DNA from: Candidatus Omnitrophota bacterium
GTDB taxonomy: Bacteria; Omnitrophota; Gorgyraeia; Zapsychrales; Zapsychraceae
Length of the DNA: 38,107 nucleotides
Assembly (NCBI GenBank): GCA_020053475.1
Contig: JAGVNC010000021.1
Coordinates: forward strand, 1 to 38,107
Direction of reading: 5' to 3'
In this document: piece after piece, positions 1 through 38,107 of the stretch
Layout: each line of letters opens with the position of its first letter
Numbering within the stretch: position 1 is the stretch's first letter
Notes under the pieces: model-generated
Database searches by the model: none
Seen by the model: the letters and a program-made list of their open reading frames with translations, nothing else
Told to the model about the DNA's origin: nothing
Translations under genes and position numbers: made by a program

Positions 1-55
1 CTTGCCCGTGGATGAATGGCTTTTCGCCCAAAGGGCGTCGAGCGAAGCTCGAAAT

Positions 56-96
56 GTGGAAACAGGTGCCACGGGTTTTACCCGTGGGGTTTCCAC
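56..96. repeat. Palindromic hairpin repeat upstream of mfd
   Basis: An outer stem GTGGAAAC (56-63)/GTTTCCAC (89-96) encloses an inner stem CCACGGG (69-75)/CCCGTGG (81-87) with loop TTTTA. Two smaller hairpins lie just before it, CGCCC-AAA-GGGCG and CGAGC-GAA-GCTCG. The octamer AACAGGTG occurs at 61-68 and again at 102-109. There is no T-run, so a terminator is unlikely. It resembles the other small palindromes of this window and may be an inserted repeat that lies inside the original mfd coding region. Confidence 0.6.
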
Positions 97-116
97 TTTA
101 AAACAGGTGAATTCTT

Positions 117-2015
117 ATGTTTGATGCCCTTGAATTATTCGTAGGTCAAATGATTGAGTTAGAAGCGGTAATCCAAAATCTGACCGCACTCAAATACACT
201 CGAACATCCCGTTCGCTTGAGGAAGGGGAATTCAGTGTCCGGGGAGGGATTTTGGAAGTCTTTCCGACGGGATTTGACAGCGCTGTGCGTATTGATTTTG
301 ATGACGAGAAAATCAAGGTGATCGCGAGTGTCAACAGTTTGTCGGGCAAGTCTATCTGGCAGCATAAAATCGTCATTCTCCTTCCGTTTTTGACGCGCGC
401 TTCTCGATCGGTCTTCAACGCGGACATTCCTCTCAATAATTTTATCGATATTCAAAAAGGCGATTATGTCGTTCATAACAACCATGGGATCGGCCGCTAT
501 CTGGGGGTTGAAGAGCGCACTCACCTTAATCAAGTAAAACAGCATTTGGTGATTGAATATGATAGAGGTGATCGACTGTATGTTCCCAAGCACGATATGC
601 ATCTTGTCCAAAAATATGTTGGGCTTAATAAACGGCCGCCACGACTCTACAAATTAGGAAGCCAGGAGTGGAAACGCGTACGGGCGACGATTCAAAAACG
701 ATTACAGCGCATCGCCGCCGAACTTTTACACACCCAAGCCGTGCGGGCCAGTTTGGTCGGCCATCGCTTTTTGGCTGACACGCCCGAACAAAAAATATTT
801 GAGGCGGCATTTCCTTTTGAAGAAACGCCCGATCAGCGTAGAGCGACCCAAGAGGTCAAAAAAGACATGGAATTCGCCCAACCAATGGACCGTTTATTAT
901 GCGGGGATGTGGGGTACGGGAAAACAGAGGTTGCGTTACGAGCGGCGTTTAAAGCCGTGATGGATGGCAAACAAGTCGCTGTCTTGGTCCCCACAACCAT
1001 CTTGGCGGAGCAGCATTTTTATAATTTTTCTCGACGATTAAAAGACTTCCCTGTTGAAGTAGGCATGCTCAGCCGTTTTCGGACGCACCATGAACAGCAA
1101 GCCATTGTGAAAAGAGTCCAGGAAGGGAAGGTCGACATTATTATCGGGACCCATCGCTTACTCTCCCAAGACATCGGCTTTAAAGACCTAGGGCTCATTA
1201 TTGTGGATGAGGAGCAACGGTTCGGTGTCCGGGCCAAGGAACGCCTCAAGCATTTTCGCCTTCTAGCGGATGTTCTGACACTGACCGCAACCCCGATCCC
1301 GCGCACCCTTTACATGGCGCTGGCCGGGGCGAAGGACATGTCCATCATCGCCACCCCTCCGCAAAACAGGATTCCTGTCAAAACAGAAATCATTTCCTTT
1401 GATGAAGACTTTATTACTCAGGCGATCCAGCGGGAATTGCAGCGAAAGGGCCAGGTATTCTTTCTTCATAATCGCGTTGAAGATATTGAACAAATTGCTA
1501 GAATAGTAATCAAACAAATCCCTCAGGCAAGGGTGGCGGTTGCCCATGGACAGATGTCACCAAAACTCTTGGAAGCAATTATGCTGAAATTCCTTGAGGG
1601 CACAATCGATGTTCTTGTCTGTACAACGATCATTGAATCGGGGATTGATATTCCCAATGCCAATACGCTGATTGTCAATCGGGCGGATCAATTTGGCCTG
1701 GCGGATCTTCACCAGTTACGTGGACGGGTGGGGAGGTTTACCAGAAAAGCGTACGCTTATTTTATTGTCCGTTCCGAAGAACACTTAACCAAAATCGCCC
1801 AAGCGCGTTTAGAGGCTCTGGAGAAACATAGTGGGTTGGGGGGCGGTTTTCAGATCGCCTTCGAAGATTTGCAATTGCGCGGGGCGGGAAACCTGTTAGG
1901 CCAAGAACAACACGGATACATCGCCAGCATCGGCTTCGATCTTTATTGCCGGTTGTTAAAAGAATCTGTTGAACATCTTAAACGAATGAATAATCGTGAG
2001 CCCCTTCATGGTTAA
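117..2015 (+). CDS. mfd: Compact transcription-repair coupling factor Mfd, N-terminally broken and without the C-terminal domain
   Basis: Mfd removes stalled RNA polymerase and recruits UvrA. The 632 residues begin inside the UvrB-like module (GEFSVRGGILEVFP near 37-50). A CarD/RID-type polymerase-interaction domain follows (about 110-170, with the HGIGRYLG motif), then a RecG-like helicase: Walker A GDVGYGKTE 263-271, DEEQ 364-367, TATPIPRT 390-397, and motif VI with QLRGRVGR 533-540. Only about 30 residues separate the UvrB-like part from RID, so the usual domain 3 is absent. The protein stops shortly after GAGNLLGQEQHG, so the TRCF C-terminal domain (D7) is absent, and the next gene overlaps the end. 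An in-frame stop at 108-110 precedes the ATG. Frame 2 is open from base 2 to 121, so a one-base frameshift near 119-122 may hide the upstream part. The family assignment is certain; intactness is doubtful. Confidence 0.9.
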   Translation: MFDALELFVGQMIELEAVIQNLTALKYTRTSRSLEEGEFSVRGGILEVFPTGFDSAVRIDFDDEKIKVIASVNSLSGKSIWQHKIVILLPFLTRASRSVFNADIPLNNFIDIQKGDYVVHNNHGIGRYLGVEERTHLNQVKQHLVIEYDRGDRLYVPKHDMHLVQKYVGLNKRPPRLYKLGSQEWKRVRATIQKRLQRIAAELLHTQAVRASLVGHRFLADTPEQKIFEAAFPFEETPDQRRATQEVKKDMEFAQPMDRLLCGDVGYGKTEVALRAAFKAVMDGKQVAVLVPTTILAEQHFYNFSRRLKDFPVEVGMLSRFRTHHEQQAIVKRVQEGKVDIIIGTHRLLSQDIGFKDLGLIIVDEEQRFGVRAKERLKHFRLLADVLTLTATPIPRTLYMALAGAKDMSIIATPPQNRIPVKTEIISFDEDFITQAIQRELQRKGQVFFLHNRVEDIEQIARIVIKQIPQARVAVAHGQMSPKLLEAIMLKFLEGTIDVLVCTTIIESGIDIPNANTLIVNRADQFGLADLHQLRGRVGRFTRKAYAYFIVRSEEHLTKIAQARLEALEKHSGLGGGFQIAFEDLQLRGAGNLLGQEQHGYIASIGFDLYCRLLKESVEHLKRMNNREPLHG

Positions 2016-2937
2016 TCTCAAACACGTTATTGTTAGTTTGTTGTTGGTAACATTCATGGCTTCGGCCAGTTTGGCCATGGATGACGCCATTATTGCGGTC
2101 GTCAATGACGAATTGATTACGTTAAAGGAATTGAAAGACTACATTCAAATTACGTACGTCAATTTGGCCAGCGAAGGGATGGACGAAACAACTTTGAATG
2201 AAATTAAAAATGACCTACAGGCCAACGGGATTCATAAACTGATTGAAGACAAATTAATCTTAAGTGAGGCGAATAAACTGGAAATGGAAGTGCGGGCCAA
2301 AGCTGTCGATGACCGCATCGAGAAAATCAAGGCGAATTATCCATCGGAACAGGACTTTATTGTCATGCTGATTGAAAACGGGTCGACGATTACGGATTTG
2401 CGCAATAAAATCACCGATCAATTCAAAATCAAGTTCGCCATTGATCACTTTGTCCGCTCGAAGGTTTTTGTGAATCCTCAAGAAGTCACGAACTATTACG
2501 AAGAGAATAAACAAAAATTCCAGAAACCCGAGCAGGCCAACCTTCAGTCTATTTTTATCAAGTCCCAAGACGATAAAGCCGCGGCCCAGCAAAAAGCCGA
2601 AAAAGCCTACGATGAGATCAAAAGCGGCAAAGATTTTACCGAAGTCGCCAGCCAATATTCGGATATTCCTTCCATTGGTCTGATCGAGAGAGGCCAGCTC
2701 CTAGCCGACATCGAAGAAAAAGTATTTAGTCTAACCGAGGGGGAAATTTCCGGGATCATTACGGTCGATGCCGGATTTTATATCTTTAAACTGATGAATA
2801 AAATTCCCGCCCAAGTGGCCAGTCTGCAAGATGTCAAAGAGGATATTAAAAACTTCCTCTTCCAAGAAAACTTCCGTGAGCGCTATACGCAGTGGATTGA
2901 AGAGTTAAAGAAAAGCGCCTATGTCGAAATCAAATAA
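2008..2937 (+). CDS. surA: SurA-like periplasmic chaperone/peptidyl-prolyl isomerase (parvulin)
   Basis: This is a secreted folding factor for outer-membrane proteins. From the ATG at 2008 the first residues form a signal peptide (hydrophobic core VIVSLLLVTF, probable cleavage after ASLA). A SurA N-terminal-type helical domain follows (about residues 25-155, starting IIAVVNDELITLKEL), and then one parvulin domain (about 175-265) with the usual DFTEVASQYSD and GEISGIITVDAGFYIFKL segments. The canonical first parvulin motif HILV is replaced by SIFI, so isomerase activity is uncertain. A GTG at 1996 would add four residues; the ATG is preferred because it gives a tidy signal peptide. The gene overlaps the end of mfd and its own end overlaps pdxA by 17 bases, which suggests one transcript. 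surA followed by pdxA and rsmA is a classical order in many Gram-negatives. Confidence 0.85.
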   Translation: MVNLKHVIVSLLLVTFMASASLAMDDAIIAVVNDELITLKELKDYIQITYVNLASEGMDETTLNEIKNDLQANGIHKLIEDKLILSEANKLEMEVRAKAVDDRIEKIKANYPSEQDFIVMLIENGSTITDLRNKITDQFKIKFAIDHFVRSKVFVNPQEVTNYYEENKQKFQKPEQANLQSIFIKSQDDKAAAQQKAEKAYDEIKSGKDFTEVASQYSDIPSIGLIERGQLLADIEEKVFSLTEGEISGIITVDAGFYIFKLMNKIPAQVASLQDVKEDIKNFLFQENFRERYTQWIEELKKSAYVEIK

Positions 2938-3820
2938 AAAAATTATTGGGATTACTCTTGGAGATCCAGGCGGGATTGGCCCGGAAGTCGTCGCCAAGGC
3001 CCTACGCTCGCTACGCTCGCCTCGATTAGCTTCGTTGCATCGTCTAGTTGAATACGTGATCATTGGGGATCAAAAAATGCTGTCCACTTACCCCAAAGGA
3101 CGCGTCAATAAAGCCTGCGGAAAGGCTTCCTTAATGTACTTACAGCAAGCTGTGGAATTATTGAAAGCGAAAAAGATTGACGCGTTGGTGACCGCGCCTG
3201 TTTGTAAAGAAGCCGTCTGCATGGTTCAGCCATCGTTTCAAGGCCACACGGAATATTTGGCCCAAGCCTTCCGTGCCAAAAACGTTGGGATGATGTTTGT
3301 GCACGATACCCTGCGGACTATGATTGTGACCCGCCACTTAGCGTTGAAAGATATTCCTAAACAAATTTCGGGAAAAAATGTTTATGAAGCAATCGCCTTA
3401 ACGCATCAATCTCTCAATAAAATTTTCAAGATTCAACATCCTGTCATCGGCGTTTGCGGGCTCAATCCGCATGCGGGGGAAGGGGGCAGGATGGGCCAAG
3501 AAGAAATCAAGATCATTATTCCGGCAATCCGTAAAGCCCAACGAAAAAAAATGAAGGTGAAGGGCCCCTTTGCCGCCGACACACTCTTTACGCCCGACCG
3601 GCTCAAAGGCCTCGATGCCATTGTCGCCATGTATCATGACCAGGGGCTGATCCCGATGAAAACACTGGCTTTTAAGAAAGTGGTTAATCTCACTGTTGGA
3701 TTACCATTTATCCGTACTTCACCCGCCCACGGAACAGCCTTTGATATCGCCGGCAAAGGCGTCGCCGATCCTTCATCCATGATTGAAGCCATCAAACTGG
3801 CAGTGCAATTATCCTCATGA
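2921..3820 (+). CDS. pdxA: 4-hydroxythreonine-4-phosphate dehydrogenase PdxA
   Basis: PdxA oxidises 4-phosphohydroxy-L-threonine; the product condenses with deoxyxylulose phosphate on PdxJ to give pyridoxine 5'-phosphate. The 299 residues carry the family signatures GITLGDPGGIGPE (10-22), GHTEYLA (108-114), TRHLALKDI (137-145, with a metal-binding His), LNPHAGEGGRMG, a YHDQGLIPMK block with another metal His, and RTSPAHGTAFDIAGKG near the C-terminus. The stretch encoded at about 3002-3048 contains a tandem TACGCTCGC and reads as a Ser/Leu/Arg-rich linker, an unusual composition for that spot. The start overlaps surA; the stop overlaps the rsmA start as ATGA. PdxJ is encoded at 18379-19110 in the same window, so both halves of the deoxyxylulose-phosphate-dependent B6 route are close together. 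Confidence 0.95.
   Translation: MSKSNKKIIGITLGDPGGIGPEVVAKALRSLRSPRLASLHRLVEYVIIGDQKMLSTYPKGRVNKACGKASLMYLQQAVELLKAKKIDALVTAPVCKEAVCMVQPSFQGHTEYLAQAFRAKNVGMMFVHDTLRTMIVTRHLALKDIPKQISGKNVYEAIALTHQSLNKIFKIQHPVIGVCGLNPHAGEGGRMGQEEIKIIIPAIRKAQRKKMKVKGPFAADTLFTPDRLKGLDAIVAMYHDQGLIPMKTLAFKKVVNLTVGLPFIRTSPAHGTAFDIAGKGVADPSSMIEAIKLAVQLSS
3003..3020 (+). repeat. Tandem TACGCTCGC repeat inside pdxA
   Basis: Two adjacent copies of the 9-mer TACGCTCGC lie in frame in pdxA, followed by further CG-rich, partly repetitive DNA up to about 3048. The encoded Arg-Ser-Leu-type peptide falls in a loop between the first helix and second strand of PdxA, where variation is tolerated. It resembles the small GC-rich repeats elsewhere in this window. 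Confidence 0.6.
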
Positions 3821-4644
3821 AACGTTCCCTCGATCCAGCGGTGTTGCGTCCTCGGAAGTGGTTAAGCCAAAATTTTTTGAAAGATCCGAACATCATCCGC
3901 AAAATCATGGAAGCCTGTGACTTAAAAAAAGACGACCGTATTTTTGAAATCGGACCGGGGAAGGGAGCGTTGACAAAAGAACTAATTCCTCGCGTGGAGA
4001 GCATTACCGCCGTTGAAAAGGATTCTCGACTGGCCCAACACCTCCAAACTCAATTTTTCAATACAAATCTGACCGTTATCAACAACGATATTTTGGAGTT
4101 TCCGTTTGAATCACTTGTGGCCCCAATGAAAGGGATTGGCAATTTGCCTTATCACATCGCTTCTCCCATTATCGAGCGAATCATGATCCATCGCAAAAAA
4201 TTTAGTGTATTTTATATGACCGTCCAGTTAGAACACGGCCTACGCATGATCGCCCAACCGTCCAGCCGTGATTACAGCGCGTTTAGTTGTTTTGTTCAAT
4301 ATTATGCACAGGCAGAAAAGTTATTTATAATCAGGAACACGTCTTTTGATCCTGCGCCTAAAGTCCAGTCGTGTTTTCTTAAGCTTCTTTTCCGCAAAAA
4401 TCCTGTTACTCCCGCGGCTGATGAAGATTTCCTTTTCTCGGTCATTCGCACGGCCTTTCAACAACGCCGCAAAACAATCCTCAATGCCTTGCAACGCCTC
4501 GCGGACAAATCCACGCTCCAGGGAATTTTTATCCAATGTCAGATCCCGGGGCAGGCGAGAGCGGAAAACTTAGATCTTAAACAATTTGTCGATTTATCCA
4601 ACAGGCTTGGGATTACGCTGAAGAAGAAAAGGGCAGGAATTTAA
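3817..4644 (+). CDS. rsmA: 16S rRNA dimethyladenosine transferase RsmA (KsgA)
   Basis: RsmA dimethylates two adjacent adenines near the 3' end of 16S rRNA during late 30S assembly, using S-adenosylmethionine. The 275 residues have the usual order: RKWLSQNFLKD near the N-terminus, SAM-binding motif I EIGPGKGALT (44-53), an acidic residue after strand 2 (VEKD), NNDILEF, the catalytic NLPY (109-112) followed by HIASPI, and a C-terminal helical domain with FDPAPKVQSCFLKL. The segment that is usually EVAER is EHGLRM here, a mild deviation. The start is fixed by the ATGA overlap with pdxA. The gene converges with the PilZ gene, the two ends overlapping by four bases. Confidence 0.95.
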   Translation: MKRSLDPAVLRPRKWLSQNFLKDPNIIRKIMEACDLKKDDRIFEIGPGKGALTKELIPRVESITAVEKDSRLAQHLQTQFFNTNLTVINNDILEFPFESLVAPMKGIGNLPYHIASPIIERIMIHRKKFSVFYMTVQLEHGLRMIAQPSSRDYSAFSCFVQYYAQAEKLFIIRNTSFDPAPKVQSCFLKLLFRKNPVTPAADEDFLFSVIRTAFQQRRKTILNALQRLADKSTLQGIFIQCQIPGQARAENLDLKQFVDLSNRLGITLKKKRAGI

Positions 4645-5048
4645 GATTTCCAGTCTTTAAACCAATGGTCAACGAGCTTGGCTCGATTCAGCTCAAAGGC
4701 GTGCTCTAAAATGAGATCCTGTGTTTTTTCCGGGACATTTGTAAAAAGAACGCCGACTAAACGTTCATGGCCTTGGGCTTGAGAAGATTTGCACCATTTG
4801 ACTTTTCCATCAAGATGAACAATGGTCGATTCGGATAGATAAATGGATAACTTGACACTTTGGTCGGGACTGTATGTTTCCGCTGTCGCAATACATGTGC
4901 CGGCGCAACTTAAATCTTTAGTATAGCCCTGCCGGACAGCAAGTTCATTGGATAAACGATGCAGAACACGATTTTTGACTTCCCATCGAGGTAAATAACG
5001 CGAGTCAGAACGACCAAAACCTAAGGGTTGTTGGTTCTGAGGTGCCAT
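4641..5048 (-). CDS. PilZ-domain cyclic-di-GMP receptor protein
   Basis: This is a 135-residue single-domain PilZ protein, a class that binds c-di-GMP and changes the activity of a partner. Both binding motifs are intact: RxxxR at 17-21 (RYLPR) and DxSxxG at 45-50 (DLSCAG), followed by the beta-barrel strands and a VxFTN-type end. There is no signal peptide or membrane segment, so it is cytoplasmic. A GGAGG sits three bases before the start codon. It is the only minus-strand gene in the first 27 kb and has its own promoter and a hairpin leader. With the c-di-GMP riboswitch at 32203-32342 it shows that this organism uses c-di-GMP; motility, pili or surface polysaccharide are plausible targets but cannot be chosen from sequence. 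Confidence 0.9.
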   Translation of the reverse strand: MAPQNQQPLGFGRSDSRYLPRWEVKNRVLHRLSNELAVRQGYTKDLSCAGTCIATAETYSPDQSVKLSIYLSESTIVHLDGKVKWCKSSQAQGHERLVGVLFTNVPEKTQDLILEHAFELNRAKLVDHWFKDWKS

Positions 5049-5083
5049 TAGCCTCCGTTCCCACGAAGGGATAGGAATTCAAT

Positions 5084-5124
5084 AAAAAAAGCCACGATTC
5101 CCTTAAATGAATAAGAGCCGTGGC
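5084..5124 (-). terminator. Hairpin plus U-run in the leader of the PilZ gene
   Basis: On the minus strand GCCACG...CGTGGC (5119-5124 and 5091-5096 in plus coordinates) closes a bulged hairpin with an inner ATTC/GAAT pairing, followed at once by TTTTTT. It starts only a few bases after the predicted transcription start and ends about 35 bases before the PilZ start codon. It could be a leader attenuator or the end of an unseen short transcript. Confidence 0.5.
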
Positions 5125-5133
5125 ATTGAAGAC

Positions 5134-5162
5134 AATATAACATAGCCCCTCTGGGGCTGCAA
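5134..5162 (-). promoter_or_regulatory. Sigma-70-like promoter of the PilZ gene with an internal palindrome
   Basis: On the minus strand TTGCAG (5157-5162) and TATATT (5134-5139) are separated by 17 bases. The perfect inverted repeat AGCCCC-TCT-GGGGCT (5144-5158) fills the spacer and touches the -35 box, so it could be an operator; it could also be one of the small palindromes of this genome. Confidence 0.55.
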
Positions 5163-5228
5163 GAATAATTAAGAAAATATTGATCCGTCTCTTTTAAGGA
5201 GATAAGGGCTTGACAGAGAGCGAGGGTG

Positions 5229-5639
5229 ATGCTAAAAAAGGGGATTATGGATATTCGCATCTATTATCATGATACAGATGCCGGCGGGGTCGTTTATTAC
5301 GGGACATATTTGCAATATTTAGAAGAAGCCCGGACAGAGTTCTTAGAGAAGAACCATTTATCCGTCGAATCTTTACGAGAACGAGGATTTCTTTATGCGG
5401 TGCGAAAATGTGATATTACTTACCGCGCTCCGGCCCGCTACGCCGATACCATCACCTGCGGGGCAACGCTTAAAAAAGTCACGGCGGCACAACTTGTTTT
5501 CCATCAAACAATTACACACCAAACAACCGGCCAGCTTCTGGTCGAAGCGGAAGTGACGATTGTCAGTCTTACGAACGATTTTAAACCGACCGCTATCCCC
5601 GAAGATTTGCATCAAAAATTCAGTGGCTTAATCGAATAA
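5229..5639 (+). CDS. ybgC: YbgC/Tol-Pal-type acyl-CoA thioesterase (hotdog fold)
   Basis: This is a small hotdog-fold thioesterase of the 4-hydroxybenzoyl-CoA thioesterase/YbgC family. The signature YYHDTDAGGVVYYGTYLQY holds the catalytic Asp (D17 from the chosen start), followed by EEARTEFL. The protein ends after about 136 residues, normal for the family. Alternative starts are a GTG at 5226 and an ATG at 5247; the ATG at 5229 gives the N-terminal length seen in E. coli YbgC and has GAGG upstream. TTGACA at 5210-5215 with a weak TAAAAA 17 bases later would place a transcript start almost on the 5247 ATG, which would favour that start if real. No tol-pal genes adjoin it, so the physiological acyl-CoA substrate is open. 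Confidence 0.85.
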   Translation: MLKKGIMDIRIYYHDTDAGGVVYYGTYLQYLEEARTEFLEKNHLSVESLRERGFLYAVRKCDITYRAPARYADTITCGATLKKVTAAQLVFHQTITHQTTGQLLVEAEVTIVSLTNDFKPTAIPEDLHQKFSGLIE

Positions 5640-5698
5640 TAATTCTTCTTTAAAATCTGCACAGCTTTCCGCTTGTTTTTTAATTCGACTAATGTTAA

Positions 5699-5704
5699 TA
5701 TAAT
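5699..5704 (+). promoter_or_regulatory. -10 box candidate before gatC
   Basis: A perfect TATAAT lies 36 bases before the gatC ATG in an AT-rich gap following ybgC. No good -35 box is seen at 16-18 bases (only a T-rich run), so the assignment is tentative. Confidence 0.35.
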
Positions 5705-5740
5705 CATCTTACTTATTTCTTAAATTAATAATATTATTAT

Positions 5741-6040
5741 ATGAAAAACAAAAAAATAATTAATGAAGAGGTCGTTCGTTCCGTGGCCAGCTTAGCGCGG
5801 ATCAATTTGCAAGCCGCTGAGGTGAAACAACTAACGAAAAACTTGGAAGATATTTTGCATTATGTGGCAAAGCTCGAGCAGTTGGATGTGAGCCGCATTC
5901 AACCAACAAGCCATGTCCTGCCTTTAGAAAATGTTTACCGCGAAGATATTGTGAAACCCAGCCTGTCCCAACAAGAAGCATTAAGCATCGGCCCTTATCA
6001 CACCAAAGGGCATTTTAATGTCCCCAAGGTGATCGCATGA
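5741..6040 (+). CDS. gatC: Aspartyl/glutamyl-tRNA amidotransferase subunit C
   Basis: GatC clamps GatA and GatB together. The 99 residues have the family layout: an N-terminal helix [13 protein letters not shown], the [22 protein letters not shown]-type centre and the C-terminal [14 protein letters not shown] extension ending in FNVPKVI. The stop overlaps the gatA start as ATGA. The presence of all three subunits implies that Gln-tRNA, Asn-tRNA or both are made by transamidation of mischarged tRNA. Confidence 0.95.
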
Positions 6041-7476
6041 ACCTTCACGAACTCACAGCTCACGAGCTGTTAGACTTAATCAAAGCCAAGAAAACAAGTT
6101 CGCAGGATGTTTATGCGGCTGTCAAAAAACAAATCCAAGCCAAGGAACCACAGGTTCATGCGTATGTTCGGGTCAATGAAAACGCCCCGATGTCTTCTCC
6201 GCCAAAAGCCGATTTTCCGATTCCTATCGCCATTAAAGATAATATGTGCATTAAAGGCCAGGAAACCACCTGTGCATCAGCCATTTTAAAAGGTTTTAAG
6301 CCGCCTTACGACGCCACCGTTGTTAAAAAAATCAAGCAATCCGGGGGGATGATTCTTGGCAACGCGAACATGGATGAATTTGCTTTTGGATCGTCCACGG
6401 AAAATTCGCATTTCGGCGTGACGCGTAACCCCTGGAATCTCGCTTGTGTTCCCGGCGGATCGAGCGGGGGATCGGCAGCGGCCGTTGCGGCGCATGAAGC
6501 CATCTGGGCGCTAGGTTCGGATACCGGCGGATCAATCCGTCAGCCGGCGGCTTTTTGCGGCGTCGTCGGGCTCAAGCCAACATATGGGCGTGTTTCGCGC
6601 TACGGACTCATCGCGTTTGCCTCAAGCCTTGATCAAATCGGGCCAATCACCAAAGATGTCCACGATGCGGCGTTGCTCCTGAAGATGATTGCCGGATATG
6701 ATCCGATGGATTCGACCAGCGTGGATGTCCCCGTCCCGGACTACACACGATCATTGGTCAACAACGTGAAAAATTTGAAAATCGGTATCCCTAAAGAATA
6801 TTTTATTGAAGGAATTGACCCGCAAGTCAAACAATCCCTGGAGAAGGCCATTGATGTGTTCAAACAATGCGGGGCGCAATTTCAACAAATTTCATTGCCG
6901 CACACCGAATACGCGATAGCGACGTATTACATTACAGCGACGGCCGAAGCTAGCTCGAACTTGGCCCGTTATGATGGCGTACGCTTCGGATTACGCGAAA
7001 TCCCCGGCCAAACGCGCAAATCACCACTCATTGACATGTTTGAAGAAACCCGCGACAAAGGGTTCGGAGCGGAAGCCAAACGCCGGATTATGCTTGGGAC
7101 CTATTCCTTATCCGCCGGCTACTATGATGATTATTATTTACGCGGATTAAAAGTACGCACGTTGATTAAAGAGGATTTTGACAACGCCTTTCATCAATGT
7201 GATGCCATTCTGACTCCGACGGCACCAACAACAGCGTTTAAAATCGGAGAGAAGGTCAGCAATCCGTTGGACATGTACTTATCCGACATTTTTACGATTT
7301 CAGTCAACTTGGCCGGGTTGCCGGCGATGTCGTTGCCGTGTGGCTTTTCAAGGGAAGGATTGCCCATCGGGTTACAAATCATCACCAAGCCTTTTGCGGA
7401 AGAAATGCTCTTTCGCGTGGCTTACACGTACGAACAGAATACCGATTGGCATCAACGTAAAGCGCCCATTCAATAG
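6037..7476 (+). CDS. gatA: Aspartyl/glutamyl-tRNA amidotransferase subunit A
   Basis: GatA hydrolyses glutamine to supply ammonia to GatB. The 479-residue protein carries an intact amidase-signature triad: Lys67 in AIKDN, Ser142 in the PGGSSGGS loop and Ser166 in SDTGGSIR; the spacing (75 and 24 residues) matches characterised GatA proteins. The rest has normal amidase layout, ending in [16 protein letters not shown] and a short tail. It overlaps gatC by four bases and lies eight bases before gatB, consistent with one operon and stoichiometric production. Confidence 0.97.
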
Positions 7477-7484
7477 AAAAGACA

Positions 7485-8951
7485 ATGCAAAATATGCGCC
7501 CCTCAATAAGTATAGAGTTTGAACCGGTGATCGGCCTTGAAGTGCATCTGCAGCTGAACACCAAAACAAAAATTTTCTGTGGCTGTGCCAACACATTTGG
7601 CAGGGAGCCTAATAGCCATACATGTCCTGTTTGTTTGGGATTACCCGGGACACTTCCGGTCCTTAATAAAAAAGCGTTGGAATACGCGATTAAAATCGCT
7701 CTTGCGTTACATTGTGAAGTTAATCCATTAATCAAATTCGACCGTAAAAATTATTATTATCCCGATCTCCCTAAGGGGTATCAAATCTCGCAATATGATT
7801 TGCCCATAGCCCAACATGGGTTGCTCGTCATCTCGTCCGGCGGCCAAGCAAAAAAAATCCGTATCCGTCGGGGGCACCTAGAAGAAGATGCCGGTAAGTT
7901 GATTCATGACGATTCTCTGGGCTGCAGTCTCGTTGACTATAATCGAACAGGGACACCGCTCATGGAAATCGTGACCGAGCCGGACTTGCATTCTTCGCAA
8001 GAGGCTTACGATTATTTACACATCCTCAAGCTAACGTTACAGTATTTGGATGTGTCCGATTGCGACATGGAAAAAGGAAGCCTGCGCTGTGATGCCAATG
8101 TTTCCCTGCGTGAAAAAGGGTCAACGACGCTAGGAACAAAGACCGAATTGAAAAATATGAATTCGTTTAAGGCCGTCAAAACAGCCCTGGATTTTGAGAT
8201 CCGTCGCCATCAAGAGGTCTTGCAAAATGGCGAACGGGTTGTTCAGGAAACGCGTTTATGGAATGAAACCAAGGGCACGACGTTCTCCATGCGCAGCAAA
8301 GAAGAGGCCCATGATTATCGCTACTTTCCTGAACCGGATCTCGTGCCTTTCGTGGTCGACAAGAAAATGATTGATGCCGCCCGCCAGACATTGCCTGAGA
8401 TGCCGGATGTTAAGCTTCAACGCTTGATCCGTGATTATCAAATCCCCGACTATGATGCGGGGATTCTTATTCAAGACCCAGCGCTGGCCGATTTCTTCGA
8501 ACAATGCGCTAAAGCCAACAAAGGGATTGAATCTAAAAAAATTTGCAACTGGATCCAGGGAGCCTTGCTCCAAGAATTAAACGCCCGCAAAAAAAGTGTC
8601 ACGACAATTTCTTTAACCGTCCAGAATTTTACAGACTTAATTTTAAAAGTCGAAAACGGCGCCTTGAGCAATCTCGCGGGTAAAGACGTCTTAAAATATA
8701 TCATCGATTCCGGGAAAAGCGTTGATGCGGTGATCCAAGAAAAAGGCCTGGCGCAAGTGTCCGACGATCAAACTCTTGATGGAATCGTCGAGAATGTAAT
8801 TAAGGAAAACGAAAAGGTCGTGCAACAAGTCAAAGAAGGCAAAGCATCGGCCATTGGATTTTTAGTAGGCCAAGCCATGAAAAAAACCGAAGGAAAAGCC
8901 AATCCCAAGAAAATTGGCGATCTATTCAGAAGGAGGCTTCTTAATGAATAA
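7485..8951 (+). CDS. gatB: Aspartyl/glutamyl-tRNA amidotransferase subunit B
   Basis: GatB phosphorylates and amidates the mischarged aminoacyl-tRNA. The 488 residues show the cradle domain start FEPVIGLEVHLQLNTKTKIF, a Cys cluster CGC...CPVC (zinc-type site), the FDRKNYYYPDLPKGYQISQYD block with catalytic and metal residues, and a C-terminal YqeY-like tail (DGIVENVIKENEKVVQQVKEG segment) that reads the tRNA. The gene overlaps the following protease gene by eight bases, and that gene's ribosome-binding site lies within the last gatB codons. Confidence 0.97.
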   Translation: MQNMRPSISIEFEPVIGLEVHLQLNTKTKIFCGCANTFGREPNSHTCPVCLGLPGTLPVLNKKALEYAIKIALALHCEVNPLIKFDRKNYYYPDLPKGYQISQYDLPIAQHGLLVISSGGQAKKIRIRRGHLEEDAGKLIHDDSLGCSLVDYNRTGTPLMEIVTEPDLHSSQEAYDYLHILKLTLQYLDVSDCDMEKGSLRCDANVSLREKGSTTLGTKTELKNMNSFKAVKTALDFEIRRHQEVLQNGERVVQETRLWNETKGTTFSMRSKEEAHDYRYFPEPDLVPFVVDKKMIDAARQTLPEMPDVKLQRLIRDYQIPDYDAGILIQDPALADFFEQCAKANKGIESKKICNWIQGALLQELNARKKSVTTISLTVQNFTDLILKVENGALSNLAGKDVLKYIIDSGKSVDAVIQEKGLAQVSDDQTLDGIVENVIKENEKVVQQVKEGKASAIGFLVGQAMKKTEGKANPKKIGDLFRRRLLNE

Positions 8952-10284
8952 GAAATGGAGAATCGTTGGATTTACGTTCCTCGTTTTACTCGCGGCCGTT
9001 CCGTTAGCGTTATCACAAATGGACCGCAAAACAAAAGATGACCTGTACTCCCAAATCGAATTATTTAGTTATGCCTTGACGACTATTCAAGCAGACTATG
9101 TCGAGGAGAAGACTCCCAATGAACTGATTTATGGTTCGCTGCGTGGCATGTTGGCTTCGCTTGACCCGCACAGCCAATTCCTCGATCCTGAAGAATACAA
9201 AGAACTCAAAACCGAAACTCAAGGAAAATTCGGCGGGTTAGGGATTGAAATTTCTATTCGAGACGGTTTGTTAACTATTGTTTCGCCGATTGATGATACA
9301 CCCGCCTGGAAAGCGGGGCTCAAATCCGGCGATCGGATCGTCAAAATTGAAGGGGAACTCACCAAAGACATTACCCTCAACGATGCGGTGAAGAAATTAC
9401 GGGGGAAACCCGGGACAGATGTCCAGATCACGATTTTACGTGAAGAGACGTTTGAAATCCTCGAATTCACCATGACTCGAGAGATCATTCAAATTCAAGA
9501 CGTAAAAAATACCCAAATCCTCGAAGACAATATCGGATACATCCGCCTGGCTGAGTTCCGCGAAGATTCCGCCAAAGAATTCCGCAAAGCCCTTGACGAT
9601 TTAAACCAACAGGGAAGCAATGCCCTCATCCTGGATTTGCGTAACAATCCTGGGGGGCTACTGACCGTCGCCATTAATATCACGGAAGAATTTTTGAAGG
9701 AAGGCGAAATTATTGTTTCCACCAAAGGCCGTCGTCGGGCACAAAATACCATTACGTATTCACATAATGCCAGCCATTTGATCGATTGGCCTATGGTGAT
9801 TTTGATCAATGAAGGAAGCGCTTCAGGCAGCGAAATTCTGGCCGGCGCCCTTCAAGATAATAAACGGGCGATTATTTTGGGAACCAAATCATTTGGGAAG
9901 GGATCGGTCCAATCAGTGATTCCTCTTCCCGATGGGTCGGGCTTACGTTTGACGACGAGCAAATATTTTACCCCTTCCGGGAAATCGATCCATGGAGAAG
10001 GGATCCATCCTGACATCGAAGTCAAATATCAACCTCCTGTAGAAAAAAAAGAAGGGGAGGTCGATGACAAAAAGAACATTGATAAAATCTTTCAAAATGT
10101 CGAAGTCCATGATGCCGAAGATCCGGACCAGACAAAATTTTCTCAAAAAGACACCGAAACCCACGAGCGCCTTCTGGCTGATAATCAAGTGCGTTCAGCC
10201 ATCAGTGTATTGAAAGGGATTCGAGTCTATCAAAAGCTTGAAAGTCCGGCGCCTGTCACACCTGCTGAAGCGCCTGCAAAATGA
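8944..10284 (+). CDS. ctpA: Carboxy-terminal processing protease (S41 family) with PDZ domain
   Basis: This is an envelope serine protease that recognises C-terminal ends through its PDZ domain. The start at 8944 is chosen because AGGAGG precedes it by seven bases and an uncleaved signal or anchor segment (about 5-26) follows directly. Order: helical cap region with YGSLRGMLASLDPHSQF, PDZ (about 95-180), then the S41 core with ILDLRNNPGGLL, the nucleophile Ser294 in GSASGSEI and the general base Lys319 in FGKGSVQ. The C-terminal extension is charged and ends in a Pro/Ala-rich tail. Both catalytic residues are present, so activity is expected. The gene sits between gatB and tsaD with overlapping ends at both sides. 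The exact substrate cannot be told. Confidence 0.93.
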   Translation: MNKKWRIVGFTFLVLLAAVPLALSQMDRKTKDDLYSQIELFSYALTTIQADYVEEKTPNELIYGSLRGMLASLDPHSQFLDPEEYKELKTETQGKFGGLGIEISIRDGLLTIVSPIDDTPAWKAGLKSGDRIVKIEGELTKDITLNDAVKKLRGKPGTDVQITILREETFEILEFTMTREIIQIQDVKNTQILEDNIGYIRLAEFREDSAKEFRKALDDLNQQGSNALILDLRNNPGGLLTVAINITEEFLKEGEIIVSTKGRRRAQNTITYSHNASHLIDWPMVILINEGSASGSEILAGALQDNKRAIILGTKSFGKGSVQSVIPLPDGSGLRLTTSKYFTPSGKSIHGEGIHPDIEVKYQPPVEKKEGEVDDKKNIDKIFQNVEVHDAEDPDQTKFSQKDTETHERLLADNQVRSAISVLKGIRVYQKLESPAPVTPAEAPAK

Positions 10285-11261
10285 ACGTTTTAGGCATAGA
10301 AACATCGTGTGATGAAACAGCTGCGGCCGTCGTTGCTGACGGCCGCATGATTCTCTCCAACATCGTTGTCTCAAGCCTTAAAGAACATTCGAAATTCGGG
10401 GGGATCATCCCTGAAATTGCTTCCCGTCGTCAACTGGAATGGATTAATCCCGTCATTGAAGCTTCCTTGCGGGAAGCCGGCTTGTCTTTGGATGACATTG
10501 ATGCGATTGCCGTCACCCACAACCCAGGACTCATCGGCTCTTTGCTCGTTGGTCTTTCGTTCGCCAGAGCCTTAGCTTCTGCTCTTAAAAAACCGTGTGT
10601 CGAAGTCGATCATATTCAAGCTCACTTGTATGCTAATTGTTTAACATTTGAAGAAGACAAAACAAAGAAAGAGTTTCCTCAACTTCCCGCCATCGGCCTT
10701 GTGGTTTCCGGTGGTCATACGAGTTTGTATCGTCTTCAACATTTTGAAAAATTTCAACTATTAGGACAGACCCGGGATGATGCCGCAGGGGAAGCGTTTG
10801 ATAAAGTCGCGCGCCTTTTGAATTTGGGTTATCCGGGGGGCCCCGTGATTGATCGACTGGCCCAGCAGGTAAAAAATTCGGATATTCAATTTACATGCGC
10901 TGCATTACCTGGTACATTAGATTTTAGCTTTAGCGGAATTAAAACGGCTGTTCTGTATTACCAAAAACAGCATAAAGCAACTCCGGTTAACCGCATTGCC
11001 TATGCTTTTCAAAAAAGCGTTGTTGGCATCTTGGTCGACAAATGCATGGAAGCGTGTCGACGCTATAAGATCAAAACGCTTTTAATCGGAGGTGGTGTGG
11101 CCGCCAATTCAACGCTTCGTCAATCACTGACGCTGGCCGCCAAGGAAAACGGCATCGATCTTTATTTCCCGCCTCTAAGTTTATGTTTGGATAATGCCGC
11201 CATGGTGGCAGGATTAGGGTACCAATTATCAAAAACATCAACAATCAACCATCATGCATGA
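10281..11261 (+). CDS. tsaD: tRNA N6-adenosine threonylcarbamoyltransferase TsaD
   Basis: TsaD transfers the threonylcarbamoyl group to A37 of ANN-decoding tRNAs, working with TsaB, TsaC and TsaE, which are not in this window. The 326-residue ASKHA-fold protein has GIETSCDETAAAVV at the N-terminus, THNPGLIGSLLVG, the metal pair His111/His115 in DHIQAHLYAN, VVSGGHTSLY, DDAAGEAFDKVARLL, GGVAANSTLR and the LDNAAMVA end. The canonical HxEGH site here reads HIQAH, still with both histidines. The start overlaps the protease stop as ATGA. The tail is a little degenerate (STINHHA) and runs eight bases into the next gene. Confidence 0.97.
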   Translation: MNVLGIETSCDETAAAVVADGRMILSNIVVSSLKEHSKFGGIIPEIASRRQLEWINPVIEASLREAGLSLDDIDAIAVTHNPGLIGSLLVGLSFARALASALKKPCVEVDHIQAHLYANCLTFEEDKTKKEFPQLPAIGLVVSGGHTSLYRLQHFEKFQLLGQTRDDAAGEAFDKVARLLNLGYPGGPVIDRLAQQVKNSDIQFTCAALPGTLDFSFSGIKTAVLYYQKQHKATPVNRIAYAFQKSVVGILVDKCMEACRRYKIKTLLIGGGVAANSTLRQSLTLAAKENGIDLYFPPLSLCLDNAAMVAGLGYQLSKTSTINHHA

Positions 11262-11721
11262 ATTAGTCGAAGTTACGTTTAAAATTCTTTTAACCATTTT
11301 CTTGAGCAGCATCATCGGTGCGGAACGAGAGTTGCGCCAAAAAGTCGCTGGGCTCAAAACACATATTCTTGTGGGAGTCGGTTCTGCGCTGATTGTCGTC
11401 ACATCGTTACACATTCTAAGAGTGTACGGTTCGGAAAATCGCTTTATCGATCCAACCCGGATGATTACCGGGATTGTAACAGGGATCGGTTTTTTGTGTG
11501 CCGGCGCCATCATGCAAGCTGGGCCTTATGTCAAGGGGTTAACGACCGCGGCCACATTATGGATCGTGTCGGGAATCGGGATCGCCGTTGGAGCCGGAGA
11601 TTATGGGTCGGCGATTATTGTCACGATTGTCGTCAATCTCGTCATGATTGGTGTTCGCTCGATCGAACATAAATTGGGAGAGAAACTTAAAGATTTGCAT
11701 CACAACAAGGCCGTCGATTAA
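11254..11721 (+). CDS. MgtC/SapB-family inner-membrane protein
   Basis: A 155-residue membrane protein with about four transmembrane helices. Family signatures are IIGAERELRQKVAGLKTH after the first helix, GVGSALIVVTS, RMITGIVTGIGFLCAGAIM, and VKGLTTAATLWIVSGIGIAVGAG. The C-terminus is a short basic cytoplasmic tail, so the soluble ACT-like domain of longer MgtC proteins is missing; this is the SapB-type form. In pathogens MgtC affects growth at low magnesium and membrane potential; here the role is unknown. It overlaps tsaD by eight bases. Confidence 0.9.
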   Translation: MHELVEVTFKILLTIFLSSIIGAERELRQKVAGLKTHILVGVGSALIVVTSLHILRVYGSENRFIDPTRMITGIVTGIGFLCAGAIMQAGPYVKGLTTAATLWIVSGIGIAVGAGDYGSAIIVTIVVNLVMIGVRSIEHKLGEKLKDLHHNKAVD

Positions 11722-11748
11722 GTTTTAAGAGACGAGCCTCGGTCCGCT

Positions 11749-11760
11749 TTAGGCGGAAGG
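11749..11760. repeat. TCCGC/GCGGA-type short palindrome
   Basis: GTCCGC-TTTA-GGCGGA lies in the 60-base gap between the mgtC-like gene and the bactofilin. It shares the TCCGC(C)...GGCGGA ends of the two hairpins at 35885-35932. No T-run follows. Confidence 0.45.
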
Positions 11761-11781
11761 AAAAATGACGGGAGGAAGACG

Positions 11782-12306
11782 ATGGGACTAGGGGGACGTA
11801 AACCAACCAAGGAACTAGAAAACGAAGAAAATAAAGCCATCGAAATCAGCGCCCAGATGCAAGGATCGTTAAGCTTTAATGATCCAGTGAATCTTAAAAT
11901 TAATGGTGAGTTTAAAGGAAGCCTTCAAACCAAAGGAACATTAACCGTCGGGGTTAAAGCCAGCGTGGAGGCCAATGTCATTGGAGACAACATTGTCGTT
12001 GCCGGTAAAGTCAGGGGCGATATCAATGCCAGCAAAATGTTGGTTCTGATGCCCACGGCCATTCTGACGGGCAACATCTCAACTCCTAAGTTAAACATTG
12101 TCGAGGGAGCCATTTTCCAAGGCAATTGCCAGATGTACGAAGACCTTTTGGACATTGATGAAGTCGCCAGTTATCTTGAAATAGACTTAGCCGAAATTGA
12201 AGCCTTAGCCAACTCAGGGAAAATTCCTGCCAAGCGAACCGGCGACAAATGGAAATTTGAACGCCACCAAATCGATCACTGGGCGTCCTCAGGCAAGCTT
12301 CGTTAA
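11782..12306 (+). CDS. Bactofilin with a C-terminal excisionase-type helix-turn-helix domain
   Basis: The first 118 residues are a bactofilin: the beta-helix repeats (GSLSFNDPVNLKINGEFKGS, GTLTVG, ANVIGDNIVVAGKVRGDI, KMLVLMPTAILTGNI) that polymerise into filaments without nucleotide. Residues 122-172 are a different domain: LLDIDEVASYLEID, then IEALANSGKIPAKRTGDKWKFERHQIDHW, which fits the helix-turn-helix/winged motif of the excisionase (HTH_17/MerR-like) family. A strong SD (GGGAGGAAG) precedes the ATG. The fusion predicts a filament studded with nucleic-acid-binding or protein-docking modules. The next gene has the same HTH fold plus a membrane helix. Each half is confident by pattern; the joint function is unknown. 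Confidence 0.88.
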   Translation: MGLGGRKPTKELENEENKAIEISAQMQGSLSFNDPVNLKINGEFKGSLQTKGTLTVGVKASVEANVIGDNIVVAGKVRGDINASKMLVLMPTAILTGNISTPKLNIVEGAIFQGNCQMYEDLLDIDEVASYLEIDLAEIEALANSGKIPAKRTGDKWKFERHQIDHWASSGKLR

Positions 12307-12335
12307 CATAGGGTTTCTTCACAAAAACAAAAATT

Positions 12336-12638
12336 ATGACTACAGGTCAGTATATCTCTGTCCGGGAAGCCGCCCAGTTGCTAGGTATTTCCGAAAAGAA
12401 AATCATGGATCTGATCGAGGTGCGCAAACTGTTGGCCTATCGGATTGCGGACAAATTTCTTCGCCTTAAAAGGACCGAGGTGATGGATCTGCGTAATGCC
12501 GGCTACGTGGCTCGGGATAATCCCCAAATCGCTTATTCGACGAAAGAAAAAATCATTGATTTCTTTTATTTTAATGATTTTTACATCATCTGCCTGATCA
12601 TTATTTTTTCTTTTCTCTATATTATTTTCTTCACATAA
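12336..12638 (+). CDS. Helix-turn-helix (excisionase-type) protein with a C-terminal membrane anchor
   Basis: 100 residues. Positions 6-56 (YISVREAAQLLGISEKK and on through FLRLKRTEVMDLRNAGYV) match the excisionase-type HTH: a strand-helix-turn-helix with a basic wing. A polar linker containing YSTKEKIIDFF follows, and residues 81-99 are almost purely Ile/Leu/Phe/Tyr, a single C-terminal transmembrane helix, giving a tail-anchored DNA-binding layout. There is no phage or integrase gene nearby, so it is not an excisionase. It lies 29 bases after the bactofilin-HTH gene and has no clear SD of its own (AAAAACAAAAATT upstream), suggesting translational dependence on that gene or a weak start. A tether between chromosome or filament and membrane is the obvious hypothesis, not shown. 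Confidence 0.8.
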   Translation: MTTGQYISVREAAQLLGISEKKIMDLIEVRKLLAYRIADKFLRLKRTEVMDLRNAGYVARDNPQIAYSTKEKIIDFFYFNDFYIICLIIIFSFLYIIFFT

Positions 12639-12658
12639 ATACAGCCCACAAAAAGAAC

Positions 12659-12687
12659 TTGATATTTAAAGGCCTTTCACGTAAAAT
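12659..12687 (+). promoter_or_regulatory. Promoter of the tRNA(CAU) gene
   Basis: TTGATA (12659-12664) and TAAAAT (12682-12687) are separated by 17 bases, 30 bases before the tRNA. This is a good sigma-70-type match in the right place. Confidence 0.7.
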
Positions 12688-12716
12688 TTTTTAACATTAA
12701 AATTTCGTTTTAAGAT

Positions 12717-12793
12717 GGCGGGGTAGCTCAGCTGGTTAGAGCATGCGGCTCATACCCGCAGTGTCGGCGGTTCGATTCCGCCCCCCGCTACCA
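12717..12793 (+). tRNA. tRNA-Met (CAT)
   Basis: A complete 77-base cloverleaf with encoded CCA: acceptor GGCGGGG/CCCCGCT (first pair G-U), D arm GCTC...GAGC, anticodon stem TGCGG/CCGCA with loop CTCATAC, variable GTGTC, T arm GGCGG-TTCGATT-CCGCC. It lacks the initiator marks (three G-C pairs in the anticodon stem, 1-72 mismatch). A CAU anticodon can also belong to tRNA-Ile2, whose C34 is converted by TilS, and tilS lies 600 bases downstream. However, the acceptor pairs 4-69 and 5-68 are G-C rather than the C-G reported for E. coli tRNA-Ile2, so elongator Met is favoured. Confidence 0.9.
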
Positions 12794-12798
12794 TTTCG

Positions 12799-13344
12799 AT
12801 GAGAAAAATCATTTTAGCCTTATATTTGTTAGGCAATACGTTTAGCCCTTGGATGGCTGAGGCCGAAACGGCGTTTCAAGAGGTCTTTCGCTCCCCCAAA
12901 TATAAAAATGTCCGGGTAGAAGAAGTCTTAGCTATTGATCTTTTTCGGTTGACATCGGGGGAAAAAGTTAAACTTATTGGGATTAAGGCCCCGGATGATT
13001 TTGAAAAACCTCATCGGCGCGTTGAGCGCAATGAATATGGAATGATCATCAAAGAGCCGATCAGCCCGGCAGATTCCCTCGAGGAAGAAGCCCTTCAATA
13101 TGTTCAGGAGCTTTTAACGAACCAGAATGTCCGCATCGAACTAGATGCCCAAAGCGTGGATGATGCTGATCACACCCTCGGGTATGTCTTTTTGGTCAAT
13201 AATAATTTATTTGTTAATGCCGAAATTCTGCGACAAGGGTATGCGCATCTGCAGATCAGTCCACCGAACCTGGAATATGCCGACCAACTTCGCGAAGCCT
13301 ATCAAGAGGCCCGCCGCGAACGCCGCGGATTACAAAACGAATAA
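12799..13344 (+). CDS. Secreted thermonuclease-fold (SNase-like) protein, probably non-catalytic
   Basis: 181 residues: a signal peptide (hydrophobic core IILALYLLGNTF, cleavage near AEA) and an SNase/OB-fold domain recognisable from GEKVKLIGIKAP, the long helix LEEEALQYVQELLTNQNVRIEL, LGYVFLVNNNLFVNAEILRQGYAH and the RRERRGL end. The catalytic residues of staphylococcal nuclease do not appear: the position of Arg35 is Lys in VKLIG, Glu43 aligns with Asp in APD, and the GR-GLAY arginine is replaced (DHTLGYVF). It therefore looks like a binding or structural version of the fold. It follows the tRNA by five bases and may be read through from the tRNA promoter. Location in the periplasm or outside is inferred from the signal peptide. 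Confidence 0.75.
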   Translation: MRKIILALYLLGNTFSPWMAEAETAFQEVFRSPKYKNVRVEEVLAIDLFRLTSGEKVKLIGIKAPDDFEKPHRRVERNEYGMIIKEPISPADSLEEEALQYVQELLTNQNVRIELDAQSVDDADHTLGYVFLVNNNLFVNAEILRQGYAHLQISPPNLEYADQLREAYQEARRERRGLQNE

Positions 13345-13352
13345 GGGATCTC

Positions 13353-13421
13353 ATGGATCATCGATGGCTCATCGTCGGATTTAGTGCCTTCATCAACATC
13401 AAATGGTTGAATCAATTTTGA
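13353..13421 (+). CDS. Possible 22-residue hydrophobic leader ORF before tilS
   Basis: An ATG at 13353 opens a 22-codon frame, hydrophobic and Trp-containing (MDHRWLIVGFSAFINIKW and four more). Its TGA overlaps the tilS ATG at 13421 as TGATG. Neither tilS start candidate has its own SD, so re-initiation from this frame would explain tilS translation. GGAT before the ATG is a weak SD. It may also be chance; no homologue can be claimed. Confidence 0.35.
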   Translation: MDHRWLIVGFSAFINIKWLNQF

Positions 13422-14413
13422 TGAATGATCTCCAGCAAATCAAAGACTATATTCGTAAGCATAAACTGCTGGCCCCTTCGGATAAAGTCATTGTGGGAGT
13501 CTCCGGCGGGCCAGACTCTGTCTTTTTATTGTATCTATTGCACCAATGGCAACATGAATTCGGCATTCACTTGCATGTCGCCCACGTCAATCACCGCTTG
13601 AGAAAAGCAGCAGACCAAGATCAGCAATTTGTGGAAACATTAGCCCGCAAACTTAAAATTCCTTGTTCAACGGCAGTGTGGGGAAGAAAGGAGGGCCAAC
13701 GTTCTTCTTTAGAAGAACGGGCACGGCTTTACCGTTTACAATTCTTTAGCCAATTGGCCAAACGCCAAAAGACATCCCTTGTGGCCTTGGCCCATACACA
13801 AGACGATCTTGCGGAAACTGTCCTGATGCGGCTTATCCGTGGGACAGGATTGCAAGGACTTCGGGCCATGCGGCCTTCCAGCCCGTATCAATCGCTTGAG
13901 ATTGTTCGTCCACTGTTAGGGACACGCAAAAAAGATATTCATCAATATTTGAAAAAACATAAAATTCCTTATTGTATCGATATCACAAATCAAGACATCA
14001 AATTTTTTCGCAATAAAATTCGTCATCAGCTTCTTCCGCTTCTCGTCAAAGATTTTAATCCTCAAATTTATGAATCGTTGGCCAATGTTGCTGAGGTTAG
14101 CAGCGCCGATTATGATTTTCTGGAAGCGCGGGCAACCGATTTATTCCGTCGTGTAACCAAAGTTTCTGCGGATGGCACAACCCTGCGTATTCCCTTAACA
14201 TCGTTACGCCGATGCCATCCCGCGATTCAACGTTTATTGCTACGGAAGGCCATTGAACGTCTCCAAGGCAACACCCGTCGCTTAACATTTACCCACATGA
14301 AAGAAATGGAAGATCTCCTGGCTCACCGTCCGGATAATTCGCGTGTTCATCTCCCCCAACAAATGGTCGCTCAAAAAGACAAAAAAAATTTAAGGCTAAG
14401 CCGCACCTCTTAA
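13421..14413 (+). CDS. tilS: tRNA(Ile)-lysidine synthetase TilS
   Basis: TilS ligates lysine to C34 of tRNA-Ile2 so that it reads AUA. The N-terminal PP-loop ATPase is clear: VGVSGGPDSVFLLYLL (SGGPDS at 28-33), then HVNHRLRKAADQD, LAHTQDDLAETVLMRLIRGTGLQGL, and RPLLGTRKKDI. A TilS-type middle part follows (FFRNKIRHQLLPLL). With about 330 residues it is shorter than the 430-residue E. coli enzyme and lacks most of the C-terminal domains, like many compact TilS forms. The start at 13421 fits the family N-terminus and the TGATG junction; an ATG at 13403 would add six residues. Confidence 0.92.
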   Translation: MNDLQQIKDYIRKHKLLAPSDKVIVGVSGGPDSVFLLYLLHQWQHEFGIHLHVAHVNHRLRKAADQDQQFVETLARKLKIPCSTAVWGRKEGQRSSLEERARLYRLQFFSQLAKRQKTSLVALAHTQDDLAETVLMRLIRGTGLQGLRAMRPSSPYQSLEIVRPLLGTRKKDIHQYLKKHKIPYCIDITNQDIKFFRNKIRHQLLPLLVKDFNPQIYESLANVAEVSSADYDFLEARATDLFRRVTKVSADGTTLRIPLTSLRRCHPAIQRLLLRKAIERLQGNTRRLTFTHMKEMEDLLAHRPDNSRVHLPQQMVAQKDKKNLRLSRTS

Positions 14414-14438
14414 ATTGCTTGGCACAAAGAAATTTGAG

Positions 14439-14466
14439 TTGATAATCTATTGAAAATGAGTATAAT
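14439..14466 (+). promoter_or_regulatory. Promoter of ftsH
   Basis: TTGATA (14439-14444), a 16-base spacer and a perfect TATAAT (14461-14466), 46 bases before the ftsH ATG in an otherwise gene-free 99-base gap. Confidence 0.75.
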
Positions 14467-14512
14467 CATAAGGTTGTAAAATAACTTTACTATAAATTAT
14501 AGAAAGAGTGAA

Positions 14513-16525
14513 ATGACTGAACCAAATCTTCTTAAAGACAACTTCTCGAACTCCATTCAGAAGGGCAAGTTACGTAAAAATTCTAATCCCAAAGGCATGC
14601 CAGGTAAAAATCGTCCCAAGCAGCCCAACGGGAATTGGTTTTTTTGGATTTTGATTGGATTTATGTTCCTGATGCTTTTGAGCCAATCAAGCCCGGTCCC
14701 ACCGATGGGCACATCCAAAGAAATGACGTACAGCGAATTTTATTCACTCCTGGAGACCAATCCTGCAACAGGGAAAATTCAGAAAGTTGAACTGATTGAG
14801 AACACGGAAAACACACTCAAGGGAACGTTAAAAGAAGGAGGGGAGTTTACCCTCCATATTCCCAAAGAGGACCCCAAGCTCCTTGATCTATTACGAAGCA
14901 ATGTCCCAGAATTTAAAGTAGTCCCGCCCCAAACATTCTGGAGCCAAGTCTTTTTTTCGTTCATGCCCATTTTGCTCATCCTTTTTTTCATCTGGTTTCT
15001 TTCTTACCGTGGAGCGCAGATGGGAAATAAAATTTGGTCATTTGGGAAATCCCGCGCCAAGATGAACAACAATGATAAAAACTGTATCAATTTTAATGAT
15101 GTGGCCGGCGTGGATGAAGCGAAAGAAGAACTTCAAGAAGTCATCGAATTCTTAAAAGATCCCAAAAGATTTCAACGCCTCGGAGGGAAAATTCCCAAAG
15201 GCGCTCTTCTAATCGGCCCGCCGGGAACAGGCAAAACTCTTTTGGCCAAAGCGGTGGCGGGAGAAGCCGGAGTTCCATTTTTTTCGTTAAGCGGTTCGGA
15301 CTTTGTGGAAATGTTTGTCGGTGTCGGGGCATCGCGTGTCCGTGATTTGTTTGAACAAGGTCGGCGTGCTTCCAAGGCTTCCGGCAAGGGAGCGATTATT
15401 TTTATTGATGAAATCGATGCGGTGGGGCGTTTACGTTTTGCCGGCATCGGCGGCGGCAATGACGAGCGCGAGCAAACCCTCAACGCGCTTTTAGTCGAGA
15501 TGGACGGGTTTACCAACCAAGAAGGGTTGATCCTGATTGCCGCAACCAACCGGCCTGACACGTTAGATCCCGCATTGTTACGCCCGGGGCGTTTTGACCG
15601 CCGTGTCGTCGTTGGATTACCGGATATCAATGGACGAGAAGGAATTTTGAAGGTCCATACCAAAAATATTAAAATGGGCACTGATATCAACCTGCGCAAA
15701 ATTGCTCAACAAACCGTTTATTTTTCGGGCGCTGATTTAGCCAACGTCTGTAACGAAGCGGCTCTGCTCGCGGCTCGCAAGAATAGAGATGCTGTCGGCC
15801 AAGCCGATTTTTTGGCGGCCGTTGAACGCGTCACCATGGGGCCGGAAAAGAAAAGCTACCAGACCTCTCCCAAAGAAAAAGCAATGACCGCTTATCATGA
15901 AGCAGGCCACGCGCTTTTGTCGCTTTTGATTGACGAGGTCGATACATTTACGAAAGTTTCCATTATTCCTCGCGGCATGGCCGGAGGATATACCCTGACA
16001 CCTCCGACGGAAGATAAGCATTATTACAACCGGAAAGAACTCATGGGGCAAATGACGCTTCTGTTGGGAGGATTGGTCGCTGAAGAATTACATGTCGGTG
16101 ATACATCGACAGGTGTTTCCAACGATTTGCAAAAGGTCAGTCAGATTGCCCGTGCGATGGTCTGTCAATTTGGAATGAACGGCAAATTAGGTAAATTATC
16201 ATATGGTCAACACCAACAACAAATGTTTTTGGGCCGAGATTTCTTGGAGCAAAAAGAGTACAGTGAAGAAACGGCACGCCAGATTGATGAAGAGGTCCGC
16301 CAAATTGTTCTCGAGACTTATGAACGTGCCAAAAAATTGCTTTCGGAGCAAAAAGAAAAACTCGATAAATTAGCCCAGCGTCTCATCGAAAAAGAAACCA
16401 TTGATATTGACGAGGCGACAGAGCTTTTAGGCATGGCCCCAATAAAATCCCATGATCCCAAGCCACCGATCAATCAAATTATTCCCACAGGCCCAGAGAC
16501 GCCGAACAATCTCCCTTCGGCATAA
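14513..16525 (+). CDS. ftsH: ATP-dependent membrane zinc metalloprotease FtsH
   Basis: FtsH extracts and degrades membrane and regulatory proteins. The 670 residues are arranged as: a basic, Asn/Pro-rich N-tail (1-40, longer than usual), TM1 (41-58), a periplasmic domain, TM2 (145-164), an AAA+ domain with Walker A GPPGTGKT (235-242), pore FVG (268-270), Walker B IIFIDEID (295-302) and [10 protein letters not shown], then the protease with HEAGH (462-466) and the third zinc ligand Asp538 in SNDLQK, and a C-terminal coiled region ending in a Pro-rich tail. All catalytic residues are intact. It has its own promoter; the folP frame begins inside its 3' end. Confidence 0.97.
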
Positions 16526-17435
16526 CGTTTCGACATCAGCGTTATCCGCCTCTTTTTTTGTTAATCGGGATCCTTATTCGTTATCGTTACGATCCGGCAT
16601 TCTCCCTTTAGGCCGTCGAACCAAAATCATGGGCATTATCAATGTCACGCCCGATTCTTTTAGTCAAGATGGCTGCCTAAAAAACTCGCGTGATTTTGTC
16701 AAAAAAGCGATCGCTCTGGCGTCGCGCCATGTTCGCGAAGGGGCCGATATTTTAGATGTGGGAGGGGAGTCTTCCCGTCCAGGAGCGCGCCGTATTTCTG
16801 CGCAGGAAGAAATTGACCGCGTGATTCCTGTTATTCACCATTTATCAAAAAGATTTTTTCTCCCAATTTCCATTGATACGTATAAAGCGAGTGTGGCCCA
16901 CGAAGCCCTCAACGCCGGCGCCACGATCGTCAACAATATCCGGGGGACAGATGGGGATGAGAAACTCTTAAAGGTTGTTAAGGAATTGGATGCGGCTATC
17001 ATCCTCATGCATATTCGCGGAACGCCCCGGACAATGCAAAAAAACATTTATTATAAAGACTTAATCGGAGAGGTTGTGTTTTCGTTGCAAAAGTCTCTAG
17101 AAAAATGCTTGGAAATCGGTATTAAATCAGATAAGATAATCATTGATCCTGGCATCGGATTTGGGAAATCCGCAGATCACAATTTAGAAATCCTGAACCG
17201 CTTAGATGAACTTAAATTATTGCACCGACCGCTTATGATTGGGACGTCCCGTAAATCCTTTATCGGGGAGGTTTTAGATACAGACGTCAATCAACGTCTG
17301 TACGGAACGCTAGCGACGGTATGTGCCAGTATTCTCAAAGGGGCGCATATTGTCCGCGTTCATGACGTTAAGCCAACAAAAGAGGTGGCACTCATGGCCG
17401 ATGCTATCCTTCATCAATCCTCAGCGCCAGAATAA
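16452..17435 (+). CDS. folP: Dihydropteroate synthase FolP
   Basis: FolP joins p-aminobenzoate to the pterin pyrophosphate in folate synthesis. The TIM-barrel signatures are IMGIINVTPDSFSQDG (first pterin motif), ILDVGGESSRPGA, DTYKASVAHEALNAGATIVNNI, IIIDPGIGFGKSADHNLEIL, IGTSRKSFIG and a final RVHDVKP. The start is uncertain. The first 24 codons from 16452 lie inside ftsH and look non-homologous; residues from about 41 (DPYSLSLRSGILPLGRRTKIMG) match the normal N-terminus. No in-frame ATG or GTG lies between the ftsH stop and the ATG at 16629, which is too late. A rare start codon, the long overlap, or an indel in the T-run at 16552-16559 are possible. Confidence 0.92.
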   Translation: MIPSHRSIKLFPQAQRRRTISLRHNVSTSALSASFFVNRDPYSLSLRSGILPLGRRTKIMGIINVTPDSFSQDGCLKNSRDFVKKAIALASRHVREGADILDVGGESSRPGARRISAQEEIDRVIPVIHHLSKRFFLPISIDTYKASVAHEALNAGATIVNNIRGTDGDEKLLKVVKELDAAIILMHIRGTPRTMQKNIYYKDLIGEVVFSLQKSLEKCLEIGIKSDKIIIDPGIGFGKSADHNLEILNRLDELKLLHRPLMIGTSRKSFIGEVLDTDVNQRLYGTLATVCASILKGAHIVRVHDVKPTKEVALMADAILHQSSAPE

Positions 17436-17441
17436 ACCCTT

Positions 17442-18239
17442 ATGAATTTTTTCATTATTTGGGATTACGTTAAACCGACCATTGAGATCCTCATTTTATG
17501 GATGGTGTTTTATAAAGTCCTGGTTTTTTTCGAGGGAACACGCGCCTTTCAGGTTTTAAAAGGGTTGACCTATCTTTTATTTGCTTTTCTTGTGTCCCAA
17601 CTAGCTGGATTGGATACCCTGAATTGGCTCTTAACAAAATTCTTTGGGATTTCGATTCTTGCCTTGCTGATTCTTTTTCAACAGGAGCTTCGTCATGGGC
17701 TTGCCCGCTTAGGCCAACAGCATTTGTTTAGTGTCAGCCTGGAAGAATCCGAAATTGTGGCGGTCATTGAAGAGTTAAGCAAGGCGGTCCACCGTTTGTC
17801 TCGTCAAAAAATTGGATGTCTGATTGCGCTAGAGCGTGAAACGCGTCTGATCACCTACATTGAGAGCGGGATCCCCATTGATGCCAAAATCTCAACGGAA
17901 CTCATCCAAAGCCTTTTTACACCAACGACACCCCTGCATGATGGGGGCGTCATTATGCGGGCTGACCGCGTTGTTTCCGCGGCCTGTCTTTTTCCATTGT
18001 CCGACAATCAAAACTTAAGTAAAATTATTGGAACCAGGCATCGGGCGGCCTTAGGACTGACCGAGCAAACGGATGCCATTGTCCTCATGGTCTCGGAGGA
18101 AACGTGTGAAATTTCTGTCGCGGTCGATGGGCGGTTTATTCCAATTATGAACGAAGAGCGTTTAGTGAATATTCTCAAAGACCTTTTATTAAGCCCCACA
18201 CAATCAAAGACAAAAAATGAAAAAATTGTTAACGCATAA
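17442..18239 (+). CDS. cdaA: Diadenylate cyclase CdaA
   Basis: CdaA makes c-di-AMP from two ATP at the membrane. The 265 residues have three N-terminal transmembrane helices (about 10-80, with ILALLILFQQELR leading into the cytosol) and a DAC domain. The two nucleotide motifs are recognisable: TPLHDGGVIM, where the usual DGA is DGG, and GTRHRAALG with the RHR intact; SEETCEISVAV follows where SEETG is usual. Both substitutions are small but lie close to the ATP site. It is followed by an overlapping 37-codon remnant of cdaR, its normal regulator gene. The order folP-cdaA-cdaR is a common arrangement. Confidence 0.93.
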   Translation: MNFFIIWDYVKPTIEILILWMVFYKVLVFFEGTRAFQVLKGLTYLLFAFLVSQLAGLDTLNWLLTKFFGISILALLILFQQELRHGLARLGQQHLFSVSLEESEIVAVIEELSKAVHRLSRQKIGCLIALERETRLITYIESGIPIDAKISTELIQSLFTPTTPLHDGGVIMRADRVVSAACLFPLSDNQNLSKIIGTRHRAALGLTEQTDAIVLMVSEETCEISVAVDGRFIPIMNEERLVNILKDLLLSPTQSKTKNEKIVNA

Positions 18240-18330
18240 TTTAACGCTGAAGATCGTCGCCTTAGGATTAGCGATTATTACATGGCTTTACGTCAACGGA
18301 GAATTACGCCGCATTACCCCCATTGAATAA
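18217..18330 (+). CDS. cdaR: YbbR/CdaR N-terminal anchor only (37 residues)
   Basis: Too short for routine gene calling, but the frame is clear. MKKLLTHNLTLKIVALGLAI plus ITWLYVNGELR is the typical YbbR-protein N-terminus, a basic start followed by one membrane helix ending in WLYV. A normal CdaR then has several YbbR repeats outside the membrane; here a TAA follows after RRITPIE and no YbbR repeat is encoded in the 48 bases before pdxJ. The ATG overlaps cdaA by 23 bases. Either the gene is degraded or the anchor alone survives as a small CdaA partner. Confidence 0.65.
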   Translation: MKKLLTHNLTLKIVALGLAIITWLYVNGELRRITPIE

Positions 18331-18378
18331 TTGCCAGCGCCATTATTTTCCCTCACGCTCAAACGAAAGGACTAGCGT

Positions 18379-19110
18379 GTGCCTTTATTAGGTGTCAATA
18401 TCGACCATGTAGCCACTCTTCGTCAAGCCAGGCGAGAATTTGAACCAGACCCTGTGTTGGCGGCATGGATCTGCGAACAAGCCGGTGCGGACAGCATTGT
18501 CGCCCATTTACGGGAAGATCGCCGACATATCAATGAGAGTGATATTCGCCGGTTGAAACGTAGCGTGCGGACACGCTTTAATTTAGAGATGTCTCTTAAT
18601 CCCGAGATCCTCGAGATTGCTTGCCGGATTAAACCGGACCAAGCAACATTTGTTCCAGAAAAAAGGCAAGAAATCACAACGGAGGGAGGATTGGACGTTG
18701 TCCGCCATTTTAGCCGCATCCAAAAAGCCGTCCGTCAATTACACCAAAAAAATATTGAAGTCAGTTTATTTATTCACGCGGACAAGCGCATGATTGACAA
18801 GACACACCAGGCCGGAGTCAACATCATTGAATTACATACTGGATCTTATGATCAGGCCAAGTCCAAGTCCAGTCGGCTGCGCGAACTAAGAAAACTCACG
18901 GACATGACACACTATGCCCGGCAATTAGGATTAACAGTGAATGCCGGCCATGGGCTCAAATACAATAACACCGCTGCTGTCGCGCGTATTCGCGGCATGC
19001 ACGAATTAAACATCGGGCATTCGATTGTTTCGCGCGCCGTATTGATCGGACTAGATAAAGCCGTTAGAGAAATGGCCCGCATTGCCCATGGGGAAGGGAA
19101 ATCGTCATGA
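18379..19110 (+). CDS. pdxJ: Pyridoxine 5'-phosphate synthase PdxJ
   Basis: PdxJ condenses the PdxA product with 1-deoxyxylulose 5-phosphate. The 243-residue TIM barrel begins LGVNIDHVATLRQARR and has VAHLREDRRHI, FNLEMSLNPEIL (catalytic Glu region), VPEKRQEITTEGGLDV, VSLFIHAD, IELHTGSYD, LTVNAGHGLKYNN and LNIGHSIVSRAVLIGL. The start is GTG with AAGGA upstream; its stop overlaps acpS as ATGA. Its partner gene pdxA is at 2921-3820. Confidence 0.96.
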   Translation: MPLLGVNIDHVATLRQARREFEPDPVLAAWICEQAGADSIVAHLREDRRHINESDIRRLKRSVRTRFNLEMSLNPEILEIACRIKPDQATFVPEKRQEITTEGGLDVVRHFSRIQKAVRQLHQKNIEVSLFIHADKRMIDKTHQAGVNIIELHTGSYDQAKSKSSRLRELRKLTDMTHYARQLGLTVNAGHGLKYNNTAAVARIRGMHELNIGHSIVSRAVLIGLDKAVREMARIAHGEGKSS

Positions 19111-19457
19111 TCCTGGGAAACGGCATTGATATTATCGAAATCGAACGAATCCAAAAGGCCATTGATCGCTGGGGCAATCATTTTTTGCATCATGTTTTTC
19201 TCGATGAAGAAATCGCTTATGCCCAAGAAAATAAATTTCCCGTCCAACATTACGCCGCGCGCTTTGCCGCCAAAGAAGCTATCTTTAAGGCGTTTGGGAA
19301 TAAACCGGATATCCGCTGGAAAGACATCAAAATCCTCAATGACGCCAACGGAAAACCTTATGGCGTTATTAATGACAAACACTTTAAGGACAAAATTTAT
19401 TTATCGATTTCTCATACCCATGCTTATGCCGTGGCCCACGCCATTATTACGCAATAA
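19107..19457 (+). CDS. acpS: Holo-[acyl-carrier-protein] synthase AcpS
   Basis: AcpS transfers phosphopantetheine from CoA to acyl carrier protein. The 116 residues have GIDIIEIERI with the magnesium-binding Asp near position 8, AARFAAKEAIFKAFG with the second acidic ligand, IKILNDANGKPYG and the SISHTHAYAVAHAI end. The start overlaps pdxJ by four bases, and the 3' end overlaps the nnrD start region by about 38 bases. Confidence 0.95.
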   Translation: MILGNGIDIIEIERIQKAIDRWGNHFLHHVFLDEEIAYAQENKFPVQHYAARFAAKEAIFKAFGNKPDIRWKDIKILNDANGKPYGVINDKHFKDKIYLSISHTHAYAVAHAIITQ

Positions 19458-20277
19458 CCCCAACGTCCATAAAAACGATTTCGGCCATGTCCTTGTCCTG
19501 GCCGGTTCGAAGAGAATGGTAGGGGCTGCCGCCTTGTGCGGTTTAGCGGCGTTGCGTGCTGGAGCAGGGCTCGTGACCGTTGGGATTCCCAGGAGCCTTA
19601 ACCAAACCATTCAGAAAAAAATCGCCAATGAAATCATGACGTGGCCATTGCCGGAGACAAAAGAGCAATCCTTATCTTTAACAGCGTTGAGTGTCCTGCA
19701 GCGTGCATGGGAAAAATTCGACGCGATTGCCATTGGGCCCGGGGTATCGGTGCACCCTTCAACGCAGAAATTAATTCTTAACATCATTGCCAATTCTCCT
19801 CGGCCGTTGGTGATTGATGCCGATGCTTTAAATGCGTTGCCGGGGCACTTAACCGTCCTTAAAAAGAATCCTACGGCGAAAATTTTAACGCCGCATGCTG
19901 GGGAAATGGCCCGCTTGACACATCAGTCTCAAGCGTTGATTGGGAAAAACAGACAGAAGGTCGCTAAAGACTTTGCCCGTCAATACAGATGCATTCTTGT
20001 TTTAAAGGGGCATCGAACGATCGTTGCCTCTCCGACAGGAACAACGTATACTAATCGTACGGGAAATGCAGGAATGGCCACCGCCGGTAGCGGAGATGTG
20101 TTGACAGGGATGATCGCGGCTTTTTTAGCGCAAGGCCTCCCAGCGTTCGATGCGGCACGCTGGGGATGTTATTTGCACGGCCGCGCCGGAGATTTTGCGG
20201 CCAAAACAAAAACCCCAACGGCCATGATCGCCTCAGACATCATTGACAACATTCCTAAAGCCTTAAGACGTGCATGA
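19420..20277 (+). CDS. nnrD: ADP-dependent NAD(P)H-hydrate dehydratase (YjeF C-terminal type)
   Basis: NnrD repairs hydrated NADH/NADPH. From the ATG at 19420 (another at 19426) it has about 285 residues: VHKNDFGHVLVLAGS, GAAALCGLAALRAGAGLVTV, DAIAIGPGVS, VIDADALNALPG, ILTPHAGEMARL, LVLKGHRTIVASP and TAGSGDVLTGMIAAFLAQG, the ribokinase-like ATP/ADP site. The N-terminal epimerase domain (NnrE) common in bifunctional YjeF proteins is absent. The frame extends much further upstream, but that part is antisense-like reading through acpS in another frame. acpS next to yjeF is a frequent pairing. Confidence 0.92.
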   Translation: MLMPWPTPLLRNNPNVHKNDFGHVLVLAGSKRMVGAAALCGLAALRAGAGLVTVGIPRSLNQTIQKKIANEIMTWPLPETKEQSLSLTALSVLQRAWEKFDAIAIGPGVSVHPSTQKLILNIIANSPRPLVIDADALNALPGHLTVLKKNPTAKILTPHAGEMARLTHQSQALIGKNRQKVAKDFARQYRCILVLKGHRTIVASPTGTTYTNRTGNAGMATAGSGDVLTGMIAAFLAQGLPAFDAARWGCYLHGRAGDFAAKTKTPTAMIASDIIDNIPKALRRA

Positions 20278-20283
20278 TTAACG

Positions 20284-20946
20284 ATGATGGATCAACCGAT
20301 TCGATCAACATTCAAAGCTCCGAACGCAGCAAACCGGGTGCTCTTGCATTCCTGTTGTGCGCCGTGTTCGGGTGAACTGATGGAAGGGATGCTCGAAAGC
20401 GGTATCGACCCGACCATCTTTTTCTATAATCCTAACATTCATCCTCGCCATGAATATGAAATCCGCAAGAATGAAAACATCCGCTTCGCTCAAAAATTAG
20501 GGATCCCGTTTATTGATGCGGATTACGACCGCGACAACTGGTTTAAACGCGTCAAAGGCTTAGAATGGGAACCGGAGCGTGGCAAACGCTGCAGTATGTG
20601 CTTTGACATGCGTTTTGAACGCACAGCGCTTTACGCCAAAGAACATGATTTCAACGTTTTCACCAGCAGTTTGGGGTTGTCGCGTTGGAAAGACATGAAT
20701 CAGATTAATCAGAGCGGCATGCGTGCCGCCAGCCGGTATCCTGGTTTAATTTATTGGACTTACAATTGGCGTAAAGAAGGCGGATCGAAGCGGATGTATG
20801 ACATCGCTAAACGCGAAGGATTCTACCAACAGGAATACTGTGGGTGCGTCTATTCGTTACGGGATTCCAATCTCTGGCGCTTAAGCCAAGGCAAATCCAA
20901 AATAGACTTAGGAAAAAAGTTTTACAATTTTTCCAAAACTTCCTAG
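20284..20946 (+). CDS. queH: Epoxyqueuosine reductase QueH
   Basis: QueH performs the last step of queuosine synthesis in tRNA in organisms without QueG. The 220 residues contain [12 protein letters not shown] (two adjacent cysteines), [21 protein letters not shown], the Arg-Cys-xx-Cys of [21 protein letters not shown], and the Cys-Gly-Cys of [11 protein letters not shown] near the C-terminus, the cysteine pattern of the family. It begins six bases after nnrD. A second methionine follows the first, and the start may be either. Confidence 0.93.
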
Positions 20947-21071
20947 CCTTTATTTCCCCTAAACTTATTCTTGCTCAAAATTGATGAATTGCTGGTCACG
21001 CCTTAGGAGAAATGCTATACTAAAAAACTAATAAATAGTATTAATATTATATAAAAGAAGGGTTTTGGGCC

Positions 21072-21935
21072 ATGAAAGGTATCATCTTAGCCGGAGGGAA
21101 GGCTACTCGGCTTTATCCGATTACGCGGGGCATTTGCAAACAGTTGCTCCCTGTTTACGATAAGCCGATGATCTATTATCCTTTGTCCGTTCTCATGCTG
21201 GGAGGGATCCGCAATATTCTCATTATTTCCACTCCTCAGGATATTCCTCACTTTGAAAATATTTTTGGAAACGGCAGTCAGCTCGGCTTAACCATTTCTT
21301 ATGCCGTGCAGCCTAAACCGCAAGGCATTGCTCAGGCTTTTCTCATTGCCGAAGAATTTATCGGCAAAGACCCTGTGTGCTTGGTTTTGGGTGATAATAT
21401 TTTTTATGGAGATAAGCTCGCGGACCTTCTGCAAAAAGCGGCTTCGCTCAAAGGGGGCGCTTATATTTTTGCTTATAACGTTCGTGATCCTCAACGTTAC
21501 GGGGTTGCAACATTTAATTCAAAGGGAAGAGTCACGTCCATCGTCGAAAAACCTAAAATCCCGAAATCGTCTTGGGCCATCACGGGGTTATATTTTTATG
21601 ACAACAATGTGATTAAGATTGCCAAATCGTTGAAGCCGTCAGGCCGTGGCGAGCTAGAAATTACGGACATTAACCAAGCCTACCTGAAAAAAGGCCAGCT
21701 CAAAGTCCAGCTCTTAGGCCGGGGATTCGCTTGGTTGGACACAGGGACATATGATTCTCTGATTGATGCATCGGTCTTTATTAAGACCATCGAAGAGCGT
21801 CAAGGATTAAAAATCAGCTGTGTTGAAGAAATCGCCTATCGGCAAAAATTCATCACTAAAAATCAACTCCTGGCATTAGCCCAAGCCATCCCCACAGAAT
21901 ACGGGAATTATTTAAAAAAAATCACCGCCCCATGA
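21072..21935 (+). CDS. rmlA: Glucose-1-phosphate thymidylyltransferase RmlA
   Basis: RmlA makes dTDP-glucose, the first step to dTDP-rhamnose and other deoxysugars. The 287 residues are typical: [18 protein letters not shown] (the usual GSGTRL is GKATRL), [55 protein letters not shown] and [12 protein letters not shown]. It opens the surface-glycan cluster after a 125-base gap with a TATACT at 21014 (no convincing -35). The stop overlaps the next start as ATGA. Confidence 0.94.
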
Positions 21936-22753
21936 AAAATAAAATCCTGATTGTTGGCAAAGGATACATCGGCACGCATTTAGCGCAGACCCTGCAATGC
22001 CCTGTTTCCGGTCAACGCATTTCATCGTTCAAAGATATTCAACGCCTATTAGATCGATACCGCCCCAACACGATTATCAATTGCATTGGGCATACGGGGA
22101 AACGCAATGTCGATGATTGTGAATTAGAATTAGACCAAACCCTTTCAGCGAATACATTTGTTCCGATCCTTTTGGCGGAAGCCGCTTGGCGCAAAAACAT
22201 CAAGTTCGTCCATATCAGCAGTGGATGCATTTATCATTATAATTACGGGAAACAAGAGCCTATTGATGAAGATCGTATCCCGGACTATTATGATCTATAT
22301 TACAGCCGCACCAAAATTTACGCCGAGAATGTGTTAACCCAAATGGCCAAGCGCCGCAATATTCTGATCGCCCGCGTTCGTGTTCCTTTAGACGACGCGC
22401 CGCATCCCAAAAATCTTCTCACCAAACTCATTCGTTACCAAAAAATCATTGACGTCCCCAACTCTGTAACGTATCTGCCGGAATTTGTTAACGCCATGAA
22501 ACATTTGCTGCGTTTGAATGCGGAAGGGATTTATAATATCGTTCTAAAAGACGCTCTGTACTACCCCGATCTTCTAACCCTTTACCAAAAATATGTGCCG
22601 GATTATCGGTTTAAGGTAATCCCTCTAAGAAATTTGGAATTGGTGCGTACAAACCTTGTGATGTCAGCACGCAAGTTGGCCAATTCCGGGTTTCACGTTT
22701 CATCAACCAAAGACATCTTAAAAAAATGCGTTCAACGTTACGTAAAGTCCTGA
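21932..22753 (+). CDS. NAD-dependent sugar-nucleotide reductase/epimerase (RmlD-like)
   Basis: This is a 273-residue short-chain-dehydrogenase-like protein: Rossmann start [23 protein letters not shown], the catalytic Ser region [12 protein letters not shown] and YxxxK in [11 protein letters not shown]. It resembles RmlD and the reductase half of plant rhamnose synthases more than the 4,6-dehydratases. Between rmlA and rmlB the expected job is reduction of a dTDP-4-keto sugar. No rmlC (3,5-epimerase) is present in the window, so the final sugar could be rhamnose (rmlC elsewhere) or another 6-deoxyhexose. Confidence 0.8.
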
Positions 22754-23739
22754 TAACCGGTGGGGCCGGTTTTATCGGCAGCGAACTCGTCCGCCAGGGC
22801 GTGGCGAAAGGCTACGGGATCGTCGTTGTTGACAAATTAACCTACGCCGGCGATTTAGAACGCTTGGCGTCGGTGAAGGGCAAATTCATTTTGCACCGGA
22901 TCGACATCGCCAACGCGAAAGCCTTAAATTTAATTTTTACCCGCCACCGAATTGACCGCATTATTCATGCCGCCGCCGAAACGCATGTGGACCGCAGCAT
23001 CCTGGATGTTACGCCGTTTATTCAAACAAACGTGATCGGCACACAAAACTTGATCAATTTGGCCCGTCGACACAATGTCAAAAAATTTTTGCACGTTTCA
23101 ACCGATGAAATTTATGGAGAGAGTGTCAAAGGCCGGTTCAAAGAAACAGACTCCTTAAGGCCCAATAATCCTTACGCGGCCACCAAAGCGTCGGCCGAAA
23201 TGCTCGTTCGCGCGGCAATCCGTACGTATCAATTGCCGGCAATCATTATCCGCCCCGCGAATAATTATGGGCCATGGCAATACCCGGAAAAATTTATTCC
23301 CGTGATTATTCTCAAGATATTGCGCGGTGAAAAAATCCCTGTTTATGGAAAAGGCAAACAAATCCGCGAATGGCTTCACGTCAGCGACTGCGCGAAGGCC
23401 ATTGATACCATCCTTCATCAAGGGAAGATAGGGGAGACATACAATATCGGCAGTTATTTCGAACGAAACAACTTAACGACCGCTCGCACGATCCTCAAAG
23501 AGTTGGGGAGGGATGATCGAAGCATCCAATTCGTCCAGGACCGGCCCGGCCATGATTTTCGTTATTCCGTGGATTGCACGAAGATTAGGAAGTTAGGATG
23601 GCGACCTTTGTTGACGTTTACCCAAGGCATCCGGCAAACAATCTTCTGGAATTTGAATCATAAACAATGGCTGGAACAAAAATTAACTCATTTACAGGAT
23701 TATTGGAAAAAAGTTTACCATGAAGCCCAACGGGCTTAA
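22726..23739 (+). CDS. rmlB: dTDP-glucose 4,6-dehydratase RmlB
   Basis: RmlB converts dTDP-glucose to dTDP-4-keto-6-deoxyglucose. The 337-residue protein has TGGAGFIGSE (11-20), DKLTYAGDLERL (the signature of dTDP-glucose dehydratases), AAETHVDRSI, STDEIYG with the catalytic Asp127-Glu128, PYAATKASAE with Tyr150 and Lys154, and RPANNYGPWQYPEKFIP. The C-terminal HDFRYSVDCTKI segment is also family-typical. It overlaps the previous gene by 28 bases. Confidence 0.95.
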   Translation: MRSTLRKVLITGGAGFIGSELVRQGVAKGYGIVVVDKLTYAGDLERLASVKGKFILHRIDIANAKALNLIFTRHRIDRIIHAAAETHVDRSILDVTPFIQTNVIGTQNLINLARRHNVKKFLHVSTDEIYGESVKGRFKETDSLRPNNPYAATKASAEMLVRAAIRTYQLPAIIIRPANNYGPWQYPEKFIPVIILKILRGEKIPVYGKGKQIREWLHVSDCAKAIDTILHQGKIGETYNIGSYFERNNLTTARTILKELGRDDRSIQFVQDRPGHDFRYSVDCTKIRKLGWRPLLTFTQGIRQTIFWNLNHKQWLEQKLTHLQDYWKKVYHEAQRA

Positions 23740-23756
23740 GCCTGTGGGCGGAATCC

Positions 23757-23835
23757 TGGACCAAAAGTCCATGGATAAAAAGTGGGTCCTTCGTTTCACT
23801 CACTTCGTGCTGAGCACTCAGCGCGAAGTAGGACC
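23757..23835. repeat. Cluster of palindromes after rmlB
   Basis: TGGAC-CAAAA-GTCCA (23757-23771) is followed by a 51-base stem-loop (23785-23835) with outer arms GGTCCT/AGGACC and inner arms GCTGA/TCAGC. A further imperfect palindrome centred on GGCTTAAGCC lies at the very end of rmlB. No T-run is present. It fills the 108-base gap before the next glycosyltransferase and is read in frame without a stop from 23782, so an upstream start is possible in principle. Confidence 0.55.
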
Positions 23836-23847
23836 AAAAGGGGAGCA

Positions 23848-24801
23848 ATGAAGCTCATTATTCAAATACCTTGCCTTAACGAAGAAGAAAGCCTGCCCAA
23901 AACGATTGCCGATTTCCCTAAAAAGATCGCGGGGATCGATCAGATTGAAATATTGATTATTGATGATGGGAGCAAGGACAATACATCCGAAGTGGCCCGC
24001 CGATCTGGCGTCCATCACATTGTCCGCTTGACCAAATCCAAAGGGTTGGCACGGGCTTTTCAAACAGGACTGGATGCCAGCTTAAAGAGAGGCGCGGATA
24101 TTATTGTGAACACTGATGCTGACGGCCAATACAAAGGTGAAGATATCCCCCGATTGGTCCAGCCGATTTTAGAAGGCAAAGCCGATATTGTCATCGGTAA
24201 CCGTGATATTGAAAATGTCCAGCAATTTTCCTGGCTCAAGAAACGCCTCCAACGGTTAGGGACTTGGGTCGTCCGCAATGTTTCCGGTTCCAATATCGCC
24301 GATGCCACGACCGGTTTTCGCGCCTACAATCGGGAAGCGGCGTTACGGCTTAACATTATCTCCGATTACACGTACACGCTGGAAAGCATCATTCAAGCGG
24401 AACACAAAGGACTCGCCATTGGAAATATTACGATTAAAACCAATGAAGTCACACGGCCATCACGGCTATTTAAATCCTCCTTCGAATACATTAAACGCTC
24501 TTTCGTGACCATTATCCGTATTTATGCAATGTTCAATCCGTTCCGGCTTTTCATGCGCCTGGGATGGTGGGCGATTTTCATCGGCATCCTGATAGGTTGT
24601 CGGTTCACATATTATTATTTTTTAGGGCAAGGAGGAGGGAAGATCCAATCCTTGATCTTAGCCGCTGTTTTGTTCTTAAGCGGCCTCTTGTTATTTGTCA
24701 TCGGCTTAGTGGCGGATCTTATTTCGGCAAACCGCCGTTTAGCCGAAGATACATTATTAAGAATTAAAAAGATAGAATTAATGCTCAAAGAAAAAAAATA
24801 A
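23848..24801 (+). CDS. Polyprenyl-phosphate glycosyltransferase, DPM1-like GT2 with C-terminal membrane helices
   Basis: Starts at the ATG with GGGGAG seven bases before it. The GT2 A-fold starts with IIQIPCLNEEESLPKTI, then the nucleotide-binding IDDGSKDNT, the metal motif NTDADGQY, the acceptor-side GNRDIENV, and DATTGFRAYNREAAL. Residues from about 230 carry two hydrophobic segments (WWAIFIGILIGC and LILAAVLFLSGLLLFVIG) followed by a basic tail, as in membrane-bound dolichyl- or undecaprenyl-phosphate sugar transferases. It probably loads a sugar on a lipid carrier for the PMT-type transferase at 28571-29986; that link is inferred. Its stop overlaps the next start (TAATG). Confidence 0.88.
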   Translation: MKLIIQIPCLNEEESLPKTIADFPKKIAGIDQIEILIIDDGSKDNTSEVARRSGVHHIVRLTKSKGLARAFQTGLDASLKRGADIIVNTDADGQYKGEDIPRLVQPILEGKADIVIGNRDIENVQQFSWLKKRLQRLGTWVVRNVSGSNIADATTGFRAYNREAALRLNIISDYTYTLESIIQAEHKGLAIGNITIKTNEVTRPSRLFKSSFEYIKRSFVTIIRIYAMFNPFRLFMRLGWWAIFIGILIGCRFTYYYFLGQGGGKIQSLILAAVLFLSGLLLFVIGLVADLISANRRLAEDTLLRIKKIELMLKEKK

Positions 24802-25928
24802 TGCCTCATCCTGTAACCATGATTGGAACCCTTCCGCCGTTAGTGGCTCTCAGCCCTTACACAAAAGGATTGGTCAGCGAAGTCTCGAAACTTGTGGATG
24901 TCGATTTTTTAGGGTTTCGCCACATTTATCCGTCGTTCTTATTCCCCGGGAAACTTTTGGACCCGACGTCCGTTCCCTTAGCGGAACATAAACATTTGCA
25001 TATAAAAAATGTACTCAATTGGTACAATCCTCTGCAGTGGATTTATGAAGCATTGGCCATCCGCACAAAGATCATCCACGCCCAGTGGTGGAGTTACCCC
25101 TTGGCGCTGATTTATATCACTATCTTGGGGATCAATCGCTTAAGAGGGAATAAAATTGTATTAACTGTTCACAATGTGCGTCCCCACGAATGCAGTTTCT
25201 TTAAACAATTTTTCAATAAAATTATTTTTCATTTGGGGGACATGCTTATCGTTCATACTGAGCAGAATAGAGAAGAACTAACGAAAATTGTTCCGCATAA
25301 AACCATTCGCGTGATTCCCCATGGCATGATCGAACCGGCTAAAGCAGGGATATCAAAAGAACAAGCCAGGAATGCGCTAAAAATCCCGTTACATGACAAG
25401 GTTTTACTTTGTTTTGGCCATATTCGAGATTATAAAGGGGTGGATGTTGCCATCCGCGCTTTAGGGCGCCTTAAAGACAAAGGGATTAAACTTCTCATCG
25501 CCGGTAAATGTTGGGAAGATTGGACGAAATATGAACAATTAATTAATCAATTTTCTTTACAAGACTCTGTCATCAAATACATCGATTATATTCCTTCGGA
25601 TTCAACCGAAACATTCTTTACCGCGGCCGACCTAGTTTTGCTTCCTTACCGGCACTTTGACGCCCAAAGTGGAGTGGGGTCGTTAGTTTTATCTTTTGAC
25701 ATTCCTATGATTGTTTCACAGACCGGAGGATTGCCTAACTACGTTGAAGATCCGCATTGTGTCATTAGGCCCGATGACGACAAGGATTTGGCGACAAAAA
25801 TCGAACAGATTTTATCCGATGAGCGTCTTTACAAGAAACTTCAACAGGATATCATTACTAAAAAAGCATCTCTTAGTTGGAAAAACATAGCGCAACAAAC
25901 CTGTCAAATTTATCAAAGTTTATGTTAA
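24801..25928 (+). CDS. GT-B glycosyltransferase (GT4-like)
   Basis: 375 residues with two Rossmann-like halves. The C-terminal half has the donor-site pattern of GT4 enzymes: LLCFGHIRDYKGVDVAIRAL, KLLIAGKCWED, DLVLLPYRHFDAQSGVGSLVLS and IPMIVSQTGGLPNYVED. The N-terminal half includes KIVLTVHNVRPHE and VIPHGM. There is no membrane helix long enough to be certain; ALIYITILGI near 110 could be peripheral. The sugar donor is not predictable. It is translationally coupled to the preceding gene. Confidence 0.85.
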   Translation: MPHPVTMIGTLPPLVALSPYTKGLVSEVSKLVDVDFLGFRHIYPSFLFPGKLLDPTSVPLAEHKHLHIKNVLNWYNPLQWIYEALAIRTKIIHAQWWSYPLALIYITILGINRLRGNKIVLTVHNVRPHECSFFKQFFNKIIFHLGDMLIVHTEQNREELTKIVPHKTIRVIPHGMIEPAKAGISKEQARNALKIPLHDKVLLCFGHIRDYKGVDVAIRALGRLKDKGIKLLIAGKCWEDWTKYEQLINQFSLQDSVIKYIDYIPSDSTETFFTAADLVLLPYRHFDAQSGVGSLVLSFDIPMIVSQTGGLPNYVEDPHCVIRPDDDKDLATKIEQILSDERLYKKLQQDIITKKASLSWKNIAQQTCQIYQSLC

Positions 25929-26899
25929 CCGCCAAAAACATTTGGAGAGCAACGCAATATTTACTAGCCGTATTCTTTATCGTTCTCATCGTCCTTTATT
26001 TTATAGAAAACCAAGAGAATATCCGTCTACTGGCTAAATTAAAGTTATGGCATAGTCTCGTCTTAATCGCCTTGATATGGGTTGTGTTAATCCTGAATGC
26101 CTATAAGGCTTTTTTAATCCTTAAAAGCATGGGATTGGCCAACTGTTCGTTTTTCCCCTGGTTCAAAATTTTTGCCGTTGCCAATTTAGTCAATTTACAT
26201 ATCACCCAAGGATCCATGGTCACCCGCAGCCTCATTTTGAAAAAACACTATGGATTCCCTTATACGCAATCTATCAGTGCTTTCACTTTTATGACATGGA
26301 TAGAAAATATCTTTTCAATGACACTTTCTATTTTCATCCTGACTTTTTTTAATTTTCAATTTCCTGCGACGAAACCCTATTTCCTGGGAATCCTCATCAT
26401 CCTAGATTTTCTGCTGATCATCAGCCCTTGGCTTATCAAAATGTTCACAAACTCTTTTAAAACAGCCCGCGCAAAATTCTTGTGGGCCCGAGAAAAAATA
26501 AACTTGCTACTTAAGGCTATCGCCTACAACATCAAGAATTTTTCTTTATTGATTCCCTTGTTTTCTTTAACCATTTTAACCTTTATTCTTAGTATGTTAA
26601 CTGTCTACATCTGCTTTTTGGCCCTGGGGAATCCTATCTCTTTACCGGTCCTTTATATTTATACCTTTGTCTTGATCGCTACACGAATTGTCAACATCTT
26701 GCCTGGCAATTTTGGACTTTCGGAAATTATTTGCGGATTTTTTTCCCAAGCATTGGGAGAAAGTTTTGGCAATGGAGTTATTGTCGCCGGGGTGTTAAGG
26801 ATTATGGGATATGTCGCCAGTATTCTTCTAGGCATCGTCTTTACCAAATCACTTTGGCCTCCCAAGAATTTCGCTTCAACGAATACAAACGGGCAATGA
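25922..26899 (+). CDS. Lysylphosphatidylglycerol synthase/AglD-type integral membrane protein
   Basis: 325 residues, strongly hydrophobic, with about eight transmembrane helices (LLAVFFIVLIVLYFI, LVLIALIWVVLIL, FSMTLSIFILTFF, FLGILIILDFLLII, LIPLFSLTILTFIL and more). The family signature is the late loop ATRIVNILPGNFGLSEII, characteristic of UPF0104/LPG_synthase_TM proteins, which are common in glycan clusters and are thought to move or modify lipid-linked substrates. The ATG at 25922 is chosen because the frame upstream lies inside the previous gene. The stop overlaps the next start (ATGA). Confidence 0.82.
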   Translation: MLTAKNIWRATQYLLAVFFIVLIVLYFIENQENIRLLAKLKLWHSLVLIALIWVVLILNAYKAFLILKSMGLANCSFFPWFKIFAVANLVNLHITQGSMVTRSLILKKHYGFPYTQSISAFTFMTWIENIFSMTLSIFILTFFNFQFPATKPYFLGILIILDFLLIISPWLIKMFTNSFKTARAKFLWAREKINLLLKAIAYNIKNFSLLIPLFSLTILTFILSMLTVYICFLALGNPISLPVLYIYTFVLIATRIVNILPGNFGLSEIICGFFSQALGESFGNGVIVAGVLRIMGYVASILLGIVFTKSLWPPKNFASTNTNGQ

Positions 26900-27768
26900 G
26901 CACAGAAAAATTAACTTATTTTATTGTTATCCACTGGCGAAATTCCGATGATACCATCGCCTGCTTAGAATCGCTTCGTCAATTATCTTCTCCATGCGTA
27001 AAAGTTATTTTGGTTAATAACGGCCCCCCGGAGACGGTCTTCGAGTCTTATGCCCCAAAGCTCACCATAACCATTATTCAGAATCAAGATAATCTTGGAT
27101 TTGCCAAAGCGAATAATCAGGGGATTGATCAAGCCTTACAGCAAGGGGCTGAATACATTTGTCTCTTGAACAATGATACTCTTGTTGATAAAGATTTTCT
27201 ACAACCGCTTATTCATCACTGCAAAACGCACCCTCGAACGATAGTCAGCCCAGCCATCTATCGCTTCCCTTCTCATCAACTGGAGAGCGTAGGGGGAGCA
27301 ATAATCCCATGGTTAGGGATAACAAGATTATTGAAGACGATTTCTCGGACATCCCCGGATTATCTTAGTGGAGCCTGTATCTTTGCTAAGGCCGAAGCCT
27401 TTAAAGAAATAGGGAGGTTAGATGAATCTTTTTTTTGTTACTATGAAGACCTAGATTGGTGCCAGCGGGCTAAGGCCAAAGGATTCTATTTAGCGGTTGT
27501 TCCCGAGAGCCATATCTGGCATAAAACGTCAGCCAGCACCAAGGAAGGAAGGGGCTGGGGGGCACTAAAATTTTATTATATGGCCAGGAACAACCTATTG
27601 TTCGCCCGGAAACATCTTAAAGGATTTTCCATGTATCAATGGATATGCTCTTATTTGATCGCGGGAAGCAATCTTCACTTGATACAAAATTGCCGCAACT
27701 TAACGTCTTTACGCATGCACACGATAGGGATCTGGCATGGGGTCGGAGGAAAACATGGGCCCTTTTAA
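26896..27768 (+). CDS. GT2 glycosyltransferase, rhamnosyltransferase-like (WbbL type)
   Basis: 290 residues from the ATG that overlaps the previous stop. Motifs: TYFIVIHWRNSDDTIACLESL, ILVNNG, NLGFAKANNQGID, LLNNDTLVD (metal-binding acidic pair replaced by Asn-Asp as in this subfamily), and LSGACIFAKAEAF-EIGRLDESFFCYYEDLDWCQRAKAKG with the catalytic ED. This is the layout of WbbL-like rhamnosyltransferases, which fits the rmlA/rmlB genes upstream, although the sugar cannot be proven. The C-terminus is amphipathic. The last four bases overlap the convergent gene. Confidence 0.85.
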   Translation: MSTEKLTYFIVIHWRNSDDTIACLESLRQLSSPCVKVILVNNGPPETVFESYAPKLTITIIQNQDNLGFAKANNQGIDQALQQGAEYICLLNNDTLVDKDFLQPLIHHCKTHPRTIVSPAIYRFPSHQLESVGGAIIPWLGITRLLKTISRTSPDYLSGACIFAKAEAFKEIGRLDESFFCYYEDLDWCQRAKAKGFYLAVVPESHIWHKTSASTKEGRGWGALKFYYMARNNLLFARKHLKGFSMYQWICSYLIAGSNLHLIQNCRNLTSLRMHTIGIWHGVGGKHGPF

Positions 27769-28544
27769 GCCTTATGATCCTTGGGCTTGATCCCTATCCG
27801 CGCCCCATAATCAATGCGGGTTAATAACATCGATATATCGTTGTGTCGGAAATACTCATCGACGGCTTGTTTTTGCCCCTCCCAATGGCCGTAATCATCG
27901 ACGATAAGAACGCCCAGGGCGGTTAACCGCGGAAAAAGATGCGTCAATTCATGCAAAGTGGAACGATACCAATCTGTATCTAAGCGTAACAAGGCGATTT
28001 TATCCGGGAGTGTTTGGGAAAGAGTTTCTTCAACCTTCCCCTGGACAAAAATTAAATTCTCCTTCGGATAACCCGTAGCCAAAAGGTTGGAACGGACATC
28101 TGACAAAGAAGCATAACACCACAAATTCTGCGCGCTCTTCTGGGACCGCTGCCAACGGAATATCGCTTTTCTCCGGAACCAAGAAACGGTATCCCGGTCA
28201 GAGGGCTCAACCATTCCCTGAAAAGTATCATAAAGGTAAATTTTTCTGTGCGTTTGCCCCAATTGTTGCAGTGTGTAGGCCATATTCATAGCGCTCCCTC
28301 CCCGCCAAACACCACATTCGACAAAATCACCCGAGATATCCGCTTTACACACATATTCAATGGCCTGATTTAAAGCATACATACGGTAAAGATTGGTCAT
28401 CGTATAAGGCTGGCACAGCCTATAAACTTTCATGAAATCAGCGGACATGGAGGGCTCAAATAATTGCGGGAAATGGCTGGCAATTTTGTATTTTAAATAG
28501 TTGATGAAATATTCCTTCATTCGGCCGATTTCATTTTGAGGCAT
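27765..28544 (-). CDS. TylF/MycF-type O-methyltransferase
   Basis: This 259-residue protein resembles the macrocin O-methyltransferase family, SAM- and metal-dependent enzymes that methylate sugar hydroxyls. Seen in sequence: MTNLYRMYALNQAIEYV, the SAM motif GDFVECGVWRGGSAMNMA, LYDTFQGM, LLRLDTDWYRST with the metal-binding aspartates, LGVLIVDDYGHWEGQKQAVDEYF and the IDYGARIGIKP end. In a glycan cluster it most likely methylates a sugar of the surface polymer. It converges on the preceding GT2 gene. No strong SD is seen; a second Met eight codons in is an alternative start. Confidence 0.87.
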   Translation of the reverse strand: MPQNEIGRMKEYFINYLKYKIASHFPQLFEPSMSADFMKVYRLCQPYTMTNLYRMYALNQAIEYVCKADISGDFVECGVWRGGSAMNMAYTLQQLGQTHRKIYLYDTFQGMVEPSDRDTVSWFRRKAIFRWQRSQKSAQNLWCYASLSDVRSNLLATGYPKENLIFVQGKVEETLSQTLPDKIALLRLDTDWYRSTLHELTHLFPRLTALGVLIVDDYGHWEGQKQAVDEYFRHNDISMLLTRIDYGARIGIKPKDHKA

Positions 28545-28570
28545 AAGAACCTGTTAATTTAGAAAAAGTT

Positions 28571-29986
28571 TTAAAAATAGCAAAAATCATTTAGATAGCT
28601 CATCAGCATATTGATGTTGAGCGTGCGAAAAACCGTGTAGATGAGCATTCCATACAGCAAAATTTTCCATAGAATTCTTTTCGATAGTGTTTCTTCTTGC
28701 AAAGCCCGCTCATACAAGTCCTTCCACACATTCACTCCCAAAATCAATAAAAACGGAATTGCCGATAAGATGTAGCGTGATTGGTAGTTGCCCCAGGCGA
28801 TAAAAAAAACCAAAATCAAACCGGCCGTAAGACGAATGAAAGGCATTTCCTTCGATTCTCGGGGACGGGGAAACAACAACGCAAAAAACGCGAAAAGATA
28901 AATCAGTGAATATTCAATCAGCCGCCCGATATAAAACCAAGGAGGTTGGTCGGCAAAAAGTCCCATCATCCAGGAATGCGAGGGGATAAACCCGAATTGC
29001 AAACTATGCCTAATCTGGCCGCTGACTAAAAAAACCAAAAAGGTTAGGAATCCAATCTTTATCAAGCTCCGGTAGCGGGGGGACAGTTGATGGGCTTGAC
29101 TGTCTCTGGCGATCTTCCTTAATAATAAGATAATCGCTGTTGTAAACAAAATCAGCGCCAGCAGCAACGGCCATCGTTCTTTCAATAGATTTATTTTCGA
29201 GGCAATTTCGACATGCAAAATTGATTGAACTCCCAAGGCATGGCTGCCATAGACCCCAATATTCCATAAAATCCAAGGCACAAGCATCAGCGCTGGGAGG
29301 ATTAAGCTAAAAAGGAACGCCCTGGAGCGATATAAATCCTTGCGATAGAGAAACGCATAAAGCGCAAAGGCCACGGTAATCAAGATGCCTGTATATTTCG
29401 TATTAGCGGCGCATCCGCTGACGATACCGCTGAAAATAATCAGAACATCATTGCGTGATTTTATCCCACTAATAAACAAAACAGCAGCGAGCAATGTAAA
29501 AAACGCAATCGGGGTATCCATCCACACTTTTTGGGAACAAATAATATTGACAGGATCTAACCACAAGAAAATGGCTGCTCCCATCCCAACGAGAGGGCCG
29601 GCGACCAATGAGCCTAAACAATAAATTAAGGGGATCATCAAAACCCCTAAAAATAACGATACATATCCTGCCGAGGCAATATTGACTCCAAACAGTTGCA
29701 TTGAAAAGGCGATGAGCCACGTAAAAAGGGGAGGGTGCTTAAATAATGGTTGAGTAAAATATTCCGGGAGGGGACGGCCTTGGGCCATCAGCTTATTCGC
29801 GTAAGGGATGGTGTTGTAATCGGCAATATCATCGTTGACTTGCCGGCCGAGAGTGTAGTAAACAAATTCGTCGATCGAACGTTTTTCGCTATGCTTGAAA
29901 TTCTCCCAACGAATAAAAAACGCTGAGGCACTTAAAGTTCCCAGCGTTAGGACAATCAGGATCCGTTTAGCGGCAGGGCCTATCAT
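28571..29986 (-). CDS. PMT/ArnT-type membrane glycosyltransferase (GT-C fold)
   Basis: About 471 residues with a dozen or so predicted membrane helices. The N-terminal part after the first helix has SIDEFVYYTLGRQ, with the catalytic acidic pair of GT-C enzymes in the first periplasmic loop, then FKHPPLFTWLIAF and a DPVNIICSQKVWMDTPIAFF segment typical of the dolichyl-phosphate-mannosyltransferase/PMT_2 family. Such enzymes use a lipid-linked sugar, and the GT2 at 23848-24801 could make it. The ATG at 29986 lies one base after the pfk stop; the alternative TTG at 30016 lies inside pfk. Confidence 0.82.
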   Translation of the reverse strand: MIGPAAKRILIVLTLGTLSASAFFIRWENFKHSEKRSIDEFVYYTLGRQVNDDIADYNTIPYANKLMAQGRPLPEYFTQPLFKHPPLFTWLIAFSMQLFGVNIASAGYVSLFLGVLMIPLIYCLGSLVAGPLVGMGAAIFLWLDPVNIICSQKVWMDTPIAFFTLLAAVLFISGIKSRNDVLIIFSGIVSGCAANTKYTGILITVAFALYAFLYRKDLYRSRAFLFSLILPALMLVPWILWNIGVYGSHALGVQSILHVEIASKINLLKERWPLLLALILFTTAIILLLRKIARDSQAHQLSPRYRSLIKIGFLTFLVFLVSGQIRHSLQFGFIPSHSWMMGLFADQPPWFYIGRLIEYSLIYLFAFFALLFPRPRESKEMPFIRLTAGLILVFFIAWGNYQSRYILSAIPFLLILGVNVWKDLYERALQEETLSKRILWKILLYGMLIYTVFRTLNINMLMSYLNDFCYF

Positions 29987-29987
29987 G

Positions 29988-31193
29988 TTATAGGTGGCGA
30001 GGAATAGGGCCCTCAACCTTTTCCAGTTTTAATTTGCTGGCTGTGGGTTGGCGGCCGAATGAAACCCCTAAACTTTCATAAAAGGCTACCATGTTCAAAT
30101 CGACATGACGTTGCACAATGGCCTTGGTTGTTTCCATGTAGAGGATTTTTTGCCCATCAACGCCAACGACCGTGACGCCCGTCAGGCCATTTTCTAAAAG
30201 AACGACGGCGGCGGCCCCGGCTTCTTTGCCAAAATTTACATCATAGGCCGAGGAATGGCCGCTGCGCACCAAATGGCCGGGAGAAACGACACGGACCTCA
30301 GGCCCTTCATACAATCCCTTCACATACAAATTTTCTTTTTTCATAAATTCGACAATCGAAGGGTCTGCCTTAAAACGCTTACTGAGCTGAGTAGCGACAT
30401 ATTTTCCGGCCCCGGCCAACCGTTTGTGCCCAAACGCGTCGAGGGGAGCGGCGTCATCCACAATTTCAGCGCCACTGGCATCGCGCAATCCTTCCGCAAC
30501 AATAATCAAACACGTACCGGCTTTCACGTCGCTATTCGACACTCGACGGATAAAAGCTGTTTTAATATGTTGATACAAAACGTCGAAATCGACAGGAACT
30601 TCCGGGATGATGACGGCATCCGCATCGGCCGCGATCCCGGCACGAAACGCCGTATGGCCGGCATAGCGGCCAAACACTTCCATGACAATGATGCGGTTGT
30701 GCGAACGGCCGGTGGTTTTGATCTCCTCGGAAAACGTAGCGATGCGGTTAATCGTTGAGTCGCCCCCGACAGAATATGTTTGGAGATCCAAGTCCATGGT
30801 TTTAGGGGCGTGAATGCATTTAATCCCATATTGGCTTAAATCCACCATGACATTCCCTGTATCATCGCCGCCGCTAATCACCAACCCGTCGATCTTGAAT
30901 TTTTCCAATCCTTTTTTGATTCGCTCATATTTTTGCGGGTCTTCGATCTTCTTGATTTTCACCCGGGAGTGTCCTGCTTCTGAACCGGCCAAATTCGAAT
31001 TCACGGAATCAACGCGTTCCGGCGTCAACTCAACCAATTTGTCAAAATCGATCAAGTTGTACAATCCGGCATAGCCGCTGGGGATCATATAGCTTTTAAT
31101 ACCGAGCTGCCGGGCCATTTGGGCAGCGCCTTTGACAACCGCATTTAATCCGCCGCAATCGCCCCCACTGGTAATAATACCAATCCTTTTCAT
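29988..31193 (-). CDS. pfp: Phosphofructokinase, pyrophosphate-dependent type
   Basis: 401 residues: ITSGGDCGGLNAVVKG at the N-terminus, VISGGDDTGNVMV, the catalytic PKTMDLDLQTYSVGGDSTINRI, MEVFGRYAGHTAF, ADAVIIPEVPVD, and a C-terminal substrate half. Two diagnostic positions indicate phosphoryl donor: Asp111 in GGDD (Gly104 in E. coli ATP-PfkA) and Lys131 in PKT (Gly124 in PfkA), 20 residues apart as in E. coli. That combination is the mark of PPi-dependent enzymes, which run reversibly. Thr132, Asp134 and Asp136 of the TxDxD motif are kept although the usual Asn is Leu. GGGAG lies before the ATG at 31193. It is the first gene of the minus-strand block. Confidence 0.92.
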   Translation of the reverse strand: MKRIGIITSGGDCGGLNAVVKGAAQMARQLGIKSYMIPSGYAGLYNLIDFDKLVELTPERVDSVNSNLAGSEAGHSRVKIKKIEDPQKYERIKKGLEKFKIDGLVISGGDDTGNVMVDLSQYGIKCIHAPKTMDLDLQTYSVGGDSTINRIATFSEEIKTTGRSHNRIIVMEVFGRYAGHTAFRAGIAADADAVIIPEVPVDFDVLYQHIKTAFIRRVSNSDVKAGTCLIIVAEGLRDASGAEIVDDAAPLDAFGHKRLAGAGKYVATQLSKRFKADPSIVEFMKKENLYVKGLYEGPEVRVVSPGHLVRSGHSSAYDVNFGKEAGAAAVVLLENGLTGVTVVGVDGQKILYMETTKAIVQRHVDLNMVAFYESLGVSFGRQPTASKLKLEKVEGPIPRHL

Positions 31194-31343
31194 CAATGCT
31201 CCCTTTAAAAATCGTAAATGGTAAAATGTCTACCTACATAAGATGAAATTCCGTTATCATCTATAAGAAATGTACGTTAGCATAGAAAAGAATAAAAATC
31301 AAACCGAAAATCATCTGTTTGGGCAAAAGAATCCTCATCTTGC

Positions 31344-31373
31344 TTGACACTCTCCACTGAACCATTCTATACT
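31344..31373 (+). promoter_or_regulatory. Promoter of the pilin-like gene
   Basis: A consensus TTGACA (31344-31349) and TATACT (31368-31373) with an 18-base spacer, 26 bases before the start codon. This is among the best promoter matches of the window. The remaining 31197-31343 between the divergent pfp and pilin genes shows no gene. Confidence 0.8.
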
Positions 31374-31399
31374 TGGGATAGCTTGTTCAAAGGACAAAA

Positions 31400-31903
31400 A
31401 TGAGAATTAAAACCAAAAAGGCAATGACATTGCTCGAAATTACGACCGTTGTCGTTATTCTGGGAACCATGGCCGCCTTAGCCTTCCCTAGATATCAAAT
31501 CATATTAGAGAAATTCAAAGCGCAGGAGCAAGTGCATCTCATGTTAGCCATCATGGTAGCGCAAAAACAGTATTATCTTGATTATATTGATCCTGTGGAT
31601 CATCATCATAAATACCCTCTTTTTTTTACCGACTTAGACATCGGTATTGGGTCCTCACTAAATTTCGCTGCACCACTTTTGGGTTGCGGCGCAACGGGCG
31701 GACTGGGAGGTAATTGCCAGTCTGGTTTTGCTACCAATTTCCCTTCCTGCTCCGCAGGGCTTCAACCTTATCTAGTCCGAGTGAAAAGAATCAATTTTAC
31801 CCCGGACTATTATCTCTATGCCCATGAAAATGGGACTATTTGGTGTAAGCCCGTTAGTGGGGCATGCCCTGGAATATGCCCTAAATTGGGCTTTAAATAC
31901 TAA
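31400..31903 (+). CDS. Type IV pilin/pseudopilin-like protein with an unusual cleavage site
   Basis: 167 residues. A basic leader (MRIKTKKA) is followed by the class III signal MTLLEITTVVVILGTMAALAF, a hydrophobic N-terminal helix with Glu at +5, as needed for pilin assembly. The residue before the cleavage point is Ala rather than the usual Gly, which prepilin peptidase sometimes accepts. The C-terminal half has a central helix and a Cys-rich region (GCGATGG, GNCQSG, SCSAG, WCKPVSGACPGICP), eventually giving disulfides and a globular head. AAGGA precedes the ATG by five bases. It may be a minor pilin or a secretion pseudopilin. No other pilus gene is in the window, so orphan expression is likely, possibly linked to the c-di-GMP-controlled gene downstream. 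Confidence 0.8.
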   Translation: MRIKTKKAMTLLEITTVVVILGTMAALAFPRYQIILEKFKAQEQVHLMLAIMVAQKQYYLDYIDPVDHHHKYPLFFTDLDIGIGSSLNFAAPLLGCGATGGLGGNCQSGFATNFPSCSAGLQPYLVRVKRINFTPDYYLYAHENGTIWCKPVSGACPGICPKLGFKY

Positions 31904-32151
31904 AATAGTGCAATTCCCCGCATAAAAGCCTTAAATCTTCCTCAAGATTGTTTTCCCCAAAAAAGAGCTGTTTTAAGAAAACGCTACTATTTTTCGGATC
32001 TTAAGGCACAAAAAATCTTCCATCTATCAAACACCTAAATTTATATAAATTGTTTACTCCCAATGACTTAAAAATAAGTGCTGGCAAAAAAGTGCCGTGC
32101 TGATAAAAGACCCCTAACCCCAAATTTTCTTAAAATAGGCCGCCTGCTCAT
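31904..32151. other. Gene-free region after the pilin-like gene
   Basis: AT-rich DNA with no convincing ORF. Weak hairpins such as GTTTT-AAG-AAAAC and GGCA-AAAAAG-TGCC are present, but no strong terminator. It ends at the promoter of the riboswitch transcript. Confidence 0.5.
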
Positions 32152-32180
32152 TTGTGTATAGATTATTCTTCGTTTATACT
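32152..32180 (+). promoter_or_regulatory. Promoter of the riboswitch-subtilase transcript
   Basis: TTGTGT (32152-32157), a 17-base spacer and TATACT (32175-32180). The predicted start near 32187 precedes the aptamer by about 15 bases, as expected for a leader that begins with a riboswitch. Confidence 0.65.
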
Positions 32181-32202
32181 TAAGGTAGTTCTTTGAAGAT
32201 AG

Positions 32203-32293
32203 AGCGTTTTGACGAAAAGGCTAACTCCGAGCAATCGGAGGGCGCAAAGTCAACGGGTCCTAAAATTGGGATAGCCAGACTACCGAATCAAGC
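32203..32293 (+). ncRNA. Cyclic-di-GMP-I (GEMM-I) riboswitch aptamer
   Basis: The conserved core is found in order. GGCTAAC (32219-32225) carries the ligand G at 32219 (Vc2 G20). Stem CTCCGA/TCGGAG (32225-32230/32235-32240) is capped by a GCAA GNRA tetraloop. GCGCAAAGTC (32242-32251) carries the intercalating A at 32246 (Vc2 A47). The second helix GGGTCC...GGGATAGCC (32255-32276) has the bulged tetraloop-receptor side, and CTACCGAA (32280-32287) carries the second ligand C at 32283 (Vc2 C92). The flanks TTTTGA (32207-32212) and TCAAG can close P1. G at the G20 position argues for c-di-GMP rather than the A20 cGAMP subtype. Assigned by manual alignment to the Vibrio Vc2 aptamer; not run through a covariance model. 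Confidence 0.88.
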
Positions 32294-32310
32294 ACAGGCA
32301 TTTGATCATC

Positions 32311-32345
32311 AAGCCTATTCCCAATTCGGAATAGGCTTTTTTATT
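32311..32345 (+). terminator. Terminator serving as the riboswitch expression platform
   Basis: AAGCCTATTCC (32311-32321), loop CAATTC, GGAATAGGCTT (32328-32338), running into TTTTTTATT. It lies 18 bases after the aptamer and 25 bases before the first start codon. The eight bases TCCCAATT (32319-32326) of its left arm and loop are exactly complementary to AATTGGGA (32264-32271) in the aptamer helix, a ready-made antiterminator. If the ligand holds the aptamer, the terminator would form, so an OFF switch is predicted. Confidence 0.82.
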
Positions 32346-32369
32346 ATTCGACCTGAAAAGGGAAAAAAC

Positions 32370-32402
32370 ATGAAAAATTTCTTAATGAATAAGGAGTCAT
32401 AA
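32370..32402 (+). CDS. Possible 10-residue leader ORF before the subtilase
   Basis: ATG at 32370 with AAGGG upstream encodes MKNFLMNKES and stops one base before the subtilase ATG; its last codons AAG GAG form the SD of the subtilase. It may couple translation of the two, or be chance. Confidence 0.35.
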   Translation: MKNFLMNKES

Positions 32403-32403
32403 A

Positions 32404-34821
32404 ATGAAAACTTTTAAAATCATGGTTAGTTTTTTACTTATGGGAGGGGTGGTCTTCATCGGGCGTTTCGCTTTTGCAGCTAATCCCTACCCGAATTGTC
32501 ACAATGGCGTGAATAATGGGAATTTTGGCCCCGTAAACGTCTGTTATTCCAAAGTCAAGCTGATGCCTCCCTATGAAAAACTTCAGGCGAAATACCCTGG
32601 GATGTATATATGGGAAGCCGAAACCCGTTTACAAAAAGAAGAGAGTTGGAAAGATAAATTACCCGGGGCGACTTCAACTTCTTACGATCAATATAACGAA
32701 TTGAGAATTGTTAACTTGAAAACAGGAGACAGTTCTTCGGAAGCGTTAACGTCTAATTCGCCTGCGACGCCGACCACGGATGCCGCAGTAACCAAGAAAA
32801 ATCAGAGCAACCTTTCCAATGCGGTTTCTTTAGAATCAGGGGACATGGGAAACACGAGTTTAGGAAACGGCCAAGTCATTGCCAAGAAAACTTGTCCCAT
32901 CGATACCTTGGGTCCAGAGGTATGCGATATCCTGCATAACCAAGTTGATTTCAATTCTGAAACTAAAGTAAAGATGGATGATGAAATCAATGCGGATGGA
33001 AGCACCACAGCGGTCAATGTTTATCATTACAACGTGTTGTCAGGACATTCAGCGGCCCAGATTGCAGATGCGATCAATGCCCTTTTCCCAACAATGGTTG
33101 AACGAGGGGGTATTAAGCCAAGCGACCCTATGTCAACACTGCCTCAGGGAGGACAAGCAAGTACGTATGCACAGAAATCATCGAATTCAAAATCTATTGC
33201 CTTCCCAGAGCCTAAGGGGCATGCGGCAAGCCTTCCGTTGGATCCGTTTGTTTCTCAGGATGGATTTAGTTTTGCCCAAGATATCGATGGTTATTCTTAT
33301 GTTGAACCTTATAAGATTGTCGAAGCTAATAATTCATTTGATCCCGATGTTGTTAATCCTGCGGCCCTGGAAATTGTGGCCAGCATCGATTCCGGGATGG
33401 ATTTTGATCACCCGGACGTCATGAACCGGATTGCCATCACCCAATCCGAATTACCTACGGCGATTCGCGTAGCGGCAGATAGCAATGGGGATGAATACGT
33501 TACCATTCCGGAACTTTTATCTTATTTCGCCGTTAGCAAACCTTCGCAACTATTTAGCCCGGCGATTAAAGCACAGTGGGCTGACGGGATTGACGGAGAC
33601 AACAATGGATATAAAGATGACGTTCTTGGTTGGGATTTTGTTGATCATGACAACTACCCGTTTGATGAAGTGACAACGACCGGGAATCAATCTCACGGGA
33701 CCGGCATGACTGGGATCATCGCAGCCCAAGCGAATAATGGACAAGGCTTAGCCGGGCTAGCTTCCAGCAATACCTTAATTAAACCCTTACGCGTCATTCG
33801 TCCGGATGGGGACGTCAGGAATATAGACGTGCTTTTAGCGCTAAAATCGATCGGCCGGTCAGACGAAAACGCGACTAAAATCAGTACCATATATATCGGG
33901 GCTTCCCTTTTTCAAGATCCCGGGTTGCTTTACATGATTGAAAATCTTAAGGCAGACAATGAGAAAGCCGTTGTCTTAACTCCCGTTGGGGATGACGGGA
34001 TTGTGATGGATCGAGGCATCTCCTCGACACATAACGTGATAGGCGTGGGCGCGACAGATATCTTTAACCAAGTTGCGCCTTATTCTAATAAAGGCCCTGT
34101 GGTATTATTGGTCGCTCCAGGAGAACATCAACTTTCCAGCTATACAACGAATCCCGCGGCGCCCAGTTCACCTTTCCTACAAGATCCTAAGTATAAATAT
34201 TATGTAGGGACATCAACATCCGGGGCCATTGCTTCTTCTTTACCATCCATTATGCGTAAACGCGTTCACGAACTTGAACAGATCTTAGGCGTTAACACGG
34301 GATGGAAGGGAGCGCATGATAAAATCTGGATGATGCTCGGAGCCAGCGCCCTTGATTCTAGCCTCAATAATATATCCTCAGGAAATGGGCTAATTAATTT
34401 CGCCGATTCAATTTCAGCGGCTGAAAAGTTTGTCCAAAAAATGGCCTCTAGCCCGAGTGGGATCGCCAGCGTGAAGGAAACACGCGCTTATTCCGTTGCT
34501 TGTACGATTTCAGGAAGCCAAGTGACGGTCAGTTTCTCTCAACAGGCACTGGTGAATCCTAATGCCAGTATTCTTCATGGCGTGGATATTTATAACCCTC
34601 TATATGAATATCTATTCGGCGATGCGTGGGCACCTTTATTCCTGGACAGCCTTAACGTCCAAACGCCGTGGAGAATGTTTATAACGGATGGGACAACGGA
34701 TCCTTTAACGTTTACAGCCATCCCGTTACCCCAAAAAGCGCGTTTTCATATTAACCAAGATAATTATTCCTTTGAAGAACTGCAGCCGACCAATCAGACG
34801 CTCGAGGTCGATTGTAAATAA
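32404..34821 (+). CDS. Secreted subtilisin-like (S8) protein under riboswitch control
   Basis: 805 residues: signal peptide (1-26, cleavage after AFA), a long N-terminal region (27-315) rich in Ser/Asn/Gln, then an S8 domain. The catalytic triad is present: Asp329 in SIDSG, His431 in SHGTG, Ser604 in GTSTSG. The oxyanion Asn is not: the usual AAGN segment reads PVGDD (Asp530), and the Pro after GTS is absent, so activity may be weak or altered. A calcium-type segment DGIDGDNNGYKDD lies before the His, and an EF-hand loop DSNGDEYVTIPE (359-370) is inserted between Asp and His. The final ~130 residues are beta-rich with two cysteines. SD AAGGAG. Being behind a c-di-GMP switch, it probably acts on surface adhesins or pili; that is inference. 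Confidence 0.85.
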   Translation: MKTFKIMVSFLLMGGVVFIGRFAFAANPYPNCHNGVNNGNFGPVNVCYSKVKLMPPYEKLQAKYPGMYIWEAETRLQKEESWKDKLPGATSTSYDQYNELRIVNLKTGDSSSEALTSNSPATPTTDAAVTKKNQSNLSNAVSLESGDMGNTSLGNGQVIAKKTCPIDTLGPEVCDILHNQVDFNSETKVKMDDEINADGSTTAVNVYHYNVLSGHSAAQIADAINALFPTMVERGGIKPSDPMSTLPQGGQASTYAQKSSNSKSIAFPEPKGHAASLPLDPFVSQDGFSFAQDIDGYSYVEPYKIVEANNSFDPDVVNPAALEIVASIDSGMDFDHPDVMNRIAITQSELPTAIRVAADSNGDEYVTIPELLSYFAVSKPSQLFSPAIKAQWADGIDGDNNGYKDDVLGWDFVDHDNYPFDEVTTTGNQSHGTGMTGIIAAQANNGQGLAGLASSNTLIKPLRVIRPDGDVRNIDVLLALKSIGRSDENATKISTIYIGASLFQDPGLLYMIENLKADNEKAVVLTPVGDDGIVMDRGISSTHNVIGVGATDIFNQVAPYSNKGPVVLLVAPGEHQLSSYTTNPAAPSSPFLQDPKYKYYVGTSTSGAIASSLPSIMRKRVHELEQILGVNTGWKGAHDKIWMMLGASALDSSLNNISSGNGLINFADSISAAEKFVQKMASSPSGIASVKETRAYSVACTISGSQVTVSFSQQALVNPNASILHGVDIYNPLYEYLFGDAWAPLFLDSLNVQTPWRMFITDGTTDPLTFTAIPLPQKARFHINQDNYSFEELQPTNQTLEVDCK

Positions 34822-34850
34822 AGGATTCTTCGCCACGGGAACTTTCCTTA

Positions 34851-34886
34851 AAACCCCCTTCTGCACAGGAAGGGGGTTTTTATTTT
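34851..34886 (+). terminator. Intrinsic terminator after the subtilase
   Basis: AAACCCCCTTC / GAAGGGGGTTT (34851-34861 and 34869-34879) with loop TGCACAG and a following TTTATTTTTAT. A strong, clear terminator 30 bases after the stop codon. Confidence 0.92.
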
Positions 34887-34891
34887 TATCC

Positions 34892-34920
34892 TTGTGAAGG
34901 GTGGGAAAAAAGGGTAGAAT
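34892..34920 (+). promoter_or_regulatory. Promoter of the HAMP protein gene
   Basis: TTGTGA (34892-34897), 17-base spacer, TAGAAT (34915-34920). Transcription would begin about six bases before the ATG, giving an almost leaderless mRNA, which fits the absence of an SD. Confidence 0.55.
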
Positions 34921-34932
34921 ATTTTCAATTTC

Positions 34933-35355
34933 ATGAATCCTCCCAATAACCAACGCCGGAAATTTCTTTACGCCAATCAATATCAACGGCAAATCGTTGC
35001 CCTGGCTTTTTACCCCTCGTTGATCATTGGCATCGTTATTTCTTTGCTTCTCATCCAATTTTTTAAAGATTTAGTCGAGATCATTATTTACGGCACGTCG
35101 CGCCCGCAAATCGCATTGATTATGGAATGGGCGATGTTTGTCCTCGCCTGCCTATGGGTGCCCATCTTGGCTGTCATTTTTATCGCGCACAGCGCTTCAA
35201 AAAATTTAGTCGGAGCCTTTGGCCGCATTTTAAGGGAACTTGATGAAGTCATCGAAGGCAAGAAACGTACCCCCATCAAGGCTCGCGCCAAGGATGATTT
35301 GGCCAATGATCTGTTGAAGCGTATCAACGCGCTGATCGAAAAACTTCCGAAATAA
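34933..35355 (+). CDS. Two-helix membrane protein with an orphan HAMP-like domain
   Basis: 140 residues: a polar basic N-tail, TM1 about 22-45 (IVALAFYPSLIIGIVISLLL), a short loop, TM2 about 62-86 (IMEWAMFVLACLWVPILAVIFI), then residues 89-138 with the two-helix heptad pattern of HAMP linkers (ASKNLVGAFGRILRELDEVIEG ... AKDDLANDLLKRINALIEKL). No kinase, cyclase or methyl-accepting domain follows; the protein ends at the HAMP. It may pair with another signalling protein, or act alone as a membrane sensor of unknown output. It sits between terminators as a monocistronic unit. Confidence 0.7.
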   Translation: MNPPNNQRRKFLYANQYQRQIVALAFYPSLIIGIVISLLLIQFFKDLVEIIIYGTSRPQIALIMEWAMFVLACLWVPILAVIFIAHSASKNLVGAFGRILRELDEVIEGKKRTPIKARAKDDLANDLLKRINALIEKLPK

Positions 35356-35381
35356 AACAAAACGACTCAATTCTCAGGCAT

Positions 35382-35419
35382 AAAAAAAGACAAAGCTTAA
35401 TTTAGCTTTGTCTTTTTTT
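35382..35419 (-). terminator. Bidirectional terminator between the HAMP gene and the tRNA operon
   Basis: A 16-base perfect stem AAAAAAAGACAAAGCT / AGCTTTGTCTTTTTTT with loop TAATTT. It ends the HAMP transcript on the plus strand and the tRNA operon on the minus strand; its last base is also the CCA end of tRNA-Gly. Confidence 0.92.
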
Positions 35420-35492
35420 GGAGCGGGAGAAGGGAATCGAACCCTCGCTACCAGCTTGGAAGGCTGGAGTTCTACCACTGAACTACTCCCGC
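35419..35492 (-). tRNA. tRNA-Gly (TCC)
   Basis: On the minus strand: acceptor GCGGGAG/CTCCCGC, D arm with AGTGGT, anticodon stem CCAGC/GCTGG with loop CTTCCAA (anticodon TCC), T arm GAGGG-TTCGATT-CCCTT, discriminator T and encoded CCA. All arms pair. Last gene of the tRNA operon. Confidence 0.93.
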
Positions 35493-35496
35493 GAAA

Positions 35497-35580
35497 TGGT
35501 GGGCAGAGGAGGATTCGAACCTCCGAAGCGTTTGCAACAGATTTACAGTCTGTCCCCGTTGACCACTTGGGTATCTGCCC
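35497..35580 (-). tRNA. tRNA-Tyr (GTA)
   Basis: On the minus strand: acceptor GGGCAGA/TCTGCCC, anticodon stem ACAGA/TCTGT with loop CTGTAAA (GTA), a long type II variable arm, T arm GGAGG-TTCGAAT-CCTCC, discriminator A and encoded CCA. GUA is a queuosine-modified tRNA, in keeping with queH in the window. Confidence 0.93.
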
Positions 35581-35583
35581 GAC

Positions 35584-35629
35584 AATAATGGAGCCGATGA
35601 GAGGAATCGAACCCCCGACCCGCTGTTTA
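35584..35629 (-). pseudogene. 3' half of a split tRNA-Thr
   Basis: 46 bases identical to 35681-35726, covering on the minus strand the last anticodon base, the anticodon-stem 3' side, T arm, acceptor 3' side, discriminator and CCA, plus five flanking bases. The match ends abruptly in the anticodon loop. It is the exact complement in content to the 5' half at 35790-35829. Confidence 0.85.
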
Positions 35630-35677
35630 TCCCTCGCTTTGCTCGGGACAACTCCTGCGGTGAATCCCGAGACTATC
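35630..35677. repeat. Palindromic segment at the tRNA break
   Basis: Contains the 7-bp stem CTCGGGA/TCCCGAG (35642-35648 and 35665-35671), plus TCCC...GGGA. It abuts the broken 3' tRNA half and belongs in style to the small palindromes of this window. Confidence 0.5.
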
Positions 35678-35685
35678 ATAAATAA

Positions 35686-35761
35686 TGGAGCCGATGAGAG
35701 GAATCGAACCCCCGACCCGCTGTTTACAAGACAGCCGCTCTACCAACTGAGCTACATCGGC
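35686..35761 (-). tRNA. tRNA-Thr (TGT)
   Basis: On the minus strand: acceptor GCCGATG/CATCGGC, D arm, anticodon stem GCTGT/ACAGC with loop CTTGTAA (anticodon TGT), T arm TCGGGGG-TTCGATT region, discriminator T and CCA. It is complete. It lies between two half-copies of itself that together would form a second tRNA-Thr. Confidence 0.93.
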
Positions 35762-35789
35762 ACAAAAGAACTTCCCCGAATTGAGGGGG

Positions 35790-35829
35790 CAAAACAGCCG
35801 CTCTACCAACTGAGCTACATCGGCACAAA
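35790..35829 (-). pseudogene. 5' half of a split tRNA-Thr
   Basis: 40 bases matching 35727-35766 with one mismatch (35793). On the minus strand it holds the acceptor 5' side, D arm, anticodon stem 5' side and the loop up to the second anticodon base. It ends where the 3' half at 35584-35629 begins, with no base lost or repeated. It lies directly behind the operon promoter, the place where the original gene would be. Confidence 0.85.
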
Positions 35830-35842
35830 TCATCAAGATTTT

Positions 35843-35871
35843 CGAATAGGCCTCAGTAAGCTGCCCGTCAA
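35843..35871 (-). promoter_or_regulatory. Promoter of the tRNA operon
   Basis: On the minus strand TTGACG (35866-35871), 17-base spacer, TATTCG (35843-35848). It lies about 20 bases before the 5' half of the split tRNA-Thr and would serve all tRNAs down to the terminator at 35382. Confidence 0.6.
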
Positions 35872-35884
35872 AAGTCTTGGCGGG

Positions 35885-35932
35885 TCCGCCATATTACGTG
35901 GCGGATTTTCATCCGCCGTGCTTTGTGGCGGA
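35885..35932. repeat. Two adjacent TCCGCC/GGCGGA hairpins
   Basis: TCCGCC...GGCGGA at 35885-35905 and again at 35912-35932, separated by TTTTCA. The rest of the gap to 36141 (AT-rich) holds a TATAAT at 36100-36105, a likely -10 box of the next gene, and no ORF. Confidence 0.65.
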
Positions 35933-36141
35933 AGCTACGCCAGCATAACGTCACTTAGTCTACCCAAAGATGCATAAATATAACAAATTTTAATACACCT
36001 GTAAAGCCGGAAGTAAAATTAAACTTTTTTCAGGGAAGCAAACATCGCCCATTTTTCTCTTAAACTTAAAGAATTTCTTTCCATTCCTAAGAGAATATGT
36101 ATAATACACCTGGCGTCTGAATCAAAATTATCCCATACCCC

Positions 36142-36846
36142 ATGAAAATCACCTTACTTATTCCCACACTTAACGAAATTGATGGCATGAAATCCATCAT
36201 GCCCAAGGTCAAACCGGAATGGTACGATCAGTTGCTGATCGTTGATGGCCAATCAAGCGATGGCACCATCGAATTTTGCCGGGCCCAAGGCTGGCCGATT
36301 GTCGTTCAACAGAAAAAAGGGATGCGCCATGCCTACATGGAAGCCTTGCCCCATGTAACGGGAGATGTGATTTTAACGTTTAGTCCCGACGGGAACTCCA
36401 TCCCTGAACTTATTCCAGATTGCGTCGCCAAGATCAAAGAAGGGTACGACATGGTCATTGTGTCCCGTTACGCACAAGGTGCAAAAAGCTACGATGACGA
36501 TCTCATTACAGGATTCGGGAACAAATTATTCACCACGATGATCAATTTACTCCACGGCGCCCATTACACAGATGCCATGGTCATTTATCGCGCTTACAAA
36601 AAAAGTCTCATTGCCGATCTGGATTTGGATAAAGACACTAGTTATGACATTGAAGAGCGGCTTTTTCACACCACGATCAGCTGGGAACCACTGTTATCCA
36701 TTCGCGCGGCCAAGCGCCGGCTGAAAGTCGTTGACATCCCGGGAGACGAACCCAAACGAGACGGGGGAGAGCGTAAACTTCAGGTGTTGAAATGGGGCGC
36801 GGCGTACATGTTTGAGGTTTTTCGGGAAGTTTTTATATGGAAATAA
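36142..36846 (+). CDS. GT2 family glycosyltransferase
   Basis: 234 residues, a soluble GT-A domain: LLIPTLNEIDGMKSIMP, the LLIVDGQSSDGT nucleotide loop, VVQQKKGMRHAYMEALPHVTGDVIL, the acidic motif FSPDGNS in place of the usual DxD, MVIVSRYAQGAKS and a TDAMVIYRAYKKS acceptor loop. There is no long membrane helix. It resembles the DPM1/GtrB soluble domain but lacks the C-terminal helices of the enzyme at 23848. Neighbouring gpsA lies 36 bases downstream. The substrate is unknown. Confidence 0.85.
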   Translation: MKITLLIPTLNEIDGMKSIMPKVKPEWYDQLLIVDGQSSDGTIEFCRAQGWPIVVQQKKGMRHAYMEALPHVTGDVILTFSPDGNSIPELIPDCVAKIKEGYDMVIVSRYAQGAKSYDDDLITGFGNKLFTTMINLLHGAHYTDAMVIYRAYKKSLIADLDLDKDTSYDIEERLFHTTISWEPLLSIRAAKRRLKVVDIPGDEPKRDGGERKLQVLKWGAAYMFEVFREVFIWK

Positions 36847-36882
36847 AAAATTCGAAATCCGAAACAAATAAAAAACTTTAAT

Positions 36883-37893
36883 ATGAAAAAACATGTACGT
36901 AAGATATCGATCATCGGAGACGGAGGGTGGGGGACGACCCTCGCCGTTCATTTAGCCACCAAAGGGTTTGCCGTTGACCTTTGGGGGCCTTTCCCGGCTT
37001 ATGTCAACGAGATGCAAAAAAAGCGCTCTAATCCCAAATTCCTTCCGGGCATTCGTATCCCTTCCAACGTATCCATTGTTTCCGATCTAAAACAAACCCT
37101 GGCACAAGCGGACATTATTGTGTTGGCCACGCCATCGCAATATCTTCAAGGAGTTCTTAAGAAAATAAAATTCAGTCACGCGGACTTATCCAACAAAGTT
37201 TTCTTGAGCGTGATTAAAGGCATTGATACCCGTCGACTTTATCGCATGTCAGAGATCATCCATCAAGAACTTGGGCGGAATATTCATTTAGCCGTTCTCT
37301 CGGGGCCGACGATTGCCATGGAATTAGCACAAGGCATTGCCACGACGGCGGTCATCGCTTCACGCAATCCGCGCATTGCCAATCAATTGCAAAATATATT
37401 CAACTCAACAACGTTTCGTATTTATACCAATCGCGATGTGGCTGGCGTTGAATTGGGAGGAAGCCTTAAGAACGTGATCGCCATCGCCTGCGGGGCCTGC
37501 GATGGCTTAGGATTAGGCACCAACACCAAAGCCGCGATCCTCACGCGCGGGTTGGCGGAAATGGCCCGTTTAGGGAAAGCCATGGGAGCCAATGTCGACA
37601 CATTTTATGGATTAAGCGGCTTGGGCGATCTCACGACAACCTGTTTTAGCCCGCGAAGCCGCAATCGCACGGTTGGGGAACAGCTAGGTAAAGGCAAAAA
37701 TATTCGCCAAATCCTCTTTCACATGGAAATGGTGGCCGAGGGAGTGGCGACGGTCAAAGCTGTTGTTCAATTAAGCCGCAAATATCGTATCCCGATGCCT
37801 ATTTCTACGGAAGTCTATAACATCATCTATAAAAAGAAGAAGGCCAAACAGGCCCTGGCTGACCTAATGACCCGCCAAACAAAAGCCGAATAG
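36883..37893 (+). CDS. gpsA: Glycerol-3-phosphate dehydrogenase [NAD(P)+] GpsA
   Basis: GpsA makes sn-glycerol-3-phosphate for phospholipids. The 336 residues show the N-terminal Rossmann motif ISIIGDGGWGTTLAVHL (usual GAGSWG), KRSNPKFLPGIRIP, VLATPSQYLQ, SVIKGID, VLSGPTIAMELAQG, the catalytic Lys in GVELGGSLKNVIAIACG, the DGLGLGTNTKAAILTRGLAEM block, and YGLSGLGDLTTTC followed by SRNRTVG. All are as in the family. No SD is obvious before the ATG (AT-rich). Confidence 0.95.
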   Translation: MKKHVRKISIIGDGGWGTTLAVHLATKGFAVDLWGPFPAYVNEMQKKRSNPKFLPGIRIPSNVSIVSDLKQTLAQADIIVLATPSQYLQGVLKKIKFSHADLSNKVFLSVIKGIDTRRLYRMSEIIHQELGRNIHLAVLSGPTIAMELAQGIATTAVIASRNPRIANQLQNIFNSTTFRIYTNRDVAGVELGGSLKNVIAIACGACDGLGLGTNTKAAILTRGLAEMARLGKAMGANVDTFYGLSGLGDLTTTCFSPRSRNRTVGEQLGKGKNIRQILFHMEMVAEGVATVKAVVQLSRKYRIPMPISTEVYNIIYKKKKAKQALADLMTRQTKAE

Positions 37894-38024
37894 TTCTTCC
37901 CAAATTTTTTACAGCATGATAAACAGTATCAGCATTTAACTCGTCGGGATAAATCAATTTAAAATTTTTTCAAGAAAGCGTTTTTACAAAAAATACCTTC
38001 TCTCTTGCTTTTGTTACCAACTTT

Positions 38025-38107
38025 TTAAAAGTGGACACTTTACGAATTAAAAGTGGACAGGTAAAAAGTTCTGAATTTTCTGACGAATCGACTTGATAAG
38101 TTTGCTA
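38025..38107 (+). mobile_element. Probable end of an IS21-like insertion sequence (window edge)
   Basis: TTAAAAGTGGACA occurs twice (38025-38037 and 38047-38059), 22 bases apart, inside an AT-rich stretch. Repeated AAAGTGGACA-type motifs are typical of IS21-family ends, where they bind the transposase. No transposase is inside the window, so this is inferred only from the terminal repeats. Confidence 0.45.

Follow-up and report, generated by a model that had tools for sequence, protein, structure and literature searches.

We analysed a window of 38,107 nucleotides (the whole stretch of DNA under study) in which a gene for a secreted S8 subtilase follows a pilin-like gene on the same strand and is preceded by a structured leader. 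The features on which the analysis draws are as follows.

31344-31373, + strand: separate strong promoter of the pilin-like gene, TTGACA-18-TATACT
31400-31903, + strand: pilin/pseudopilin-like gene, 167 aa (weak GspG and IV_pilin_GFxxxE matches)
32152-32180, + strand: leader promoter TTGTGT-17-TATACT, start near 32187 (read from the sequence)
32209-32287, + strand: c-di-GMP-I (GEMM-I) aptamer (Rfam RF01051)
32225-32240, + strand: P1b hairpin CUCCGA-GCAA-UCGGAG with GNRA loop (cmscan alignment)
32264-32274, + strand: putative antiterminator strand A, AAUUGGGAUAG, the 3' strand of the distal aptamer helix P3 (complementarity and order-wide covariation)
32311-32345, + strand: intrinsic terminator, an 11-bp stem (32311-32338) followed by a U tract
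32315-32326, + strand: putative antiterminator strand T, CUAUUCCCAAUU, terminator 5' arm and loop (complementarity and covariation)
32391-32396, + strand: Shine-Dalgarno-like AAGGAG (read from the sequence)
32404-34821, + strand: secreted S8 subtilase, 805 aa, with signal peptide, triad D329/H431/S604 and oxyanion Asp530 (PF00082, translation, alignments)
34850-34880, + strand: terminator after the subtilase gene

The secreted subtilase

The product of the subtilase gene matches PF00082 (Peptidase_S8) at 72.3 bits against 21.8 (E 5.3e-20), and an alignment of 15 subtilases shows no variation at D329, H431 and S604; proteolytic activity is plausible. The altered oxyanion residue described in the original prediction is present, in that Asp530 replaces the Asn found in nearly all other subtilases compared; Asp also occupies this position in the riboswitch-linked subtilase of genome G008 and in L066. 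The focal enzyme resembles S8 subtilases in which the oxyanion Asn is replaced, such as proprotein convertase 2 with its Asp, in combining an oxyanion Asp with an intact Asp/His/Ser triad. It differs from them in being bacterial and secreted, in its length of 805 aa and in its low overall similarity (about 30%) to the other subtilases of its order. A scan for close homologues in named genomes returned distant subtilases of other phyla alone, and the structure prediction for the protein was poor (mean pLDDT 46.8). Behind the subtilase gene, 34933-35355 encodes a membrane protein of 140 aa that ends in a HAMP-like tail; its weak match to the diguanylate cyclase YfiN/DgcN falls outside the catalytic part.

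A c-di-GMP-I aptamer and a terminator in the leader

The original prediction placed a GEMM-I aptamer in the subtilase leader and named a search with the Rfam RF01051 covariance model as one way to check it; that scan gave a match of 56.1 bits over the full model (1-87), above the gathering cut-off of 35 (E 1.7e-8). In the cmscan alignment the conserved core is present, the P1b loop is GCAA and therefore of GNRA type, and the equivalent of G20, the ligand-selectivity position, is G32219, a G and not the A of cGAMP types. The tetraloop receptor is weaker than claimed: the CCUAA half of the canonical 11-nt motif is present and UAUGG is absent, in a family for which the motif is not obligatory. 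The focal aptamer shares with RF01051 the full-length match, the 5' leader position, the selectivity G and the GNRA loop, and differs from it in its short P3 and its half receptor. By family, 32209-32287 is an authentic c-di-GMP-I riboswitch aptamer, with c-di-GMP as the presumed ligand.

The remaining leader elements are laid out around the aptamer. The -10 element of the leader promoter, TATACT, recurs in the 70 nt before the aptamer at 98 of 194 loci in the order, compared with 1.6% of background windows. Downstream of the aptamer, the claimed terminator is indeed present as AAGCCTATTCC-CAATTC-GGAATAGGCTT-TTTTATT, with a predicted energy of -16.6 kcal/mol. Between terminator and subtilase gene lies a 10-codon ORF (MKNFLMNKES, 32370-32402), whose stop codon ends 1 base before the ATG and which may couple translation.

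Covariation of the antiterminator pairing

Eight bases of the aptamer, AATTGGGA at 32264-32271, had been claimed to be complementary to the terminator; they pair perfectly with TCCCAATT at 32319-32326, and the helix is in fact longer, continuing through GATAG/CTAT to a total of 11 bp, interrupted by a single bulged U, with energies of -11.5 to -14.6 kcal/mol. The 7-bp run that lies outside the lineage-conserved AUAG/CUAU has P = 0.0024 against shuffled strands.

We examined this pairing in 195 aptamer loci from 55 genomes of the same order, of which 131 loci were usable in a comparison of own with permuted pairs. As loci were sampled mainly by score and the 328 aptamers found are related, permutation p-values overstate independence and serve as guides. 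The P3 strand paired better with the 5' arm of its own terminator (-8.26 kcal/mol) than with permuted partners (-7.04 kcal/mol; p=0.0002, the test floor), and the P1b strand likewise showed an own-pair excess with its terminator 5' arm (p=0.0002), while four other windows of the same aptamers, taken as controls, had none (p=0.12 to 0.87). The flanking bases co-vary even with the AUAG/CUAU core set aside, over 98 loci and over 48 dereplicated loci (p=1e-4). A blunter test, using maximum duplex energy over the whole aptamer (p=0.005 against swaps), was superseded by the fixed windows and this tail-only test. Subtilase leaders in genomes G014, G009 and G021 build the same helix from other bases, as in AAUUGGAUAG/CUAUCCAAUU at G014. 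Because the pairing co-varies order-wide, the controls are flat and other subtilase leaders use different bases, there is good evidence from comparative sequence that the alternative P3/terminator pairing is under selection and does not arise by chance, and the built-in antiterminator of the original prediction draws its support from the same covariation.

A separate terminator together with an aptamer strand complementary to the terminator 5' arm is the layout of the C. difficile Cd1 OFF switch, in which the aptamer and the terminator can form together while a transient antiterminator competes with them (PMC9262584). The focal leader resembles Cd1, which lies upstream of the flagellar operon (PMC9262584), in the coexistence of aptamer and terminator, the competing antiterminator formed from an aptamer strand and kinetic action, this last being predicted for our leader. 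It differs in its target, a protease here and flagella in Cd1; in the focal leader, switching would rely on the 3' strand of P3, the distal helix. The covariation supports a transcriptional OFF switch of the Cd1 kind.

Folding model and predicted polarity of the switch

Our model predicts that, without ligand, the P3 3' strand (32264-32274) would invade the nascent terminator 5' arm and loop (32315-32326), and that this antiterminator pairing would block the terminator and allow the secreted subtilase to be made. With c-di-GMP bound, the aptamer would retain the P3 strand, the terminator would form and transcription would stop; ligand is expected to stop transcription because the strand held by the aptamer leaves the terminator free to form. 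The full-length minimum free energy fold consists of aptamer plus terminator, at -49.0 kcal/mol. In an equilibrium model, antiterminator occupancy reached at most 15%, with the transcript ending at 32326, and fell to almost none once the terminator 3' arm was complete; ligand cut occupancy about 25-fold from this low level, and the enforced aptamer pairs were likewise poorly populated. We rejected a purely equilibrium switch on this ground, and switching would therefore have to be kinetic.

The aptamer, terminator, complementarity, covariation and recurrent subtilase linkage were all computed; we infer the ligand, the OFF polarity, the kinetics and the biological role. We consider it likely that the leader is a c-di-GMP-I riboswitch acting as a transcriptional OFF switch, and that it belongs to a c-di-GMP riboswitch regulon of secreted and surface genes (pilins, subtilases, other exported proteins) that extends across the lineage. 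The repression by ligand foreseen in the original prediction is supported, as a prediction of polarity, by the architecture of the leader and by the order-wide covariation.

Two other accounts of the leader concern its output and its ligand. The aptamer could bind c-di-GMP while the terminator is near-constitutive, or the switch could be ON, the antiterminator being a relic or too weak to act; such a reading would fit a minimum free energy fold that already holds aptamer and terminator (-49.0 kcal/mol) and an antiterminator that peaks at 15%, and some leaders of the order, including the G038 subtilase leader, build terminators from the aptamer 3' end. We judge it rather unlikely, since a relic would not be expected to co-vary across the order as this pairing does, and the known ON layout, that of pilM, in which the terminator overlaps the aptamer (PMC9262584), is absent here because focal terminator and aptamer do not overlap. 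As to the ligand, cGAMP aptamers share the fold of c-di-GMP-I aptamers and originally carried a c-di-GMP annotation (PMC9262584), so 3',3'-cGAMP might be proposed in place of c-di-GMP. This is very improbable, given that G at the selectivity position is linked to c-di-GMP (PMC9481103). In keeping with a c-di-GMP switch, five GGDEF matches occur in the host genome; three sites, in the two loci that were read, carry GGEEF, and all three have Asp in the GHxxGD motif. cGAMP synthases are reported to differ at this Asp position, which again argues against cGAMP as the ligand.

The pilin-like neighbour

The original prediction also set a pilin gene beside the subtilase gene. The ORF at 31400-31903 is real, and its family match is weak: GspG TIGR01710 gave 2.8e-5, TIGR02532 reached 15.8 bits, just under the cut-off of 16.3, and a search of Pfam found no match for this ORF. 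A functional link between the two genes was not supported. The RF01051 scan gave no riboswitch match for the pilin-like gene itself, and a pilin-like N-terminus was absent from the flanking ORFs listed at ten other riboswitch-subtilase loci. Inverse regulation of pilin and protease was not supported either: two riboswitch-linked pilin operons of this genome (L007 and L009) have OFF-type leaders, of the same sense as the protease leader.

The neighbourhood admits two further readings. The C. difficile protease ZmpI, which sheds the adhesin CD2831, is controlled by a type I OFF riboswitch (PMC4591827), and by analogy a fall in c-di-GMP might release our subtilase to trim the neighbouring pilin or other surface proteins; a secreted protease that is predicted to be OFF at high c-di-GMP and that adjoins a pilin-like gene is consistent with such a role. 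We find this unlikely, because none of the other ten loci showed a pilin-like gene among the flanking ORFs listed and the L007 and L009 operons carry same-sense leaders. The Zmp1/PPEP-1 analogy of the original prediction, which pointed to adhesin release, is accordingly not supported, the pilin-like gene having moreover its own promoter. Alternatively, the leader might chiefly attenuate read-through from the pilin-like gene, so that pilin and protease formed one attenuated operon. A search of the interval from the pilin stop (31903) to the leader promoter found no terminator-like site, as such an operon would have it; we nevertheless hold this reading to be quite improbable, since the leader owns a TTGTGT-17-TATACT promoter that matches the order-wide TATACT upstream of aptamers, and the pilin is not conserved beside other riboswitch-subtilase copies. 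What remains of the likeness to ZmpI/CD2831 (PMC4591827) is a secreted protease, a type I c-di-GMP riboswitch and a predicted OFF response at high ligand; the focal protease is an S8 subtilase and ZmpI a metalloprotease, and the inversely controlled neighbouring substrate was not found here. Because the neighbouring pilin did not recur among the ORFs listed at the other loci, two pilin leaders of this genome are OFF-type, and ZmpI/CD2831 depends on inverse control of the neighbouring substrate (PMC4591827), the likeness reaches no further than a secreted protease under a putative c-di-GMP OFF switch.

Riboswitch-linked subtilases across the order

The preferred reading, a c-di-GMP OFF switch that belongs to a wider regulon, draws on the distribution of the aptamer. 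The host genome (2.03 Mb) has ten RF01051 matches at E<=0.001, of which eight exceed the family cut-off; among the genes behind them are pilin operons, a second, small subtilase and genes for exported proteins. RF01051 matches occur in all 55 genomes of the order, 328 in total. Of the 68 S8 domains in these genomes, 11 lie within 900 nt downstream of an aptamer on the same strand, among them the second subtilase of the host genome; the expectation was 0.085 (P 4e-20). About a quarter of the sampled aptamers, 49 of 195, precede pilin-like ORFs by a motif rule, ORFs and pilins being assigned by simple rules throughout. The 12 S8-labelled loci, among which the L018 label is a marginal match (8e-5), comprise seven P3-type OFF, one ON-type and four unassigned leaders; over all 195 loci, the rule left polarity unassigned in 74. 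In a minority of leaders of the order the terminator uses the aptamer 3' end, an ON layout as in pilM.

The sensor is of a known type, and by these genomic counts its repeated use before secreted subtilases (and pilin genes) across the order is a recurrent target class. In the part of the literature covered, we found no c-di-GMP riboswitch named together with an S8 peptidase, and the sequence comparisons make this a well-supported case of predicted riboswitch control of secreted subtilases by c-di-GMP, recurring in several families of one order. The large natural set of leaders with co-varying antiterminator strands should also help to decipher how a single aptamer fold comes to be coupled to OFF or ON outputs. 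More tentatively, c-di-GMP-I OFF switches may govern secreted proteases and many pilins throughout the order by means of two interchangeable antiterminators (P3 and P1b), such that a fall in c-di-GMP would release subtilases for dispersal or surface remodelling; we put this forward as a possibility that is more doubtful than otherwise.

Several further observations concern individual copies. Among OFF-assigned leaders, those of subtilases use the P3 strand as antiterminator in 7 of 7 cases and those of pilins the P1b strand in 22 of 31 (Fisher p=0.0009, under a rule that tests P3 first). The second, small S8-type protein of the host genome (253 aa) lies directly behind a c-di-GMP-I aptamer (L010/L125, G000:C20:34324-34411, - strand) that scores 29.6 bits, below the cut-off, and a similar aptamer/S8 pair occurs in G012. 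At L116 (1126-1319, G003:C9), tandem c-di-GMP-I matches precede a subtilase, and the terminator behind the second aptamer uses the aptamer 3' end, an ON-type layout. Two aptamers upstream of small lipoprotein-like genes (L146 and L150) read GCC...GACGG instead of GGC...GACGC, so that the base pair adjoining the ligand-contact G is swapped in a compensatory way.

The order also carries a long RNA of c-di-GMP-I type (L005 1501-1691, from G000:C76:2888 onward; relatives L241-L270, L023, L075, L085 and L104). Most copies are about 171-226 nt long, and P3 contains a large insertion. The RNA starts with GCCGATAAAGGYAAAC, and its 3' end, CTTTATCGGC, is complementary to the 5' end. Of the 55 genomes, 45 contain the 16-nt start, as a single occurrence in all but one of these, with a promoter just upstream and varied genes downstream. 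This RNA may be a standalone c-di-GMP RNA, or may be a cis switch of the Cys-containing protein of about 100 aa that is often encoded downstream.
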